Source: Natrinema pellirubrum DSM 15624
Lineage (GTDB): Archaea > Halobacteriota > Halobacteria > Halobacteriales > Natrialbaceae
NCBI RefSeq assembly: GCF_000230735.2
Contig: NC_019963.1
Span: 124,001-188,000 of the forward strand
Length of the DNA stretch: 64,000 nucleotides
Direction: 5' to 3'
Part shown: positions 1 to 64,000 of the stretch, piece after piece
Layout: each line of letters begins with the position of its first letter
How positions within the stretch are numbered: position 1 is the first letter of the stretch
The notes under the pieces: generated by a model
What the model was told of the DNA's origin: nothing
Databases searched by the model: none
What the model saw: the letters and a program-made list of their open reading frames with translations, nothing else
Made by a program: the position numbers and the translations under genes

Positions 1-450
1 GGCACTCGGTTCTGGTGGCAGAACGGAGCGACGAAACTCCGGCACTCGTTCGTCAACGCACTTCCTGACAGAATTATTGACGAATTGCGACAGCTGCGGC
101 CCGATGGCGGGTCCTTTCAGATCACTCCGGCGGGTGATGTCCTCACACAAATCCCGACTGAGGAATCACCGCCTGACGTCCAAGAACAGTTCCGTGACCT
201 CCCCCGCCCGGTCAAGCGGATCCTCAAGCTCCGACGCGATCGCGGCAATGTCGATATGTTACCGGTCTATGTCGGACAGCTATCGGAAGACGATCGTCCG
301 ATAGAAATCGAAGAAGCGACCCGACTCACGGATCCATTGAGCGAGAAGGAGGAATCATCCCTCGAGGCGTGGGCTGCCATGGGTTCGTACGACGAAAGCG
401 ACCTTTCGGTGGAGGACCACCGACTTGATGAGCCGGAGGGGGACCGCTAA
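1..450 (+). CDS. repeat-domain protein, 5' part outside the window
   Basis: The reading frame is open from base 1, so the gene starts upstream of the window; an internal TTG at 85 is unlikely to be the start. The visible 149 residues carry one copy of an approximately 85-residue module with the signature GGSFQITPAGDVLTQIP, then LPVYVGQL, followed by an acidic tail. The next gene has two copies of the same module. The stop overlaps the next start (TAATG at 448-452), so the two are almost certainly co-translated, and the helicase gene follows in the same direction. I do not recognise the module as a named family. Function unknown; context suggests a partner of the helicase. Confidence 0.75.
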   Translation, partial: GTRFWWQNGATKLRHSFVNALPDRIIDELRQLRPDGGSFQITPAGDVLTQIPTEESPPDVQEQFRDLPRPVKRILKLRRDRGNVDMLPVYVGQLSEDDRPIEIEEATRLTDPLSEKEESSLEAWAAMGSYDESDLSVEDHRLDEPEGDR

Positions 451-1340
451 TGGGTACACAAGTGACTCAAGCGGCCCTCGAACAGCAGCCCACAGATGTT
501 CCCGTAGAGGGAGGTCGACAAGTAACTGTCTTGCCTGGTGACCCATGGCCTTCTGCATATCGCGGCTCGGAATACAGCATCGTCACTTCGAGAAAACACG
601 GCGCTGTCGCGAAATGGAGCCACATGGGTGATATCCAGGCAATAACGGATGTTCCGGACGGACTCCAGGAAGCTCTCCGTGATCTCGGGAAAGAGGCCGG
701 TCTAGGGAGTTTTCGGCTGACAGCTGCAGGCGAAATCCTCACGAAAATACCTGATTCTGATTATCGGAAGAGAGGAAAGGCGCCTGTCTCCCGTGGGTAT
801 ATTCCAGTCTACGTTGGACAGATCGAAGGAATGTTCGACTTTCAGGCGTTCTCGAACGATCCCGCCCCACCTAAGGCTGTGGGAGACGTAAGTGTCTGGT
901 CCGGCCTATCATTCAAACACGGTGAAACATGGGCAGTGACTTCCGATGATACCCTCTGCTGGAGCTGGCAGGACTACTACTTCGAGTCAGCGTTCGATCA
1001 CTCAGAGATCGTAGAAATATACAAACGATTCCGCCCTCCTGGTGGGCTGATCTACATTAATGAACATGGTCATATCTGGGGGAATATAAACCGTGAGAAC
1101 GTTCCGGCGAGCGAACAAGAACGAATTGGTAAAGCCTTCAGTGAGTGGCAGCAAACGGCTTCGAATGCGGAGAGACGGCTCGTCACTCGTCGTTTGAAAC
1201 GAATGGAAAGTAAGTCTGCGCCTGACGGGCTTCTTCCAATGTATTTCGGTCATCTCAGCCAGTACGACGAGGGTCTTATTCCGAAACCTGTCGTCAACGA
1301 TGAGCACTACTTTACCGATACAGCGAAGGATCTGGATTAG
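450..1340 (+). CDS. repeat-domain protein with two copies of the module
   Basis: 296 residues, ATG start overlapping the stop of the preceding gene. Two divergent copies of the module seen upstream are present: residues about 45-130 (GSFRLTAAGEILTKIP, then YIPVYVGQIEG) and about 175-285 (GGLIYINEHGHIWGNI, then LLPMYFGHLSQ). Each begins near a WS or WQ motif and ends in a hydrophobic VYVGQ/MYFGH strand. There is no signal peptide or membrane segment. It lies 38 bp upstream of the helicase, consistent with one transcript. The family is not recognised; duplication of the module within and between adjacent genes suggests a binding or scaffold role, which is inference. Confidence 0.8.
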   Translation: MGTQVTQAALEQQPTDVPVEGGRQVTVLPGDPWPSAYRGSEYSIVTSRKHGAVAKWSHMGDIQAITDVPDGLQEALRDLGKEAGLGSFRLTAAGEILTKIPDSDYRKRGKAPVSRGYIPVYVGQIEGMFDFQAFSNDPAPPKAVGDVSVWSGLSFKHGETWAVTSDDTLCWSWQDYYFESAFDHSEIVEIYKRFRPPGGLIYINEHGHIWGNINRENVPASEQERIGKAFSEWQQTASNAERRLVTRRLKRMESKSAPDGLLPMYFGHLSQYDEGLIPKPVVNDEHYFTDTAKDLD

Positions 1341-1378
1341 AACTGATTCACATCGAACCGCGACAACTGGACTGACTA

Positions 1379-4261
1379 ATGGGACGACGCTTTCCGACTC
1401 CGATATTCGGTATCGAACGAGGACCTGAATGGATACCGACGCTCGTCAACGTCGCTAGACGCCATGACGGTGAACTTACACGCGATCAATTCGAAGACAT
1501 CTGTCGCGAAGAGTGCCGGAAGCCTAACGGAAGCCGCTATTCTTCGAGTTACATGCAGCGGGCCCTCTCTACGTTTATTCGGCTCGGGATCGTTCGCGAG
1601 GTCGACGGGAAGATAAGTATCTGGAAATTCGCGGACGAATTCGCAAACGGCGAGATCGAGTATGCGGAGTTCCTCTGGCGCGGGATCAAACAGAGCTGGG
1701 TTCTCGCTGGGAACTTCCCAGAGGGAATCGAGGGACTCCGTCGAGTACACTACGTCGTGATACATGCGGAGGAACCCCTTTCGAGTACAGAAATCAGAGA
1801 CCAGCTGACTGCTCAATTCGATTACGAATACAACGATGCAGGTATTCGCGGATATCCGGAACTACTCGTTCAACTCGGTGCGCTCCGTCAAACCGATGAC
1901 GGATACGTGACTGGCCCCAGATCTAGTACATTCGAAAATCGCTGGCGGCGTGCGGACGTCTTCTTCAGACTCGAGCGCTGGTTCCATCATCGCGGCCCGT
2001 CCGTTGACGTCCCACGCGATACGATCAAGAAAGCGCTGGTGAAGTACTACATGTACCGTGAATCTGGTGGCTGGGGCCGCCACCGACAGCTCTACAACCG
2101 GTTTCTTGAGGATTACGTCCGCGAGACTTCTCGAAAGAGCGACGTGGCGAATCCACAGATACATCTCTCCGAGAGCTATCAAAAGGACGAGGACATTCGC
2201 GGCGAGTTGCGGGAACGTATCAAGGAGAAATTCCCGGGTATCGGGGGACAGGAGCTCGGCGGATTGTACGAAGACACGCTCAGGGACATTCTTGCTGCCG
2301 AAACCGAAGCCGAAGCACGCGAAATCCGTGCAGCAGCGAGTCCGGGGATCTCGAGGCGTGATCTTCAGAGTCGCGTCGATACGGTCCGTGATCACTACAC
2401 CCCGCCACCTGATTTCTCGCTGTTCGACTGGCAACGAGAAGCGATCGACGACTGGTTCAGTGACGGAGATTCCGCGCCCGAACGTGGCATTGCCCAAGTG
2501 GTCACGGGTGCCGGAAAGACCGTAATGGCACTCGGTGCTATCAACGAGTGGCTTCAGAAGCACCCGGACGGCGTCGTTACCGTCGTCGTTCCGACAAAGG
2601 TACTAATGCACCAGTGGCTTCGGGAGTTTGTCGATAAGTTGAACGCTCCGCTCTCGGATATCGGCTGGGCCGGTGATGGACATAAAGACTCGCATGAGGA
2701 CTGCCGGATCCTCGTCAGCATCGTTAACTCGGCGGTCAAAGACGACTACCTTGAGACGTCGCTTCGCGACGCGAATACTGATGACCACCTCCTCGTTGCT
2801 GATGAGTGTCACCGCTATACGGGTGACGTCCACTCTCGCGTCCTCGAGTATCCGAACTCGGCGACGCTGGGACTCTCCGCAACGCCCCTCTCGACGATTA
2901 ATCCTGAATCAGACGATCTCACGGAAGACGATGAGCGTCTGCTCGACGCGTTGGGGTCACTATTCTATCGCTTGAGCTATGAAGAGGGTATCGACCGCGG
3001 ACTCATATCCGAGTTCACTATCAATTACGTTGGCTTCGAGCTGACACCGGCGGAACGACACACCTACGATCAGTTCTCGAAGAAGGTCTCCTCAGCCGTT
3101 CAGGACATCGAAGCTCGGCACAGTCACCGTCTGGCAGAACTACAGGGCAGCTATCCGCAAAAACTCCAGACGATTATGGAGTCCTCTAACTCGGCCACGC
3201 CTGCCATCTCTGACTTTTTCGAATACACGACGCGTCGTCGTGAGTTGATCGCTGAAGCCGTCTCTCGACAGGCGATTACACACCGGCTCCTCGAATCGGC
3301 TATCGAGGCAGATAAGAAGTCGATCGTTTTCCAAGAACGGATCGAGCAACTCGAGCAGATGATCGCCCCATACGATCAACGTGATGAAAAAACCCAGACC
3401 GGAAAATATGGCTCGAAGGAGCAAGGGCGCGCGAACCTCTATCACCAGTATGAAACCGAACTTGAGGAAGTGAACCGCGATCTCGAGAACCTCTTTTTCA
3501 GCGGGAGCTATGCACCTGTGATGTACCACTCCGGCCATCGAAACGACGAGTGGAACGATTGGGCCATCGAGTGGTTCCGTGATGACGGATTTGCTAACGT
3601 TATGTTGAGTGTTCAGGCATTAAAAGAGGGCGTCGACGTCCCGTCAGCTGATGTCGGAATCATCCGCGTCTCATCGGGCAACGTTCGGGAGCGGATCCAG
3701 ACACTTGGACGCATCTTGCGGACTGGGAACGAGCCCGACGAACCATCGACGCTTTACGTCCTATATGCGCGAGATACCGTCGATGAGCGGATTTTCGAGG
3801 AGGTTGATTGGAAAGCCGAAATTGGAGGTACACATCAGTACTACAGATGGGAAACCGGTGAGGAAGTGATCAAAGGGGATCTAGTTGGACCCGATCCGGA
3901 GTTCGAACCCGACGTTTCGTCGTACCAACCACCTGAAATACCCGACATTTCCGAACTCGAGCGAGGTGATCCATACGAGGGCCCGCGCCGTGGTCGAACT
4001 ATCAGTGTCAACGCCGAGGGCCGTCCATTTCAGGATTCTGCTGACGGTCGTAAATTCATCACGACCCCTGAAGTCGAAGCAGTCGCCGAATACGTCTATC
4101 GACTTCGAGGAGGCGGTCGAATCATCGTCAACGAAGCTGATCACATGATTACCGTTACTGAAGAGGGACCAGTTTTCCTCGGTGTTCTCGAAGCGGATTC
4201 ATTCGAATATGAGGAGGATGACGATGATGTTCCAGAAAGCTTCGAGGAATTCATTAGTTAA
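1379..4261 (+). CDS. SF2 DEAD/DEAH-type helicase, 960 aa
   Basis: Superfamily 2 helicase. The N-terminal about 300 residues look like helical/winged-helix accessory domains. The ATPase core starts near residue 350: Walker A TGAGKT (K380), motif II DECH (475-478), motif III SAT (500-502). A large insertion carries charged helices (about 560-720), then the second RecA fold with KEGVDVPSADVG and motif VI QTLGRILR near 777. The C-terminal about 130 residues are acidic. Helicases of this build occur in defence loci and in DNA-repair contexts; no nuclease or methylase is adjacent here. It is probably the effector or motor of the three-gene module at 1-4261. Confidence 0.93.
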   Translation: MGRRFPTPIFGIERGPEWIPTLVNVARRHDGELTRDQFEDICREECRKPNGSRYSSSYMQRALSTFIRLGIVREVDGKISIWKFADEFANGEIEYAEFLWRGIKQSWVLAGNFPEGIEGLRRVHYVVIHAEEPLSSTEIRDQLTAQFDYEYNDAGIRGYPELLVQLGALRQTDDGYVTGPRSSTFENRWRRADVFFRLERWFHHRGPSVDVPRDTIKKALVKYYMYRESGGWGRHRQLYNRFLEDYVRETSRKSDVANPQIHLSESYQKDEDIRGELRERIKEKFPGIGGQELGGLYEDTLRDILAAETEAEAREIRAAASPGISRRDLQSRVDTVRDHYTPPPDFSLFDWQREAIDDWFSDGDSAPERGIAQVVTGAGKTVMALGAINEWLQKHPDGVVTVVVPTKVLMHQWLREFVDKLNAPLSDIGWAGDGHKDSHEDCRILVSIVNSAVKDDYLETSLRDANTDDHLLVADECHRYTGDVHSRVLEYPNSATLGLSATPLSTINPESDDLTEDDERLLDALGSLFYRLSYEEGIDRGLISEFTINYVGFELTPAERHTYDQFSKKVSSAVQDIEARHSHRLAELQGSYPQKLQTIMESSNSATPAISDFFEYTTRRRELIAEAVSRQAITHRLLESAIEADKKSIVFQERIEQLEQMIAPYDQRDEKTQTGKYGSKEQGRANLYHQYETELEEVNRDLENLFFSGSYAPVMYHSGHRNDEWNDWAIEWFRDDGFANVMLSVQALKEGVDVPSADVGIIRVSSGNVRERIQTLGRILRTGNEPDEPSTLYVLYARDTVDERIFEEVDWKAEIGGTHQYYRWETGEEVIKGDLVGPDPEFEPDVSSYQPPEIPDISELERGDPYEGPRRGRTISVNAEGRPFQDSADGRKFITTPEVEAVAEYVYRLRGGGRIIVNEADHMITVTEEGPVFLGVLEADSFEYEEDDDDVPESFEEFIS

Positions 4262-4303
4262 TTCATGGGTCAGTTCAATTCAACGGAGATCAGAATGCGT
4301 CTC

Positions 4304-4329
4304 CGCCCCTCGGCGGGCGCTGAAAAACT
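4304..4329 (-). promoter_or_regulatory. orphan hairpin leader
   Basis: Minus-strand reading is GTTTTTCA followed by stem CGCCC/GGGCG. It matches the leaders of the backbone genes but faces the 3' end of the opposite-strand helicase, with no minus-strand gene after it. It looks like the severed leader of a gene lost when the helicase module joined. Confidence 0.6.
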
Positions 4330-4370
4330 TAACCAACGAATTTGAAGATATTCCTCTATCTGTTGGTTAA
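4329..4370. repeat. 42-bp paired element, copy A
   Basis: TTAACCAAC at 4329-4337 and TGTTGGTTAA at 4361-4370 form an inverted pair with an unrelated 23-nt centre. It abuts the orphan leader and overlaps the stop codon of the ArdC-like gene. Total span is exactly 42 bp, as in the other three copies. Confidence 0.75.
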
Positions 4371-5311
4371 CAAAGCTGCCAGACTCTGTCCTCGAGGACG
4401 TCGATGAGTTCTTCTGCCGTTCGACTGATCCGTCCGAGGCGCTCGCGAACAATCTCGGGATCTTCTGACTCCCACACAGCGAGGTAGAACGCCGACCCGC
4501 TGGTGTCCAACCCACAGTAGCGCCCGACAACGTACGCGACGGCTTCGGCCTCGACTTCGCGTTTCGACCGCTCGGTGTCGTCGTCGATGTCGAAGTGGAG
4601 CAGGGCGTGCGCGTACTCATGGATCAGCGTTCGCGCAAGGTCGGCCTCGTTCTCCCGATCACGCACCTCGACGAGCGGCTGAGCGTCGACGAGGCTCAGC
4701 TGCTCGCAGATGCCCTTTGCCTCGCCGTGGGTCCACTCCTCGGCTGGAACGATCCGCACCGTCACACCGAGCTCGTCAGCGGCGACAGTCAACTGTTCGA
4801 CGAGGTCGCCGGCGTCCCCGGTCGCTTCCGTATCGAGATCAGGAAGCGGTTCGCCTTCGGTCTGAGAGACGTCGAACACCGGCGCGGGCTTGAACCCGAC
4901 GAGGCCCTCCGACCACTTTTCAGGCGGTGTCTCGTCGTACTCACAGTCACTGTCCTCGTGGTAGCTCGGCGAGTTCTCGCACTCCGGACACTGCTTGGTG
5001 ATGATCGGCGCCCAGATCCAGATGGCCGACTCGCCCTCCGTGACGTGCCTGTCGAACTCCTCCTGCCACGTCCGGTAGCCCGCAACCCGGCTCGCCTCGG
5101 GACATTGCCGCTTGATGAGGAGCGTGTTCCGATACGAGTAGTCGTGGAAGCGACTCTGGACGTCGAGCCACTCTTGGAACTCTTCGCTGGCCTGTGCGTC
5201 GTCGACGCCGGCGACGAGGTCGTCGATCCACTGTTCGATGGTACTGTTCATCTCGTCTGATCGCGTGTCGGTCTGGTCGAAGGAGACCGACGAGTCACTA
5301 GTCGTAGCCAT
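4367..5311 (-). CDS. ArdC-like / ImmA-IrrE type metalloprotease-domain protein
   Basis: 314 residues from the ATG at 5311, chosen because it follows the backbone leader and lacks the basic extension of the longer frame. The N-terminal about 130 residues resemble the ssDNA-binding domain of ArdC-type antirestriction proteins (SYRNTLLI, GYRTWQEEF), with a CPEC-containing insertion. The C-terminal half has a zinc-metalloprotease HEYAH motif near residues 231-235 followed by a downstream acidic helix. Such proteins are typical plasmid genes thought to protect incoming DNA or process regulators. Its promoter carries the repeated hairpin leader. Confidence 0.85.
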   Translation of the reverse strand: MATTSDSSVSFDQTDTRSDEMNSTIEQWIDDLVAGVDDAQASEEFQEWLDVQSRFHDYSYRNTLLIKRQCPEASRVAGYRTWQEEFDRHVTEGESAIWIWAPIITKQCPECENSPSYHEDSDCEYDETPPEKWSEGLVGFKPAPVFDVSQTEGEPLPDLDTEATGDAGDLVEQLTVAADELGVTVRIVPAEEWTHGEAKGICEQLSLVDAQPLVEVRDRENEADLARTLIHEYAHALLHFDIDDDTERSKREVEAEAVAYVVGRYCGLDTSGSAFYLAVWESEDPEIVRERLGRISRTAEELIDVLEDRVWQLC

Positions 5312-5357
5312 TGTGTTCACCGAATCAAGTTCACGGCGACTGCGTCTGTTCAGACCG

Positions 5358-5387
5358 CGCCGCACCCTTCAGGGGCGTTCAAAAACC
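5358..5387 (-). promoter_or_regulatory. hairpin leader of the ArdC-like gene
   Basis: On the minus strand GGTTTTTGAA is followed by stem CGCC/GGCG enclosing CCTGAAGGGTGC, which has the conserved AAGGGTG core. It lies 47 nt upstream of the ATG at 5311. Confidence 0.7.
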
Positions 5388-5397
5388 GCTCTGTCGG

Positions 5398-5745
5398 TCA
5401 GCGGAGCTCGTGGCGTTCGTCCGCAAAGCCAACCGAGACGAGGTACTCGAGGAACTCATCGAACCGCTCGACGTCGCTAGGCGTGTCGGTCGCAAGGTGA
5501 CGCGCCCACTCGATGGCCCACTGGAAGGCGGGATCCGTGCCGCCCTTGCCGTGAATGTACCACCACCGGGCCGCTTTGAGAACCACTAAGGGGTTCGACG
5601 GCGGCTGCTCATCAGCGAGCCCACGGGTGATAGATTCGATTTCGTCGGGGACGTCGGCGGAATCGACCTCTGCTGATTGCGTGTTGTCGATATCGACCGG
5701 GATCTCGTCGATCGAGACGTTGTCGGGACGCTGTTGTTGACTCAC
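5398..5745 (-). CDS. hypothetical backbone protein, 115 aa
   Basis: Acidic, with a low-complexity N-terminus and a compact helical C-terminal half (residues 50-110) rich in tryptophan (AARWWYIHGKGG, QWAIEWARHL). It has no membrane segment and I recognise no family. Its ATG is preceded by the hairpin leader at 5777-5804 and, further upstream, by 42-bp element B. It is transcribed with the same orientation as the ArdC-like gene but has its own leader. Confidence 0.7.
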   Translation of the reverse strand: MSQQQRPDNVSIDEIPVDIDNTQSAEVDSADVPDEIESITRGLADEQPPSNPLVVLKAARWWYIHGKGGTDPAFQWAIEWARHLATDTPSDVERFDEFLEYLVSVGFADERHELR

Positions 5746-5776
5746 TGATAGTCACCTCTGAGGTCTCTCGAAGGAG

Positions 5777-5804
5777 CCCTCACCCTCTCCGGGGTACGAA
5801 AAAC
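5777..5804 (-). promoter_or_regulatory. hairpin leader of the 5398-5745 gene
   Basis: Minus-strand GTTTTTCG then ACCC/GGGT around CGGAGA, followed by GAGGG. The GAGAGGGTGA core fits the family although the stem is short. Confidence 0.65.
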
Positions 5805-5817
5805 AGAGCACAGCTTA

Positions 5818-5859
5818 TTAACCAACAATACTGAAGCTCACGCGGGAAATGTTGGTTAA
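5818..5859. repeat. 42-bp paired element, copy B
   Basis: TTAACCAACA at 5818-5827 and TGTTGGTTAA at 5850-5859, both arms 10 nt, span exactly 42 bp. It sits between the stop of the 73-aa gene and the leader of the 115-aa gene. Confidence 0.78.
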
Positions 5860-5868
5860 GAACAGAGC

Positions 5869-6090
5869 TCAATCTTCGTCCTCACGCAGCTCTTCAGCCT
5901 TCCACTTGAGCCGGCGCAGAATCTTCGTTCGGTTCTGGTGGGCGTTCTCGTAGGCAACACACTCTTTGAGGGTTTCCATATCCGGGATCGTCGCGATACC
6001 GGCCTTGACCAATCGGTAATTCGGTGCTTCAAGACGCTTCTCAGGTGGGAATTCGTCGTCACTCCCGTCGCTAATCGTGGACTGTTCCAT
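5869..6090 (-). CDS. hypothetical backbone protein, 73 aa
   Basis: Small soluble protein with an acidic N-terminus and a basic amphipathic C-terminal helix (NRTKILRRLKWKAEEL). No family recognised. The ATG at 6090 lies a few bases after its hairpin leader, so the message has a very short leader. The stop is 10 nt from 42-bp element B. Confidence 0.7.
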   Translation of the reverse strand: MEQSTISDGSDDEFPPEKRLEAPNYRLVKAGIATIPDMETLKECVAYENAHQNRTKILRRLKWKAEELREDED

Positions 6091-6097
6091 CTCGGTA

Positions 6098-6126
6098 GCC
6101 CTCCAGCCCTCTAGGGCGAGAAAGAC
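6098..6126 (-). promoter_or_regulatory. hairpin leader of the 73-aa gene
   Basis: Minus-strand GTCTTTCTC then stem GCCCT/AGGGC with loop AGAGGGCTGG. The stem sequence differs from neighbouring copies but still pairs fully. Confidence 0.7.
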
Positions 6127-6156
6127 AGAACAGGCGACTACATCACCGACGCGGCG

Positions 6157-7314
6157 TCAGGCCATCGCCTCTTGGAACCGCTCACGCAGGGCGTCCTCGC
6201 GTTCTTCGAATTGCTCGACTTTCTCCTGCAGGTCGTCACTGACGCGCTCGATGCTCGCCAGCGCTCGTTCGCCGGCCAACGAGGCTTGGGACCCGTCGTC
6301 ACCGTCCGCCTCTAACTGCTGCTCGTACGCTTGCTCGACGCGCTCGATCGTGCCTTCCGGGTTGAACAGGATGTCGTTGGCGATGCGGACGTACTGATCG
6401 AGGGACGCCCCTTCTTTCCCCTGGAAGAAGTGAGTGAGGGCGTACGTCGCGCCGGAGTGGAGCGTCCACATATCGATCTCGAAGGGAGATGCCGCGTTGG
6501 CTTCTGCATCGCCGGCGGCACGCTCGGCCAGGTAGTCCGGGAACCCCAGTAGGGTGTAGAACTCCGTGATGGTGAACGGCAGGTCCGAGAGGTCGAGGTC
6601 GATGTCCTGGGCGTCCCGGATGAACTCGAAGAGATCGTCGGCGACGAGTTCGACCTGTGCGAGAAGTTCCTCCCACCAGGTGCGGAAGTTCCGGACGTCG
6701 CCGACGTGTTTGATGACCTCCTTGTCGGTGAGCGAGCGCATCGTGTTCGAGCAGTAGCCGTCCTGAGCGAACCCCTCCACGTAGACGGCGTGCTCGCCGA
6801 AGAAGTCGTAGCCCGACGTGACGCCCATCGTGATCGGGTCCGACCGGTCAGGGAGGCGTACCTCGAGGCCGTCGAACATGATGTCCATGTGGACCTCGCC
6901 GCCGCCCCGGTAGCGCCGAATCTCGCCGAACATCACCTCACCCAGCGGCGTCCCGTCGATGGTCTCCTCGCGGAGGACCTCCTCCAGCGGCCCGTAGACG
7001 TCGACTGGGTTGATGATCGCGTACGAGTCAGTCGGGATGTGAAATAGCGACTCTGCCTCGGTGTCCCCATCCGCTTCTGCTTGCAATCGCGACGGCTCGA
7101 CGATGGCGTTGAATCGCTCTGTTTCAACCCACTCATCGCTGTACGGGTTGCGATATGCGACTGCTGTATCGACCGCCTGTGGGAGGTTTCGAATCGCCTC
7201 ACTGAAGCTGATTGGTTCGGGACCCCCGTGTTGCTCGGCGTACCACTCGGGTAGTTCAGTCTCGGTTCGCCCATCGAGGCCTGCGAAGACCGTAGCTTCC
7301 TCTGGGTCTTTCAT
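6157..7314 (-). CDS. DUF932-type protein, 385 aa
   Basis: The ATG at 7314 is preferred over the upstream ATG at 7365 because the hairpin leader (7346-7370) falls between them. The sequence resembles DUF932/phage-plasmid-like proteins: FHIPTDSYAIINPVDVY in the N-terminal third, a central beta-rich domain (GGEVHMDIMFDGLEVRLP), then a helical C-terminus ending in a coiled coil (residues about 340-385, EKVEQFEEREDALRERFQ). Family members are common on plasmids and viruses; biochemical role unknown. It lies within the minus-strand backbone block. Confidence 0.82.
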   Translation of the reverse strand: MKDPEEATVFAGLDGRTETELPEWYAEQHGGPEPISFSEAIRNLPQAVDTAVAYRNPYSDEWVETERFNAIVEPSRLQAEADGDTEAESLFHIPTDSYAIINPVDVYGPLEEVLREETIDGTPLGEVMFGEIRRYRGGGEVHMDIMFDGLEVRLPDRSDPITMGVTSGYDFFGEHAVYVEGFAQDGYCSNTMRSLTDKEVIKHVGDVRNFRTWWEELLAQVELVADDLFEFIRDAQDIDLDLSDLPFTITEFYTLLGFPDYLAERAAGDAEANAASPFEIDMWTLHSGATYALTHFFQGKEGASLDQYVRIANDILFNPEGTIERVEQAYEQQLEADGDDGSQASLAGERALASIERVSDDLQEKVEQFEEREDALRERFQEAMA

Positions 7315-7345
7315 AGCATCCTCCGAAGGCGGGAAGCGTTCTGAT

Positions 7346-7370
7346 CTCCACCCATCGAGGCACAAAAAAC
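7346..7370 (-). promoter_or_regulatory. hairpin leader of the DUF932 gene
   Basis: Minus-strand GTTTTTTGTGC then a short CTC/GAG stem around the conserved loop GATGGGTG. It ends about 32 nt before the ATG at 7314. Confidence 0.6.
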
Positions 7371-7374
7371 GACG

Positions 7375-7616
7375 CTACGACTGTCGACACTTGTAAGCTT
7401 GGATTCGATCTGGAAGCCCGACTTTCCCACAGAGCGGACACTCGACGAGTGGTGACGGCGGAAGATTCCGATACGTAGCAAGGGCTCCTCGGAGGTGGGT
7501 TTTTGTCTCCGCCGACTCGGCGCTTGCGAGGCACTAGTGAGGTGCCACAGGAGCCGTTCTCTGTTCGTGAGACCGTCTGTATTGGGCGTCGGGATAGACT
7601 CGTCTGTCTCTCGCAT
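7375..7616 (-). pseudogene. frameshifted small zinc-ribbon protein
   Basis: The N-terminal part reads MRETDESIPTPNTDGL and NRERLLWHL in one frame. The C-terminal part reads ETKTHLRGALATYRNL, then PLVECPLCGKVGLPDR and KCRQS-stop in another. The frames join near 7528-7540 if one base is restored, which would give a protein of about 80 residues with a CPLC half-ribbon. Either a decayed gene or a one-base sequencing error. No clear hairpin leader precedes it. Confidence 0.6.
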
Positions 7617-7631
7617 TTGAATCACGAGGGG

Positions 7632-8072
7632 TTACCCCTCATCCCCTCGTAGGGGGAGAGCAACACCCTCCGGCCTGCCTCGCTCTGGTGGCCGTGTGGC
7701 GTCGACAATCGTATCCAATCGCTGCGGGGCGACGTCTTCCCTGATGAGATGATGCTTCGAACAGACCGTCACGAGATTCGAGACTCGATTCGCCTGTTCG
7801 TGGTCAAACTGCCCGTCGGGGCCGACGAAGAATTTCCGTGGGAGCAGATGGTGGTCGCGACGATGGACCACGGTTACGTGGCCACCCAACTCATTGGAGG
7901 TCGCAAAGGACTCGCCACAGTAGTCACAGATATGGTCGGTCAACACTCCGTCATCTCCCTCCGCGGTTCCCCGTAACGGGTTATAAACTCTCGACCTCAT
8001 CCTCAACTCCTGCTTCCGGTAGGGGTCACAACGGGGCGATTCGTCTCGCCAGGGGTACTCTACTTCGGTCAT
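7632..8072 (-). CDS. HNH endonuclease-like zinc-finger protein
   Basis: 146 residues from the ATG at 8072 (MTEVEYPW), chosen because the leader ends about 30 nt upstream. A C2H2-type finger (CDYCGESFATSNELGGH then VVH) is followed by an HNH-like segment with RRDHHLLP and VTVCSKHHLI. This arrangement suggests a metal-dependent nuclease guided by a zinc finger; activity is not proven by sequence. Backbone gene with its own leader. Confidence 0.8.
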   Translation of the reverse strand: MTEVEYPWRDESPRCDPYRKQELRMRSRVYNPLRGTAEGDDGVLTDHICDYCGESFATSNELGGHVTVVHRRDHHLLPRKFFVGPDGQFDHEQANRVSNLVTVCSKHHLIREDVAPQRLDTIVDATRPPERGRPEGVALPLRGDEG

Positions 8073-8100
8073 GGCTCGGTGACGGGGAGTGAATCTCCCC

Positions 8101-8124
8101 GCACCCCTCTCGGGGGCAATAAAC
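8101..8124 (-). promoter_or_regulatory. hairpin leader of the HNH gene
   Basis: Minus-strand GTTTATTG then CCCC-GAGA-GGGG-TGC, a very clear member of the family, about 50 nt from T-rich box to ATG. Confidence 0.75.
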
Positions 8125-8290
8125 ACTAACGACCCGAAATCGACACCATATACGTATTCTCGTTCGTGTTCGGAAATTAGATGTTAGTTCGGTCTCTGGC
8201 CGGTTCGGAAGAGCAGTGGGTGGCAGGTTTTCCATCCAGTATCGATAGTAGGATGGCCGCTAAGTACGGTCCACTAACTCGAACGAGTCA

Positions 8291-10438
8291 CTATCGTGTC
8301 GCCCGGCGTCCGAGGACGAAGACCAATAACGCCAGTAAGAGCGCTCCCGTGAATGCCTCGACCATCACGAGGAGTTCACCCCAGCCAATCGCTTCGAACT
8401 CGTTGCCACCGAGCGCGAGAAAGTTCTTGATACTGTAACTGAGGAGATCCCGTCCGGTCACGATAGCTTCCAATCCAGATGTGGGAATAGCCACTCCTTG
8501 GCCGTCGATCCGCTGTAAACCAACGAACGGTAACAGAATCGCGAATCCGAAAATGAGCACCATCGAGGTCAGGACCACCTGTGCCGCTCCCTCCGCGTAG
8601 AGCATCGTCCACCGCTGCAGCGAAAGCTTCGCCCAGCGCGTGAACTGGTTCTCTGTGAGGGCGAGCTTTCGTTGCGCATGACGCTCTCGGATGTAGTATC
8701 GTCGACTAAGGCTGGGGAGAGAGTTCTCTCTGAAGAGTCGTTGATACGTTCGGTAAACACGGATCGCATCGTCGAGTTCCGCGGTCTCGTCTTCGAGTTG
8801 GTGAGAGGGACGAACTCGATTCGTAAATCGCACCAGTCCTGGATACACATCCCCGAGGAGGTGACGGATCGCACCAGTCTTCGATTGTCCGTCGGTATGC
8901 TCGAAAAGCCGCTGGTCGCGAGTTGTGAGGTTCGGTTCCAGTGCTTTGTCCGACTCCCCTTCGTAATAGCACATGCGGCCGAAATCCGATTCTTCGCCAA
9001 GTCGAATATCCCGCAACCAAGCGCCGTGGAGACGAGCACGTCGAAAGTCAGTCCGGCGCAAATCACACGCATCGAGAGCAGCGTCCTCCAAATCAGCACC
9101 GACAAAACTGGCATCTGTCCCTGTTACGTCGGAGAGAGTGGCTTCGTGGAACGTCGAATCGTCGAACTGGCCAGACGAGATATCGGCTCCAGTGAGATCT
9201 GCCTCTGTAAAATCAGCCCCACAAGCGGTTTCTGGGGCTAGTCTCGTTTCTCGCAACAGTGCACCCGTCAACGCCGTATCAGACAATTCGACGTCGGTTA
9301 AATCGGCACCTGAAAGGTCTGCATCCTTGAGTGTCGCCTGGTTGAACGTCGCCCCCGAAAGATCGGCGCCTGACAACGTTGCTCCGGAGAGATCTGCCTG
9401 ATCGAACGTCGCCCCGGAGAGATCTGCATCCGACCAATCAGTCGCGCTCAAATCTGCCTCAGTCACGTCGATTCCCGACGCGTCGACGCCATCGAACGAG
9501 GCACTCGTTACCTCGGCTTGCCGCAAATTGGCCTCGGTAAGACGTGCGCCGTCGAACTCTGCTTCCGGCGCGTACATTCGTTCCGCAGTTACATTCCGGA
9601 GGTCACACTCCGTGAAATCGGTCTGTCTGCAGAACGTGCTTCGGAGGTCAGAGTGAACGAGTGTCGCTCCCCGAAGGGTCGCCGATTGCAACCGTGCATT
9701 CTCTAATGCTGCAGACTGGAGGATCGCTCCCGAGAGATCTGCCTCACGAAAACTGGTGTTGTCCAATTCACACTGCGACAACCGGGCGCCTCGGAGAGTG
9801 GATTCCTGAAGATCAGCTCCCGCTAAGGCGACCACGGTTAGATCGGCGTCTGCTAAATCAGCCCCCCACAATCTCGCCTCGCGAAATGAGGCTCCCTCAA
9901 GGTGGGCGTTCGTCAGAGTCACTTGGCGGAGGTCACTGTTGGCAAGATCGGCGTTTCGGAGGTTTGCTCCCGTGAGATTGACCATCGGCGCCAGTGCGTT
10001 CGACAAATCGGCATCCGTCAGATCCGCCTGCGTTAGAGAAGCCCCGGAGAGGTCACTCGCCGCAAACTGCGCCTCCCTCAGAATCGCCTCAGTGAAGTCA
10101 GTGTCAGCTAAGTTTGCCTCACCGAACGTAGTCCCTCGAAGGTCAGTGTTGCTAAAGTCTGTTTGTCGGAGATCAGCGTTGATGAATACACTTGAGGTGA
10201 TCGCAGCTCCGTTTGGAAACGACACATCCTGAACGAAAGCTCCGCCGAGGTGATTTGTTCCTGGAGAGACGTGGTTTAGAAGTTCGTCTGCCTCTTTTTC
10301 TGCCAGAGTAGTATGCCAGATACAGCGATTTCGATCGCCTGTTACTGGTCGCCAACAGCAACTGCCCACAGTTCGACTGTACTCACCGACATCGTCAGCT
10401 TCGATAGTATACCCACATCGGTCGGTGAGTCCAGACAC
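8291..10438 (-). CDS. pentapeptide-repeat protein with C-terminal ion-channel-like segment
   Basis: 715 residues, GTG start after GGGAGG. The N-terminus has clustered metal ligands (RCGY, CCW, then CIWH near residue 40). Residues about 65-480 are nearly uninterrupted pentapeptide repeats (A(D/N)LSG type), forming a long right-handed beta-helix. A charged linker follows. The C-terminus holds a membrane helix near 622-643 and, after a polar stretch, a pore-loop-like segment (NFLALGGNEFEAIGWG) with a last helix ending in GRRATR. The layout resembles a two-TM ion channel gated by a beta-helix sensor. It diverges from the methylase with only about 60 bp between start codons, which suggests joint control. 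Confidence 0.88.
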   Translation of the reverse strand: MSGLTDRCGYTIEADDVGEYSRTVGSCCWRPVTGDRNRCIWHTTLAEKEADELLNHVSPGTNHLGGAFVQDVSFPNGAAITSSVFINADLRQTDFSNTDLRGTTFGEANLADTDFTEAILREAQFAASDLSGASLTQADLTDADLSNALAPMVNLTGANLRNADLANSDLRQVTLTNAHLEGASFREARLWGADLADADLTVVALAGADLQESTLRGARLSQCELDNTSFREADLSGAILQSAALENARLQSATLRGATLVHSDLRSTFCRQTDFTECDLRNVTAERMYAPEAEFDGARLTEANLRQAEVTSASFDGVDASGIDVTEADLSATDWSDADLSGATFDQADLSGATLSGADLSGATFNQATLKDADLSGADLTDVELSDTALTGALLRETRLAPETACGADFTEADLTGADISSGQFDDSTFHEATLSDVTGTDASFVGADLEDAALDACDLRRTDFRRARLHGAWLRDIRLGEESDFGRMCYYEGESDKALEPNLTTRDQRLFEHTDGQSKTGAIRHLLGDVYPGLVRFTNRVRPSHQLEDETAELDDAIRVYRTYQRLFRENSLPSLSRRYYIRERHAQRKLALTENQFTRWAKLSLQRWTMLYAEGAAQVVLTSMVLIFGFAILLPFVGLQRIDGQGVAIPTSGLEAIVTGRDLLSYSIKNFLALGGNEFEAIGWGELLVMVEAFTGALLLALLVFVLGRRATR

Positions 10439-10499
10439 ACCCTCCCTCTTTCCCCGGTAAATGAAAGATTTTTCGGCTGTCAGGCAGAGGACGGGGACA

Positions 10500-12566
10500 A
10501 TGGATCCGTGGCAGAAGCTACCGTTGGAGGAGATGCGTTCGGCAGCCGAATTCGAACTATACGCCCCTCACCATCACCGTCCTGCATACAGTTGGTTCCG
10601 GACGTTCGGGAACCGCGGCGGAACACTCCTGCGGTTTCTTCTCTTAGCGACACTCTCAGATGAAGATACGACGGCCAGCGATCTCCTTGAGTATCGCGAC
10701 GGTGAGTGGCACGGTGATTACGTCGAAGCGTCTCCGCTCACGGAGTCAGACTCGCTCGTCATGGATCCGACGATGGGGGCTGGGCCGACAGTAATCGAAG
10801 GGGCACGTCTGGGTGTCGATACCGTCGGATTCGACTACAATCCAGTTCTGTGGTGGGTGGTTCGCCAGACAGTCCACGGACCAGCAGATTTCGACGAGAC
10901 GTTCAATTCCTTCCTCGAAGCGGCAGCGGACGAGGTAGGTCCGTATTTCGACGCGCCTGCTGAGGAAACTGTTCTTGCCTATCTCATGGCACTCACAGTT
11001 GATTGTCCGGACTGTGGCGACACACTAGAGCTCCACACCCAATTTGAATTGTCGAACAACGACCAGGGGGAGTCGGTCTATCTCTGCCCCAATATAGACT
11101 GTGACGATCGGATTTTGCGGACGTCGGCAGATCGATCTGAACAGGTAACTTGTGAGTGTTGTCAGAAATCGTTCGTCCCAGAAGACGGAAACTGTCAGCG
11201 TGGGACGTTTGAGTGTAACTGTGGAGTTCAAACCGACCTGCGGGAGTATTTCGACAGTCAGGATCGAACACCATCGTATCAACGATACGCTGTGTTCTAC
11301 GAGGACGGTGATGGAAATCGCCGGTATCGAGAGCTGAACGACACAGATACCACAGCTCTGGCAGAGGCGCAGTCTGAGTATCGCGAATCACTCGGAACGC
11401 TCCCACTCCCGACCTCGAAAATCCAGGAAGGGAAGACGACGGGCCGCTTACTGGACTACGGGTACGAACAGTATCAGCAACTTTTCACCGAGCGCCAACG
11501 CATCGCCCTCGGACGACTACTCAAACTCGCAGACGAACAAGAGCCTCGAGAAGTGGCAGAAACGATCGTAACGCTCGTCGTGGCGACGCTGCACTACAAC
11601 AATATTCACGCCAGGTGGGACACGAGAAGGGATTCTGTCCAGACCATATTCCGAACGTTCAGGCACAGCATCCCCGTCGAAACGGTCGAAGCAAACCCAC
11701 TCGTCGACGAGTGGAAGGGATCCTTGAGGAGGGCGTACGACCGGTATGTGGCCGCCAAAACATACCTCGAGTCTCCCTCCGAAACACTACGGACACCTAC
11801 GGGCGATAGAGACGAAATCCAACTTCCAGAGGAAGCCCTCCGCACCGAGCGGATCAAGCAGTTGGCTGTGTCGAGTGTTGATCAACTCGATATCGAGACC
11901 AAAAGCGTGGATTGTGCAGTCATCGACCCGCCATACTACGACGCGGTGCAACACGGTGAACTCCACGATTTCCACTACGTCTGGCTTCGCGAGGTCCTGA
12001 GTGATCGCTATTCCGAGTTTTCGTCGACCCACGTCCCGAAGCTCCGAGAGATTGCGATCAACGAACACCGTGGGAAAGATCAGGCGTACTATCGCCAAGC
12101 ACTTCGAAATGGCCTCGACGAAATTTATCGCACCCTGAGGGCTGATGGTGATCTCGTTTGTCTGTTCCACATCGGTCAGGAAAGTGCATGGCGAGATATT
12201 GCCACAATTCTCGTGCAAACTGGGTTCCAGATCCGAGGCACAATTCCGCTAATGGATGTCGAAAATCCCGGTGATGTGACGAAAATCGACTACGACGTCG
12301 CGATATTCGCCCGGAAGATGTCGTCGGCAGAGACGATCTCGTTCCAGACGCTTCGCCAGAACCTATTGTACAGTATTCAGGAGATGGCAGCCGAAGAACG
12401 GGAGTATCATCCAGACATCTCTCAACTCGAATTACGAACGATTCTCCGGGCGCGCGGGCTCGCTGAATACTCTGCGCATCATCCAAACGTGACTAACGAC
12501 GACGGTGCTGCGGATGTCGACGCTGCCATCGATATGGTGAACGAGGTGATTCGGAAGACCCTCTAA
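10500..12566 (+). CDS. adenine-specific DNA methylase with zinc ribbons
   Basis: 688 residues from the ATG at 10500 (MDPWQKLP); an alternative ATG lies at 10461. SAM-binding motif DPTMGAGPT is at about residues 89-97 and the catalytic DPPYYD near 476. Between them sit three cysteine-rich ribbons (CPDCGDTLEL, CPNIDC, CECCQKSF with CNCG), a build typical of COG1743-like N6-adenine methylases in archaeal modification loci. Expected reaction: methylation of adenine N6 in DNA. No S subunit or linked nuclease is present apart from the Mrr-type gene beyond the IS. Divergent from the channel-like gene. Confidence 0.88.
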   Translation: MDPWQKLPLEEMRSAAEFELYAPHHHRPAYSWFRTFGNRGGTLLRFLLLATLSDEDTTASDLLEYRDGEWHGDYVEASPLTESDSLVMDPTMGAGPTVIEGARLGVDTVGFDYNPVLWWVVRQTVHGPADFDETFNSFLEAAADEVGPYFDAPAEETVLAYLMALTVDCPDCGDTLELHTQFELSNNDQGESVYLCPNIDCDDRILRTSADRSEQVTCECCQKSFVPEDGNCQRGTFECNCGVQTDLREYFDSQDRTPSYQRYAVFYEDGDGNRRYRELNDTDTTALAEAQSEYRESLGTLPLPTSKIQEGKTTGRLLDYGYEQYQQLFTERQRIALGRLLKLADEQEPREVAETIVTLVVATLHYNNIHARWDTRRDSVQTIFRTFRHSIPVETVEANPLVDEWKGSLRRAYDRYVAAKTYLESPSETLRTPTGDRDEIQLPEEALRTERIKQLAVSSVDQLDIETKSVDCAVIDPPYYDAVQHGELHDFHYVWLREVLSDRYSEFSSTHVPKLREIAINEHRGKDQAYYRQALRNGLDEIYRTLRADGDLVCLFHIGQESAWRDIATILVQTGFQIRGTIPLMDVENPGDVTKIDYDVAIFARKMSSAETISFQTLRQNLLYSIQEMAAEEREYHPDISQLELRTILRARGLAEYSAHHPNVTNDDGAADVDAAIDMVNEVIRKTL

Positions 12567-12588
12567 ATCGCAGTGGTTCCCTCACCGG

Positions 12589-13273
12589 AAGGATGTCAAC
12601 CTTAGCGTGAAGGAAGCGCCCGAGCAAGGGTAAGTTGGTGAGCTGAGGATCCTCGACCGCATAGTTGAGAAGGCTCGTCAGCAGGAAGTATTTTCCCGTG
12701 AGGACACGCCGACGAAGCGGCGTGTCCTCGCGGCGTTTTTGTACCATGCTGTCCTCTCATACCGGCGAATCGAACCGTTCGTTGATCGCTCGTACGAGGC
12801 GATCAGGCAGTGGTTTTATCGGTTGAAGGACCTCTTCGAGCCCGGCTGCCGGGATCGACGAGAAGTCGCCGTCGATGAGACGAAAATCGAGATCGACGGC
12901 GACGAGCACTACGTCTGGCCGGCAGTCGATTGTGAGACGCTGAAAGAGCTTGCCGTCGAAGTCTCTCCCGGCCGATCGAGCCTCGATGCGCTTCTGTTTT
13001 TGAAGGATGTCCTCGAACGGTGCCGCGGTCGCCCGCTGGTGCGGACCGACCGCGGCCCGTGGTACGACTGGCCGCTCGAACTCTTAGACTGCGAATACGA
13101 GCGTGAAACGTGGGGAAATCGGTCGCTCATCGAAGCGTGGTTCGGGATCTTCACATACCGAACCAGACGCTTCTACCACCGATTTCCCTATCAGAGTACC
13201 GCCAGCTCAGCCAGATCGTGGCTTACAGCCTTCGCCGCTCTCCACAATGCGACGCTCTAACCTTGACACCCTT
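12589..13273. mobile_element. DDE-transposase insertion sequence with terminal inverted repeats
   Basis: The left end AAGGATGTCAACCTTAG (12589) and the right end, read inward AAGGGTGTCAAGGTTAG (13273), match at 14 of 17 positions. No target duplication is obvious in the flanks, so the insertion is probably old. It separates the methylase (ends 12566) from the Mrr-type nuclease (starts 13330). Confidence 0.75.
12634..13260 (+). CDS. IS transposase (DDE), start codon unclear
   Basis: The frame is open after a TAA at 12631 and translates to a recognisable haloarchaeal transposase: ILDRIVEKARQQEVFSRE, then LSYRRIEPFVDRS, catalytic VAVDETKIE and VRTDRGPWYDWP, and GNRSLIEAWFG providing the final Glu. 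The first in-frame start-type codon is the TTG at 12739, which would lose about 35 conserved residues, so the true start is probably damaged. It may be inactive. The gene fills the IS between its inverted repeats. Confidence 0.75.
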   Translation, partial: VGELRILDRIVEKARQQEVFSREDTPTKRRVLAAFLYHAVLSYRRIEPFVDRSYEAIRQWFYRLKDLFEPGCRDRREVAVDETKIEIDGDEHYVWPAVDCETLKELAVEVSPGRSSLDALLFLKDVLERCRGRPLVRTDRGPWYDWPLELLDCEYERETWGNRSLIEAWFGIFTYRTRRFYHRFPYQSTASSARSWLTAFAALHNATL

Positions 13274-13329
13274 ATCTTACTTTCGGCAACGTATTTGGCA
13301 GTTGCAACGTACTGTCCACATAATTGAGG

Positions 13330-14694
13330 ATGGCTGTACTGGACGATCTCTCGGGGTTCGAGTTCGAGGACGTGATGGAGGACGTGTTCCGCAATCTCGG
13401 CTACGAGAACGTCCGCCAGGCCGACCGCACGGCTGACGAGGGTCGCGACGTCATCATGGAGGAGGTCGTCGACGGCACGCGGCGCGCGATTATCGTCGAA
13501 TGCAAGCACACGGGGACGGTCGGACGGCCGGTCGTCCAGAAGCTCCACTCGGCGATCGCGACGTTCGACTTCGACGGCCCCAAACGCGGGATGGTCGTCA
13601 CGACCGGCCGGTTCACGAACCCTGCTCAGGAGTACGCCGACCGCCTCCAGCAAAACGACGACCCACACCCAATCGAGCTGCTCGACGGCGAAGACCTCCG
13701 GGATATCGCCGACGAGATCGGCCTCGACCTCTACAACGGGCGCATCGAGATTCTCTGTGACGAGACCCTACGCCCGTACGACCCGGCCGCCGACGTCGAC
13801 ATGGCCGTCGCGGAGGCGTTCCGCGACATCGAGAACATCGAGGCTGCCGACCTCCCAGATCCGCACTCATCGGTGACGTTCCGCCCGGTGGTCGCGGTCA
13901 CCGCGGACACGAACGCCGTCTTTGAGACGTCGGTGGGCGTCATCCACCGGATCAACGACCGGACCCGATTCGTTGCCCACGCCGAACGCGGGCAGCCGCA
14001 GGTCGTCGACGAAGACGTCGCGACGCTGGTCACCGAGAACCTTCACGCGACGGTCGACCTCGATGCCGAGCAGTTTGGAGAGGTGTTCGACGCCGTCGAG
14101 GAGCGGCGGTTCGGGCAGACCCAAACGGAGTACAAGGAGTGGGCCGTCGAGCGACTCCAGCAGCACCACACAACGACGGTGACCTACACCGGCGACAACA
14201 ACGTCACGTACAACAAAACCTGCGAGCCGAACCGCTCGGACATCTCCGTCCAATCGATCGAACCAGTGTACCTCCCCGAGGTTCGACAGACGACCGAGCT
14301 CCAGGAGTACACCTACCCCTACGAGTACTACGCGGCAGGGCCGTCACGAGTAACCGCCGAGGACGGCATCTATCAGTGCGTCCACTGTGACACGAGCGGC
14401 GGCGACGAGACGTACACCTACTGTCCGAACTGCGGGGCAATCGCCTGCTCCAGCCACATCAAAACGGAGCGGCTGGAAGGCGAGCCGGTCTGTACGGGGT
14501 GTGCGGTGACGGAACGGTTCGCGCTGAAGACGAAGTACTTCTACGACGAGGAGAATCTCGAGGCGTTCCGCGAGGAGTACGCCGACATGCCGCTTCACGA
14601 GAAGGCGATGGAGAACAAGGTCCTCACGACTGGTGGAGTAGTTACTGCAGTTGTACTACTGCTTGGCATCCTCGCACTCGGAGGCGTAATCTGA
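13330..14694 (+). CDS. mrr: Mrr-type restriction endonuclease with C-terminal membrane anchor
   Basis: 454 residues from the ATG at 13330. The N-terminal about 110 residues are an Mrr_cat-type PD-(D/E)XK domain: FEDVMEDVFRNLGYENV, GRDVIM and VECKH, with GMVVTTGRFT. A middle beta-rich region of unknown family follows. Then a double zinc ribbon (CVHCD, CPNCG, CSSH, CTGC), a charged stretch and a single C-terminal membrane helix (VVTAVVLLLGILALGG). The Mrr family cleaves modified or foreign DNA. The start is 57 bp after the IS, so its native promoter may be lost or replaced. Confidence 0.88.
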   Translation: MAVLDDLSGFEFEDVMEDVFRNLGYENVRQADRTADEGRDVIMEEVVDGTRRAIIVECKHTGTVGRPVVQKLHSAIATFDFDGPKRGMVVTTGRFTNPAQEYADRLQQNDDPHPIELLDGEDLRDIADEIGLDLYNGRIEILCDETLRPYDPAADVDMAVAEAFRDIENIEAADLPDPHSSVTFRPVVAVTADTNAVFETSVGVIHRINDRTRFVAHAERGQPQVVDEDVATLVTENLHATVDLDAEQFGEVFDAVEERRFGQTQTEYKEWAVERLQQHHTTTVTYTGDNNVTYNKTCEPNRSDISVQSIEPVYLPEVRQTTELQEYTYPYEYYAAGPSRVTAEDGIYQCVHCDTSGGDETYTYCPNCGAIACSSHIKTERLEGEPVCTGCAVTERFALKTKYFYDEENLEAFREEYADMPLHEKAMENKVLTTGGVVTAVVLLLGILALGGVI

Positions 14695-14714
14695 GGGCCG
14701 AGGTGTCGAATTGG

Positions 14715-14900
14715 TCACCGCTCGGCCCAGGTTCGACGGTAATCAATAAAGTCTCGAGGATGTTGATGATCTCTCGCCCACTCTTTTGCTTCGCCAGGTG
14801 AATCACACCGCTCAGCGGTTTCGCAGAGGGTACATTTCGCTGTTACCCGAATCACCATTACAGGATTTTCTGTTTCCGGCGGCTCATCCACGTAATCCAT
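14715..14900 (-). CDS. small zinc-binding hypothetical, 61 aa
   Basis: From the ATG at 14900 (MDYVDEPP) the protein has a CTLCETAERCDSPGEA segment typical of haloarchaeal small zinc-finger-like proteins, and a basic C-terminus. A longer frame begins at 14957. No partner gene is evident; it converges on the Mrr gene. Confidence 0.55.
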   Translation of the reverse strand: MDYVDEPPETENPVMVIRVTAKCTLCETAERCDSPGEAKEWARDHQHPRDFIDYRRTWAER

Positions 14901-15044
14901 ACTGGACCAATCGGACTTATCGATTAAAACGGGTATTGTTCTCTGTTGTCCTGGCAATGGTCTGCTCTGAGCGCAAACACCTCGTTCTGATACGACCCTT
15001 TGTTCCCCCTGTCAATTTTATCGAGCAACGACTATTCTAGAGGT

Positions 15045-15386
15045 ATGCCTTCCAATCAGGTCGGAGATGAGTGGACTGTCGAGTGGATGACGCCCAAGCC
15101 GAACAGCGATGGATTCCTTGATAACTTGGTGCTGAGCCCGGAACAAGCAGCTGAATACGGGGACGACCTCGTAATGGCTCTACGTGTGGACGGTGAAATA
15201 CTTCGAGAGCGCGGGTTAGACCCTAAAGAACCGTTTGGGTGGAAAATCGAAAACGGTGAGCTACTGATGAAACAAATTTCTCGCCAAGCGTTTGAATGGG
15301 TTGCGGAAAGCGACCGAGAGGATTCACTCTATGCCCAGCAGGTACTGGATTCTCGAGCTCAACGGCGGATTCGTGGCTCTCAGTAA
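15045..15386 (+). CDS. hypothetical protein, 113 aa
   Basis: The ATG at 15045 is supported by AGAGGT just upstream and removes an unlikely hydrophobic extension of the 15000 start. The acidic soluble protein has a globular look (LSPEQAAEYGDDLVMALRV, PFGWKIENGELLMK). No family recognised. Stands alone between a convergent small gene and the hydrolase gene. Confidence 0.65.
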   Translation: MPSNQVGDEWTVEWMTPKPNSDGFLDNLVLSPEQAAEYGDDLVMALRVDGEILRERGLDPKEPFGWKIENGELLMKQISRQAFEWVAESDREDSLYAQQVLDSRAQRRIRGSQ

Positions 15387-15560
15387 CAATCGGTCACTCT
15401 TCTGTTTCGACGTAATCTGTATTGAGCTTCGCTAATATTCAGAAATCGAAACTCGGAGATGCCAAAGTTGAGGCTGGTAGTTTCAATGCATACGGTTCTC
15501 AAATTGCTTTGTGATCGAGAACGACTTCGCCAACAGAGCGATTGTCGCTCCCGTCGGAGA

Positions 15561-16520
15561 CTAATAGTGCGGTTTCACCGACTCGGTTGATTCGAGTCTG
15601 TTATTCCTCGTGAGATGACGGACTAGCGCATCAGTAACCTCTTCACGCTCATGATGTACCCAATGTGATGCGTCAGGAAACATCTCTAACTGACCGTCTT
15701 CACAGTAGTCAAGGCTTTTTTCGGCCATCGAGGGACGAAGTGCGATGTCATCTTCTCCCCAACAAATCAGCATCGGCTGGGTAACGGTGTCGCGTGATGA
15801 GCGTTCCGACCGACGGAATCCACGATACCAGTTAATCCTCGGCTCAATACCTGAATGCTGCCAAGCCGCCTTGTAGCGGTTAATCGTTTCTTCGTCGAAT
15901 GTTCCTTTGTTCGAAGTTATTTCAAGCGAGTCAACCATATTGGCCATATCGTTCCGACGCAGCATCCACTCGGGGAGCTTCGGTACCTGATAGAACCAGA
16001 CGTACCAGCTCCGGACGATTTGTTCGAGGCTAGACCGTAAGGTCTCTCGATACACCGTTGGATGTGGTACGTTTAGAATTGAAAGATGGTCAACGACAGA
16101 TGGATGGCGGAGTGCCACGTTCCAAGCGATGAACCCGCCGAAATCGTGTCCGACTACGTGGGCCGAGTCGCGTCCCTCGCTGTGAATCAATTCGCGCACG
16201 TCAGCGACTAATTTCGATTGTCGATAGGCATCAACCTCATCAGGTGCGTCGCTCAGATTACAGCCTCGCTGATCCGGAACAACCACACGAAAGCCGGCCT
16301 CAACGAGCGGATGGATCTGATCACGCCAGCCGTACCAGAAATCGGGATGTCCGTGCAGAAGGACAACTAGAGGTGCGTCGGAATCACCGGCAGTGACGAC
16401 GTGTAACTGCACGCCGTTGATGTTACGATAGGTCGATTCGACATCGTGCCCACTGAGCAACGATGCATCAGTCTTTTTAACCGTCTCTGTAGTTATGGGT
16501 CTGGGTTTCGTCGTAGACAT
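15561..16520 (-). CDS. alpha/beta hydrolase, epoxide hydrolase/dehalogenase-like
   Basis: 319 residues from the ATG at 16520. Oxyanion-hole motif LLHGHPDFWYGW, nucleophile elbow VGHDFGGF (Asp nucleophile, as in epoxide hydrolases), cap domain with WYVWFYQVPKLPEWML, acid in CWGEDDIAL and a C-terminal SHWVHHE His. The complete triad is consistent with an active soluble enzyme; the substrate cannot be told. It is upstream of, and in the same direction as, no close partner; a Bat-type regulator lies beyond. Confidence 0.85.
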   Translation of the reverse strand: MSTTKPRPITTETVKKTDASLLSGHDVESTYRNINGVQLHVVTAGDSDAPLVVLLHGHPDFWYGWRDQIHPLVEAGFRVVVPDQRGCNLSDAPDEVDAYRQSKLVADVRELIHSEGRDSAHVVGHDFGGFIAWNVALRHPSVVDHLSILNVPHPTVYRETLRSSLEQIVRSWYVWFYQVPKLPEWMLRRNDMANMVDSLEITSNKGTFDEETINRYKAAWQHSGIEPRINWYRGFRRSERSSRDTVTQPMLICWGEDDIALRPSMAEKSLDYCEDGQLEMFPDASHWVHHEREEVTDALVRHLTRNNRLESTESVKPHY

Positions 16521-16662
16521 CGTGTTCCCGTGAAGGGAAATACGCGACAAAGCTGAATACGAGGACTGCCGCATCGGTGTGGCTGCTTATATACCTCGAA
16601 GCTTCTGTCTACTGTACGGTAGGGATCTCACCGACGCTACGATTAGTGAGAGAAGACCAAAA

Positions 16663-17319
16663 TTAGTGAACGAGTTCGCTGAACACGCGTTCTTCAGCTT
16701 TCCGAAGGTGCTCACCGACTGTTCCGGGAGAAATCCCAACAATCTCGCTGATGTCTTCGAGCGACGCTTGGCGGGGTTCACGATAATATCCTAGATCAAC
16801 GGCTGCCTCAAGCACTTCTTCCTGCCTCGGTGTAATCATCCTATTGAGTGATGATTTGTCAGACTCATAATCACCCATCCCAAGGACTTCAAACGTGAGT
16901 TGATCCATCTCCTCGGCGTATTCGTATAATTTACTGAACGTTTCGTCAGTTCCAAGGTAGGTGACTTTAAGATGATTCTCGGACGTGAAATGAATCGGAG
17001 TCTCGATCACCAGCAGCGATTCCTGTTGCAGTTTAAGGGATCGGTGAACCGCTTCTGTCGGTTCGAATTGGCTCACAGCCATCCACCGATCTTCGCCCGC
17101 AGTAAGATAACTGAGGACATACGATGAATCCTCCATAATCTGTTTGTACCGTTCCTTACTGCCGCTTGCCTCGGCAAACAGGAGGACAGTATCATCATCA
17201 AGAAGCTCAAGATGATGGATAGCCCGCCGCCTGATCGACTGGTCATCCGTCAGCTCCTCTCCGAGTGGATGGAATGCCGCCCCTCCATCTGGTTTGACTA
17301 ACGCGGTGAGGTATCGCAT
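16663..17319 (-). CDS. Bat-type HTH transcriptional regulator
   Basis: 218 residues from the ATG at 17319 (MRYLTALVKPDGG), the usual start for this haloarchaeal family. The N-terminal about 150 residues are a ligand-sensing domain related to bacterio-opsin activator-like proteins. The C-terminal HTH_10 domain reads LTPRQEEVLEAAVDLGYY-like sequence (here ITPRQEEVLEAAV) then ISEIVGISPGTVGEHLRKAE. It is divergent from NuoCD. The TATA-like TATTTTAC at 17343-17350 is about 24 nt from the ATG, implying a leaderless message. Confidence 0.85.
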   Translation of the reverse strand: MRYLTALVKPDGGAAFHPLGEELTDDQSIRRRAIHHLELLDDDTVLLFAEASGSKERYKQIMEDSSYVLSYLTAGEDRWMAVSQFEPTEAVHRSLKLQQESLLVIETPIHFTSENHLKVTYLGTDETFSKLYEYAEEMDQLTFEVLGMGDYESDKSSLNRMITPRQEEVLEAAVDLGYYREPRQASLEDISEIVGISPGTVGEHLRKAEERVFSELVH

Positions 17320-17332
17320 AGCGTCAACCAAA

Positions 17333-17373
17333 ACTGCGCGCAGTAAAATACCTCGGTGATCGAGGTTTAAATC
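17333..17373. promoter_or_regulatory. divergent promoter with two palindromes
   Basis: ACTGCGCGCAGT (17333-17344) is a perfect 12-bp palindrome at the expected start region of the regulator gene. CCTCG-GTGAT-CGAGG (17351-17365) abuts TTTAAATC (17366-17373), a TATA-like box for the NuoCD gene. The layout suggests one regulator controlling both genes, possibly with autoregulation. Confidence 0.55.
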
Positions 17374-17433
17374 ACACCACTAGTGAGGCAGCGTGGCTAC
17401 GGAACTATACTGAGAACTGACAGCCGAAGGACG

Positions 17434-19074
17434 ATGCAACAGCAACAGTCCTCGACCGCCAACCGACTCGTGGACGAGGCGATCACAGCCCTCCCCGAGG
17501 ATGTCATCGTCAACCGTGACTCACACCAGAACGCCCCCGCGCTCGTGATTCGAGCCGATCACGTCCAGAAGGCACTCTCGACGCTTCGCTCGGAAGTCGG
17601 GTTTGACCACTGCTCGTGTGTAACCGCCCAGGAGTACGACGACCGCTTCGAGACAGTGTATCACCTTACCAGCTACGATGACCGGGCGCGTGAGTTATCG
17701 GTCATCGTTCCGACGACGAAGGACAACCCAGTCAGCGAGTCCGCTGCGCCGGTCTACCGGACAGCGGAGTGGCACGAACGGGAGGCCTACGACCTCGTGG
17801 GTATCGAGTACGAAGACCATCCTAACCTCCGGCGCATTCTGCTCCCGGAGACGTGGCAGGGGCACCCACTCCAGAACGACTACGATCAGACCCAGCCGCA
17901 GATCGTGACGCTGCGCGAGCACGCCAACCCTATTCAAGATGATACTCAGCAGGGAGACACGATGTTCCTCAACATCGGGCCCCACCATCCGTCCACCCAC
18001 GGCGTGCTTCACCTTGAGGTAGTTCTCGACGGCGAACAGGTGGCCAATGTCGAGCCGGATATCGGGTATATCCATCGGTGTGAGGAACAGATGTGCCAGA
18101 AGGGTACCTACCGCCACCAGATTATGCCGTACCCCGACCGATGGGATTGGGGTGGGGCGGGCCTGCTCAACGAGTGGGCCTACGCCCGCGTCATCGAGGA
18201 CCTAGCCGATATCGAAGTTCCCGAGTACGCGCAGGTCATCCGGACGATGAGCGCCGAGCTGTCACGCATCCTCTCGCACTTGCTATTCACTGCGATGTAT
18301 GCACTAGACGTCAGTGGCGAGTTCAACGCTACCTTTATGTACGGTTTCCGAGACCGGGAAATCGTTCAGGACCTCTTAGAAGACCTCACCGGCCAACGGA
18401 TGATGTTCAACTACTTCCGGGTCGGCGGCGTCGTCTGGGACATCCCCGAACCCCGCGAGGAGTTCTTTGATAACGTGCGCTCTTTCATCGACGATCTTCC
18501 ACAGAAGCTCGACGAGTATCACGACCTGCTGACGAGCAATGAAGTCCTCCAGGTCCGCTGTGTCGACACCGGTAAGTTACTGCCGGAGGTTGCAAAGCAG
18601 TACGGTTGCACGGGCCCAGTCGCTCGCGGCTCCGGCATCGACTACGATCTCAGACGAGACGACTCTTACGGCTACTACGACCGGCTGGAGTGGGACGTCG
18701 TCACTGAGGACGGGTGTGACAACTTCGCTCGCGTACTCGTTCGACTGCGGGAGATCGAAGAATCGGCATCCATCGTCGAACAGTGCGTCGACCTCCTCGA
18801 AGACTGGCCAAGAGAAGAACGCACGTGTCAGGCTAACGTTCCGCGGACACTGAAGCCGTCCGGCGAGTGCTACAGAGCCGTTGAGGGAGCCAAGGGGGAA
18901 CTCGGTATCTACATCCGCGCCGACGGCACCGAAACTCCCGCACGGTTCAAGATCCGCGGGCCGTCGTTCTCGAACCTGTCGGCGCTTCCAGCGATGGCGA
19001 ACGGCGAGTTCGTTGCTGACCTCGTTGCAACTTTAGGGAGTCTCGACACCATCATGGGGGAGGTGGACCGGTGA
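17434..19074 (+). CDS. nuoCD: NADH-quinone oxidoreductase subunit C/D fusion
   Basis: 546 residues from the ATG at 17434. Residues 1-165 are the NuoC part (WHEREAYDLVGIEYEDHP, LRRILLPETWQGHPL) and NuoD begins near 177 with NIGPHHPSTHGVLHLE, which contains the conserved quinone-site His. IGYIHRCEEQM, GPVARGSGIDYDLR and EGAKGELGIY are all intact and the end SLDTIMGEVDR is canonical. Complex I needs about a dozen other subunits, none of which are here, so this is either a duplicate subunit or a repurposed one. The stop overlaps the next gene's start. Confidence 0.93.
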   Translation: MQQQQSSTANRLVDEAITALPEDVIVNRDSHQNAPALVIRADHVQKALSTLRSEVGFDHCSCVTAQEYDDRFETVYHLTSYDDRARELSVIVPTTKDNPVSESAAPVYRTAEWHEREAYDLVGIEYEDHPNLRRILLPETWQGHPLQNDYDQTQPQIVTLREHANPIQDDTQQGDTMFLNIGPHHPSTHGVLHLEVVLDGEQVANVEPDIGYIHRCEEQMCQKGTYRHQIMPYPDRWDWGGAGLLNEWAYARVIEDLADIEVPEYAQVIRTMSAELSRILSHLLFTAMYALDVSGEFNATFMYGFRDREIVQDLLEDLTGQRMMFNYFRVGGVVWDIPEPREEFFDNVRSFIDDLPQKLDEYHDLLTSNEVLQVRCVDTGKLLPEVAKQYGCTGPVARGSGIDYDLRRDDSYGYYDRLEWDVVTEDGCDNFARVLVRLREIEESASIVEQCVDLLEDWPREERTCQANVPRTLKPSGECYRAVEGAKGELGIYIRADGTETPARFKIRGPSFSNLSALPAMANGEFVADLVATLGSLDTIMGEVDR

Positions 19075-19370
19075 CGATGACTGCCTCGATACTGTTGGGG
19101 ACCGACGCCCTCCAACAGGTGACCTGCATTGCCTGCGGCGAGACAGTCGCCCGCGAGGACGCCCGTGAGTACGACAAATACGGCGACCGCTGGAGCCGCG
19201 AAGGAAAGGAGTTCGAGTACCTCTGTAAGCCCTGTCATCAGGATTGCTGTCACCAGAACCGCGACGGGCTGGAGGAAACGCTCATGGCGGCCAACGCCGG
19301 CCGAACCGACCGCAAAACGTTCCTCAGACAGTACTGCGAACTGACAGCCGACAACACTAATTCCAGTTGA
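19071..19370 (+). CDS. small zinc-ribbon protein
   Basis: 99 residues from GTG 19071 (ATG 19077 is also possible). CIACGETVAREDAREYDKYG then YLCKPCHQDCCHQ form a treble-clef-like ribbon found in haloarchaeal proteins of unknown function. It overlaps the NuoCD stop by 4 bp, so it is translationally coupled. Confidence 0.75.
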   Translation: MTMTASILLGTDALQQVTCIACGETVAREDAREYDKYGDRWSREGKEFEYLCKPCHQDCCHQNRDGLEETLMAANAGRTDRKTFLRQYCELTADNTNSS

Positions 19371-19383
19371 GAAATCGAAATAG

Positions 19384-20064
19384 ATGACTTCCAATCACCA
19401 ACCTCATGGAAACGATACCGATCCCGCATCGAACCGACCGATGTCGGTCTCGGAGATAGAGGAATCGTACGCCGAGTACGCTGACCGAATGCATCGGTTT
19501 GAATGGCTCGACCGTCTCTTCATCGGCCGCTACCGGCAAGCACAATTCGGCGATGTTGACGGAAAAGTATTAGATGTCGCATGCGGTATCGGTACGAACT
19601 TCCGGTATCTGCCCGAGACAGTCGAGCTCGTCGGGATCGACATCAGCCCGGAGATGCTGGCAAACGCTGAGAAGCGCCTCACCAAGTTAGGCATGGAAGG
19701 AACCCTTCGAGAGATGAACGCACAGGGTCTGGAATTCCCCGACAACAGTTTCGATACAGTAATCTCCGCGCTGTCTACGTGCACGTTCCCCGACCCGATT
19801 GCTGCACTACGGGAAATGAACCGAATCTGCAAGCCGGACGGGACGATCCACCTCGTCGAACACGGCCGGAGTGACGTGGGGCCGATTGCTCGATTTCAAG
19901 ATTGGCGTGCCGATGCTCACTATGCGCAGAGCGGCTGCCGCTGGACGCAAGAACCACGCGAGGTTGTCGAATCGGCAGGACTCTCAGTCAAGGAAACGAC
20001 AACGGGATTGTTCGGTGTGATCACTACCTTCGAGATAACTCCTGACCGAGGTGTCGAACAATGA
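19384..20064 (+). CDS. class I SAM-dependent methyltransferase
   Basis: 226 residues. Motif I VLDVACGIGTNFRYL, motif II VELVGIDISPEML, then FDTVISALSTCTFPDP and the post-I region LREMNRICKPDGTIHLVEHG place it with UbiE/phospholipid N-methyltransferase-like enzymes. Substrate unknown. Starts 14 bp after the zinc-ribbon gene and its stop overlaps the next start (ATGA), so it is part of one operon with NuoCD. Confidence 0.85.
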   Translation: MTSNHQPHGNDTDPASNRPMSVSEIEESYAEYADRMHRFEWLDRLFIGRYRQAQFGDVDGKVLDVACGIGTNFRYLPETVELVGIDISPEMLANAEKRLTKLGMEGTLREMNAQGLEFPDNSFDTVISALSTCTFPDPIAALREMNRICKPDGTIHLVEHGRSDVGPIARFQDWRADAHYAQSGCRWTQEPREVVESAGLSVKETTTGLFGVITTFEITPDRGVEQ

Positions 20065-20381
20065 TCGAGTTCTCCTCTGGCGCGTTGCCATGGCTCGCCG
20101 CCGGAATCCTCCTACTGATCCTCGGCGTCCTGATCAAGTTCCGCGGGTGGCTGTTTCTCCTCGCAGGCTACGACGAATCTTCTTCCGTCCCAGACAACGT
20201 GGTACAGGACATAGCGGGGAACACCGTTCTCCGCGTCAGTATCGCCGCTCTCGTGGTCGGCGCCCTCATGTCCGTGATGAACCCCCCGTCGTATCTCGAC
20301 GTCCTAGTTGAGATCGTGATTGTACTGGACGTACTCCGAATGATCTACCGATTGAACACGTGGTCACCACAGGCAGCCTAA
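20061..20381 (+). CDS. small integral membrane protein
   Basis: 106 residues with three or four hydrophobic segments (LPWLAAGILLLILGVLI, GWLFLLAGY, VLRVSIAALVVGALMSV, VLVEIVIVLDVLRMIY). It resembles haloarchaeal DUF-type membrane proteins with a FRGWLFLLAGY signature. ATGA overlap with the methyltransferase stop shows coupling. Function unknown. Confidence 0.75.
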   Translation: MIEFSSGALPWLAAGILLLILGVLIKFRGWLFLLAGYDESSSVPDNVVQDIAGNTVLRVSIAALVVGALMSVMNPPSYLDVLVEIVIVLDVLRMIYRLNTWSPQAA

Positions 20382-20485
20382 CACGATGGTGACGACTTCC
20401 CGACGGTCGGATGGATATGCTGTTCGCCCACCGTGGTGTCATCCCCCCGAATTGCTTTCCCGGTCTGACTCCTGCTCATCGAATA

Positions 20486-21940
20486 ATGACTGATCTCCTG
20501 ATCCACGACGCAATCGTCGTCACGGTAAACTCAGAGAATCAGATTCTCCAAAACGGCTCTATTCGGGTGACCGACGGAGCCATTTCAGCCGTCGAAACAA
20601 CTGAGCTTGGAGACCGAGACTCGACTGCGGAGCACGTGATCGATGCTAGCGGCAAGGTCGTGATTCCCGGACTGATCGATAGTCACCGCCACACCGATTT
20701 CACGCTCGTTCAAGGCTTGTTCAGCGAACTCGACGGCACTGAACTACTCAAAGAAGCTTTCGCGTTGTACCACACCGCTGAACCGACCTTGGGCGACTCG
20801 TTCTTCGAGGCCGCGTGGCAACTCGCCTGCCTGCGTCAACTCACGCACGGCATCACGACCGTCAACGCGATGGATTTCACGCCAGAACTCGGAGCAGAAG
20901 CCATCGGTGAGAGCGGATTACGTGGTATGATTGGGCCGGAACTCGCAGATTTTCTTGACCCCGCGTCCGCTGATGAGCAGCTCGTAGAGGCCCGGCGATT
21001 CATCGAAACGTATCACGATACCTACGACGGGCGAGTCACCGCGAGTATCGCACCGGGTGGTGAAGCGGGTTGTTCGCGGGAACTCTGGGAGGGTGTAGCT
21101 GAACTTCGGGCCGACTATCCCGACTTGCGGCTCCATACTCACCTGTACGACTCCGCTGAAGCAGATACGATGGCGGCGGGTAGTGGTGCTGACGACCCGC
21201 TGGACTTGCTTGACCGGTTCGATCTCCTCGATGACCGAACGCTGCTAACCCATTTGCTTCACGCGGATCGGGACAATGCACGACGGATCGCTGATGCCGG
21301 CGCGCACGTGCTTCACTGTCCAACCGTGTACAGTTACTTCCAAGCTGGGAGACAAACCTGGTTCCCGCTCCCGGCGCTCCAAGAGTTCGACACGAACGTC
21401 GTCATCGGCCTGGACGATCCGTTCTGGTTCGACTCCTGGGATCTCATTCAGGAAGCCAAACACGCCCGGTTACTAGCGAACTTCGAGTATGGAGCACAGC
21501 AATGGTCCTCGTACGACCTCCTCAAAATGCTCACCATCAAGGCCGCACGCGCACTCGGCCTTGACGACCAGATCGGGAGTCTCGAACCGGGAAAGCGTGC
21601 CGACCTCGTCGTCATCGACGTCGATACCCCGCGCCACCAACCGTACAGCAATCTCCCCTCCGTACTGATGAACACCGTTACCGCAGGCGACGTGGAGACA
21701 GTCGTCGTCAACGGTGAGATTCTGATGGAGGAACGGTCAGTCGAATCAATGGATGTCGAGAAGGTTCGCGCAGCCGCAACGCGGGAGCGAGAACGCCTCC
21801 AGACGCGGACCGGCTGGGAGACTTCCCTCGCCGGCAGTACGCCGCCAGACAACTCGATACTTCGACGCATCTCTGCACGACCCCTGCTGCGAGCGGTAAC
21901 ACAGTACGGCCGCGGCTTTCTCAACCAACACATTCGGTGA
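20486..21940 (+). CDS. amidohydrolase, chlorohydrolase/deaminase type
   Basis: 484 residues from the ATG at 20486 (MTDLLIHDAIVV), the normal beginning for the family. Metal ligands: DSHRHTD near residue 62, LHTHLYD, LTHLLHAD and GLDDP. HCPTVYSYFQ and the C-terminal PGKRADLVVID strand fit the ATZ/TRZ and 5'-methylthioadenosine/SAH deaminase group. It likely deaminates or dechlorinates a nitrogen heterocycle; the substrate is not determinable. About 105 bp after the operon, possibly its last gene. Confidence 0.87.
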   Translation: MTDLLIHDAIVVTVNSENQILQNGSIRVTDGAISAVETTELGDRDSTAEHVIDASGKVVIPGLIDSHRHTDFTLVQGLFSELDGTELLKEAFALYHTAEPTLGDSFFEAAWQLACLRQLTHGITTVNAMDFTPELGAEAIGESGLRGMIGPELADFLDPASADEQLVEARRFIETYHDTYDGRVTASIAPGGEAGCSRELWEGVAELRADYPDLRLHTHLYDSAEADTMAAGSGADDPLDLLDRFDLLDDRTLLTHLLHADRDNARRIADAGAHVLHCPTVYSYFQAGRQTWFPLPALQEFDTNVVIGLDDPFWFDSWDLIQEAKHARLLANFEYGAQQWSSYDLLKMLTIKAARALGLDDQIGSLEPGKRADLVVIDVDTPRHQPYSNLPSVLMNTVTAGDVETVVVNGEILMEERSVESMDVEKVRAAATRERERLQTRTGWETSLAGSTPPDNSILRRISARPLLRAVTQYGRGFLNQHIR

Positions 21941-22193
21941 TCAGAACTGTGACCAACTGCTCACCACGACCAGCTGACTTGGATTCTAAATGAAGAGCAT
22001 CGGATCAACCGTCAGGGAGTGTTTTGGCGTCTCCCACTATAGCACAGTATCGAGCTATGTGGCTCTGTAGAATCCCCGTTAGTTAGTCAGCATCTGTAGT
22101 AGAATAGCCGTTAGATAGACCTGCAAACTAAGTAGTGGTATCTGTCATCGGGCCTGCGAAGAATTATCCAATCCGGGACGCTCTGCTTCTATT

Positions 22194-22358
22194 GTGTTGG
22201 AGGAGATCGTAACATGGGTGACCATAGCGGTCTTGCTCATCGGTGTTGCTATCGGGATAAACACCCTGTTTCCTCCTATTCGTGGTCAGATCGCGATGGG
22301 CGTAGCAGCGGGGTTACTGCTGTTCGTGATTTACGGAGTTCAAAGCCTTCGGGATTGA
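22194..22358 (+). CDS. 54-aa two-helix membrane protein
   Basis: GTG start at 22194 (TTG 22197 also possible). Translation gives VTIAVLLIGVAIGINTLF, a short basic loop PPIRGQ, then GVAAGLLLFVIYGVQ and SLRD-stop: two clean membrane helices with a positively charged turn. Third-position GC fits real coding sequence. Function unknown; lies just upstream of a transposase gene. Confidence 0.6.
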   Translation: MLEEIVTWVTIAVLLIGVAIGINTLFPPIRGQIAMGVAAGLLLFVIYGVQSLRD

Positions 22359-22452
22359 AACCCTTTCCTATGCCTAACACGCAGCGGTTTGTACATTTCC
22401 TCTACTCATCGAAGAACTGTACTCATCAGGGCGAGGCAACTAGTGTTGAGTA

Positions 22453-24129
22453 GTGACGGCGACGCGCGGATCACAGCAGACTGTCTTCCGGTACATCGCA
22501 CAACACCTCCGCCATAATTGGCCGACGTACGATTCGACACCACTCCACGACCGCAGCTCTCTAAGTGCAGTTGAGGAAGATATTCAGACGGTAGCGAGCG
22601 TCTGGTTCAAGCACAATGCACACGACTCGGTCACCGACTTCGTCTGTCGCCTTCCACTCGCGTATTTCGAGTTCGAGCCACACGACCGATACACGGAGTC
22701 GACGAGCTACGAAATGGACACCCTCTTTCGAGTGTTCGTACTGAAGGAACTCCATAAATGGGACCATGAGACAGTACTCGTCGAATTCCTTGATTGTCAT
22801 CCCGGACTTCACGAGCAACTCGGACTTGATAGCATTCCGACTCAGTCGACGCTCTGGCGCAGTTGGCACGAGCGCTTCACAGCTGAATTGCGTGAGACAG
22901 TCGAGACAGCCGCCCGGACAATCCTCATAAATGCCCAGAACGCAGGTGTGAGCGTTCCGCGTGCCCCGGACCGGACGCTCCCCCAGCGAGGGGACGACGC
23001 CGATGAGTCCAACTTAGACGGTCAGGCTGTACTGGAACAGGCTGAGGAGATCACTGCCCACGTCAAGCACGTCGTTTTCCCGATGTTCTCGTTGGATCGT
23101 GGTGAAGGCTGTGAGATTCACGAGAACGCCTACTGGGACTTACAGACCTATCTCGGCCTTCGCGAGAACTTGGCTGCCAACGAGGGAGCTCGGAGCTTCA
23201 TCTACGAGTCAACACGTGACCGGACACCACTCGGCCACGCCCATCGTGAGCATCTTCGAGAGCTCTCGATCGCAGAGATTCGCGAGATGTACCGCCACGC
23301 CGTGAAACGATTACTGGATGAAGCCGCGGAGACGGAGGAATTCTTCCGCGCAGGCATCGTCGCGATCGACATCACTGAGGATGATCCCTTCACGGGCGAC
23401 CGAACCGGCCACGAGGACGAGATAATCGGGACGAAAGAGAAGAACGACGAATACGCCTACCAATGGGCAACAGTCCAGCCGGTCGGTAACGCAGTCCCAC
23501 TGGTCCTTGATGCCCGCCCGGTACAGAAAGGCGAGTCACGCAAAGAGATCGTCGAGGACTTGCTCAACTCCGCCGAGGACCTCGTTCACGTCGATAACGT
23601 GCTGATGGACCGAGAGTTCGATAGTCAGCACGTCTTGGAGATGATCGGCCAGCGTGGGCTCTTCTATGTTGTCCCGAAACGGATGCAGACTAGCAAGAAA
23701 TCCCAAGCCAAGCGACTCCTTCAGCGCGACCAAGACCGATACGAAACCGACCGCAAACTCCATCTCGGGAAGAATGAGTGGCATGAGACGACGCTAATCT
23801 ACCGCCGGAAAGAAGACTCTGAGTATGACGATCATCGGCAGTACTCGGTGTTCATGTCCAACCGGGGTGGCAGTTTTCTCAGTGAGTACGGCTACCGGTG
23901 GGAGATTGAGAGCGGCTATCGGTCGATCAAGCGATTCATGGCCGCGACGACATCCACGGATTTCGGGCTGCGGTTCTTCTACTTCGCATTCGCGTGACTC
24001 TTGTACTCGATCTGGCGAGCGGTCGATTTACTCGTCCAAGTCGAGTTGACTGGGGAATACGACCGGTCACCGATCGTGACTGCCGATAATACGCTCACCC
24101 TGTTGAAGAAGGAGACCGGAATCGGGTAG
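22453..24129 (+). pseudogene. IS4-like DDE transposase interrupted by TGA
   Basis: The frame encodes a 514-aa transposase with DDE features (VAIDITEDDPF, VDNVLMDREFDSQHVLE, and YRWEIESGYRSIKRFM) up to a TGA at 23995-23997. Past the stop it continues in frame with LLYSIWRAVDLLVQVEL to a TAG at 24127-24129. That tail matches what follows FYFAFA in such transposases, so the stop is premature. Only about 43 residues are lost, downstream of the catalytic Glu; activity is uncertain. IS ends were not found. Confidence 0.75.
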
Positions 24130-24410
24130 TACGGTGCTCTACCCGTGATAGAGGGCCGTCTGAGTGGCAACGCTACCGAAAGTTGCAGAAAACCCTCCAT
24201 ATGGTAGAAATTACAACAATAATGGTCGTTTAGAGAGCGTTCTGAAGCAGTCTCCACCCACCGATTCGGTCAAAACCACGCATTAAAGCCCTGCTAAAAC
24301 CGGTGTAGTCTCAACTTCCCCGGAGATGACCTTCGGCGAACGATCAACTCGTGGATGCGGCGATTGCGAGGTGTGTCGCACGTAACAACCCCCGTCCTTG
24401 TCCTGCCTTT
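24130..24410. other. 281 bp without a convincing gene
   Basis: AT-richer sequence downstream of the interrupted transposase, probably containing the right end of that IS. No inverted repeat to the left side was identified and no reading frame looks coding. Confidence 0.4.
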
Positions 24411-24806
24411 CTACGCTAGATGTGACACCCCGTCTGGCTCCTCGACGCCGTCGAACTCGCCGCACTCGACAGGTTCCCAGTCCTCCCCCGGCTCTGGACT
24501 CCACCAGTCGACCTTGTAGGCGCCCGGTGCACCGAGGATCTTCACGCGCGCCGACCCATCAGGCAGGTCGCGCCGCAGTTTCTCGTCGACGTGGAGGTTC
24601 CAGGTCGTGCTTGAATCGAAGCAGGCGAGTACGGCCTCCTCGTAGCCGCGTGTTTCTCGGGATTCCTGGAGTTCGACCTGGGTGTTGCAGTTCTTGCAGA
24701 ACACCCCCTCGAAGGGGATGTGAGTGAAGACCTCCTGCCCGCAGACGGGACACCAGAGGAACTCGAACAGTGCCTCGCTGTGTCGGTCAAGTACTTCGAG
24801 ACTCAT
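24411..24806 (-). CDS. zinc-ribbon backbone protein, 131 aa
   Basis: From the ATG at 24806 (MSLEVLDRH), after the leader. WCPVCGQEVFTHIPFEG and FCKNCNTQV form a complete rubredoxin-like zinc ribbon at residues about 17-45. The remainder is beta-rich (TTWNLHVDEKLRRDLPDG, APGAYKVDWWSPEPGEDW). Proteins of this kind recur on haloarchaeal plasmids; role unknown. First of a row of five minus-strand genes. Confidence 0.78.
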   Translation of the reverse strand: MSLEVLDRHSEALFEFLWCPVCGQEVFTHIPFEGVFCKNCNTQVELQESRETRGYEEAVLACFDSSTTWNLHVDEKLRRDLPDGSARVKILGAPGAYKVDWWSPEPGEDWEPVECGEFDGVEEPDGVSHLA

Positions 24807-24828
24807 TGGTTGACTCACCCGGTCGTAC

Positions 24829-24859
24829 CGGGCCACCTTCTCGTGCCCGGATGAAAAAC
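24829..24859 (-). promoter_or_regulatory. hairpin leader of the 131-aa zinc-ribbon gene
   Basis: Minus-strand GTTTTTCAT then stem CCGGGC/GCCCGG around ACGAGAAGGTG. The stem is unrelated in sequence to the other copies yet pairs perfectly. Confidence 0.68.
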
Positions 24860-24879
24860 AGCGCCCAGCGCTCACTCAC

Positions 24880-25245
24880 TCACCGTTCAGCGCCGTAGAC
24901 GATGCGTGTGGGGGCTTCGTACCCACAGTCGGGGCAGTCGTACCACCGCTGGATTTTCGCCCCGTCTGCTGCCTTCTCGCCGACGCGAACGTCGTCGTTC
25001 GGACACTCCGGGCAGCTGAGGTCCGGGACCGGCCGCTCCCGGAGTTCGTCACGGAACGACGTCGCGTCCTTCGTCTCGTACCCACGTGACCACACCGGGT
25101 AGCCGTCCACGAGGATTGCCCCGCGCCACTTGTACCGGTAGGAGTCCGGGGCTCGATGCAGGACGGCTCGCCCCCCGGTCTCGGTGTTCCGATACGCAAG
25201 CGTCGGCGAGCGGCTCTCGCGTCGCCAGTTGGTGATGCGAGGCAT
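24880..25245 (-). CDS. zinc-ribbon backbone protein, 121 aa
   Basis: N-terminal basic region (PRITNWRRESRSPTLAYRN) leads to a beta domain and a C-terminal ribbon LSCPECPNDDVRVG ... YDCPDCGYEAPTRI. Starts 4 nt after the stop of the upstream 25249-25740 gene and has no leader of its own, so it is the second gene of a two-gene operon. Function unknown; nucleic-acid contact is plausible for the ribbon. Confidence 0.78.
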   Translation of the reverse strand: MPRITNWRRESRSPTLAYRNTETGGRAVLHRAPDSYRYKWRGAILVDGYPVWSRGYETKDATSFRDELRERPVPDLSCPECPNDDVRVGEKAADGAKIQRWYDCPDCGYEAPTRIVYGAER

Positions 25246-25248
25246 TAT

Positions 25249-25740
25249 TCAGAAGTGGACGTCAGCGGGTACGATCCAGAGCTCTTCACTCTCCTCGAGG
25301 AGTCGATCCAGCTGTCCACGGTGGCGAATGCCGGTTCCGTGTTCGGTGTACAGGAAGATCGTCGGGCCGTCGTACGCACCGACCTTGTGAAACGCGTGCC
25401 GGGCGAGGTCCTCGTCGCGCATGATCTCCTCGTCGGAGAGCTCGTCGATGGCCTCTTTCACCCGGTCGAGATTACGCTCGAATTCCTCCTTCGTCGCCTC
25501 CCAGCCACGTTCGAGCAGGTCTTCGCCGTCATCAGAGTCGACGGGGGCTGCCGTCGGCAACTCCCCCCATCGTGCCTTCCCCGCAACGGACGTGTCCTCC
25601 TCGTCGAAGGTCACATAGTAGTCGAAGACGGCGCCGGCGTGTGGGTCCGCGCCGACCAGGCGGTCGAACACCGACTTTCCGGTGGCCAGGGCGTCGTCGT
25701 GCGTCGATGCCTCTACCAGAGCGTAAATCACCATGTGCAT
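25249..25740 (-). CDS. hypothetical backbone protein, about 163 aa
   Basis: Start at ATG 25740 or 25734 (MVIYALVEA). Ferredoxin-like alternation (MVIYALVEASTHDDALATG, FDYYVTFDEED), a helical middle (ERGWEATKEEFERNLDRV) and a conserved end (GPTIFLYTEHGTGIRHRG, LWIVPADVHF). No catalytic motif identified. It heads the operon with the 24880-25245 gene and has its own hairpin leader. Confidence 0.75.
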   Translation of the reverse strand: MHMVIYALVEASTHDDALATGKSVFDRLVGADPHAGAVFDYYVTFDEEDTSVAGKARWGELPTAAPVDSDDGEDLLERGWEATKEEFERNLDRVKEAIDELSDEEIMRDEDLARHAFHKVGAYDGPTIFLYTEHGTGIRHRGQLDRLLEESEELWIVPADVHF

Positions 25741-25791
25741 CTCGAACACCTCGAAACACCGACGCACCGGGTGTCGTTGCTCGCCCCAGCT

Positions 25792-25823
25792 GCGCCGGCA
25801 CCCATCGCCGGCGCTCGAAAAAC
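25792..25823 (-). promoter_or_regulatory. hairpin leader of the 163-aa gene
   Basis: Minus-strand AGTTTTTCGA then a perfect 8-bp stem GCGCCGGC/GCCGGCGC closing a 7-nt loop GATGGGT. The best-formed copy of the family. Confidence 0.8.
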
Positions 25824-25844
25824 TCTCCTCGTGACGGCGGATTC

Positions 25845-26261
25845 TCAGGCTTCGTCCGTTCGTTCGACAGTGATGGTCAGGTCGCCCGATTCGTAGTCAG
25901 CCTCGAAGTCGACCAGGAACGCGTCCGCCTCGTAGGCGGCGTGGTAGGCGCGGTGCCGTTCGAGCGAGCCAGTCGCCTTGAAGTGGAAGAACGCGGCCGC
26001 CGTGTAGGGCTTGCTCTGTGTTTCGACCTGCGACTCGACGGAAGCCGGAAGCGCGATCTGGGGCGTCTCTGTGTCGATACTCGCAGCGAACTCCTTCGCT
26101 TCCTCGACGGTTGCTTGCGAATGTGCCGGTGTCTCGCCGGTCAGCACGTTCACAGGGGTTTCCGTCTCGTCGGTGAACAGGACATCTTCGAAGGTGTGTG
26201 TCCCGAGGATCGCCTCGGGATCCAACTCGCAGTCGTGGAACGGGTCGTCGTCTGAGGTCAT
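25845..26261 (-). CDS. hypothetical backbone protein, 138 aa
   Basis: Acidic soluble protein. Central segment ETPAHSQATVEEAKEFAAS and a conserved-looking HFKATGSLERHRAYHAAYEAD followed by FEADYESGDLTITVERT at the end. No family recognised. ATG at 26261, with its own hairpin leader 20 bp upstream. Confidence 0.72.
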   Translation of the reverse strand: MTSDDDPFHDCELDPEAILGTHTFEDVLFTDETETPVNVLTGETPAHSQATVEEAKEFAASIDTETPQIALPASVESQVETQSKPYTAAAFFHFKATGSLERHRAYHAAYEADAFLVDFEADYESGDLTITVERTDEA

Positions 26262-26277
26262 CGAATCACGAGCCTTT

Positions 26278-26310
26278 GGCGGGGCTCACCCATTCCGGCC
26301 CCTGAAAAAC
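26278..26310 (-). promoter_or_regulatory. hairpin leader of the 138-aa gene
   Basis: Minus-strand TGTTTTTCAG then GGGGC/GCCCC around CGGAATGGGTGA. Confidence 0.75.
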
Positions 26311-26335
26311 AGCAGCTGCCACGAAGCAGATCGAA

Positions 26336-26998
26336 CTAGGAGTGGTTGAGGCTCGCCTTCTCGAAGGGTGATTCTCCGGTCGGAATGAGCAGCTCCTGTC
26401 GATCTCCGACTCGCTCGGCCAGCTTCCGTTTCAGGTACTGTCTCGCCGTCGACGGCGTGAAGACGCCCTTGTCGAGCATATCGCCGACGACGTCTTTGAG
26501 GGCCGCGAACTGTCCCTGTAGGTGGCCGTCGCCGACCGGCTCGCCGTCGTACCAGCGCACCGTCGCGAGCGCGCCGTTCCCGACCGTCTCTCCCTGTTCG
26601 ACCGTCTCCGAGTCGTACTGGAGCCCGAACCACAGCGTCCGATAGGCGGACACCTCGAACGTCGTCGACATCACGAAGAACGCCTCGTGGTGGAGGTAGT
26701 CGAGATGGTCAGCGACGATCTCGTCGAGGGTGAGCCCGGTGGCGCGGGGCTTCGGCTCGACGACCGTCGACGGCCGATCCTCGCCGGCGAGGTAGCCGTC
26801 GACCGCATCTGCCTCGAGGCCATCGGCCAGCTCTGCGAGGAGCTGTTTCGCCCACTTGGAGTCGGTGTCGTCGCCACCGAACGGCGACTCAGCCGAGATT
26901 CGGTGCTTGAGCTTCAGGTTCGCTGCGCCCCAATGGCTGTAGTGGAGCGTGTACTGTCCGTCTGTGCGTTCATACGCAACGAGTGCGCGGTGTCCCAT
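26336..26998 (-). CDS. DUF6735-type protein
   Basis: 220 residues beginning MGHRALVAYERTDGQYTLHY, the hallmark of a haloarchaeal plasmid family (DUF6735). Residues 1-60 form a beta hairpin with HWGAANLKL; a middle HEAFFVMSTTFEVSAYRTLWFGL and a helical C-terminal (STARQYLKRKLAERVGD) follow. Biochemical role unknown. Own leader 35 bp upstream. Confidence 0.8.
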   Translation of the reverse strand: MGHRALVAYERTDGQYTLHYSHWGAANLKLKHRISAESPFGGDDTDSKWAKQLLAELADGLEADAVDGYLAGEDRPSTVVEPKPRATGLTLDEIVADHLDYLHHEAFFVMSTTFEVSAYRTLWFGLQYDSETVEQGETVGNGALATVRWYDGEPVGDGHLQGQFAALKDVVGDMLDKGVFTPSTARQYLKRKLAERVGDRQELLIPTGESPFEKASLNHS

Positions 26999-27032
26999 CG
27001 AGCAATCACCTCACGGGGCGACCGCGACTGGA

Positions 27033-27064
27033 CCGCCCCGCACCCCTCCCGGGGGACGAACAAC
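27033..27064 (-). promoter_or_regulatory. hairpin leader of the DUF6735-type gene
   Basis: Minus-strand GTTGTTCGT then CCCC/GGGG-type pairing around GGGAGGGGTG. The T-rich box is weaker than in other copies. Confidence 0.65.
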
Positions 27065-27065
27065 G

Positions 27066-27446
27066 CTACTCGTCGATCGGGTCGGGGGAACTGAAGTCCG
27101 CGTGGAGGACTTCGCCGTCGTGAACGACGTACCGCTTGGCCAGGACTGGGAAGCGGCACTTGGTGAACCCCGCTGTCTGGATGTCGAATTCCTCGTTGGC
27201 TTCGAGGTGGTCGGCGAGTTCTCGCAGGAATTCGTGGGTCACGATCCCGCCTTCGTAGTCCGGCAGGCCGTTCTCCCGCGCCTCGTACACCTCGAAGTCG
27301 TCGTACCCCCAGATGGTGAGCTCTCCGTCTTCGGTCACCTCCCAGTCGAGCGTCCCGAAGCAGTAGCTCTCACAGAGCTCGCGGACTGCCTGCGGATCCG
27401 ATACGATCGCGCCAGTCGACGTCGTCGCAGCTTGCAGTGTGGCCAT
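27066..27446 (-). CDS. hypothetical backbone protein, 126 aa
   Basis: Acidic, with a mixed alpha/beta pattern: LDWEVTEDGELTIWGYDDF, HEFLRELADHLEANEEFDI, CRFPVLAKRYVVHDGEVLHA. One Cys near the start (SYCFGTLDW) and one late; no metal site evident. No family recognised. Own leader. Confidence 0.72.
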   Translation of the reverse strand: MATLQAATTSTGAIVSDPQAVRELCESYCFGTLDWEVTEDGELTIWGYDDFEVYEARENGLPDYEGGIVTHEFLRELADHLEANEEFDIQTAGFTKCRFPVLAKRYVVHDGEVLHADFSSPDPIDE

Positions 27447-27464
27447 ATCTGGACTTCACGGGGT

Positions 27465-27494
27465 CGCCCCCGCACCCCTGTCGGGGGCGATAAA
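27465..27494 (-). promoter_or_regulatory. hairpin leader of the 126-aa gene
   Basis: Minus-strand GTTTATCG then CGCCCCC/GGGGGCG (7 bp) around GACAGGGGTGC. Very clear. Confidence 0.78.
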
Positions 27495-27537
27495 CCAACG
27501 TGAGCGGTGCCTCCCGAGGTGTGGCCGACGACGCCAG

Positions 27538-27726
27538 TTAGGAATCTGCGTGGGCGTCCGCCCCGGCTCCGTCGCTCGGCCGCGTGAGAAGGCTCACCTC
27601 TTCCAGGAGGTCTCTCGCGGTCTCGACTCGCTCTCGATCCGCGTCGTCCAATCGGTCGACGTCGAGTCGGTTGAGATTGCTGAGTATACGATGCATCCGG
27701 TAGCCCTGTTTGAACTCTTGCTCCAT
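27538..27726 (-). CDS. small helical protein, 62 aa
   Basis: A longer frame starts at 27849, but its first 41 residues are low-complexity and a hairpin leader lies at 27732-27761, so the ATG at 27726 (MEQEFKQGYRMHRIL) is chosen. The protein is a predicted helical hairpin (SNLNRLDVDRLDDADRERV) with an acidic tail. Function unknown. Confidence 0.65.
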   Translation of the reverse strand: MEQEFKQGYRMHRILSNLNRLDVDRLDDADRERVETARDLLEEVSLLTRPSDGAGADAHADS

Positions 27727-27731
27727 CGGAA

Positions 27732-27761
27732 GCGCCTCACCGCTCGCCGGCGCGGAAAGAC
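27732..27761 (-). promoter_or_regulatory. hairpin leader that fixes the 62-aa gene start
   Basis: Minus-strand GTCTTTCC then GCGCC/GGCGC around GGCGAGCGGTGA, six bases from the ATG at 27726. Confidence 0.65.
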
Positions 27762-27803
27762 TCCCTATCGAGACTGGCGTCGGGGTTGCAGGAGCTCGCT
27801 GCC

Positions 27804-27845
27804 TTAACCAACGACCCTCGACGGTACTCGCAGTCTGTTGGTTAA
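27804..27845. repeat. 42-bp paired element, copy C
   Basis: TTAACCAAC at 27804-27812 and TGTTGGTTAA at 27836-27845, centre unrelated to the other copies, exactly 42 bp. Lies between the stop of the 293-aa gene and the 62-aa gene. Confidence 0.75.
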
Positions 27846-27864
27846 TCAACGCCCAGCACTGGCG

Positions 27865-28746
27865 CTACTCGAGACTGGGTCCGTAGCGAGCCGAGCCACA
27901 CACCCGACACTCCCAGATCGGTTGCCCCGTCCACGCTTCATCCGGGACCGACTCGTGGGTCTTGAACTGATGGTCGGTCGCCCGTCCACAGGTTTGACAG
28001 TCGAGTTCCTGCGTCGTCGGTACCGACGACGCCTGCCGATCAGCCCCAGCTTCGCCGGCGGATTCGGTCAGCGCTATCGCTGGAACCAGCCACACCGCGT
28101 CGTCGGCGTCGTCGAGGACCGCGTCGAGACGCGACGCGTCGCGGATGCCGTCCCCACGCTGGTCGTAGAGCCGCGTCGGGGCCTGCTCCTGCCGCTCCGA
28201 CGCTCCCTGCCCGTGCCACCCAGCCCGGTCACGGGCGGCACTGAGAAGCCGCTCTCCCTCCGCTGACGCCACCTGTACCGCGTCGGGGAGTGAGGGCCAC
28301 TGCTCGGCCAGCTGGCGCGCCGGCGCCTCGTCGAGGTCGTAGAGGAGTGTGTAGTCGTCGACGGCCGGCTCCGCCTCGTTGGCGGAGAGGAGGTTCGCCG
28401 CGGCGCCGCCCTTCGCCACGGCGCCGTAGAACGTGGTCGACTCGACGACCAGGTGGACGATGCCGAGGCACGTCGTCGACGCGGCCTCGTCCGTGCGAGT
28501 GACGTCACTCCCGAGATGGTTGCTGAGACAGAACCGGCATTTCGTCTGGCCGTCTGGGACTGACGCCCCACAGGACCGGCACTCGCCATCGGCGGCCGTC
28601 GCCACATCAGGGTAGCCACCAGCGCTCGTCGCGACGCGTTGCCGCCGGGGGGCACCCTCACACCCGTCGTCCAGTCTCGTGTCCGGAATGTGGGACGCCT
28701 CGCCGGTCGGCCGCAGTTCCTCAAAGTCGGAGTAACGACCGTTCAT
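27865..28746 (-). CDS. double zinc-ribbon backbone protein, 293 aa
   Basis: From the ATG at 28746 (MNGRYSDFEEL). Ribbon 1: CRSCGASVPDGQTKCRFC near residues 55-72; ribbon 2 near the C-terminus: LDCQTCGRATDHQFK and WECRVCGSARYG. The middle domain has STTCLGIVHLVVESTTFY and an unusual small-residue stretch, then ERLLSAARDRAGWHGQG. Typical of a haloarchaeal plasmid family with unknown role. No hairpin leader precedes it, perhaps because the TnpB insertion beginning near 28800 displaced it. Confidence 0.75.
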   Translation of the reverse strand: MNGRYSDFEELRPTGEASHIPDTRLDDGCEGAPRRQRVATSAGGYPDVATAADGECRSCGASVPDGQTKCRFCLSNHLGSDVTRTDEAASTTCLGIVHLVVESTTFYGAVAKGGAAANLLSANEAEPAVDDYTLLYDLDEAPARQLAEQWPSLPDAVQVASAEGERLLSAARDRAGWHGQGASERQEQAPTRLYDQRGDGIRDASRLDAVLDDADDAVWLVPAIALTESAGEAGADRQASSVPTTQELDCQTCGRATDHQFKTHESVPDEAWTGQPIWECRVCGSARYGPSLE

Positions 28747-28890
28747 AGATACCACCCTGTGGAAACCGATCCCCGCAGCTGAGGGAAGGAGTGTGTTCGC
28801 TTGCCTACGCTACCGCCGTTGCCGGTGGAGGGGTGCATCCCCCACCTGACTATATTAATACATTTAAGCATAGATCGAGTTGTGAGTTTT

Positions 28891-30120
28891 ATGGAGGTCC
28901 GTCGAACTGTCCCGGTCAAACTCGACGTGACCGATGAAGAGGCGGACCTGCTTCACGAGACGATTGATGAGTTCCTGTGGGCCGCCAATTACGTCGTGGA
29001 CTCCGCGTGGGACGGCGAGTGGGCTGAAACCCGTTCGTCCGTCCTGCATGAGATGACCTACGACGAGGTTCGCGAGCAGACGCGACTCCACAGCAATCAC
29101 GTCCAATCGGCTCGTAACCGTGCTGTTGACGCGCTCAAGAGCATCGTCGCCGAGTGGAAGAACGGCGAGTACGCTTCGATTCCGACGTTCTCCTCGCTGT
29201 TCTGCGAATACAACCAGCGCAACGCCACGTTCCACGACGACCACGCCGTGTTGTCTACTGTCGATGGGCGTGTCACCGCCGAGTACGTCTTGCCCGACAA
29301 GACCCGTGACACGCCCCACTCGAAGTACCTGCGTTCTGAACGATGGGAGACGACAGGCGCGACACTCCACTATCGCCGTGGTGACTTCTACCTCCACGTC
29401 CGAACAAAGGCGGACGTGGACGATCCCAAACCGGCCGAGAACGGAACGGTTCTCGGTGTGGACCTCGGGATTGAGAACATCGCCGTCACCTCGACTGGCG
29501 CGTTCTGGTCTGCCGACGAACTCAACCACTGGCGAACGGAGTACGTCCAGCGCCGCAAGTCGCTGCAGGAGTGTGGTTCGCGGTGGGCCCACGAGAACGT
29601 CCAAGCGGTCGGACGCAAGGAGACGGGGCGCTTCGAGCAGTATCTTCACCGTATCGCGAACGACATCCTCGCTGAAGCGAGCGAGAGTGGTTGTACGGTT
29701 ATCGCCTTCGAGGACCTGACGGATATCCGCGATCGGATGCCCGACGCCCGCCAGTTCCATGAGTGGGCATTCAATCGTCTGTACGACTACGTCTCGTACA
29801 AGGCCGAGGGACGCGGGATTCAGGTTAAGCAGGTAAACCCGAAGAACACGTCCCGCCGGTGCTCGTCGTGTGGGTTCACCCACGAGGACAACCGCCCGTC
29901 GCAGGACACCTTCCGCTGTCAGTCCTGTGGATACGAGAACCACGCGGACTACAACGCAGCGAAGAACATCGGCTATCGACTCCTTCGCAACCAAACTGGC
30001 GGCGAAGGAGGCGCACCCGTAGGCGTGCGCTTGAACACCGGGATGCTGAACGCGAACGGGGTCAAACCCGTACCAGATTCGGTTAGAGCGGGAGTCCATG
30101 GTGAAAGTCCGCATCTTTAG
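28891..30120 (+). CDS. tnpB: IS200/IS605-family TnpB, RNA-guided nuclease type
   Basis: 409 residues from the ATG at 28891. RuvC-like residues: Asp in [11 protein letters not shown] (about 190), Glu in IAFEDLTDI (about 272), Asp in [10 protein letters not shown] (about 352). The zinc ribbon [20 protein letters not shown] plus CGYEN lies between the last two. All key residues are present, so it may be active. No TnpA is adjacent, so movement would need a transposase in trans. The guide RNA is expected to overlap the 3' end. It opens next to the backbone zinc-ribbon gene. Confidence 0.88.
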
Positions 30121-30145
30121 GTGGGCTAGCTTACAGAGTAGTCTA
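30040..30145 (+). ncRNA. probable TnpB guide-RNA (omega RNA) region
   Basis: By family rule the guide RNA scaffold spans the 3' end of tnpB and ends at the element's right border. Here the end GAAAGTCCGCATCTTTAG just past the stop resembles the conserved right end of such elements. Boundaries are approximate. Confidence 0.4.
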
Positions 30146-30228
30146 CAGAGAACTTCGCTCGTCTTCGTGTTTAAATCGTAGCGTGGATAGACCGATGTGC
30201 AGTACAGACGGAGAGACCGTGATCTGTC

Positions 30229-31155
30229 TCAGGCGACCTGTTCCTCCAACGTATCCCGGTGTGCCCGGACGGTCGCCTTCGAGGCGTTCGCCACATCCGC
30301 GGCCTCGGATTGCGTCAACCATCGCCCCTCTTCGCGACCGGCCTTGTAGAGACAGGCCGCGGCGAACCCGGCCGGATGGACGCCCGTCGTGACGCCGCGC
30401 TCCTCGGCCTGTTCCGCGAGGGCTCGGGCCCGCTGTCGGATCTCGTCCGGACACTCGAGGTCCGAGGCGAGTCGCGGCACGAACATGCTGGGGGAGACGG
30501 GCTCAGCGGGGAGGCCCAGCTCTTCGTTCAGCGTTTTGTACGCGTTCGTGACTCGTGACTCCGCGACGCGCGCCATCTCGCTGATGTCGTCCACTAACCG
30601 TGAGAGGCCGTTGCACCGGCAGGCTCCGTAGACGCTGGCCGCGGCGATGGCCTCGATGGATCTGCCACGAAGCAGATCCTCATTCTGGGCGCTCCGGAAG
30701 AGCTGACACGCCTGGTCGCGAACCGAATCGGAGAGCTCGAGGGCACTCGTCAACCGACGCACTTCGCCCAATCCGTGGGCGAGATTCCGTTCCGCTTTCG
30801 ACCGCCAGCGACCGCGGGTCTGCTCACGGCGCATCCGCGCGAGTCGCCGTCGCTTCTGCCCCGAGAGTTCGTTCCCCTTCGCGTCGGTGCCGCGACCGAT
30901 TTCCGTCGACAGGCCGCGATCGTGGCGGGCCGCAGTGAGTGGAGCACCCGTTCGCTCGCGCTTCTCGTCGTCGTACGCCCGCCACTCCGGCCCGTGATCG
31001 ATGCGCTGTTCGTCGATGACCAGGCCACAGTCCTCGCAGACTGTTTCGACCGCGTTCGTGGTGACTCGACCGTCGCACTCGGGACACTGGTTCGCACTCG
31101 ATTCCGTTCGGACGTCTTCGTCGAAGCTAGTTTCGTAGATGTCTCTAGTTGCCAT
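30229..31155 (-). CDS. tfb: transcription initiation factor IIB (TFB)
   Basis: 308 residues from the ATG at 31155 (MATRDIYETSF). Zinc ribbon CPECDGRVTTNAVETVCEDC at about 20-41, B-finger ERTGAPLTAARHDRGLSTEIG, then two cyclin repeats: RNLAHGLGEVRRLTSALEL with ASVYGACRC, and LAEQAEERGVTTGVHPAGF with AADVANASKATVRAHRDT. All parts are intact. Haloarchaea use multiple TFBs to select promoter sets. It is preceded by the same hairpin leader as the backbone genes. Confidence 0.93.
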   Translation of the reverse strand: MATRDIYETSFDEDVRTESSANQCPECDGRVTTNAVETVCEDCGLVIDEQRIDHGPEWRAYDDEKRERTGAPLTAARHDRGLSTEIGRGTDAKGNELSGQKRRRLARMRREQTRGRWRSKAERNLAHGLGEVRRLTSALELSDSVRDQACQLFRSAQNEDLLRGRSIEAIAAASVYGACRCNGLSRLVDDISEMARVAESRVTNAYKTLNEELGLPAEPVSPSMFVPRLASDLECPDEIRQRARALAEQAEERGVTTGVHPAGFAAACLYKAGREEGRWLTQSEAADVANASKATVRAHRDTLEEQVA

Positions 31156-31194
31156 CGTTCTCACCGTGTTTCGGGAACCCGCCAGTACAGCGAG

Positions 31195-31220
31195 CCCCTC
31201 ACCCATTGAGGGGCAAATAG
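31195..31220 (-). promoter_or_regulatory. hairpin leader of the tfb gene
   Basis: Minus-strand TTCTATTT then GCCCCTC/GAGGGGC (7 bp) around AATGGGT, 40 nt before the ATG. A TFB under the shared leader suggests a feedback loop. Confidence 0.75.
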
Positions 31221-31419
31221 AATATGGGGAGAGACTGATGCACCTACTGAGGAATTTAGAGTGATTGAATCATAGTGTTATAGCGATTTATGGGTTTTAA
31301 GGAGCCAGCGCCCTCGGAAGTAGGACACAACCTACGAACACGAACTCAACTACCAGCATTCAAGCGGAATCCCTCCAACGTAATTAAGTTACTACTCCGA
31401 AAATTATATCCTCGATAGA

Positions 31420-32004
31420 AGGTCGTGTTAACTTAGGCATGATTCCACCAGACGGTGTAGGCTTGTAACTACGTTTCCGCGGTCGATGAATCGACGTGGC
31501 TGAACGAAAGACACGTTCGACTTGATTTCTGTAGCTGTGGATCTCGACGCGGTATTCAAGCCTTTCTCGACGGAGCGCGCCCGCGATATCGGCTGCGACA
31601 TCGACGAGAAACACAGAGCCGGAGACATCGTGTTTCTCACACAACTCGATGAGAAACGCTCAACCGATCGGGATTGTATACGTCGGAAAGAGCCGCGAAT
31701 GAAGGATTCTGTTCGTCTGCGGATCGACTGCAGCGTACAGCCAGTGTTCCTTGAGTGCTCTTCGTCGTTGACCCAGATCCACTCCGGCTGGCTGTAAATT
31801 GGCCTTTCAAACCTAATTGTGAACTGCAGTGCGACCCCGTTTGACACCCAACTCCTCAAGAAGAATACCTGTATTTGGAAGTGATAATCCAGCAAGATGG
31901 TGGCGGATACCCGTTTCAATGATCTCGCGGGGTGTCCGCTCTCGCTCCACAAAACCAAAGTTAATCCACTCGGGACACTCGCTGAGGCGGTCGGTTTCGG
32001 TCAT
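31420..32004 (-). pseudogene. IS6-family transposase remnant
   Basis: Pieces in different frames: MTETDRLSECPEWINFGF, then ERERTPREIIETGIRHHLAG and LEELGVKRGRTAVHN (start 32004); then HWLYAAVDPQTNRILHSRLF in a second frame; then LCEKHDVSGSVFLVDVA in a third. At least two frameshifts plus an in-frame stop, so it is dead. It lies just upstream of the phosphoenolpyruvate carboxylase gene. Confidence 0.75.
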
Positions 32005-32136
32005 AGGAATCTGAGACTCTGACCGCCTCTTCCTTAACACGACGGTGAAGAGCGGCGAAAGCTGTGAGCCACAATCTAGTTGATCTGGCGGTGCTACAAC
32101 CAAACATCCATTAGGATGGAATTACGGGTTGACTGC

Positions 32137-34830
32137 ATGGAGTTACATGGTCGGAGCGTGCGGCAGGACGTCCGCGAACTCGGTGAGACTCTCGGGGATG
32201 TCATCGCCGGCCACGCATCGGATATCTCGTTCGAAGCCGTCGAAACAGCCCGTACCGCCGCCATCGACTATCGTAGCGGTGACGCACCGGACCGACGACC
32301 ACTCGAGCGATCACTCAGACAGAACCCAGAAGACGTCAACACGGACATTGCCCGCGCGTTCACGAACTACTTCGAACTCATCAATCTCGCCGAAGAACGC
32401 GAACGCATCCGAGCCCTGCGCCGCGGCGAACACGAGGGGAGCCTTGGGGACAGTCTCCGCGCAGCCGTCGAAACCCTCGCCAACGAGGGCGCACCACCCG
32501 AAACCGTCGCCCGCGTCCTGGAGGACGTTCGCGTCAAACCGACCTTCACCGCGCATCCCACCGAGGCACGTCGCAAGACCGTGAAGGCCTCCCTCCAGCG
32601 CGTCAGCGACCTCATCAAGGAACTCGACGAACGTCGCCTCACCGACCAAGAACGCAAAGTCAAACTCGAGCGCCTCGACGCCCTCGTCGAGAGCCTGTGG
32701 ACGACCCGCCAAGTCCGCGAACGACGGCCGGAACCGTTTGATGAATCCCGAAATGTCCACTGGTATCTCGCTAACGTCATCTTCGACGTCGTTCCCCAGG
32801 TCTACGAGGAACTCGAAGACGCACTCGAGGCCGAGTACGACGATCCACCCGAGGTTCCCCAGATCCTTGACTTCCGATCCTGGGCTGGCAGCGACCGCGA
32901 TGGCAACCCCTACGTCACTCCCGAAGTCACCGAGAAGACCCTCGGCCGCCAGCGCCGACTCGTCCTTGAGCGCTATCAGGAGGCCCTCGCCGACATCGCC
33001 GGCGTCCTCAGCCAGGACGCCACCCGCGTTGATGTCAACGGCCTCCCCGAATCCCTCCAAACCGACGCCCATGCTGTCCCCGGCGTCGTCGAACGCGCGA
33101 ACGAACGCTACCCCGACGAACCCTTCCGCCAGAAGGTCGCCGTCATGCTCGAACGCGTCTCCCGCGTCGACGACGTCCGACCCGGAGGCTACGAGGATTC
33201 GGCGGCCTTCCACGGCGAACTCGAACGCCTCACCGAGGCACTCCGGAACACCAGCCTCGACGACGTCGCCACGGAGTACGTCGACCCACTCATTCGGCAG
33301 GTCGAGACCTTTGGCTTCCACCTCGCCGCCCTCGACCTCCGCGACCACCAGCAGATGCACACCGGCGCCCTCGAACAGGCCCTCTCTCAGAAGAACATCG
33401 ACTACACCGGGATGAACGAGGGTGAGCGCGTGGAGTTCCTCACGGAGGCCATCCTCCAGGACCAACCCGTCCTCGACCTCACCGATACCGAGGGGCTCGA
33501 CGACGACGCGAGCCGCGTATTTCGCCGCTTTGACGCCCTCGAGAACTGGCAGCGCGAGTACGGCCCCGAGGCCATTGACATGTACGCCATCAGCATGACC
33601 GAGGAACCCAGCCACGTCCTCGAAGTCCTTTTCCTCGCCGACCAGGCTGGCGTCACCTGCCTCCCCGACCACGCCGGTATCGACATCGTCCCCCTCCTTG
33701 AGACCGAATCCGCACTCTCCGGCGCCCGCCGCATCATGGGCACACTTTTCGAGAACGACGCCTATACCCAGAGCCTCCAAGCCCGCGACGGCGTCCAAGA
33801 GGTCATGCTCGGATACTCGGACTCCAACAAGGAGAACGGCTTCCTCGCCGCGAACTGGGAGTTCGACCGCGCCCAGCGTCGCCTCGCCCAGATCACCGAC
33901 GACTATGGGGTTGGTCTCCGCTTCTTCCACGGCCGCGGCGGCTCCATCTCCCGTGGTGGCGGCCCCATGAACGAAGCCCTCCTTGCCCTCCCCAAAGAGA
34001 CCGTCTCCGGCGAGGTCAAGTTCACCCAACAGGGCGAAGCCATCGCCGAAACATATGGGAATCCGCGCATCGCTGAGCGCGAACTCGAACAGATGCTCAA
34101 CGCCCAGGTCCGCTCCCGGCACGCCGCTGTCACCCAGCCAGATGACCGTCTCCCTGGCCACTGGGAGGACGCCATGGACATCATGGCCGAAGCCGCCCGC
34201 GATGCCTACCGCGACCTCCTCGAAACCGAGGGATTCGTCTCCTACTTCGAGCAAGCCACCCCAATCACCGTCATCGAACAGCTCAACCTCGGCTCCCGCC
34301 CCGCCTCCCGAAGCGGAGAGCGCAGCGTTGAGGACCTCCGCGCTATCCCCTGGGTGTTTTCCTGGACCCAGTCCCGCTGCATCATTCCCGGCTGGTATGG
34401 CCTCGGCACTGGCATCCAGACCTACCTCGACAAAGGCGGCGACCTCCAAGTACTCCGCGAGATGTACGAGGGGTGGCCTGTCTTCCAGACTACCCTCGAC
34501 AACGCCGCGCTCAGCCTTGCCCGCACCGAGATGGAGATCGCCAGCGAGTACGCTAACCTCGCTGAAGACGACCTCCGCGAGGAATTCTTCCCACGCATCC
34601 AGGCCGAGTACGAGAATGCGAGCGGCCACGTCCTCGCCACCACCCAGCGCGACGACCTCGTCGACCGCCCGTGGCTCCGAGAGAGCCTCAACCGCCGCAA
34701 TCCCTATGTTGACCCACTCAACTACCTCCAGATTGACCTTCTCAACCAAAGCCACCGTACCAATCAGGCAGAACGCACACTCCGCCTGACGGTCAAAGGA
34801 ATCGCCGCCGGCATGAAGAACACCGGCTGA
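32137..34830 (+). CDS. ppc: phosphoenolpyruvate carboxylase
   Basis: 897 residues from the ATG at 32137 (MELHGRSVRQ), the usual haloarchaeal start; 32116 is possible. It catalyses PEP plus bicarbonate to oxaloacetate. Conserved elements: FTAHPTEARRKTV (catalytic His), WAGSDRDGNPYVTPEVT, LGYSDSNKENGFLAANW, FFHGRGGSISRGGGP and the canonical C-terminal GIAAGMKNTG. Intact and probably active. It is flanked by an IS6 remnant and a TnpB remnant, suggesting it travelled as cargo or has IS-mediated neighbours. No carbon-metabolism genes are next to it. Confidence 0.95.
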   Translation: MELHGRSVRQDVRELGETLGDVIAGHASDISFEAVETARTAAIDYRSGDAPDRRPLERSLRQNPEDVNTDIARAFTNYFELINLAEERERIRALRRGEHEGSLGDSLRAAVETLANEGAPPETVARVLEDVRVKPTFTAHPTEARRKTVKASLQRVSDLIKELDERRLTDQERKVKLERLDALVESLWTTRQVRERRPEPFDESRNVHWYLANVIFDVVPQVYEELEDALEAEYDDPPEVPQILDFRSWAGSDRDGNPYVTPEVTEKTLGRQRRLVLERYQEALADIAGVLSQDATRVDVNGLPESLQTDAHAVPGVVERANERYPDEPFRQKVAVMLERVSRVDDVRPGGYEDSAAFHGELERLTEALRNTSLDDVATEYVDPLIRQVETFGFHLAALDLRDHQQMHTGALEQALSQKNIDYTGMNEGERVEFLTEAILQDQPVLDLTDTEGLDDDASRVFRRFDALENWQREYGPEAIDMYAISMTEEPSHVLEVLFLADQAGVTCLPDHAGIDIVPLLETESALSGARRIMGTLFENDAYTQSLQARDGVQEVMLGYSDSNKENGFLAANWEFDRAQRRLAQITDDYGVGLRFFHGRGGSISRGGGPMNEALLALPKETVSGEVKFTQQGEAIAETYGNPRIAERELEQMLNAQVRSRHAAVTQPDDRLPGHWEDAMDIMAEAARDAYRDLLETEGFVSYFEQATPITVIEQLNLGSRPASRSGERSVEDLRAIPWVFSWTQSRCIIPGWYGLGTGIQTYLDKGGDLQVLREMYEGWPVFQTTLDNAALSLARTEMEIASEYANLAEDDLREEFFPRIQAEYENASGHVLATTQRDDLVDRPWLRESLNRRNPYVDPLNYLQIDLLNQSHRTNQAERTLRLTVKGIAAGMKNTG

Positions 34831-34929
34831 AAATTTTCACCGGCAACTTCCAGACGACGCCACAATCAAAGAAGTCATTCTGAAAAAGTAGAAAATCGGT
34901 GACTAGACAGTTCGTATCATCGTTGACTA

Positions 34930-35250
34930 TGATGTGGACCACCCGAGAAATCTACCGCCGAAGACACCGACGTGAAAGACACCGTCGGGATTAACCTCGG
35001 TATCACGAAGTTCATTCACGACGCAGACAGCCAAGCGTTCCGGTAGACGAGCAAGTAGAACGCGCTTGAATCGAGAAATGGAATCAAGCGCTCGAGGGAA
35101 TACGAATCGAACAACTGGACCAAGGCAAGACCACACTTAGCGCGAGCGTACAACCGTCTTTCGAACAAGCGTCGGCGTATCGAGAAGTACTCACTAACGC
35201 CAAAACGCAACAGTTTGACGCGGTGTTCCTCGAAGATACGAGGTGATCCA
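34930..35250 (+). pseudogene. TnpB remnant
   Basis: Reads VKDTVGINLGITKFIHDADS then, past stop codons, SREYESNNWTKARPHLARAY and NRLSNKRRRIEKYSL: the RuvC-I region and following helices of an IS1341-type TnpB. Multiple in-frame stops. No N- or C-terminal halves remain. Confidence 0.7.
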
Positions 35251-35342
35251 AACATTCGAACGGTTCGGTGAGAAGAATGGCTGTCACGTTGTCCTGGTTC
35301 CTAGGAGTGAACACCAAATCCCCGCGCTCGGTACGCGACCCC

Positions 35343-37133
35343 ATGCCGGACGAGATACCGCTCGAGACCCACTACGACCTCCAGCTGCCGAATGACGTCG
35401 CCGTGGCCCCGGATGGCGACCGGGTCGCGTTCGTCGCCGACGAGTTCGACGAAGCCGACGACGAGCGCCACAGCACGCTGTACGTCGCCCCGGCCGACGG
35501 CTCTCGCGAGCCGCACCGACTCACGCGCGTTTCGGAGGCGCAGTCACCGAAATGGGGGCCGCAGGGGGACCGCCTCGCGTTCCTCGCGTCGCGCGAGACC
35601 GATTACGCCCGTCGCCAGGGACGCGAGGACGACGCTGCGGACGAGGAGGAGGCCAGCTCCGACGACGGAACTGGCGGGGACGATGGGGACGAGGGACTCG
35701 AAACGCAGGTGTGGTGCTTCGACCTGTCGCTGGGCGGCGACGCTGAACAGGTCACCGACTTCGACGAGGGCGTGCGGGAGTTCGACTGGGGGCCCGACGG
35801 CGACCGCATCGTCGTCTCCGCCCGGGATCCGACCGAGGCGGAACAGGAGTACCTGGAGCAACGGGAGGAGGGCGGCCCGATCGAGACCGAACGCCTCCAG
35901 CACAAGTTCGACGGCGTCGGCTTCACCGACACGGTGACGACGTACCTGTTCGTCGTCGACGTCGCGACCGGCGAGCGCAGGCGGCTCGACGACGCCTACG
36001 GCGCCGGCTCCTCGGAACCCCTGATGGGGCTCCAGCCCGCGTGGGGCCCGGGTGAGCGTATCGCGTACGTCTCCGTCGACGTGAACTCTCCCGACGTCGA
36101 CGCCGACGACCCCGACGATACGCTCGTCGTCGACGTGTTCACCATCGCGCCCGACGGCTCCGAGCGACGGACGGTCACCGTCGGCGAGCAACGCTGCTCG
36201 GACCCGGTCTGGTCGCCCGACGGCGACCGGCTGGCCTTTGCCGCGGGCAACCCGACGAACTGGTACCAGCCGACCGAAGTGTACGTCGCGCCTGACGACG
36301 AGACGGCGATCCCGTATTCGGTCTCCGCGTCGCTGGATCGCACGGTCGCTCGCTTCGGCGCGCCGCGCTGGCAGGACGACGACACGATCGTCTGCCCGTT
36401 TGCCGATCAGGGCAGGACCCGTCTCGTCGAGCTCGACCCCGACGAGGACGCCCCGACGCGCGTGTTCGACTCGCAGGGCCGCGACCGTGACCTCGGGCGA
36501 TTCGACCTGGCCGGCGGCACCGTCACCTGCACGCTCGCGAGTCCCAAGGGCGGATCGGACGTCTACACCGTCGCCACCGACGACCTCGAAACCGGCGAGG
36601 AGGAGGACCTCACCCGCGTGTCGCTGCTCAACGAATCGTTCCTCACCGAGTACGAGCACCCGATGACCGAGCGCGTCACCTTCGAGAACGAGGACGGCCG
36701 CGAGGTCGAGGCCATCGTCTACCTGCCGCCCGGCTTCGACCGCGAGGACCCCGACGCGGCGCCCGAACACGGCATTTATGATTTCTACTCGACATTTGGT
36801 ACCGATGATAATCACAATTGGCACGATTGGGAGTTCGGCATGCCGTGGGAAAACGTCGAGACGTACCGCGAAATTTCCTCGCTCACGCGCGCCGGCGACA
36901 TCGACACCCCGCTCCTCGTCACTGCCGGCGGCGAGGACTGGCGCTGCCCGCCGTCCCAGGCCGAGCAGCTCTACGTCAGCGTGAAAAAACAGGACGTCCC
37001 CGCGCGGCTGGTTATTTACGAGGACGAACACCACAACATCGGGGATCCGTCGCGTGCGACCCATCGCGTCGAGGAACTGACTGACTGGTTCCGGCGGCAC
37101 GACCCAGCCATCGAGACCGAGGACGGGGACTGA
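35343..37133 (+). CDS. S9-family peptidase with its catalytic serine region deleted
   Basis: 596 residues from the ATG at 35343. An N-terminal seven-bladed propeller (residues about 1-440; DGDRVAFVADE, WSPDGDRLAFA) precedes a hydrolase domain that is too short. It runs LPPGFDREDPDA directly into APEHGIYDFYSTFG at about residue 474, then keeps the Asp (ITAGGEDWRCPP-type, here VTAGGEDW) and the His region (EDEHHNIG). The oxyanion HGGP and nucleophile GxSxGG segments (about 110-130 residues in this family) are missing without loss of frame. The product is predicted to be non-catalytic. Confidence 0.85.
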   Translation: MPDEIPLETHYDLQLPNDVAVAPDGDRVAFVADEFDEADDERHSTLYVAPADGSREPHRLTRVSEAQSPKWGPQGDRLAFLASRETDYARRQGREDDAADEEEASSDDGTGGDDGDEGLETQVWCFDLSLGGDAEQVTDFDEGVREFDWGPDGDRIVVSARDPTEAEQEYLEQREEGGPIETERLQHKFDGVGFTDTVTTYLFVVDVATGERRRLDDAYGAGSSEPLMGLQPAWGPGERIAYVSVDVNSPDVDADDPDDTLVVDVFTIAPDGSERRTVTVGEQRCSDPVWSPDGDRLAFAAGNPTNWYQPTEVYVAPDDETAIPYSVSASLDRTVARFGAPRWQDDDTIVCPFADQGRTRLVELDPDEDAPTRVFDSQGRDRDLGRFDLAGGTVTCTLASPKGGSDVYTVATDDLETGEEEDLTRVSLLNESFLTEYEHPMTERVTFENEDGREVEAIVYLPPGFDREDPDAAPEHGIYDFYSTFGTDDNHNWHDWEFGMPWENVETYREISSLTRAGDIDTPLLVTAGGEDWRCPPSQAEQLYVSVKKQDVPARLVIYEDEHHNIGDPSRATHRVEELTDWFRRHDPAIETEDGD

Positions 37134-37177
37134 CACACGGCAGGAGGAGTCGACGTCGGGCTTCGCAGCCTCGGCGG

Positions 37178-37576
37178 TTACAGGTCGTGATACGATTCGA
37201 TCGTCCCCCGCCAGTCGGACGGGATCGGCCGCGATTCCTCGTTTTCGGCATCGTACAGCACCTGAACGGTGTCCGCCGTCGCCGCGATCTCCTCCTCCGT
37301 TCGGATCTCGTACTCCATCGGGATACTCGAGGTGCCGAGTTCCGGCACGTCGACCGCGACGGTAACCGACCCCTGGTCGAGTTCGACGGGCGCCCGGTAG
37401 TCGATCGAGAGCGATGCGAGGACCGACGCGGTAGTATCGAGTGACCGCCCGAGTACCTCGGCGAAGTATTCGACTCTCGCCTGTTCGAGATACGTCGCGT
37501 ACACCGCATTGTTCACATGCCCCATCGCGTCGATGTCCCGGAACCGAACGTCGATCGTTGTAGTGAACCGGCTCAT
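37178..37576 (-). CDS. acyl-CoA thioesterase, 4HBT hotdog fold
   Basis: 132 residues from the ATG at 37576 (MSRFTTTIDV). VRFRDIDAMGHVNNAVYATY carries the hotdog-family Asp and the NNA(V/R)Y motif; SLSIDYRAPVELDQG and a C-terminal RPIPSDWR follow. It hydrolyses thioesters of acyl-CoA; the acyl group is unknown. Converges on the peptidase gene. Confidence 0.85.
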   Translation of the reverse strand: MSRFTTTIDVRFRDIDAMGHVNNAVYATYLEQARVEYFAEVLGRSLDTTASVLASLSIDYRAPVELDQGSVTVAVDVPELGTSSIPMEYEIRTEEEIAATADTVQVLYDAENEESRPIPSDWRGTIESYHDL

Positions 37577-37761
37577 ACCCGCAGTGTCGTGACTACCTAT
37601 ATCAGACCGTCGAACCCGCACAGCTTTGCGGCGGGTGCGAAACGAACTCTCTTCGCACAATTACGGCGGATACCCCCGATAGCGTATGCCCGCTCCCGGA
37701 ACCCGCCATCCACGGAGTCCCTCCAGGAACGACCCGTTGTGGTCTCTCCGCTCTCGGCTCG

Positions 37762-39948
37762 TCACTGCGTGTCGAGTAGCCGTACGGGGTGTGCAGGCCG
37801 ACGCGTGAGCAGTGCGTCGAGTTGTTCGAGACACGAGGTGCCGCTGGCCACGACGGTGCGGTCCGCATTCTCCTCCGTCGTGAACTGGTCGACGAGTTCC
37901 TCGCCGACGTCTACGCTGAGCTCGTAGTACTCGGACTTGTAGCCGAAGCTCCCGGCCATCCCGCAACACTCCACGTCCGAGGTCGTGACGTCGAACCCGC
38001 AGTCCTCGAGGACCGCAACCGTGTAGGGCTCCAGATCGAGCGTGCGCTGCTGGCAGTGGCTATGATAGGCGATCTGATCGTCGTCGCCGCCGGGAAGTGC
38101 GTCGACGTCCGCGCCGTTCTCGAGCAAGCCGTAGACGTACTCCATGATCTCGTAGCTGTTGTTCTTCAGCGCAGCGTGGTCGTCCTCGGGGAGGAGCCGT
38201 TCGTACTCCCGATGGAATATCGCGAGGTCCGAGGGCTCTATGACCACGACGTCGTGGCCTGCCGCGACGGCGGGGGCAAGCGCGTCGTAGACGGCTTCGG
38301 CGTTGCCCTGGGCGGTCGTCACCATTCCCTGTGAGAGCGGTGCGCGTCCGCTCTCCCCGGCGGCCGGGACGTCGACGTGGACGTCCAGGGCTTCGAGGAC
38401 GCGGATGGCAGCTTTACCGCGCTCGGTGCGCACGTAGTTCGTGTACGCGTCGGGATAGATCGCGACCTGCCGGCGCGCCTCGTCGGGGTCCACCCGCGAC
38501 CCACGGTCCTCGAACCACTCGACGAGGGATTCGCGCTCGAACTCCGGGAGCTCGCGGCGGCTATCGATACCGAGGGTTCGCTCCATCAGGGATCGGGCGG
38601 TGCCGGTTTGTGCGACCCAGTTCGAAAGTGGCGCGAACGCCGACCCGAGCTTCGCCAGCGTGTCGAAGTTTCCGAACAAGCGCTTCTGCGGGTCGACGCC
38701 GCCGGGTTCCTCGTCCGGGGTGAGCCCCTCGACGAGGAAGTCGAGGTCGCCGTCCTTCCCACGGTTGATGCGGTCGCGGACGACGGTGTTTATCCAGGGG
38801 ATGTCGATCTTCACCGGACACTGATTCACACACCGACTACAACCAGTACAGAGGTCGTTGAATTCCGCGGCGCTGTCCTGTCCGTGGACGCCGGCCTCCC
38901 AGCCGGTGGCGATGCCGCCGGAGTACGTCTCGCCGCCGAACGCGTGGCCGCCGACGTGCTGGAAGTTCGCACAGGAGTTCGCGCACGCCGAACACCGAAT
39001 GCAGTACAGCGTCTCCCGGAGCTGGTCGTCCTCGCGCATCTCCATCCGACCGTTGTCGATGAGCACGAGGTGGAACTCGCGGTCATCGCCGGGACCAAGT
39101 TCGTCACCCTCGCCAAAGGTCGGTGAGTCGCCGGGCGGGGTGAAAAGCGAGACGTAGGAGGTAATGTCCTGTCCGGTTCCCGACCGGCCGATGAGTTCGA
39201 CGAACGGCTGGAGGTCCTCGATGGTCGGGATGATCTTTTCGACGCCCGCGACCGCAACGTGAGTGTCCGTCGCCTGCACGCACTTGCGGGCGTTGCCCTC
39301 GCTCGTGACTAACGCGAGCGTGCCGGTGTCCGCCGTGACGAAGTTCGCGCCCGTCATACCGACTTCGGCGTCCAGGATTTTCTCCCCGAGATACTCGCGG
39401 GCGAACTGCGTCAGCTCCTCGGCAGTTTCGAGGGGCTCCTCCGGCTCGAACACCTCGTTGAACAGCTCAGCGATCTCCTCGCGGGACTTGTGGATCGCCG
39501 GGGCGACGATGTGTGAGGGCGCCTCGTCGGCGACCTGCAGGACGAACTCGGCGAGGTCGGTCTCCCAGACGTCCGCGCCGCTGGCTTCGAGGGACTCGTT
39601 TACCTCCATCTCCTCGCTGGTCATCGACTTCGACTTCACGACGTTGCGACCGTCGGCGACCTCCGTAATGTATCGGTTCGCGTCGGCGGCGTCGTCAGCG
39701 ATGTAGACGGTGCCGCCGTTGGCTTCGACCGCCTCGGTAACCTGATCGATGAGTTCGGGGAGGCGCTCGATGGCGTCCTCCTTGATCGCACGGGCCTCGT
39801 CTTTGAGGCCCTCGTAGTCCTCCAGATCCGCGGTGGACTCGTAGCGACCGTCGTTGAAGACCTGCGTGTTCTCGTGGACGCTGTCGCCCTCGGTGTCGAG
39901 GAGGTGGCGGATGCGTTCGGCTTTCCGCTGCCGGTCATCGACGCTCAT
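37762..39948 (-). CDS. lutB: LutB-type iron-sulfur protein fused to CCG domain
   Basis: 728 residues. N-terminal LUD domain (VVKSKSMTSEEMEVNESLE, EVGMTGANFVTADTGTL) to about residue 300. Two 4Fe-4S sites follow: CIRCSACANSC (about 326) and CTGCSRCVNQCPV (about 370). The C-terminal third is a CCG/LutA-like part with SHCQQRTLDLEP and ECCGMAGSFGYKSEYY. It belongs to the lactate (or glycolate) oxidation LutABC system, acting in the cytoplasm at the respiratory chain. It starts immediately after the stop of lutC (TAGATG). Confidence 0.9.
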   Translation of the reverse strand: MSVDDRQRKAERIRHLLDTEGDSVHENTQVFNDGRYESTADLEDYEGLKDEARAIKEDAIERLPELIDQVTEAVEANGGTVYIADDAADANRYITEVADGRNVVKSKSMTSEEMEVNESLEASGADVWETDLAEFVLQVADEAPSHIVAPAIHKSREEIAELFNEVFEPEEPLETAEELTQFAREYLGEKILDAEVGMTGANFVTADTGTLALVTSEGNARKCVQATDTHVAVAGVEKIIPTIEDLQPFVELIGRSGTGQDITSYVSLFTPPGDSPTFGEGDELGPGDDREFHLVLIDNGRMEMREDDQLRETLYCIRCSACANSCANFQHVGGHAFGGETYSGGIATGWEAGVHGQDSAAEFNDLCTGCSRCVNQCPVKIDIPWINTVVRDRINRGKDGDLDFLVEGLTPDEEPGGVDPQKRLFGNFDTLAKLGSAFAPLSNWVAQTGTARSLMERTLGIDSRRELPEFERESLVEWFEDRGSRVDPDEARRQVAIYPDAYTNYVRTERGKAAIRVLEALDVHVDVPAAGESGRAPLSQGMVTTAQGNAEAVYDALAPAVAAGHDVVVIEPSDLAIFHREYERLLPEDDHAALKNNSYEIMEYVYGLLENGADVDALPGGDDDQIAYHSHCQQRTLDLEPYTVAVLEDCGFDVTTSDVECCGMAGSFGYKSEYYELSVDVGEELVDQFTTEENADRTVVASGTSCLEQLDALLTRRPAHPVRLLDTQ

Positions 39949-40455
39949 CTATCTGTCCTCCAGGAGAACGACAGTGACCTCCATCGGGCCGTGAGCCCCC
40001 TTCACGAGCGCGCCCATGTCCGCGGTGGCGCTCGGTCCGGTCGCGATGACGGCTTGCCCGGCACCGCTACGGACGTCCTCGGCGAGCCGATCGAACGTCG
40101 CGTCCATGTCCGGGAGGACATCGCTAGCGGCGACGACGGCGACGTGTTCGTCGGCGTAGAGGCTGACCGGCTCCTCGCCGTCGGGCCCACCCTGGACGAT
40201 TACGGATCCGTAGTCGGCGATGCCGTATCCGGCAGCGGTGACGCCGGTTTCCGCGGCCTCGAGTTCCTGCACCGTCGGATCGGTCGCCACGGTGTCCGGC
40301 AGGGAGACGTTCTCGAACGGAAGCGGAGTGCCGACCGCGGGAGCGTCGAGAAGCGGAGGAAGCGTTGACTCGAACTGATCGGACGTCGTCCGAACGAGTT
40401 CGACCCCGACCTCGTCGAGGGACGACTCGAAGGTCGTGATTGGCTCGGCAGACAT
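39949..40455 (-). CDS. lutC: LutC-type LUD-domain protein
   Basis: 168 residues from the ATG at 40455; the longer frame adds an unlikely N-terminus. TAAGYGIADYGSVIVQG, HVAVVAASDVLPDM, and the end GPSATADMGALVKGAHGP fit the LUD/LutC fold. It is the first gene of a two-gene operon with lutB. TTTCATAATC about 25 bp upstream of the ATG can serve as the TATA box of a leaderless message. Confidence 0.88.
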   Translation of the reverse strand: MSAEPITTFESSLDEVGVELVRTTSDQFESTLPPLLDAPAVGTPLPFENVSLPDTVATDPTVQELEAAETGVTAAGYGIADYGSVIVQGGPDGEEPVSLYADEHVAVVAASDVLPDMDATFDRLAEDVRSGAGQAVIATGPSATADMGALVKGAHGPMEVTVVLLEDR

Positions 40456-40602
40456 ATAACGGAAGATTATGAAACAGCCTAATAGATGTTTCCCTCTCCG
40501 TATCTGATCGACAGTATATATCATATTCTATTATTAATAGACCATGCTATCCTCACCGTGATCTGGGATATTATATCACGAGAAAGAAAGTTACAAATAC
40601 GT

Positions 40603-41671
40603 GAGCGTGTCATAGAAAGCGTCACGTACGAAGCAGCAGGGTGCGGAAAGTGTGTCCAGCACAACCGCGACCCTGCAAGACGTTGCTTCGGTCGATGAGT
40701 TTTTGAATGCAGCGGCTACGGAAACAGTTCCGCTGTTTGAGTATCTTGAGTTCGAGTTTCTACTGGAGTACGACGTGTTCGCCCCCGCTCGCCGGGGGCG
40801 AACACGAGTTCACCAGCCACCTGATCTCTTTCGCGCCTTTCTCCATTGCTACTACAAGAACATCTACGGAACACGCCCAGTCACGCGAGAACTCCAGCAC
40901 GGCCTTGTCTGGTACTACTGCGGACTCGACAAACCGCCATCGAGAGACACCATTGACCGGTTTCTCACTGATCTCGAACACATTATCAACGATGTCTTCG
41001 ACAGGCTCGTCGAGCAGGCCGCCGTCCGCGGCCTGCTCGACTCGACGTACTCTATCGATTCGACGCACATCGAGGCGATCCAGTACAACGACGCTGCCTC
41101 ATGGAACTACGATCCAACAGCCGAAGAGTACTACTACGGCTTCGGCTGTACGATCGTTTCAACCGGTGCAAAGATCCCGATAGCAGCGGAGTTCACACAG
41201 GCCAAACAAGCAGACCAAGAGACGGCGATGCGCGTCACGGGTGACGCGCTCGCCGTCGATACACCGATCTGGATGCTTGGAGACAGCGCCTACGACATCC
41301 TCGATTGGCACGACTACCTGCTGACCGCAGGAGTCGTGCCAATCGCTCCGTACAACCCGCGAAACACTGACGACCCGAAAGACATCGAGTACAGGGTCGA
41401 AGACCGCATTGAGGAACACAGCGAGGACGTTCAGCTGAAACGATCCATCTTGGACGAGACGTTCAACAACCGGACAGGAATCGAACGAACCAACGACGCA
41501 GTCAAGGACTGCGGCCTCGGGCACGTCCGCGCCCGAGGCCGCGTCCACGCACGAACAGAAGTGTTCGTTGCGCTATGTCTTCGGATCGTCATTGCAATCA
41601 CCAACTACGAGCGAGGACACGATCCAGGACGTGAGATGCTCAAGCTATGAGTTGGATTCTATGACACGCTC
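40603..41671. mobile_element. IS with 15-bp perfect terminal inverted repeats
   Basis: GAGCGTGTCATAGAA at 40603-40617 and its exact complement TTCTATGACACGCTC at 41657-41671 bracket one transposase gene. No clear target duplication was found in the immediate flanks. Confidence 0.85.
40652..41650 (+). CDS. IS4/IS5-type DDE transposase
   Basis: 332 residues with a GTG start. Catalytic Asp in TYSIDSTHIEAI, second Asp in WMLGDSAYDILDW and the Glu in FNNRTGIERTNDAVKD. The N-terminal VHQPPDLFRAFLHCYYKN is the usual insertion domain. All three residues are present and the inverted repeats are perfect, so the IS may be active. Confidence 0.88.
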   Translation: MSSTTATLQDVASVDEFLNAAATETVPLFEYLEFEFLLEYDVFAPARRGRTRVHQPPDLFRAFLHCYYKNIYGTRPVTRELQHGLVWYYCGLDKPPSRDTIDRFLTDLEHIINDVFDRLVEQAAVRGLLDSTYSIDSTHIEAIQYNDAASWNYDPTAEEYYYGFGCTIVSTGAKIPIAAEFTQAKQADQETAMRVTGDALAVDTPIWMLGDSAYDILDWHDYLLTAGVVPIAPYNPRNTDDPKDIEYRVEDRIEEHSEDVQLKRSILDETFNNRTGIERTNDAVKDCGLGHVRARGRVHARTEVFVALCLRIVIAITNYERGHDPGREMLKL

Positions 41672-41699
41672 TACCCACATAACCCCCCATTCCACCGAC

Positions 41700-41836
41700 A
41701 ACAGTTAGAGCATTACTGAAAGCGCTAGCAGTTGGAAAAGCGAGCGACCAGCGGATCGACATCCACTCCGCGTACACGGAGCGTCCGCTCACTGGTGGCA
41801 CGGCGACACCACGGCGGCACCTTACGGGTCTGTGCG
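41700..41836 (-). ncRNA. possible guide-RNA region of the 41837-43078 TnpB-like gene
   Basis: Minus-strand sequence after the stop is GC-rich and foldable (GGTGCCGCCGTGGTGTCGCC, then GGACGCTCCGTG and CGCGGAGTGGATG). TnpB guides usually occupy this position. The assignment is by position only. Confidence 0.3.
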
Positions 41837-43078
41837 CTATTCGTTGGGAGCCACCGTGGCTTCCTCGACGGGGAACCACTGGTGGTCGTCCCACTGGAAC
41901 CGCACGGGCCGTGCCGTCGGCCTGACCGCGGTGTTCGTCGCCTGTTCGACCAGCGTCCGCGACGCGACGAGGTCGGCGTGCCCCTCGAAGCCACACGGAC
42001 ACCGCAGGGTCTCGCGATGTCGGCGCGTCCGCTCGCGTTCGCCACACTCCGGACACGTCTGGGAGGTCCACGCCTCGGAGAGTGAAGCCACCTCGATGCC
42101 GTACTCCTCACAGACGTTCGCGAGCTGGTCGAGACACTGCCGATGCGCCCAGAAGGTACGCGCTTTGAGGTTCGCCTCGACGGACCAGTACTCGCCGAGA
42201 ACGCCGGTGAGATCGCCGTGGTAGATGGTTTCGACGCCGTCATCGTGGAGTCGCTCGACCAGATCACGAAGGAGCGCGTTCACGGCGTGGTCGCGCCGGC
42301 GGGACCGCTTCCGATGGAGCCGCTGGATTCGATTGCTGGTCTGCTGTCCATCCGGCAGCTTGGCTTTGGCGTCGGCGATGCGCTGGGTCGTCTCACGGAA
42401 CTGCCGAAACGGCTCCTGACCGCTGTACCAGTACTGTTCACCGGCCGTCGTCGTACACGCCACGAGGACGTTCGCGCCGATATCGAGTGCGGCGACGTCC
42501 GTCCCCGCCGGCGTCGCCGGCTTGCTCTCAGGGACTGTCACTGGTTGATGGGCGCGATACGTCTGGTCGACGTCGTCGTAGGTGAGGTGGAGCCGGCCCT
42601 GCTCGCCCTGCCAGTGTGGCTCCCCGCGGACGGCAACCCGGAGCCGTTCGGCCCGCCCGAAGCCGTACTCGTCTTTGAGCTGGCTGCCGATGGGCACTTC
42701 GAGCCGGGAGCGCTCGCCCCAGTTGATCGTGTAGGCGTCGTTGCGGATGTAGGTCCGCAGGTCGCGCCCGTCGGCTTGGTTCCCCCAGTAGCCGGGCGGA
42801 CTGACCTCCTGGTCGGCCTCCTCAACCATTTCGAAGAACGACCGCCAAGCGGCGTCGTTGACGCGGGTGACCTGCTGGGTCGTCGCCGACCCTAACACGT
42901 CGACGTATTCGTCGTAGTAGTTCTCACACTCCCAGACGCTCCCGCCGGCGAAGAACTGCTGCCGGCGCACATACGTCAACTGGTTCCAGAGGCTCGCTGA
43001 TGCTTCGAGGAGGCGTCGAAGGACGGCCCCGTCTTGTTCCGACTGAGGAACGACTTCGAAGGTGTTGGTTCGTCTCAT
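41837..43078 (-). CDS. TnpB-like protein of a divergent clade
   Basis: 413 residues. First RuvC Asp in [13 protein letters not shown] (about 190), second acidic residue in [14 protein letters not shown] (an Asp where many TnpBs have Glu), zinc ribbon [19 protein letters not shown] with CPCG, and final Asp in [13 protein letters not shown]. The start overlaps the stop of a 58-aa gene (ATGA at 43075-43078) under a backbone-type leader, unlike a free IS. No TnpA and no IS ends seen. This could be a domesticated TnpB descendant; active-site residues look present. Confidence 0.82.
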
Positions 43079-43251
43079 TGCTCTGACTCACCCCACATTC
43101 GGGGCACATAGCCGAGATGTTCGATGTCGTCCGCGTAGTCCCGAAGGAGCCCTACGAGGACGATCTCCGGGACGCCGTTCTCGGTCTGTTCGACCAACCA
43201 CTGTTCCAGTTCGACTTCGGCTGCCTCGATCTCGCTGAGGTCAACCGGCAT
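43075..43251 (-). CDS. 58-aa acidic protein co-translated with the TnpB-like gene
   Basis: ATG at 43251 with GGAGGCG about 12 nt upstream. Reads [20 protein letters not shown] then [20 protein letters not shown] and [18 protein letters not shown]. The stop overlaps the tnpB-like start. Helical and soluble; family unknown. The leader upstream places it first in a two-gene operon. Confidence 0.65.
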
Positions 43252-43340
43252 CGTTCATCGCGCCTCCGTCTGTCGGTATACCTGTCGCTGGTGGTGGTAT
43301 CGCATCTCGAATCACCTATGCTGTGCAGGCACGACCGAAC

Positions 43341-43371
43341 GCGCCTGCACCCTTCGCAGGCGCTCAAAAAC
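43341..43371 (-). promoter_or_regulatory. hairpin leader of the 58-aa/TnpB-like operon
   Basis: Minus-strand TGTTTTTGA then a perfect 8-bp stem GCGCCTGC/GCAGGCGC around GAAGGGT. It is about 90 nt before the 58-aa gene start, longer than at other genes. Confidence 0.75.
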
Positions 43372-43482
43372 ACCACCGCACTACGCAGTCAGAACGAGGT
43401 TTCGTAGAACAGCTGTTAGACTTGGCTTGAATCGGTAAGTACAGAGGACACATTTATTACATAGCCAATCTAGTTCGCAATC

Positions 43483-43701
43483 ATGTCTCGGGACGACACC
43501 GTTTCTCAAGCCGCATTATACGGTCTTACCGGCCTTACTATTCTCTCAATTGGAAGCCTTATCGTCGTTGCAGTATTCTACGCTTTTTCCGATACAACGT
43601 TGCTCGTGGCTGTTCCGCTGGTTCTCGTTTGGCTGATTAGCGCATACTATGGAATGAGGCAGTTCGCCCACGGTCTCTATGAAATCGCCGAAAGTGCATA
43701 A
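43483..43701 (+). CDS. small two-helix membrane protein, 72 aa
   Basis: MSRDDTVSQAALYGLTGLTI leads into two membrane helices (LSIGSLIVVAVFYAF, LLVAVPLVLVWLISAYYG) and a short polar tail. TTTATTA at 43452-43458 about 25 bp upstream of the ATG fits a leaderless promoter. Function unknown. Confidence 0.7.
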   Translation: MSRDDTVSQAALYGLTGLTILSIGSLIVVAVFYAFSDTTLLVAVPLVLVWLISAYYGMRQFAHGLYEIAESA

Positions 43702-43883
43702 TTCAGTATTGGTCAGATCAATCGGTTAGCATATCTACTTACCAGCAGATTCGTCGATTTCTGCGACGAAAATAACCACCCCCTGAACAGTTCTTTGGTG
43801 CCTCAACCAGAGCTCTCCCAGTCGGGGTGAGCAGCCACGCCGCGCAACCCCTCGCGCTTACCCGCTGGCGTCGAGACCAGATT

Positions 43884-43990
43884 CATTTTAGCCCGGAACG
43901 GGCGCGGGCGGTGCGGAGAGCGCCCGCACGCCCGGAATGGTCGGTCGCGAGCGACGCGGAGGGCGGCAGCGGCGAGCGGGGCGGGCCGGT
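43884..43990. repeat. GC-rich structured repeat, copy 1
   Basis: Starts TTTTAGCCCGG and ends GGCAGCGGCGAGCGGGGCGG. It shares TTAGCCCGG, CCCGGAATGGTCGGTCGCGA and the final block with copy 3, around a variable G/C hairpin. Downstream, CGGACTCAGAAAGGGCGAG (44049-44067) is also shared with copy 3. Frames through it look like non-coding ORFs. Confidence 0.65.
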
Positions 43991-44200
43991 ACGTACACAT
44001 CTGTCGAGCTGGCCACGTCGCTCGGTGCGTCAGCTACCGACCTGGCGGACTCAGAAAGGGCGAGACCGTCTCGGCCGTCCCCCGACCCCGCAAGCACCGC
44101 AGGCACGAGGCGCGCAGCGGCGGTCGCGGGACGTCGAGCGGTCGAGGGCTCTCAGGAATAGGGCTCTCAGGAATGATCCCTATCTCGGACCCGCACGTCG
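43991..44200. other. non-coding stretch with a 15-bp tandem duplication
   Basis: Continuation of the copy-1 repeat region, without a convincing gene. GGGCTCTCAGGAAT occurs twice in direct contact at 44146-44159 and 44161-44174. Confidence 0.5.
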
Positions 44201-44461
44201 TTATTCGCCGACGGACTGGGACTCGTCCTCGACGATGACGTCCACACCGTCCGGTGATACTTCGAGCGGGATCTCATCGACAGTAAACTGAACGGTGATG
44301 TTCTCATCGGCGGAGGCGATCACCTGTTCGAGCGCATCGGGGTCGACGTAATCGTGGAGCTGGTAGGAATCGTCCTCGAGTCCACACGTCTCCAGTGTCT
44401 CGATGATCTCCACGAGGAGGTCCCTAGAATCATCCGAACTGTCCGATGGAGAAGAGTGCAT
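44201..44461 (-). CDS. HalOD1 output-domain protein
   Basis: 86 residues. LVEIIETLETCGLEDDSYQL then HDYVDPDALEQVIASA and ITVQFTVDEIPLEVSPDGVD are the full HalOD1 domain, a haloarchaeal signalling output module usually found as a stand-alone small protein or a receiver C-terminus. No receiver or kinase is nearby. Partner unknown. Confidence 0.85.
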   Translation of the reverse strand: MHSSPSDSSDDSRDLLVEIIETLETCGLEDDSYQLHDYVDPDALEQVIASADENITVQFTVDEIPLEVSPDGVDVIVEDESQSVGE

Positions 44462-44582
44462 CTGAACGCTCGGGGCTAAGAGTTGCAGGCTTGTAAAAGG
44501 TTAAGAGTCAACTACAGGAGCGCACCGATTTGCTACTTGACTTAGCGCGTTCGGGAAAGCGTCGGCGCAACCACAAGCGATT

Positions 44583-44843
44583 ATGCGCTTTGACGCCGAC
44601 TGGATGTCTCGCGCCGATGACCGCATTCTGGAGCATCTCTCTGAAGCCGGTCCCGATACCCCGAAGGAGATGGCGGACAGCGATCGCGTGCGCTTCTCCC
44701 GTCAACACATCAATGCCCGCTGCAAGACGCTGGTCAAATACGGCCTCCTCGTCCACCTTGGCAACGGGGTCTACGATATTACGCGAACGGGAGAGCAGTA
44801 TCTCGCCGGTGACCTCGACGCTCGTGACCTCGTCCCCGAATAG
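44583..44843 (+). CDS. phiH1-repressor-like winged-helix protein
   Basis: 86 residues. WMSRADDRILEHLSEAGPDT then FSRQHINARCKTLVKYGLLV and GVYDITRTGEQYLAGDLDAR are typical of winged-helix regulators related to the halovirus phiH1 repressor. It likely binds DNA as a dimer. It converges on the PIN gene, 2 bp apart. Confidence 0.85.
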   Translation: MRFDADWMSRADDRILEHLSEAGPDTPKEMADSDRVRFSRQHINARCKTLVKYGLLVHLGNGVYDITRTGEQYLAGDLDARDLVPE

Positions 44844-44845
44844 CG

Positions 44846-45355
44846 TCAGCTGTCACCGGCAATCAGGTCCTCGATGAACCGGAAGCCGTTCACGAACGTC
44901 ACCGAGTCACCGTACCCCTCACTTGCGAGTACGGTTTCGGCGCCTTCGCCGGCCGCGATGTCGGTCGTGTAGATGTACACATCGGTCGCCGTCCCCGCGC
45001 TGAGATGCTGGGCGGCTAGCGCAGCGAGGGCGGCGTCGGCACGCTCGACCTCGTCGGCAGGGCGGTCGTCGGCGTTCGCGATGTACCGCTGGACCCCGTC
45101 CATCACCCGCGAGACAACCGGTTCGGAGAACTCGAGCGGCGCCGCAACCGTCGCCCAGCCCTCGTCGATAGCAGCGTCGATAGGTGGCGCCTCGACGTCG
45201 GGGTCGTCGACGGTTAGCTCCTCGTACACCCGTTCGGGCAGGACGAAGGTGACGTCGTTCCGGCGAGCGAACCCCCGGACGGCCTGATACCGACTGTTCG
45301 ACGGTTGCCCCATCGCGACGAACAGGCCGGTGTCAGCGATGTGGAGCCGGCTCAC
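44846..45355 (-). CDS. PIN-domain-like protein
   Basis: 169 residues. Acidic residues in a PIN-like order: IADTGLFVA, PERVYEEL, ERADAALAALA and YIYTTDIAAGEG. PIN proteins are metal-dependent RNases, often toxins. Overlaps the stop of the upstream HTH gene by 4 bp, so the pair is coupled, as in toxin-antitoxin loci. Confidence 0.75.
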   Translation of the reverse strand: MSRLHIADTGLFVAMGQPSNSRYQAVRGFARRNDVTFVLPERVYEELTVDDPDVEAPPIDAAIDEGWATVAAPLEFSEPVVSRVMDGVQRYIANADDRPADEVERADAALAALAAQHLSAGTATDVYIYTTDIAAGEGAETVLASEGYGDSVTFVNGFRFIEDLIAGDS

Positions 45356-45948
45356 GCGTCGTCAGCACCGTCGCCGTCGATGGCCAACTCCTCGACCCCT
45401 GCCCCGGCCTCCTCGATTTCGTAATGTTCGTGGACGACGGGCCGGAGCGCCTGCAAGATCATCTCCGCCGCCAGTGGCGAGATGTCGAGGTCCTCCGCCA
45501 TCAGCCGGTGGGTCACCTCACCGCGTTCGCGGGCGATAGCGTAGGTGAGCGCGGTCGCGAGGCCGGCGACGCCATGTCGGTCGATGTAGGTGTCGATGTC
45601 GGCGTCCGTCTCGCGGCGGCCGACGGCGTCGATCAGCGCCGGCGTGATCGTGTACTCGCGGTCGCCGGCGGCCGTCGTCACGGTCAGGTCGATCTCTCGG
45701 GCGGCGTACCGGCGCGGCTGTTCGTCGTCGGTGACGTCGACGACGCCGGCGTCGACGAGCCGGTTGACGTAGCTGTAAGCCGTTCCCTGGGCGAGTTCGA
45801 GGTCGTCCATCACGTCCTGGACGGTCGCCTCCCCCTCCCGGGCGAGGTACGCGTACAGCTGGGCAAGCTGTGGCTCCTCGAGGAGGTCTGCGACCGAGAG
45901 GAAGTCTTGGACGATGTCGCCGTCGGCGCGATTTGAAGTGCGTGACAC
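45352..45948 (-). CDS. winged-helix (TrmB-like) protein paired with the PIN gene
   Basis: 198 residues. N-terminal wHTH (LEEPQLAQLYAYLAREGEAT, QDVMDDLELAQGTAYSYVNR), then a beta segment with RRYAAREIDLTV and a helical C-terminal domain (IDRHGVAGLATALTYAIARE). Position before the PIN gene suggests an antitoxin that also represses the operon. Confidence 0.75.
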   Translation of the reverse strand: MSRTSNRADGDIVQDFLSVADLLEEPQLAQLYAYLAREGEATVQDVMDDLELAQGTAYSYVNRLVDAGVVDVTDDEQPRRYAAREIDLTVTTAAGDREYTITPALIDAVGRRETDADIDTYIDRHGVAGLATALTYAIARERGEVTHRLMAEDLDISPLAAEMILQALRPVVHEHYEIEEAGAGVEELAIDGDGADDA

Positions 45949-46489
45949 GATTCGTTCTTGATTACAGTTTACAGCGAATCAGTAAAGAGTGTTGGGGTCA
46001 CTCTGCCGGCGTCGCGACGAGATGCTCCTCGAGGTCGCGCGTCCAGTACGTCGCGAGGCCACCCGGACTACAGTGGGCGCACAGTTGCAACGGGCCTTCA
46101 ACGTGGCCGAGTACTATCCAAAACCGAGGAAGGGCCGTGATTGTGTCGAAGACCCCCGGAATGGTTGGGCCTGAGCGACGCGGGAGGCCCGCGAACAAAA
46201 AAGCGGGACATCGGTGAGCTTTGCTCACCAGAAGTCGCAGTGGCGAGCGGGGCGGGCCGTTGAAGATGTGGAAATGACCGGGTAGTGAGCCCAATATGTA
46301 TACAGACCCTCTATTTAGCAACGAATTCGACAATCGTTATCTCGAACCATGCTCCACTGTTAGAAGGTTTAGTTATAATTGGATTCACAGCTGTATTGTT
46401 TAAAGAAATGTGCTGTCTCTTCTATGGCTCCAGTGATGACACCCCAAAGATTTGGCTACCTGTATCTAGAACCGACATGCGCCTACCCC
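45949..46489. other. 541 bp without a firm gene
   Basis: 45998-46110 on the minus strand could encode the tail of a small zinc protein (LCAHCSPGGLATYWTRDLEE), unsupported by any start signal. Copy 2 of the structured repeat lies at 46153-46262. 46280-46490 is AT-rich with short frames only. Confidence 0.4.
46153..46262. repeat. GC-rich structured repeat, copy 2
   Basis: Shares CCCGGAATGGTTGGGCC-like start, GAGCGACGCGGGAGG, the hairpin GGTGAGC-TTT-GCTCACC and the end GGCGAGCGGGGCGGGCCG with copy 3. The TTTTAGCCCGG start of the other copies is absent here. Confidence 0.6.
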
Positions 46490-49400
46490 TCAGAGATAAT
46501 CGAGAAGCCGTCGGTACGTTGCCGTACTGATTTCGTCGTGCTCGACCGCCTCGTAGACGGCACGTTCGCACTCGGTCCGGGTCGCAATCAGTGCCGAACC
46601 GTCGCAAACCTCCGGCAAGAGGTTGAGGACGGCAGCCGTAGTGTTGGGATCAACCCGGAGCGAGGCGGCAACAAGCTCACGCATCGATCCCTGAAACCTG
46701 TCGGAGCCCACCAGCGTCGAGAGGTCGCCGTGAGCCTCCCCGAGTGCCCGCAGATCAGAGAGGTAGTCGTCGACCTCGTCCACGCAGCCGGCCTTGAGGC
46801 TCGCTTCGGTTGCATACAAGAGTCCCCCAACCAGATCCTCACGGACCGACTCCGTCGGGTGTGAGGTGTGCAAGTCGTCGAGTTCGGTGAGTGTCTCGTC
46901 GACTTGTTCCCATTCGGTCGTCTTTGCGTAGCTCGCAATCGCGGCCAGCAGGGCCCGCGAGAGTATGCGCGCAATCTCCGTATTTGGGAAGTCGCCATAG
47001 AGTCTCCGGACGTCGTCGAGTGCCGCGTTGAGGTTGTCCCACTGTTCAGTGCGGCGATACACTTCAATCGTGTTGGCTATCGCCTTGGCTGTCGCCTCGG
47101 CAACGGCTCCATCCGACGTCGCGTCGTACAGCTCTTGGAGCTTGGAACATACGTGCTCGGCTCTCGTACGGTGATCTGTGCCCACGTAGGCCGTGAGCTC
47201 CGCGAGTGCGTCCGCCAACTCGTCGCGGACGGTAGCCTCGTCCGACGAGGCATACAGGTCCTCGAGTTCGGACACCACCTCAGTAGCCTGCTCGAAGTTC
47301 TCGTCTCGAGCATAGTGCGAGACCGCGTTGTACAGCCCGATTGCATACTCCCGGCGAAGGGCTGGCGTGGACTCGGACTCCGCCAACGAATCAAGCTCCG
47401 AACGATACCGCGTGACGGAGTCGAATTGGTCGCGGTTGCCGTAGTCGGCAATGGCGTTAGCTAACAGCATGCCATAGTATCTCGCGGTATCGGTCTCCGG
47501 TCGAGCCCGATAGAGTGTATCGACTTCAGAGCGAATTCGCTCGACCTGTTCGAACTCGCCAACCGCGCCGTAGCCGCCGGCAGCGTTCATCAACCCCATC
47601 GCGAGCGCGTCGCATGTCTTGTCGTCGTGGTAGTGATCGTCGAGTACTCGTAGTTCTGCAAGCGTCGTCTCCACCCGATCGAAGGCCCTAGCTCGAGCGT
47701 AGATGTTAGCCGCGTTTCCCAGTGCGACCGCGAACTCTGGAGACGTATTCTCGCGTGGCAAGTTCTGGATCGTCGCAACAACGTCGTCGACGGCCTCTAG
47801 CGCACCTATGGCACCGTAGTTACGAACCGCATGGGAGAGAACCTGTCCGTACTCGGCGGTGGAAAGTTCTCCCTCGTCGGCGAGGATGCCCATATGCGTC
47901 ACCCACTCGGTCGCCTCGTCGACGGAGACTCCGTCGCCGACCTCGTGAAGGAGCCGCCCGGCGAACCGGAACGCGTGGTCCCCAAGCGAATCGCTCCGTA
48001 GTCCGCCGACTACCTTGGCACGAAGTTCTGCAATGGGTACTGCCGACGGAGCGACGGCCATTAGGTACCGTTCGGCATCCAAAATGGTATTAAGCGGGAG
48101 GTCGGCATTTGCGATCTCGCTCGCTAGTTGCCCTGAGACCGCGTGGATCGTCTCTCGAACCTCAGGGTAGAGGTCCAGCAACGGGCTTGATTCGAGGTCG
48201 GCGATGCCGCGCGCGACTTCGGTCGCCTTCCGCTGGACAGTGTCGGAGCGAGCGTACGTCCGAAATTGCTGTGCATCGAGCACCTTGATCCGGAGGAAAT
48301 CGGCGACCACGTCGTACCGGTGGGTGTACGTAAACTCGGGATCTGTCGCCTTACCCTTCCGATCGAGATACCCAGCGTCGGTGAGTGAATCCAGTTGATC
48401 GCGACGAGCCAGCCCGCTATCGAGAGCCGGTAGGTCGTCCGTGAGGAGGCTCTCATCGGACGGTTCAACGTACTCGTAGTGGACCGCAATCCACTTGAGT
48501 AGTCGTTCAACGACCTGTGCTGGATCGACCTCCGCGACGCGTTGTAAGTCTCCCTCGGTACTCGTCATCTCGCCCACGACGTTGGACAACGCCCGCTCCA
48601 GGGTCAGAGGGTCGGCTTCGGTGTCGGCGGCGAGTTTCGCGAGCAGGAGCACGAAGAAGGGGTTACCGTCGGCTTGCTGGACGATCTGGGCGGCGATCTC
48701 CTCGTCGGTGTCGTACGGCTCTAGGAGTTGGACAAGCGATCGCTCGGTCGGCGGGTTCACCCAGAGTGTGCGGGTGGTCACGGATCCGAGTCCATCGACG
48801 AACCGGGAGACAGATCTCTCGTAGGCAGAGCGGGTCGCGGCGACGACCTGCACGTCAACGTCACGCGTCGACTCGTCGCGGTGCTCCTCGACGGCCTGCC
48901 GGATGAAGTAGTCCATGTCGAGTCGGCCAGCGTCGTCAATAAACAGGACGACGTCCCGGTCGGCGGGGAGTGGCTCAGGTTCCGGCGTGTTTACGAAGAA
49001 CACCTCGCAGTCCGACTGAGCGTCGAGCATCTGACCCGTGGCAGCGAGGAGCCTGCTCTTGCCAGCTCCACCGTCGCCCGAGACGGTGACCACGTCCGTC
49101 CCCCCTTCGAGTAACCGAAGCAGTTCCGCCCGAGCGTCCGCAACGCGATCGGGCAAGCGCTCCCGACGCGGGGGTTCCGACTCACGAACGGCCGGCATAG
49201 GGACGTACTCCGGTCGGGTGTCGAACAGTGCCGTCACGCGCTCAAACTCGCTCAAGGACTTGTAGACGTTCAGTCCGGCTCGATCATTGGGGAGCGACGC
49301 GAGTCGCTCGCGTAGGTCCCGAACGGACGCAAGGAGGGCTTCGTCGGCGAGGTCGGTCCCGGCCACCGCGGTCTCGTACTCTCGCATCGCCGTCCGGTAC

Positions 49401-49828
49401 GCGTCGACCAAGGCGGAGCGCATATGCTTCCTTGGCACCGGCTCGGTTATCTGTGAGTCGACCCTCGCAACCCAAGTGTCCAAGATTGCTTCGATCGCTT
49501 CCCTTTCCGTCTGGGTCGTCATCCACTCATGCTCGGCGGAAGCCAACTCGTCGGGCTCCGTGACGGCAGTCTCTAATCCGTACAGGTCGTGGACGAACGA
49601 GTCCCACGGCTCGAGCGCATTCGTCAGCGGCTCGGCTCGTTCGTCGTCGACCCGGTCGATGAGCTGGGTTTCGAGTGCTCGCTGGAACTCGGTTTCCACG
49701 TCCTCGAGGTCCACCGAGTATTCTGCCAACCGGTCGAGGTCGTTGATCCAACTGTGCGCCCACTCGGACCCCCGCTCTGCTCCAACGAGGATTAACCCAG
49801 CGATGAACGAAACGGCAAACGCGCTCAC
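46490..49828 (-). CDS. membrane-anchored STAND-like ATPase with TPR-type repeats
   Basis: 1112 residues. Residues 1-18 (FAVSFIAGLILVGAE) are one membrane helix. A helical region precedes the NTPase: Walker A VSGDGGAGKSRLLAA (about 248-255), Walker B DVVLFIDDAGRLD (about 292-302), sensor VQVVAATRSAYERS, then GNPFFVLLLAKLAA and a winged-helix segment as in STAND proteins. From about 640 to 1060 there are regular 40-residue helical pairs (YGAVGEFEQVERIRSEVDTL, YARDENFEQATEVVSELEDL) that read as TPR-like. STAND ATPases with such sensors include antiphage and signalling proteins; a defence role is inferred. No partner gene is obvious. Confidence 0.85.
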   Translation of the reverse strand: MSAFAVSFIAGLILVGAERGSEWAHSWINDLDRLAEYSVDLEDVETEFQRALETQLIDRVDDERAEPLTNALEPWDSFVHDLYGLETAVTEPDELASAEHEWMTTQTEREAIEAILDTWVARVDSQITEPVPRKHMRSALVDAYRTAMREYETAVAGTDLADEALLASVRDLRERLASLPNDRAGLNVYKSLSEFERVTALFDTRPEYVPMPAVRESEPPRRERLPDRVADARAELLRLLEGGTDVVTVSGDGGAGKSRLLAATGQMLDAQSDCEVFFVNTPEPEPLPADRDVVLFIDDAGRLDMDYFIRQAVEEHRDESTRDVDVQVVAATRSAYERSVSRFVDGLGSVTTRTLWVNPPTERSLVQLLEPYDTDEEIAAQIVQQADGNPFFVLLLAKLAADTEADPLTLERALSNVVGEMTSTEGDLQRVAEVDPAQVVERLLKWIAVHYEYVEPSDESLLTDDLPALDSGLARRDQLDSLTDAGYLDRKGKATDPEFTYTHRYDVVADFLRIKVLDAQQFRTYARSDTVQRKATEVARGIADLESSPLLDLYPEVRETIHAVSGQLASEIANADLPLNTILDAERYLMAVAPSAVPIAELRAKVVGGLRSDSLGDHAFRFAGRLLHEVGDGVSVDEATEWVTHMGILADEGELSTAEYGQVLSHAVRNYGAIGALEAVDDVVATIQNLPRENTSPEFAVALGNAANIYARARAFDRVETTLAELRVLDDHYHDDKTCDALAMGLMNAAGGYGAVGEFEQVERIRSEVDTLYRARPETDTARYYGMLLANAIADYGNRDQFDSVTRYRSELDSLAESESTPALRREYAIGLYNAVSHYARDENFEQATEVVSELEDLYASSDEATVRDELADALAELTAYVGTDHRTRAEHVCSKLQELYDATSDGAVAEATAKAIANTIEVYRRTEQWDNLNAALDDVRRLYGDFPNTEIARILSRALLAAIASYAKTTEWEQVDETLTELDDLHTSHPTESVREDLVGGLLYATEASLKAGCVDEVDDYLSDLRALGEAHGDLSTLVGSDRFQGSMRELVAASLRVDPNTTAAVLNLLPEVCDGSALIATRTECERAVYEAVEHDEISTATYRRLLDYL

Positions 49829-49947
49829 TGCATACGCGGTTTTCTCGGTTACTTTATAACCGTTCCGGAGGTGATGACGACTGCTCCCCGTGCTCGTGCG
49901 TCAGTTCGACGAGGGAAAACTCCACAAGCGCGACGAGCGACGCGTGA

Positions 49948-50099
49948 TCACGCGCGCCGGGATTCCAGCTCCGTCTGAATCGCGCAGTCGACACAGATCG
50001 GGTGGGTGACCCGCTCATCCTGGCCCCAGGTGTGGGCCTCGCCAGTCTCGGTACCGGGCGGGCATCACAGAACGCACAGCCAGTGAGCGTCTGCTGCAT
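49948..50099 (-). pseudogene. frameshifted small zinc-ribbon protein
   Basis: MQQTLTGCAFCDA in one frame, then GTETGEAHTWGQDERVTHPI and CVDCAIQTELESRRA-stop in another; one added base near CGCCCGG (about 50058) would join CAFC and ICVDC into a complete ribbon of about 50 residues. Its start overlaps the stop of the upstream 96-aa gene (TGATG), the normal operon spacing. A decayed gene or a base-call error. Confidence 0.6.
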
Positions 50100-50389
50100 C
50101 ACTCGCCCTCCGCGTCGGCGTTGCGGCCAGCCGTCCAGCCACGGTGGAAGACGGCCAGCTGCGTCGATGAGTCGAACGTGGTGCCGCTCGGCTCGTGAAC
50201 CAGAACGTGGTCGTCAGGAACCGGAGTGACGACGGCCGCGTCGACGAGATCGTTGACCAGACGCTGGGCCGTCGCGTCGTCGATGTCCGCCGTGTCGACG
50301 CTGGTGGCGTCGCGGTCCTGGGCGAGCTGTTCTTTCTCGAACTGTTCGTAATCGGCACTCGTGTCGTCGTGAGGATCGGGACCAGCCAT
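50099..50389 (-). CDS. hypothetical backbone protein, 96 aa
   Basis: Acidic N-terminal half, then TAQRLVNDLVDAAVVTPVPD and DHVLVHEPSGTTF, which look like a small winged-helix or beta-hairpin domain. No family recognised. Own hairpin leader upstream; translationally coupled to the frameshifted zinc-ribbon gene below it. Confidence 0.7.
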   Translation of the reverse strand: MAGPDPHDDTSADYEQFEKEQLAQDRDATSVDTADIDDATAQRLVNDLVDAAVVTPVPDDHVLVHEPSGTTFDSSTQLAVFHRGWTAGRNADAEGE

Positions 50390-50414
50390 AATGGGTCACG
50401 CAGCACTCATGGTC

Positions 50415-50445
50415 GCGCGCTGCACGCCCCCTGGCGCCGATAAAC
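50415..50445 (-). promoter_or_regulatory. hairpin leader of the 96-aa gene
   Basis: Minus-strand GTTTATCG then GCGC stem halves around CAGGGGGCGTGCA. Confidence 0.62.
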
Positions 50446-50462
50446 AGTCAGCAGCGACAGCG

Positions 50463-51002
50463 TCAGTCAGGTCGTGGATCTCGATAGCCGATGACGGCGA
50501 TGTCGTCGATGAACAGGACGCCCTTCATGAAGTCGAGCTTGGTCAGACTGTGCTGGTAGAGGTTATGCCGGTCAAGGTAGTTCACCAACACCACCAGACA
50601 GCCGAACTCGATCTTCGGTCGGCCGTCCTTCTGGGTACGGTACCCTTTCTGGAACTTGAGGAGGTCGTCGCTGACGTTCTTCCGCTCGCTTTTTTCGACC
50701 TCGATGGCGATGCAGGCGTCGGCGTCGTAGAGGTCGACGCTGTAGTGAAATCCCTGATGCGACCAGAGCTTGCAGTTCGGGTTGTAGCCGCCAGCGGCAT
50801 CCCCCTCGTACTGCGAGAGCCCGTCGGAGATCGTAGCATCGAATCCGCCGACCTTCGTGTGTTTCGTCGAGCCGTCGAAAATACTGGCCGGGACAGCTTC
50901 GACGGCCGCCCGAATCGACGCCAGCGCATCGTCCGGAAACGCTTCGGACGAGGTTTGGGTGCGGCGCTCGCTCAGTTTGGTGACCTCCTCGACGACGACC
51001 AT
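50463..51002 (-). CDS. PD-(D/E)XK nuclease-like protein
   Basis: 179 residues from the ATG at 51002. The segment HYSVDLYDADACIAIEVEKS, followed by RKNVSDDLLKFQKGYR, has the spacing of a restriction-endonuclease fold (Asp ... Glu-X-Glu/Lys). The N-terminal KLSERRTQTSSEAFPDD and C-terminal RHNLYQHSLTKLDFMKGVLF are unplaced. It could be a nuclease of the BglII/Mrr neighbourhood. A weak T-rich box lies upstream (51030-51035), with no clear hairpin. No methylase next to it. Confidence 0.65.
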   Translation of the reverse strand: MVVVEEVTKLSERRTQTSSEAFPDDALASIRAAVEAVPASIFDGSTKHTKVGGFDATISDGLSQYEGDAAGGYNPNCKLWSHQGFHYSVDLYDADACIAIEVEKSERKNVSDDLLKFQKGYRTQKDGRPKIEFGCLVVLVNYLDRHNLYQHSLTKLDFMKGVLFIDDIAVIGYRDPRPD

Positions 51003-51133
51003 ACTCGCTCTCGAGGGGTAGCGGCCCGATAAAACCCGTCGCGACGGCCATTCGAGCTGGCCGACGCTAGGATTCACTCACTCAAGGAGTAGGGCGATGG
51101 GTGGGGGCGAGGGAGTGGATCCAGACCCAGTAT

Positions 51134-51175
51134 TAACCAACACTGTGTCGGTATTGGTTCAGAATGTTGGTTAAT
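51134..51175. repeat. 42-bp paired element, copy D
   Basis: TTAACCAACA at 51134-51143 and TGTTGGTTAA at 51166-51175, exactly 42 bp. It has an extra internal half-site ATTGGTT at 51154-51160. Confidence 0.78.
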
Positions 51176-51326
51176 CCCGGCCGCTACGGCGTTCGGAGAT
51201 CTCGAACTGGCTTCACGACGAAAGTGTCTGGCTCGCTGGCTGCTTCTTCACCTGGCCGCTCCGCCGGCGACGGTTGATACCCCGCCTACCGGGCGCTTAT
51301 ACAGTCTTCTCGAGGAGAGCATCAAC
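51176..51326. other. 151 bp without a gene
   Basis: Between 42-bp element D and the 61-aa gene. No frame looks coding. Confidence 0.4.
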
Positions 51327-51512
51327 TCACGTCTCCCCTATCTCGAGTACATCGATGGCCTCGGCAGGCCCGATGTCGTACTCGACAAGGCGGTTCGCTG
51401 CAAGCTGCCACGCCTGTTTAGCGAGTTCGGGATCAGCGTTCTCATAGTGAACACTGAACTCGGTCAGTGCGACTGCGACGAGGAGATCCTCTTGTCGATC
51501 GGTGAGAGACAT
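51327..51512 (-). CDS. small helical protein, 61 aa
   Basis: MSLTDRQEDLLVAVALTEFS, YENADPELAKQAWQLAAN and RLVEYDIGPAEAIDVLE form two to three helices. A T-rich box GTTTATCA lies about 20 bp upstream with GGGTGC-like sequence, only partly matching the leader family. Function unknown. Confidence 0.65.
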   Translation of the reverse strand: MSLTDRQEDLLVAVALTEFSVHYENADPELAKQAWQLAANRLVEYDIGPAEAIDVLEIGET

Positions 51513-51666
51513 CGCCGATGTTGGGTGCGGCTTTTTGATAAACCTCAGGACTATCGGTGCTTGACTGGTGCATTTGTAGAAGAGAGGGATGGGACACGCT
51601 GCCAGGACCGACTCGTGAATATCGTCGAGAGGAACCCGCTTGTCATCGCTGACACTCTGTTCTAGC

Positions 51667-51811
51667 CTATCCTCTGATTACATCCTCCTGAGCGGCGTCT
51701 CGAGCGTCTGCTTGGAGGTACTCATAGCGGACCTCACACCGCTTTGAACAGAACCGGCCAGCGTACCCTGCGTGATCACGGGAGAGTCTCGTACAGGTCA
51801 GTATTCGTCAT
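51667..51811 (-). pseudogene. frameshifted small zinc protein
   Basis: MTNTDLYETLP in one frame, then RDHAGYAGRFCSKRCEVRYE and LQADARDAAQEDVIRG-stop in another. One extra base near the CCCGTGATC at about 51780 would join them. CSKRC is a TRASH/MYND-like half site. Decayed gene or base-call error. Confidence 0.55.
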
Positions 51812-51925
51812 TCGTCGCGGTTAGTCATCTGGCGATACCTCGTTTCAGGAACCGAATCGTCTCAGCGCTGCCGGACGCTATTGCTGTGAATCTGGATTCC
51901 ATGCATTGTACAGTGGACTGTGTTC

Positions 51926-51958
51926 GCGTCCCCTGTATCCCTCCCGGGGGCGAGAAAC
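51926..51958 (-). promoter_or_regulatory. hairpin leader without an intact gene
   Basis: Minus-strand GTTTCTCG then CCCC/GGGG around CGGGAGGGATACA. The nearest minus-strand gene downstream is the frameshifted zinc protein, about 115 nt away. Confidence 0.6.
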
Positions 51959-51984
51959 TGTCTCAAATGAGGTGTCCCTTCCTC

Positions 51985-52545
51985 TTATCGAACGAATGTC
52001 CCATCCGGAGCCGGAACGAGCCCGGTTCGAATCTCGAGATCGACACGCCGAAGATGCTTGCAGCCGTCATCTGGCTGGCGCTGCTCGAAATCTGGACAGC
52101 TACACGTCTCTTTCTCGATGTCGATCTCGTAGGTATGTCCACTCTCACTCACGACCTCATAGAGAGCACCCACCGTGGCAAAGCGGACGTCCATGTCCTC
52201 ACTCAATGCACGGCGAGTTCGTGGGTCGTTGATTGAGTAGCTACCTTCCTCGAGTGGGGTCGGTGGTGCTGGTGTTTCACACTGGTCTCTGAACTCGTCG
52301 CGACGATTGCGTTCTTGGCCACAATTCCGGCAGCGCCAGTAGCGTGTGCGATACTCGTAACTATCGGTGAGATCGAGATCGTATTGTGTCGGTTCCCTTC
52401 CTGGGAGCCACTCATCGATTGCGATGAGTTCATGCCCGTTTAGTCGAGCAACGTCTCCGGAATACCTTTGCTCTCGGTCACTTGTGTTACTGCGGTCATG
52501 GTGGGGTTGCTGCTGCTCGCGATGGATCGGTTGATCTGTACTCAT
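51985..52545 (-). CDS. SWIM zinc-finger protein
   Basis: 186 residues. A first ribbon YWRCRNCGQERNRRDEF with C near 92, then a C-terminal SWIM motif CSCPDFEQRQPDDGCKHLRR (CxCx..CxH) at about residues 147-165. N-terminal 45 residues are His/Gln-rich. SWIM domains bind DNA or proteins and occur in recombination mediators and transposase-like proteins. Own leader upstream. Confidence 0.82.
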   Translation of the reverse strand: MSTDQPIHREQQQPHHDRSNTSDREQRYSGDVARLNGHELIAIDEWLPGREPTQYDLDLTDSYEYRTRYWRCRNCGQERNRRDEFRDQCETPAPPTPLEEGSYSINDPRTRRALSEDMDVRFATVGALYEVVSESGHTYEIDIEKETCSCPDFEQRQPDDGCKHLRRVDLEIRTGLVPAPDGTFVR

Positions 52546-52570
52546 GGGTACTCTCGAGGCACAGGTGAAA

Positions 52571-52598
52571 GCGCCTCACCCGTCAGGCGCGAAAAATA
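52571..52598 (-). promoter_or_regulatory. hairpin leader of the SWIM gene
   Basis: Minus-strand ATTTTTCGC then GCGCCT/AGGCGC around GACGGGTG, 26 nt before the ATG. Confidence 0.75.
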
Positions 52599-52942
52599 CT
52601 TGTAGACCGGCACGTAGTGGAGGAGTCAGTCTGATTCGAATGTCCAAGAAGGAGTCAGAGAACGGCTCGCAGATCTATTCTGTGACTACCCGACGAGCGG
52701 TAAGTACAGGACAAGCAGTTACCGAATCAGCCATTTATCCATCCGAAATATATCGAAAGTCACCTGCTGAATATAGAGAATGTACCTTGCACGTGACTCC
52801 TGACAGAGCTTGGGGACGTAGAGAGTGAGAAGCTTTCTTTGACACGTATAGAGTTCTTGTACAGGAGGAATCGCCAGTTTTCACCGTTCTGAATTCTATC
52901 GATACATTGTATTTTTATCATTCGAGTGTGGCATGTCTTGAT
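52599..52942. other. 344-bp AT-rich junction before the KAP gene
   Basis: Holds CAGTTACCGAATCAGCCA (52716-52733), nearly identical to TAGTTACCGAATCACCCA right of the KAP gene, and near its end TATTTTTA (52910-52918), a TATA box about 25 bp from the KAP start. No gene. Confidence 0.5.
52716..52733. repeat. left direct repeat flanking the KAP gene
   Basis: CAGTTACCGAATCAGCCA; 16 of 18 positions match the right copy at 56427-56444 and GTTACCGAATCA is identical. Confidence 0.5.
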
Positions 52943-55900
52943 ATGGATGGTGAAGAAGACAGAAATCGTTATCTCTCTGATTCTCCTATCGAAAATGTTG
53001 ATGAGGACGAGTTCCGGCACCAGGAGTATGTTGATACTTTGGAGCGGATGGTTGAAGACGCAGATCCGCCGTGGAACATCGGAGTGTTCGGAGAATGGGG
53101 ATCCGGAAAGACCTCAATCATCCGGATGCTGTACTCCCGTCTTCAAGACGCGGAGACCGATTACGTCTGCGTAGAATTCGATGCGTGGAAGCACGCTGAA
53201 GAATCGATACGAACTGACCTACTACTGAATCTGGACCAAGCGATCGGAAATAGGACCGGTCAGACTGACGAAGAAGGCAATGATGCCGTACTTGGCGAGG
53301 ATAAGATTACGCAGAAACTCTACGATATTGAGGAGGAACAACGTGGGGAAGATTTGTCTGCTTGGGAAGAGGCAGAGCGAATCATTACGGAGTCTCCACT
53401 TATTGGCGGTACTACTCTCCTCATATTGGGTATCATCATAGTTGGGGCTGTGGTGAATCTACTAAACATTGTAGGTCTTGTTGAGATCGCAGATCCAACG
53501 ATTTCCTCGATAAACAGTATTCTAAGTGCATTTCTCTTCCCGTTATTCGTCTCCGTGTTCGTCTTTATGGCGGGAGAAGTACGACAGGCGACCACTGCTC
53601 TTCGACAAAAACATCCCCGTAAGGAATGGTCGGGGGCGTACGAACAACTGTTTGATGATATTCTTGAGGAGACGGATGCGGATAAGGTCCTGATCTCAAT
53701 TGATAACCTGGATCGGTGTGAGAGCGATACAGTCTACGATGTCCTAGTTTCATTGAAAACCTTCCTACAGAGCAAAGACTGTATCTACATTGTTCCGTGT
53801 GATGACCAGGCGCTTCAGAGCCACATCGAATCGATCGATACTGAAGGAGATTACTTCGAGGTGCAACTTAACGAGCGCGAGTTTCTGCGTAAGTTCTTCC
53901 AGACCCACATCCGGATTCCAGACTTCATGGATGAAGATATCGAGGAATATGCCAAATCTCAAAACCGGGAACTAGCGGAGCCATTTGACGACGCCGTCTT
54001 AGATGTAATTACGAAGGCGTATGTCCGGAATCCGCGCAGGATCAATCAGTCTTTGAATCGGCTGACAACGCTCCGAATCCTCTCTGAACAGATGGAGGAG
54101 GCTAACCACTTGACTAAGGGAAGACTCACCGATAATTTGGACTTCCTAGCCAAGATAATGGTTCTTGAGGAGGACTACCCCTCATTCCACAGAGAGCTAC
54201 AGGATGATCCACGCCTCTTGGAAGACGTGAATGACTACTTCCGAGGAGATCTACCGAATGGAGATCGGAAGGATCGTATTGAGAAACTATTGGGGAACGG
54301 TGAAGAAGGGATGGAAAGTGAGACAGAGTTAGAGCGGTTTCTGCGTTCGACTCTTCGTTGTACGGTGGATAATCCGAAGCCGTTCCTCCAGCTGGGAGAG
54401 CCATCGTTCGCAAGCGCGCTTTCCGATAGGGATGCACTGATCCAGAACCTTCGGACCAACCAGGAGGACGAGGTCCGTGAAGAGCTTCAAACCGTAAAAA
54501 TGGACAACCAACCGTTCACCCCGTATCTTGACGCGATTGAGACTACCTTGGACGATTACACGCGGGAAGGTCGAGAAGGTCCGATCTTCTCTACGATAAA
54601 CACCTTGGTAGCTGTCTTTGACGAACTCGGGGAAGAAGGTCAAGAGAATGTTGCCGGGGTTCTGGGAGCATATCTTGTTCTTGATCAGGTGCGGGACTTC
54701 TACACTGATTTTGATCCAGAGGAGTTCTTCCCAGTGGTCCTCCACATCCCAGATCCGGATCAGAAGATGGTATTCGAACGATTTGCTGCAACTGTAGCCA
54801 CGAATAGTAAATTGCGGGAAAACGTCTTGGAGGTGTTCGTTGAAAATGCTGAGGATGTCCCGCGAACGGCTGCCAGAAGTTTGTGTTCGTCCCTCCTAAA
54901 CTTGAGTGATAATGAACTTGAGGGTGCGCTTGATACCTTGAGTCGTGGGGAGGAGTCGAAGAAATTGGCTACGCCGAAGTTGTTGGAGCGTGCCGCAACA
55001 TTTGTAACGTGGGATGGGAGGCGGAACCGGTTCAATGGAACCGATCACTACAAACAGTTCGATAGTCAGGCCCAGCCGCGTGGACGGCAGTACTTCGTCG
55101 AAGAACTTCTCAATCTGGAAGGTGACGTGGATAACGAGAATGAGGATCAGTATTATAACCAGCTCCGGCAGAAACTGAGTCAGTTAGAGGGGCAGGTCAC
55201 CTTAGCTACCGGTTCGCGTTTGTTCCGTGAGTTGGAACAGAGGGTGTCCTCTTCGGGCCAAGATGTGAATATGGTGAAGGTGGCTATCAATTTCTATGAG
55301 TCATATGATGCAGGTACCCGTGAGGACTTTGGTGATTTGGTTGCTGACCTACTTAGTCGATGGAACCAGCGGAACACCCAGCAGATCATCAACCATGCTT
55401 CGAATCAAGAAGTGGATATTCTCGACGATAAGCAAGCTGTGGGGAGTGTTCTAGACCGAGTTCCGGAGCCTCTTAGCAATGCTAATTGGGTGGCGGAGAC
55501 TCTGATCCCTGCTATCCCCGAAGAGTATGATGACCAGCTCTTCGAAATGGTGAAACGGCTTACAGAGGATAATGACCATACGCAGAATCTGATAGCTGCA
55601 CAGATTTTTTCGGAGTATCCGGACCGATTTGAGGAGGTCCAAGATCCAGTCTTGGAATGCTGTCAGCGCCGGATTAGTAGCGCCAACACCAATCAGACTA
55701 AGACTTATCTTCGGGCTGAGGCAGCAGCGTATAACCGGTTGGAGGATCCAGACAAGGAAGGATTCATCAAACGATTGGATTCGCTCTTGTCTGGCGATCA
55801 GAATGACCACCAGGCCTTCGAAGATATTTGGAATCAGATTGAGGGTGAGATCGAGCCGGACCGGAAGATGACTGTAGCCAGAAATCTTCGGAGTCAATTG

Positions 55901-56269
55901 CGGTCGGAGCTTTCAGGGAACCCTCAGCATAACCGACTCTTCCCGTTGGTTGATGTCCTCAGTTCGCTTGTCCAGACGGGAGATGTTGATGAGGATGATG
56001 GCGAGTGGGTGGTTGAACGTCTTTCCGATACATTCGAAGGGAGCAATTTGCACAACAACCATGTTTCGACCCTTATCGACAAGCTGGCAGAGTTCCCCGA
56101 ATACTACGGTAGAGAGGAGCAGACCTTGACACGGCTTGAGAGCCTGATCGGGAACAATAATAACAACCGGATCCACCAAAGCGCTAAGAATCTAATCGAC
56201 GCCTTGGAGAAAACCGGGGAAGTTGATGGAAATAGGTTGGAAGAGGCCCGAGAACGTCTGAGATCATAG
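52943..56269 (+). CDS. KAP-family P-loop NTPase, 1108 aa
   Basis: ATG at 52943, with TATTTTTA centred about 28 bp upstream, so leaderless. Walker A FGEWGSGKTSIIRML (about 50-57); two membrane helices inserted between the Walker motifs (LIGGTTLLILGIIIVGAVV and LSAFLFPLFVSVFVFMAG, about 151-213), a KAP hallmark; Walker B KVLISIDNLDRCES (about 249-259). The C-terminal about 700 residues are helical and unlike known domains. Codon use is AT-richer than the neighbours, indicating transfer. KAP NTPases are membrane-associated and appear in several phage-defence loci; the role here is inferred. Confidence 0.9.
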   Translation: MDGEEDRNRYLSDSPIENVDEDEFRHQEYVDTLERMVEDADPPWNIGVFGEWGSGKTSIIRMLYSRLQDAETDYVCVEFDAWKHAEESIRTDLLLNLDQAIGNRTGQTDEEGNDAVLGEDKITQKLYDIEEEQRGEDLSAWEEAERIITESPLIGGTTLLILGIIIVGAVVNLLNIVGLVEIADPTISSINSILSAFLFPLFVSVFVFMAGEVRQATTALRQKHPRKEWSGAYEQLFDDILEETDADKVLISIDNLDRCESDTVYDVLVSLKTFLQSKDCIYIVPCDDQALQSHIESIDTEGDYFEVQLNEREFLRKFFQTHIRIPDFMDEDIEEYAKSQNRELAEPFDDAVLDVITKAYVRNPRRINQSLNRLTTLRILSEQMEEANHLTKGRLTDNLDFLAKIMVLEEDYPSFHRELQDDPRLLEDVNDYFRGDLPNGDRKDRIEKLLGNGEEGMESETELERFLRSTLRCTVDNPKPFLQLGEPSFASALSDRDALIQNLRTNQEDEVREELQTVKMDNQPFTPYLDAIETTLDDYTREGREGPIFSTINTLVAVFDELGEEGQENVAGVLGAYLVLDQVRDFYTDFDPEEFFPVVLHIPDPDQKMVFERFAATVATNSKLRENVLEVFVENAEDVPRTAARSLCSSLLNLSDNELEGALDTLSRGEESKKLATPKLLERAATFVTWDGRRNRFNGTDHYKQFDSQAQPRGRQYFVEELLNLEGDVDNENEDQYYNQLRQKLSQLEGQVTLATGSRLFRELEQRVSSSGQDVNMVKVAINFYESYDAGTREDFGDLVADLLSRWNQRNTQQIINHASNQEVDILDDKQAVGSVLDRVPEPLSNANWVAETLIPAIPEEYDDQLFEMVKRLTEDNDHTQNLIAAQIFSEYPDRFEEVQDPVLECCQRRISSANTNQTKTYLRAEAAAYNRLEDPDKEGFIKRLDSLLSGDQNDHQAFEDIWNQIEGEIEPDRKMTVARNLRSQLRSELSGNPQHNRLFPLVDVLSSLVQTGDVDEDDGEWVVERLSDTFEGSNLHNNHVSTLIDKLAEFPEYYGREEQTLTRLESLIGNNNNNRIHQSAKNLIDALEKTGEVDGNRLEEARERLRS

Positions 56270-56527
56270 ACATAACCATCCAATTGTATAACTACTTCTG
56301 CATCTGCCGTTCAGTGGACCCCGTGACGGAAACCGACCGATAGCCGATTTGCGCCCTGTATTCAGCACGACGCTATGAAACTCACTCAAACCTGATAGAG
56401 CGCTTGCTGGTCAATAAGCATCTGTAGTTACCGAATCACCCAATTCATACTCACCCAGATATCTGAATAAAGAAACCGCGCTACCAACTACTGGTTGCAA
56501 GCGTCCCTCTAGGTTGCTGTATCTGGC
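56270..56527. other. 258-bp junction right of the KAP gene
   Basis: Contains the right direct repeat and AAGCATCTGTAGT, also present near 22088-22100 beside the transposase block. No gene. Confidence 0.4.
56427..56444. repeat. right direct repeat flanking the KAP gene
   Basis: TAGTTACCGAATCACCCA; pairs with 52716-52733. Confidence 0.5.
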
Positions 56528-57451
56528 TCAGGTATCGATCTCGAGTAACTCGTCTCGCCGACTGCGGAGCGTGTTTGGTGAGGTGCTTGCGATATCGGCG
56601 ATCCGCTGTTGCGAGAGACACAAGCCGACTCGCTGGGCAGCGAGATAGAGACAGCCCGCTGCGACGCCACTCGGCCGGCAGCCGATCGTCAGTCCGCGTT
56701 CGCATGCCCGCTGTGCGAGTTCGAGCGCTCGTCGACGAACATGATCTGGGACCTCAAGTTCTGTCGCAAGCCTCAGAATCCGATCCGTTGCTGCAATCGG
56801 CTGTGCCGGTAACTCGAGTTCGACGTTCATCGCGTTGTAGGTAGTGGTGAGTCTCTCCTGATTACAGCGTGCACAGGCTGTGACTTCGGCCCATGATCGT
56901 CCGAGCCTATTACACCGAGACGTAGCGTAGACACTGGCTGCGGCCACCGCCTCGAGCGATCGTCCGCGACAGAGTTGTTCGGACTGTGCCGTTCGGAACA
57001 GCGAACACGCCTGATCCCGGATACTCTGTGCGAGGCCAAGACTCGCGACGATCCACCGGATTTCACCGAGTCCATAGGCGAGGTTCCGTTCGGCTTTCGA
57101 CTGCCACTAGGCACGGGACTGTTCGCGACGCAGTCGATTCAATTGTCGGCGCTTCGTACTCGAGAGGGTGTTTCCATTTCCGTCTTGCTTGTAGCCGATC
57201 TCGGTGGAGAGGCCTCGATCGTGGCGTGTCGGTGTCAGCGGAGTACCGATCCGTCTCTTGGAACCCTGCTCATCATGTCGACCCCAGTCTAGTCCTCGGT
57301 CTAGTTTGGTATCCTCAAGGATACGTCCACAGTCCCCACAGATTGTCTCCCGGTCAGCTGTTCGAACGCTGCCGCCACAGTCTGGACAGTCAGTTGCAGT
57401 CGTCTGGACGCCGTCGTCAAACGCAGTCGTGTAGATGTCTCTCGTTGCCAT
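56528..57451 (-). pseudogene. tfb: second TFB, interrupted by an in-frame TAG
   Basis: From the ATG at 57451 (MATRDIYTTAFDDGV) the zinc ribbon (CPDCGGSVRTADRETICGDC) and B-finger (IGTPLTPTRHDRGLSTEIGY) are intact. TAG then occurs at 57107-57109, between RREQSRA and WQSKAERNLAYGLGEIR, where the intact TFB in this window has no stop. The same frame continues through both cyclin repeats to ELLEIDT. So only one codon spoils the gene. It may yield a ribbon-only fragment, be read through or reinitiate at 56947, or be a base-call error. It sits under a backbone leader like the intact tfb. Confidence 0.78.
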
Positions 57452-57477
57452 CGATAACTCCGAAGAGGACAACTGAT

Positions 57478-57509
57478 CAGCCCCTTCGCCGCTTCTGGGG
57501 GCGATAAAC
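57478..57509 (-). promoter_or_regulatory. hairpin leader of the interrupted tfb
   Basis: Minus-strand GTTTATCG then GCCCC/GGGGC around CAGAAGCGGCGAA. Confidence 0.68.
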
Positions 57510-57539
57510 ACCACTCTAACACCGGTCAGAGACCGGTGT

Positions 57540-57918
57540 TTCTCGAGACACCAGATCTCTTTGCGACACTTACTCAGATCCCGCAACCAGTTCTGAGAGG
57601 AAGTTCTCACTCAGTCTCGGTGCCGATCTTGGTATTGCCTCGACGGTCTTCGTGTCGACAGCTCTCAGCGATCTCCCGGCACTGCTCGAAGTATGAGCGT
57701 CCTATTTGGAGGACACGTCACAGTGGTCGCTGACAATTTTCACGGGAACGTCCTCGCGGAGCTGGTGTCTCGCGGAACTTGTCCCCTTTCCTGTGCTAGA
57801 CGTGGAGCATCGTTTCGGCACCGGTACCGACAATGTCCTTGGGCGCAACGTCGAGGATCTCGTGTGAACGGAGGCCGCATTGTGCCCCGAGTGCGAACGT
57901 GATCCGCTACTGGGTTCT
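57540..57918 (-). pseudogene. tyrosine-recombinase (integrase) remnant
   Basis: Minus-strand reads FALGAQCGLRSHEILDVAPK then DIVGTGAETMLHV, a stop, and HRKGDKFRETPAPRG: the catalytic-Arg region (GLRSHE) and following beta strands of a haloarchaeal phage-type integrase. Stops and frameshifts continue through the rest; the C-terminal H-x-x-R/Tyr part is not found. A trace of past integration into this replicon. Confidence 0.6.
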
Positions 57919-58452
57919 GTTGGCAGAACTCGATTCGTCTCCGGCCGATCTCGAACGTCTCAACCGTGAACTCGAGGAGTCTTCACGTGGAATCTCCTCA
58001 TGATTGGGGTCGAAGCCGACACTCCGGAGCGCGTTACTCCAGCTTCCGAAGTGTTTGCTGGCTGCTTTTCTCGAATACTGCCCGTACTCGTTCATCTCTT
58101 CGACTGTCGGTGGGTGCCCGAGCTGCTCGCTCAGTGATTGAATGGCTTTGACAACCTCCGCTTTCGAGACGGGTGATGGTTTGTTGATTTCTAGACTTGC
58201 CTCCCGGAGTGCATCGTTCCAGGTCCCAAATTCGGTGATGTACGCTTTCCGTGTGTACCGCCCCTTTTCGTCTATCTCGCTCATGGTCGGTGAATGGCCC
58301 AGGTCTGTTGCGAGTCGCTGTAGTGCGTGTATGAATTCATTCCGCTGCTGGTCTTCTCGATGGTTCTGGGAAATGTGGCCTGCTTTCTTTGGACCTGATT
58401 CGAACTCGGTGCCGCAGGACTCGCATTTGTAGCTGTCTGTCTCGTTAGACAT
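57907..58452 (-). CDS. homing-endonuclease-associated repeat protein with zinc finger
   Basis: 181 residues. N-terminal C2H2-like finger CESCGTEFESGPKKAGHISQ plus NH. Two homing-endonuclease-associated repeats follow: LATDLGHSPTMSEIDEKGRY with FGTWNDALREA, and LSEQLGHPPTVEEMNEYGQY with FGSWSNALRSVGF. C-terminal 35 residues are Ser/Arg-rich. No nuclease domain, so a DNA-recognition role is plausible. Own leader. Confidence 0.82.
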   Translation of the reverse strand: MSNETDSYKCESCGTEFESGPKKAGHISQNHREDQQRNEFIHALQRLATDLGHSPTMSEIDEKGRYTRKAYITEFGTWNDALREASLEINKPSPVSKAEVVKAIQSLSEQLGHPPTVEEMNEYGQYSRKAASKHFGSWSNALRSVGFDPNHEEIPREDSSSSRLRRSRSAGDESSSANRTQ

Positions 58453-58478
58453 ACTGGTTCAGCGAACGCGAATTGAAG

Positions 58479-58508
58479 GCGCTTGCACCCCTTGGTGCGC
58501 CAATAAAC
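58479..58508 (-). promoter_or_regulatory. hairpin leader of the repeat-protein gene
   Basis: Minus-strand GTTTATTG then GGCGC/GCGCC around ACCAAGGGGTGCAA. Confidence 0.72.
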
Positions 58509-58643
58509 TCTCAGTGACTCGCGGGTTGACCTGTTGTCAAGGTCGTGGCTGCGCGCGCAGCGTAGCGAGCACGGTGCGGAGGGTGGGGAGGAGGGGTCTG
58601 GGTTGGTCTGGCCCGTCCTAAAAAAGAAGGCCGCGTTAGCCAG

Positions 58644-59540
58644 CTACTCCCACCATCGACCGCGTTCTGGGAACTGAAGGGTCGACCAGCCGGTGACGGC
58701 CAGTGAGACACGTCCCTCGTACCAGTTCCGTGCCGCCCCATGAATGCGCACTCGTTCGCCTTCCTCGATCCACGGCGCTCCTGATTTCTCCCAGATCGTC
58801 ACTCGAGTCTGGCCACTCTCGTCTGCGATGAGCCCGACTTGAGCGATGCTTGGATGCGATGGATCCCAGAGCGTCTCGACACGCCCCTCGATGCTTACCT
58901 TCTGTCGGCTCACATCCTCGAGTTTCTCGATCGGGACGATCTGTCCTGGCGCTGTCTGCAACTCCTCGAATACACTGACGACCGCACTCGTGAGATCCTG
59001 TCCGTCGACAACCGCCTCGGCCAACCGCCGACTGATCGCCGCTCGAGACCAGCCATCGAGCCGTTCGGCTAACCGCATTGACTGCTCGTTCACAGCCGCC
59101 AGTTGCGATCGTGTGAGGCTCGTCCGGGGATCCGGCCGCTCTGGATCCGCCATCCGATCCACGCTCGCTGCCCGCTTCTGGAACCGCTTGCGCCGCTCCG
59201 CACTTTGTCGTGCAGCAATCTCTCGCGCTCGCTTCGCTCGTCCCTGCTGTTGTCCGAACGCGGCCTGGGCACTGATCCGCTCGAGTTCTTCCTCTCGAGC
59301 CCGAATCCGCTCTTCCTGATCGAGGGTCGCACCGTGAATCCGGTCGTCGTTTGTATCGACGATCCCGTCCGGGTGGTTCGCATCGACCTTTGCTTGGACC
59401 TCTTGCTCGACCGTTGCCTCGAATGCTGGCGTCTCGTCGACGACCGGGAAGCTGTTTTCATTGACTTCCTGCTCGTCCGCCTGTTTGAGTGCCTGTTCAT
59501 CGACCGTAACGACCTTGCTACTCGAGTTGTTACTAGACAT
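58644..59540 (-). CDS. OB-fold DNA-binding protein
   Basis: 298 residues. Residues 60-140 are a charged coiled coil (EERIRAREEELERISAQAAF, RAREIAARQSAERRKRFQKR); a helical segment SRAAISRRLAEAVVDGQDLT follows. The C-terminal about 100 residues are an OB fold: DVSRQKVSIEGRVETLWDPS, VGLIADESGQTRVTIWE, GERVRIHGAARNWYEGRVSL. This is the fold of RPA/SSB-like proteins. It may take part in replication or repair of the element. A strong hairpin region lies directly upstream. Confidence 0.82.
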   Translation of the reverse strand: MSSNNSSSKVVTVDEQALKQADEQEVNENSFPVVDETPAFEATVEQEVQAKVDANHPDGIVDTNDDRIHGATLDQEERIRAREEELERISAQAAFGQQQGRAKRAREIAARQSAERRKRFQKRAASVDRMADPERPDPRTSLTRSQLAAVNEQSMRLAERLDGWSRAAISRRLAEAVVDGQDLTSAVVSVFEELQTAPGQIVPIEKLEDVSRQKVSIEGRVETLWDPSHPSIAQVGLIADESGQTRVTIWEKSGAPWIEEGERVRIHGAARNWYEGRVSLAVTGWSTLQFPERGRWWE

Positions 59541-59580
59541 TGGAACTCACTAGTTCCGAAGGCGCTCATGCGCCTGCCAC

Positions 59581-59600
59581 CGCGATGCGAGGACATCGCG
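59581..59600. repeat. inverted repeat CGCGATG/CATCGCG
   Basis: CGCGATG-CGAGGA-CATCGCG, 7-bp arms and a 6-nt loop, upstream of the OB-fold gene. Confidence 0.6.
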
Positions 59601-59634
59601 GTTTTCCGACGACACTGACCGACTAGATCCATCT

Positions 59635-59690
59635 GCGCGCTCTCGCTCGCGCCTTCGCGAGCGCCCTACTGGGCGCGAGCGAGAGCGCGC
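59635..59690. repeat. 19-bp perfect inverted repeat
   Basis: GCGCGCTCTCGCTCGCGCC (59635-59653) and its exact complement (59672-59690) with a short centre. It can form a long G/C hairpin. Lies 95 bp upstream of the OB-fold gene, with no gene in between. Confidence 0.72.
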
Positions 59691-59841
59691 CTCAGGGAGG
59701 CTACCCAACCAGCACCGCGCGCCGTCCGCCCGGAGCAAGCGGCCAGCACACAAGCCGGTTTCGCGTCCGTCGAGCGAGCGACGTCAGGAGCGAGAGAGAC
59801 GCAACCGAAAGCGCGCTTGGTGCTGGCGCCGAGGGCACATG
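59691..59841. other. 151 bp without a gene
   Basis: Between the long hairpin and structured repeat copy 3. No gene seen. Confidence 0.4.
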
Positions 59842-59991
59842 CATTTTAGCCCGGCAGCCCGCCCGCGACTGCAGGCAGGCAGCCCGGAATGGTCGGTCGC
59901 GAGCGACGCGGAGGTCTCGTGAGCGAAGCGAACGAGACATCGGTGAGCTTTGCTCACCGGCAGGCGGCAGCGGCGAGCGGGGCGGGCCGTT
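59842..59991. repeat. GC-rich structured repeat, copy 3
   Basis: TTTTAGCCCGG, a variable hairpin, CCCGGAATGGTCGGTCGCGA, GTCTCGT/ACGAGAC, GGTGAGC-TTT-GCTCACC, and GGCAGCGGCGAGCGGGGCGG. Then CGGACTCAGAGAGGGCGAGG (60044-60063) parallels copy 1. Confidence 0.65.
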
Positions 59992-60063
59992 GGGAAACAC
60001 CGTCTATCCGGATTCGACGCTCGGTCACACAACCGATGCCTAGCGGACTCAGAGAGGGCGAGG

Positions 60064-60250
60064 CCATCTTGATCACCGGGAAAGCTCTTCTCCCACGGGA
60101 ACTCGTCAGCCGGAAATCCGTTAATATCGAGAGTCTAGTAGCGACGCACGGGTCTTGATAAACCGCTTGTACTTGCTGCGGAGCGTTTCCCAGCCCTTGG
60201 CAGAGCAGTTCATGTGGTTCCGGTACGACCATTGATGGCAGCAAGTTTCC
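60064..60250. other. 187 bp, possible short remnant
   Basis: The minus strand 60137-60241 could read NHMNCSAKGWETLRSKYKRF then IKTRASLLDSRY-stop, which I do not recognise and which lacks a start. Probably a gene remnant. Confidence 0.3.
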
Positions 60251-60592
60251 TTAGGAGGAGATGTAGCCGATCAATTGTGTCACGATATCTTCAGTGCGTT
60301 CCTCGATAAGAGACGTCATATGAAGTTCGACCTCTGTGGCACTGTTGAGTGTCGCAAGCGACCACGGAAGTACGTGACTCTGTTCTCCGAGTGGATCGCC
60401 CTCGTAGTCGTCGTCGCGGAGCGTGAGTGATTCTTCATGATACGCCTTTGTGGAGATTAGGACGGTGATGAGCTGTACACCGTGGTTTGGGAACTGAGGT
60501 GTTCCCAGAACGAGCATTGGACGTCCTTTGTCCGAGAGCGGGTCGGTCCCCCAGATAATGTCACCACGTTTCAGTTCATCGAACGCCGTCAC
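60251..60592 (-). CDS. MazF/PemK-type toxin-like protein
   Basis: 113 residues. LKRGDIIWGTDPLSDKGRPM and HVLPWSLATLNSATEVELHM fit the MazF/PemK beta-barrel fold. Probable mRNA interferase. Overlaps the stop of the upstream winged-helix gene by 4 bp, a toxin-antitoxin arrangement. Confidence 0.75.
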   Translation of the reverse strand: MTAFDELKRGDIIWGTDPLSDKGRPMLVLGTPQFPNHGVQLITVLISTKAYHEESLTLRDDDYEGDPLGEQSHVLPWSLATLNSATEVELHMTSLIEERTEDIVTQLIGYISS

Positions 60593-60948
60593 CGTACTTC
60601 CTCCATCTCGTCAGTTTTCAACTCCTCGAGATGCTCTTCGCCGTACTGTTCGTCTGCAGTCTGGTGGTGCTGGTGAAGTCGGTAGGCGGTTCGGAGCCGT
60701 TCCTCGTTGTCTGTGATCGCCCAGTACGGGCGCTTGTGCCGCACAAGACCTCGTTCCTTCAGTCGCGAGAGAATCGCACTGACAGCGTCTGTATCCAGCT
60801 CAAGTTGTTCAGCGATCGTCGCCGCCTTCCACGCTCGGTCGTCGTTCTCGTCCAGGAACAGCACGATTTGCTTGGTGTCATTTCGGCCCTCGAATTCGTC
60901 GTCGTCGGCGTTCTCGAACTCGTCGATATCGATGGTGCCGCTCGACAT
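60589..60948 (-). CDS. winged-helix antitoxin-like protein
   Basis: 119 residues from the ATG at 60948 (60975 gives 128). FENADDDEFEGRNDTKQIVL then a winged-helix: AATIAEQLELDTDAVSAILS and RLKERGLVRHKRPYWAIT. The acidic tail EHLEELKTDEMEEVR may cover the toxin. The first gene of the pair. Confidence 0.75.
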   Translation of the reverse strand: MSSGTIDIDEFENADDDEFEGRNDTKQIVLFLDENDDRAWKAATIAEQLELDTDAVSAILSRLKERGLVRHKRPYWAITDNEERLRTAYRLHQHHQTADEQYGEEHLEELKTDEMEEVR

Positions 60949-61148
60949 AGATTGATGTTGGTGCCGTTGATCCATATCTGTTTGGGATGTTTGTTACAGC
61001 GATAGCGAGGAGAAACACTCAGTGTCAAATACATGTTACAACAAAACTCGAGACGGGAAAATCTGTTCGATTCGACCAAGCGCGGCACCCGAGGAAACGG
61101 CGTATTCGTACGAGGGAGGCTCCGTCCTCCGATACCCGGTCGAACTAG

Positions 61149-61442
61149 TTACCCGTCGCTCGAAGTGAATCCACCGACGTACTGGTCTTCCCATTCGCGA
61201 CGGGCCTCGAGTTCGCGCCGCCCGCGGGCCGTGATCGTGTAGTAGTTCGTTCGCTTGTCGAGTTGGCCTTTCTCAACGAGACCCTTGTCGACGACCTCGT
61301 CGAGATTGGGATACAGCCGACCGTGATGGATCTCCGTTTCGTAGTAATTCTCGAGTTCGTCTTTGATCGCAAGCCCGTGGGGCTCGTCTTGGCCGGCAAT
61401 CGCATACAGGACATCACGCTGAAAGCCAGTCAAATCGTACAT
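61149..61442 (-). CDS. PadR-family transcriptional regulator
   Basis: 97 residues. DLTGFQRDVLYAIAGQDEPH, GLAIKDELENYYETEI, HGRLYPNLDEVVDKGLVEKG and KRTNYYTITARGRREL are all classic PadR. It is short, lacking the C-terminal dimerisation helix of larger members, as is usual in haloarchaea. Upstream is AT-rich (TATAACCCTGT), consistent with its own promoter. Confidence 0.9.
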   Translation of the reverse strand: MYDLTGFQRDVLYAIAGQDEPHGLAIKDELENYYETEIHHGRLYPNLDEVVDKGLVEKGQLDKRTNYYTITARGRRELEARREWEDQYVGGFTSSDG

Positions 61443-61564
61443 ATCGAAATTATTGAGGACAGGGTTATAAGCGTTCCGAGAAATGGTGAAAGAAAGCGCG
61501 ATTCAAGGACAGCATGTGTGGAATGAAATAGTATATACTGACAAAACCATAGCGGACGACTCGC

Positions 61565-61795
61565 TCATTCGATGTCGAGCGCTGTCTCGACCTTGTCCTC
61601 GAGATCGTCCATGGTCTGTGGGCCACATCGAATCTCAACACCGGCCTCAGTGAGAATCTCTGTCATCTCCCAGCGGGTGACATCAGCCCGCTCTGCAGCC
61701 TTCCCTAGGGAGATTTCACCGAGTACGTAGAGCCCGATAGTAGTGGCGAACTCCTCAGTATGGTCGATATGGGGGCTGCAACGATCAGTTGTCAT
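61565..61795 (-). CDS. UPF0175-like antitoxin
   Basis: 76 residues. EFATTIGLYVLGEISLGKAA then ERADVTRWEMTEILTEAGVE is the UPF0175 helix-turn-helix core. Usually paired with a PIN toxin; no such gene is adjacent, so it is an orphan here. Confidence 0.75.
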   Translation of the reverse strand: MTTDRCSPHIDHTEEFATTIGLYVLGEISLGKAAERADVTRWEMTEILTEAGVEIRCGPQTMDDLEDKVETALDIE

Positions 61796-62037
61796 GGGTT
61801 ATAGGTGTGTACTCGAGCGGCAGCGTCATTAGTGTGTCCTCGTCTGACGTCGTCGATTTGAGTTGACTGGCAATTCCTGAATATGCCAGTAACGAGTGTG
61901 TTTCGAGAGGCTGCCACTCCATACTACGAGTGCCCAACTCAGCTATCGATCCAAGAAGCGAGGACTATAGTAGCCATTAGAACGTTTCATTCAGGTATTA
62001 TCGTTGAACTCTCCACACTATGAGTCTCAACAACTTA
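61796..62037. other. 242 bp without a gene
   Basis: Between the UPF0175-like gene and the RelE-like gene. Nothing recognisable. Confidence 0.4.
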
Positions 62038-62331
62038 TCAATCATCCGCTGAATATGCTCCGTCTCGCTTCCGAACGCTCTCCACGCGTAAGATGCGTTC
62101 TTCCGATCGAAGCCGACACCCCAGTCGATAGGTCCCAACTCGTAACTTCTTGTACGGCGAATTAGTCAATGGCTCAAGGAAGTCAGCTGGCTCGCGCCAC
62201 TCTGAGGACACGACATCATCGAGTTTCGTGATGATTCGGTCCTGTGTTTCTGTAGGTAACTGCGCAAGTTGGTTTTCTGCTCGAGACGAAAATGCCCACT
62301 CCCAATCGTCGTCATTCGTCGTCGGACCCAT
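62038..62331 (-). CDS. RelE/ParE-type toxin
   Basis: 97 residues from the ATG at 62331 (MGPTTNDDDWEW). AFSSRAENQLAQLPTETQDR then DFLEPLTNSPYKKLRVGTYR and LRVESVRKRDGAYSADD are the RelE barrel strands with basic residues near the end. The start lies inside the antitoxin 3' end (20 bp overlap). Confidence 0.82.
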   Translation of the reverse strand: MGPTTNDDDWEWAFSSRAENQLAQLPTETQDRIITKLDDVVSSEWREPADFLEPLTNSPYKKLRVGTYRLGCRLRSEERILRVESVRKRDGAYSADD

Positions 62332-62587
62332 ATGCTGCTTTGATTTCCTCGCTCGAGCGGCTCTCACCGTCATCAAACTGTGCTTCACTAATTGCAAGGT
62401 CCTTCCAGAACCCAGCACCCTCCGGATGATTCACTGACTCTCGCAGTGCGTAGCGAATAAACTCACTTCGGCTATTGAATCCCCGCTCGCGCCACGTCTC
62501 ATCAACGACCTCGCGGAAAGACTGGGAAATCCGAAGGTTGATTCGTTCAATCTCAGGATCACCATTGTTGGTTTCAGCTTCGGACAT
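62312..62587 (-). CDS. ribbon-helix-helix antitoxin
   Basis: 91 residues from the ATG at 62587. ERINLRISQSFREVVDETWR then FNSRSEFIRYALRESV is a clean ribbon-helix-helix; the C-terminal acidic region (AQFDDGESRSSEEIKAAYGS) would neutralise the toxin. Operon with the RelE-like gene. Confidence 0.82.
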   Translation of the reverse strand: MSEAETNNGDPEIERINLRISQSFREVVDETWRERGFNSRSEFIRYALRESVNHPEGAGFWKDLAISEAQFDDGESRSSEEIKAAYGSDDE

Positions 62588-62720
62588 ACGCTTGTACGTT
62601 CGTAGTACATACACAAAACAGTACCGTCGAGATTGCTGAAATCAGATTATGGCCACACCTCACAACCGGTCCGTACAACCACGCAATGCGTTGTTCGTCT
62701 CCCTGGTTGATTACAGTCAT
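62574..62720 (-). pseudogene. truncated backbone gene behind a leader
   Basis: The ATG at 62720 gives MTVINQGDEQRIAWLYGP, then a short tail that runs into the antitoxin region and stops. The first about 18 residues look like a real gene start placed 8 bp after a backbone leader; the rest is a fusion to unrelated sequence. A rearrangement joint. Confidence 0.45.
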
Positions 62721-62727
62721 CGTTGAA

Positions 62728-62755
62728 CTCCTCACCCCTCCGGGAGTCAATAAAC
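62728..62755 (-). promoter_or_regulatory. hairpin leader before a truncated gene
   Basis: Minus-strand GTTTATTG then ACTCC/GGAGT around CGGAGGGGTGA, 8 bp from the ATG at 62720. Confidence 0.65.
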
Positions 62756-62780
62756 CCGGCGGGGAGCGATGAATCGGGTT

Positions 62781-64000
62781 TCAGTCGCCGTCCCCAACGA
62801 ATTGCTTTGCACGGCCCCAGATCGAGTCGCCTTCATTAGCACTGGCCTCATCCATCTCGGGGTTCGAAGCCTGATCACGACGCTCGAGTGTCTCCTGACA
62901 GTCTCTGAGTTGTTCTCGAAGCGCTTCGTTGGTCGCCTCGAGTGCATCGATGCGTTCGTTTTTCTCCTCAAGCGTTGTCTCGAGGTCGTCGACGCGGTCA
63001 GTCAACAGTCGATTCTTCTCGACCAGATATGCATGATTTTCCGCTGGTTCGTCACGACTGCCGGTGATCGCCGACTCGTTCTGTCTGGAACTCGCTTCAC
63101 TCGAGTCGTCTCGAGCGTCCGGATCGTAGAACTCAGACGTGCTTGTAATCGCTCGTTCGATGGTCTTTTCGCCGTACGTCGATCCATCGGCATAGTGGAC
63201 GTCGTCCCATTTTTCGCGGAGAAGCCCTGACTGCCGGAAGAGTCGATCCATTCGAGTGTGGTCGCCGCCGGTCCAGAACGCCAGCAGACAGCACAGTGCC
63301 ATATCGGCCTCTGACTGGCTTTCGTACCCAGCAGTCGAGCCACGCCATAATCGCTCGAATTTCTCACCGTTCGACGCATTTCGAGCCTTCTCGAGCAGTT
63401 CCTCGTCCTCGAGGTCAACATCAACATCGCCTGCTGTGTCCGTCGAAGCCTGCTCGTCAGTCACACCACGGTACCCTGACTCGGACGCTCCATCGCTCTC
63501 ACTGTCTTTGACGTATTCACGATGAATCGCCTCGAGTGCATCCTGCCGACGAGCAACGCGACTAGGAGACTCCTCGAGGGTGTCACCAGTCACGGTGAAA
63601 AACCGGGCTGTGTCGTACAGTTCAATGCTTCCACGTCGATTCCGTCCGTCCGGGAGTTCACCCTCAATGAGTACATGGAAGCCAGTTCCCGACGGAGAAA
63701 TCTCCGTATAGGAATCAAGCCGCTCGATAATGTCCACTGCTAGGTCGTCGATGTCCCTAGTCTCCGGATTTCGGCAGTCATCGAGATCCACACCAACGAT
63801 AGGATCATCGTCGGTAAACACGAACCCGACGCCATCTGCATCCCCCGAATCAGCGTACTCGAGCGCGGTTTCGATCGACACCCATGTTTCGGGATCCGTT
63901 GAGGAGGCGAACTCACCACTGCCTGGTGTTACCGGGATTTTTGTTGGCTTCCCATCTCGAGGTTCTTCTCGCCAGCAGACCCACTGGTCACGCTCACGTA
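62781..64000 (-). CDS. NrS-1-type primase/polymerase-like protein, 5' part outside the window
   Basis: The frame is open to the right edge, giving RERDQWVCWREEPRDGKPTK then PVTPGSGEFASSTDPETWVS, VGFVFTDDDPIVGVDLDDCR and HVLIEGELPDGRNRRGSIEL with YDTARFFTVTG. This is the AEP-like N-terminal domain of phage NrS-1-type and plasmid primase-polymerases (DLDD metal residues). A helical domain with GGDHTRMDRLFRQSGLLREK follows, then a coiled coil (VDDLETTLEEKNERIDALEA). No helicase part is present. A replication role for this element is likely. Confidence 0.85.
   Translation of the reverse strand, partial: RERDQWVCWREEPRDGKPTKIPVTPGSGEFASSTDPETWVSIETALEYADSGDADGVGFVFTDDDPIVGVDLDDCRNPETRDIDDLAVDIIERLDSYTEISPSGTGFHVLIEGELPDGRNRRGSIELYDTARFFTVTGDTLEESPSRVARRQDALEAIHREYVKDSESDGASESGYRGVTDEQASTDTAGDVDVDLEDEELLEKARNASNGEKFERLWRGSTAGYESQSEADMALCCLLAFWTGGDHTRMDRLFRQSGLLREKWDDVHYADGSTYGEKTIERAITSTSEFYDPDARDDSSEASSRQNESAITGSRDEPAENHAYLVEKNRLLTDRVDDLETTLEEKNERIDALEATNEALREQLRDCQETLERRDQASNPEMDEASANEGDSIWGRAKQFVGDGD

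Follow-up and report, generated by a model that had tools for sequence, protein, structure and literature searches.

A STAND-type NTPase with a conserved helical N-terminal domain and a long repeat array in Natrinema pellirubrum, a possible defence sensor of haloarchaea

The window analyzed in this study is a stretch of 64,000 nucleotides from Natrinema pellirubrum DSM 15624. A single uninterrupted open reading frame on its minus strand (46490-49828) codes for a protein of 1112 amino acids, and its coordinates are exactly those given in the initial annotation. The gene is present in a single copy in the 4.35-Mb genome of the host and sits on a contig of 275.8 kb. The start codon is GTG at position 49828, and TTATAAA is read 24 nt upstream of it. 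In leaderless transcripts of haloarchaea, a TATA box at such a distance from the start is fitting, and the GTG start is thus supported. The features of the gene are as follows.

46490-49828, minus strand: whole gene, 1112-aa STAND-type sensor
49853-49859, minus strand: TATA box TTATAAA, a consensus match only
49289-49828, minus strand: N-domain, residues 1-180, all-helical and family-defining (from alignments, profile matches and the model)
49775-49825, minus strand: hydrophobic N-terminal helix, residues 2-18, of marginal hydrophobicity (the membrane helix of the initial annotation)
48569-49150, minus strand: P-loop NTPase, residues 227-420, from a weak PF25199 match and the model; boundaries approximate
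49055-49078, minus strand: Walker A GDGGAGKS, residues 251-258, with positions invariant in the alignment
48932-48952, minus strand: Walker B VVLFIDD, residues 293-299, with D299 invariant
48830-48832, minus strand: sensor-type Arg333, nearly invariant
48656-48667, minus strand: GNPF, residues 388-391, GxP-like motif
47879-48568, minus strand: helical or winged-helix-like region, residues 421-650, with HRYD at 503-506; low model confidence
46718-47878, minus strand: about nine 43-residue helical-hairpin repeats, residues 651-1037, putative sensor
46493-46717, minus strand: C-terminal helical cap, residues 1038-1112, from the model

The query carries the NTPase motifs GDGGAGKS at 251, VVLFIDD at 293, Arg333, GNPF at 388 and HRYD at 503. 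Among 12 aligned members of its family, G251, G254, G256, K257 and D299 are invariant, and the predicted structure shows an alpha/beta P-loop fold with pLDDT values of about 70-87 across most of residues 230-360. GNPF is placed where a GxP motif would be expected. In the alignment, HRYD corresponds to MHD, VHD and LHD in relatives, a position at which STAND proteins should have their winged-helix histidine, and it lies within residues 421-650, which are poorly modelled (pLDDT about 35-55). The Pfam family nSTAND_NTPase5 (PF25199) matches the query with an E value of 3e-5 and 24.3 bits, below the cut-off of 34 bits, whereas five of the eight relatives examined pass that cut-off with 43-55 bits.

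The C-terminal part shows a periodicity of 43 residues, with an autocorrelation of 0.45 against a maximum of -0.34 over 300 shuffles. About nine units were modelled as helical hairpins, mostly with pLDDT values of 70-90. Pfam called no TPR in the query but called TPR families strongly in all eight relatives examined, so that "TPR-like", the label of the initial annotation for this long helical array, is a fair one. Walker A and Walker B motifs and C-terminal repeats that form a superstructure are both features of the STAND superfamily. We therefore regard the STAND-type architecture as nearly certain; the earlier reading of the protein as a STAND sensor with a P-loop NTPase is well supported by the motifs, the repeats and the matches of the relatives to nSTAND_NTPase5 and TPR.

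The N-domain was predicted to be all-helical in an AF2 model of residues 1-215 (mean pLDDT 73.7). The confidence was 76-92 per ten-residue block in residues 41-160 and about 51-61 in residues 1-40. In the alignment of relatives, the near-invariant positions of the domain are F48, L52, W75 and F151, all of which are hydrophobic or aromatic, and no conserved residue set of catalytic type was found. Pfam recognised neither an effector domain nor an enzymatic family in this part, and a PDB profile search gave no convincing match. The fold search with the model gave a best Foldseek E value of 0.28 and a best VIA Z of 4.6, with no pore-forming fold; HeLo, MLKL and plant CC domains were absent among the fold matches listed, an absence that does not exclude them. 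The structure prediction proposed earlier for the N-terminal part gave a helical domain of no recognised family, with no membrane-effector fold among the matches listed. Judged from its sequence, the N-domain appears to be an uncharacterised family.

The hydrophobic stretch at the extreme N-terminus (residues 2-18) is short and rich in Gly and Ala. Its KD19 value in the query is 1.54, and the usual transmembrane cut is 1.6. Relatives with an intact start have values of 0.72-1.85, and only two of them exceed 1.6; the stretch is marginal on two hydrophobicity scales, in the query and the relatives alike. The N-terminal membrane helix of the initial annotation is therefore not upheld, and we rejected a constitutive membrane anchor because the hydrophobicity is below the usual cut.

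When 391 Halobacteria genomes were searched directly with the query, the matches were weak and fell into two separate groups. Those to relatives with the N-domain and P-loop end by residue 376, and those to repeat-only proteins span residues 596-1052. Four of the latter (L042 7888-10938, L043 7685-10681, L044 5791-12813 and L045 2843-5680) consist almost wholly of helical repeats of about 43 residues of the query type, reach up to 2340 aa, and in some cases match DUF6584. With an N-domain profile, strong matches (E <1e-16) were obtained in 20 of the 391 genomes; the family is spread over about 15 genera and four families, and a single genome can have as many as three full matches. None of 20 genomes of the host's congeners had it, and in a phylum-wide sample strong matches occurred only in genomes of the host's own order. 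With the query, no homologue was found when GTDB contigs and viral contigs were scanned or when plasmids were searched by tblastn; a scan with the relative L033 gave a match only in Halomicroarcula sp. SYNS111 and none in viral contigs. No publication describing the N-domain family was found in the open-licence literature. Apparently, this is a small and previously undescribed family of haloarchaeal STAND sensors with a new N-domain.

In the aligned full-length relatives, a P-loop NTPase follows the N-domain. The arrays behind it are of different types, with 43-aa repeats in the query and 40-aa TPR in other members. Since the same N-domain and NTPase are joined to different repeat arrays, we think that a constant front end is combined with exchangeable arrays, and the best reading is that the output and switch would be constant and the sensor variable, as in NLRs. 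Repeats of 120 bp were found at the DNA level in L035 and L032 (87-90% alike) and in L033 (71%), and none in the query's own array. Such near-identical DNA repeats show that the arrays of the relatives have turned over recently.

The neighbourhoods of 23 members share no partner gene, and the search across member loci for a conserved operon partner found none. The members are surrounded by housekeeping genes, transposases, TnpB, Cdc6, pentapeptide proteins and some defence-like genes; PADLOC matches of neighbours to TnpB/Cas12f or generic AAA were not counted toward defence. The search for homologues in defence islands proposed earlier showed only partial clustering with defence genes: some neighbours are defence-like, and several relatives are adjoined by housekeeping genes and lie outside defence islands. 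At the G172 locus, a family gene of 5.3 kb lies between the genes for alanyl-tRNA synthetase and a replication-factor-C-like AAA protein. The gene is absent from the same junction in all ten congeners of G172, and in at least four of them the two flanking genes are only about 100-130 bp apart. Truncated or frameshifted copies were found at L037, L079 and L086. The copy at L079 is otherwise long, but the frame of its N-domain is interrupted near residue 35 (8492-8600), which may be due to decay, phase variation or sequencing error. With its single-gene insertion, patchy spread and decayed copies, the family gene behaves as an accessory one that is turning over, not as a housekeeping gene. The conserved housekeeping context that would have counted against a defence role was not seen; the contexts vary.

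Two observations were made on single neighbours. In one genus, the members L090 (6692-11263) and L091 (6448-10805) have the same upstream neighbour, of 608 and 537 aa respectively, encoded on the same strand at a distance of about 50 bp. A radical-SAM protein is encoded just upstream of L035 on the same strand (7891-8940, plus strand) and matches pVip; a viperin partner was rejected, because this similarity is weak (2e-11, covering about 90 residues) and did not recur at any other locus examined.

The full-length model was compared with known structures using Foldseek. The top match was the complex of Avs4 with a phage portal (8dgf, E 2.3e-5), and the archaeal STAND-TPR protein PH0952 (6mfv, E 9.6e-5) and EfAvs5 (9jap) were also listed. 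However, the TM-scores obtained with Avs4 and PH0952 were low, at 0.11-0.28, and unrelated superhelices such as importins and APC/C subunits reached similar scores; these matches therefore support the architecture only, and the match to the Avs4-portal structure says nothing on the ligand of the query. No PADLOC family, the Avs models included, matches the query at E values up to 1, and 6mfv gave no sequence match among the best 60 PDB matches listed for the family profile. The Avs (AVAST) proteins such as Avs4 share with the query an N-terminal output domain, a STAND NTPase and a C-terminal superhelical array. In contrast to them, the query has no recognised nuclease, SIR2 or other effector domain, its repeats are of a different class, and among the genomes sampled its family occurs in Halobacteria only. 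Proteins of the PH0952/MalT type, of which PH0952 is archaeal, likewise combine a STAND NTPase with a TPR-like superhelix, but the N-domain of the query differs and the TM-score is low. The membrane-acting domains of fungal HeLo/HELL, bacterial BELL, animal MLKL and plant CC-NLR proteins resemble the N-domain in being helical, with a hydrophobic helix at the extreme N-terminus, and in being linked to a STAND/NLR switch or driven by one; the HeLo-type domains expose that helix (PMC7889193). No sequence or fold match to these domains was listed for the N-domain, and the resemblance is one of design only.

We consider that a role in conflict or defence is probable for this gene. Since no partner gene recurs across the loci, the N-domain itself is likely to be the output, and its hydrophobic or aromatic near-invariant residues, with no enzymatic family recognised, favour a structural output, either membrane action or an adaptor function. 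The persistence of the hydrophobic N-terminus across relatives and the lack of a partner gene tilt us toward membrane action, which is by analogy the leading mechanism. Our confidence in it is low because of the absent fold match and the sub-threshold hydrophobicity, so that we would call it possible rather than likely. Taken comprehensively, the explanation we favour, tentatively and at somewhat less than an even chance, is a stand-alone accessory defence sensor of the NLR/Avs kind, in which the N-domain would serve as its own non-enzymatic effector, acting most plausibly on the membrane.

Other explanations should be weighed against it. The conserved, all-helical and non-enzymatic-looking N-domain would also suit a signalling adaptor of the effector-associated or death-like type, with the oligomer recruiting a separately encoded effector. 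N-terminal adaptor domains are common in bacterial STAND proteins (PMC8195603), and the same-genus pair L090/L091 retains an adjacent gene; however, no neighbour recurs among the other members, and around these no relatives of the genes next to the query were found, so that we think an adaptor unlikely, if realistic. The housekeeping genes around some relatives could instead point to a regulatory, non-immune STAND protein, whose repeats would sense a metabolite or cell protein and whose N-domain would control transcription, trafficking or stress. There are metabolic regulators among STAND-TPR proteins, such as MalT for maltose (PMC6468293). Nevertheless, no DNA-binding or catalytic output domain was recognised, and a patchy distribution of 5%, single-gene insertion and decayed copies are ill-suited to the control of core metabolism, which makes a regulator rather unlikely. 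The same patchiness, and the location of the query on a replicon of 275.8 kb with many mobile elements, would agree with a selfish gene for plasmid maintenance or inter-strain conflict (addiction or allorecognition), using a STAND switch for purposes other than antiviral ones. Most relatives found are single genes on large chromosomal contigs without an antidote-like partner, and this explanation seems improbable to us.

The favoured reading, a stand-alone defence sensor, can be considered as a mechanism as follows. STAND proteins are closed with ADP at rest and multimerise upon ligand binding, and in TPR-type members contacts between sensor and NTPase add to autoinhibition (PMC6468293). By this established biology, the NTPase of the query would hold ADP at rest while the repeat array keeps the protein closed. 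Binding of a viral or mobile-element protein to the array would open the protein, and ATP loading and oligomerisation of the protomers would follow. The clustered N-domains might then disturb the host membrane with their hydrophobic N-terminal helices, which is the most speculative step, and the disturbance would lead to altruistic death or dormancy. In a broader form, which we find unlikely, the family would be an archaeal lineage-specific group of NLRs with a previously undescribed helical executioner domain, whose glycine-rich N-terminal helix would be buried in the resting protein and enter the archaeal membrane on oligomerisation; it would be convergent with plant CC-NLR resistosomes and fungal HeLo receptors, and would swap its sensors between repeat classes.

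Apart from CRISPR and restriction, the immune systems of archaea are poorly charted; in a 2026 survey, nearly one third of archaeal genomes had no other detected systems (PMC12988326). The PADLOC models do not detect the present STAND family, which with its N-domain is a candidate for an NLR of archaea that has its own output domain. If the N-domain does act on membranes, receptor-driven membrane killing would extend to archaea, and such action is testable in Haloferax, which is genetically tractable.

Several other genes of the window deserve mention. On the minus strand, an overlapping pair at 44846-45948, consisting of a DUF7437/TrmB-type HTH gene and a gene for a 169-aa protein, is toxin-antitoxin-like; the 169-aa protein has no Pfam match and looks PIN-like to the eye. 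A 204-aa orphan at 50463-51077 (minus strand) was matched by neither Pfam nor PADLOC and has no relatives in the vicinity of other members of the STAND family; its EVEK motif is reminiscent of PD-(D/E)XK nucleases. Possible defence genes lie at the opposite end of the window, within its first 15 kb: a PbeA-like helicase (1379-4261), an HmaB/DUF1156-like methylase (10461-12566) and an Mrr-like gene (PDC-S02; 13324-14694), all on the plus strand. The defence-like genes of the window are suggestive, without forming a tight island. One of them, 3 kb from the STAND gene, encodes a 1120-aa KAP-family NTPase (52907-56269, plus strand) with PADLOC matches to QatA, PDC-S20 and PifA; it has a hydrophobic insert that probably spans the membrane, and is a candidate second defence NTPase.
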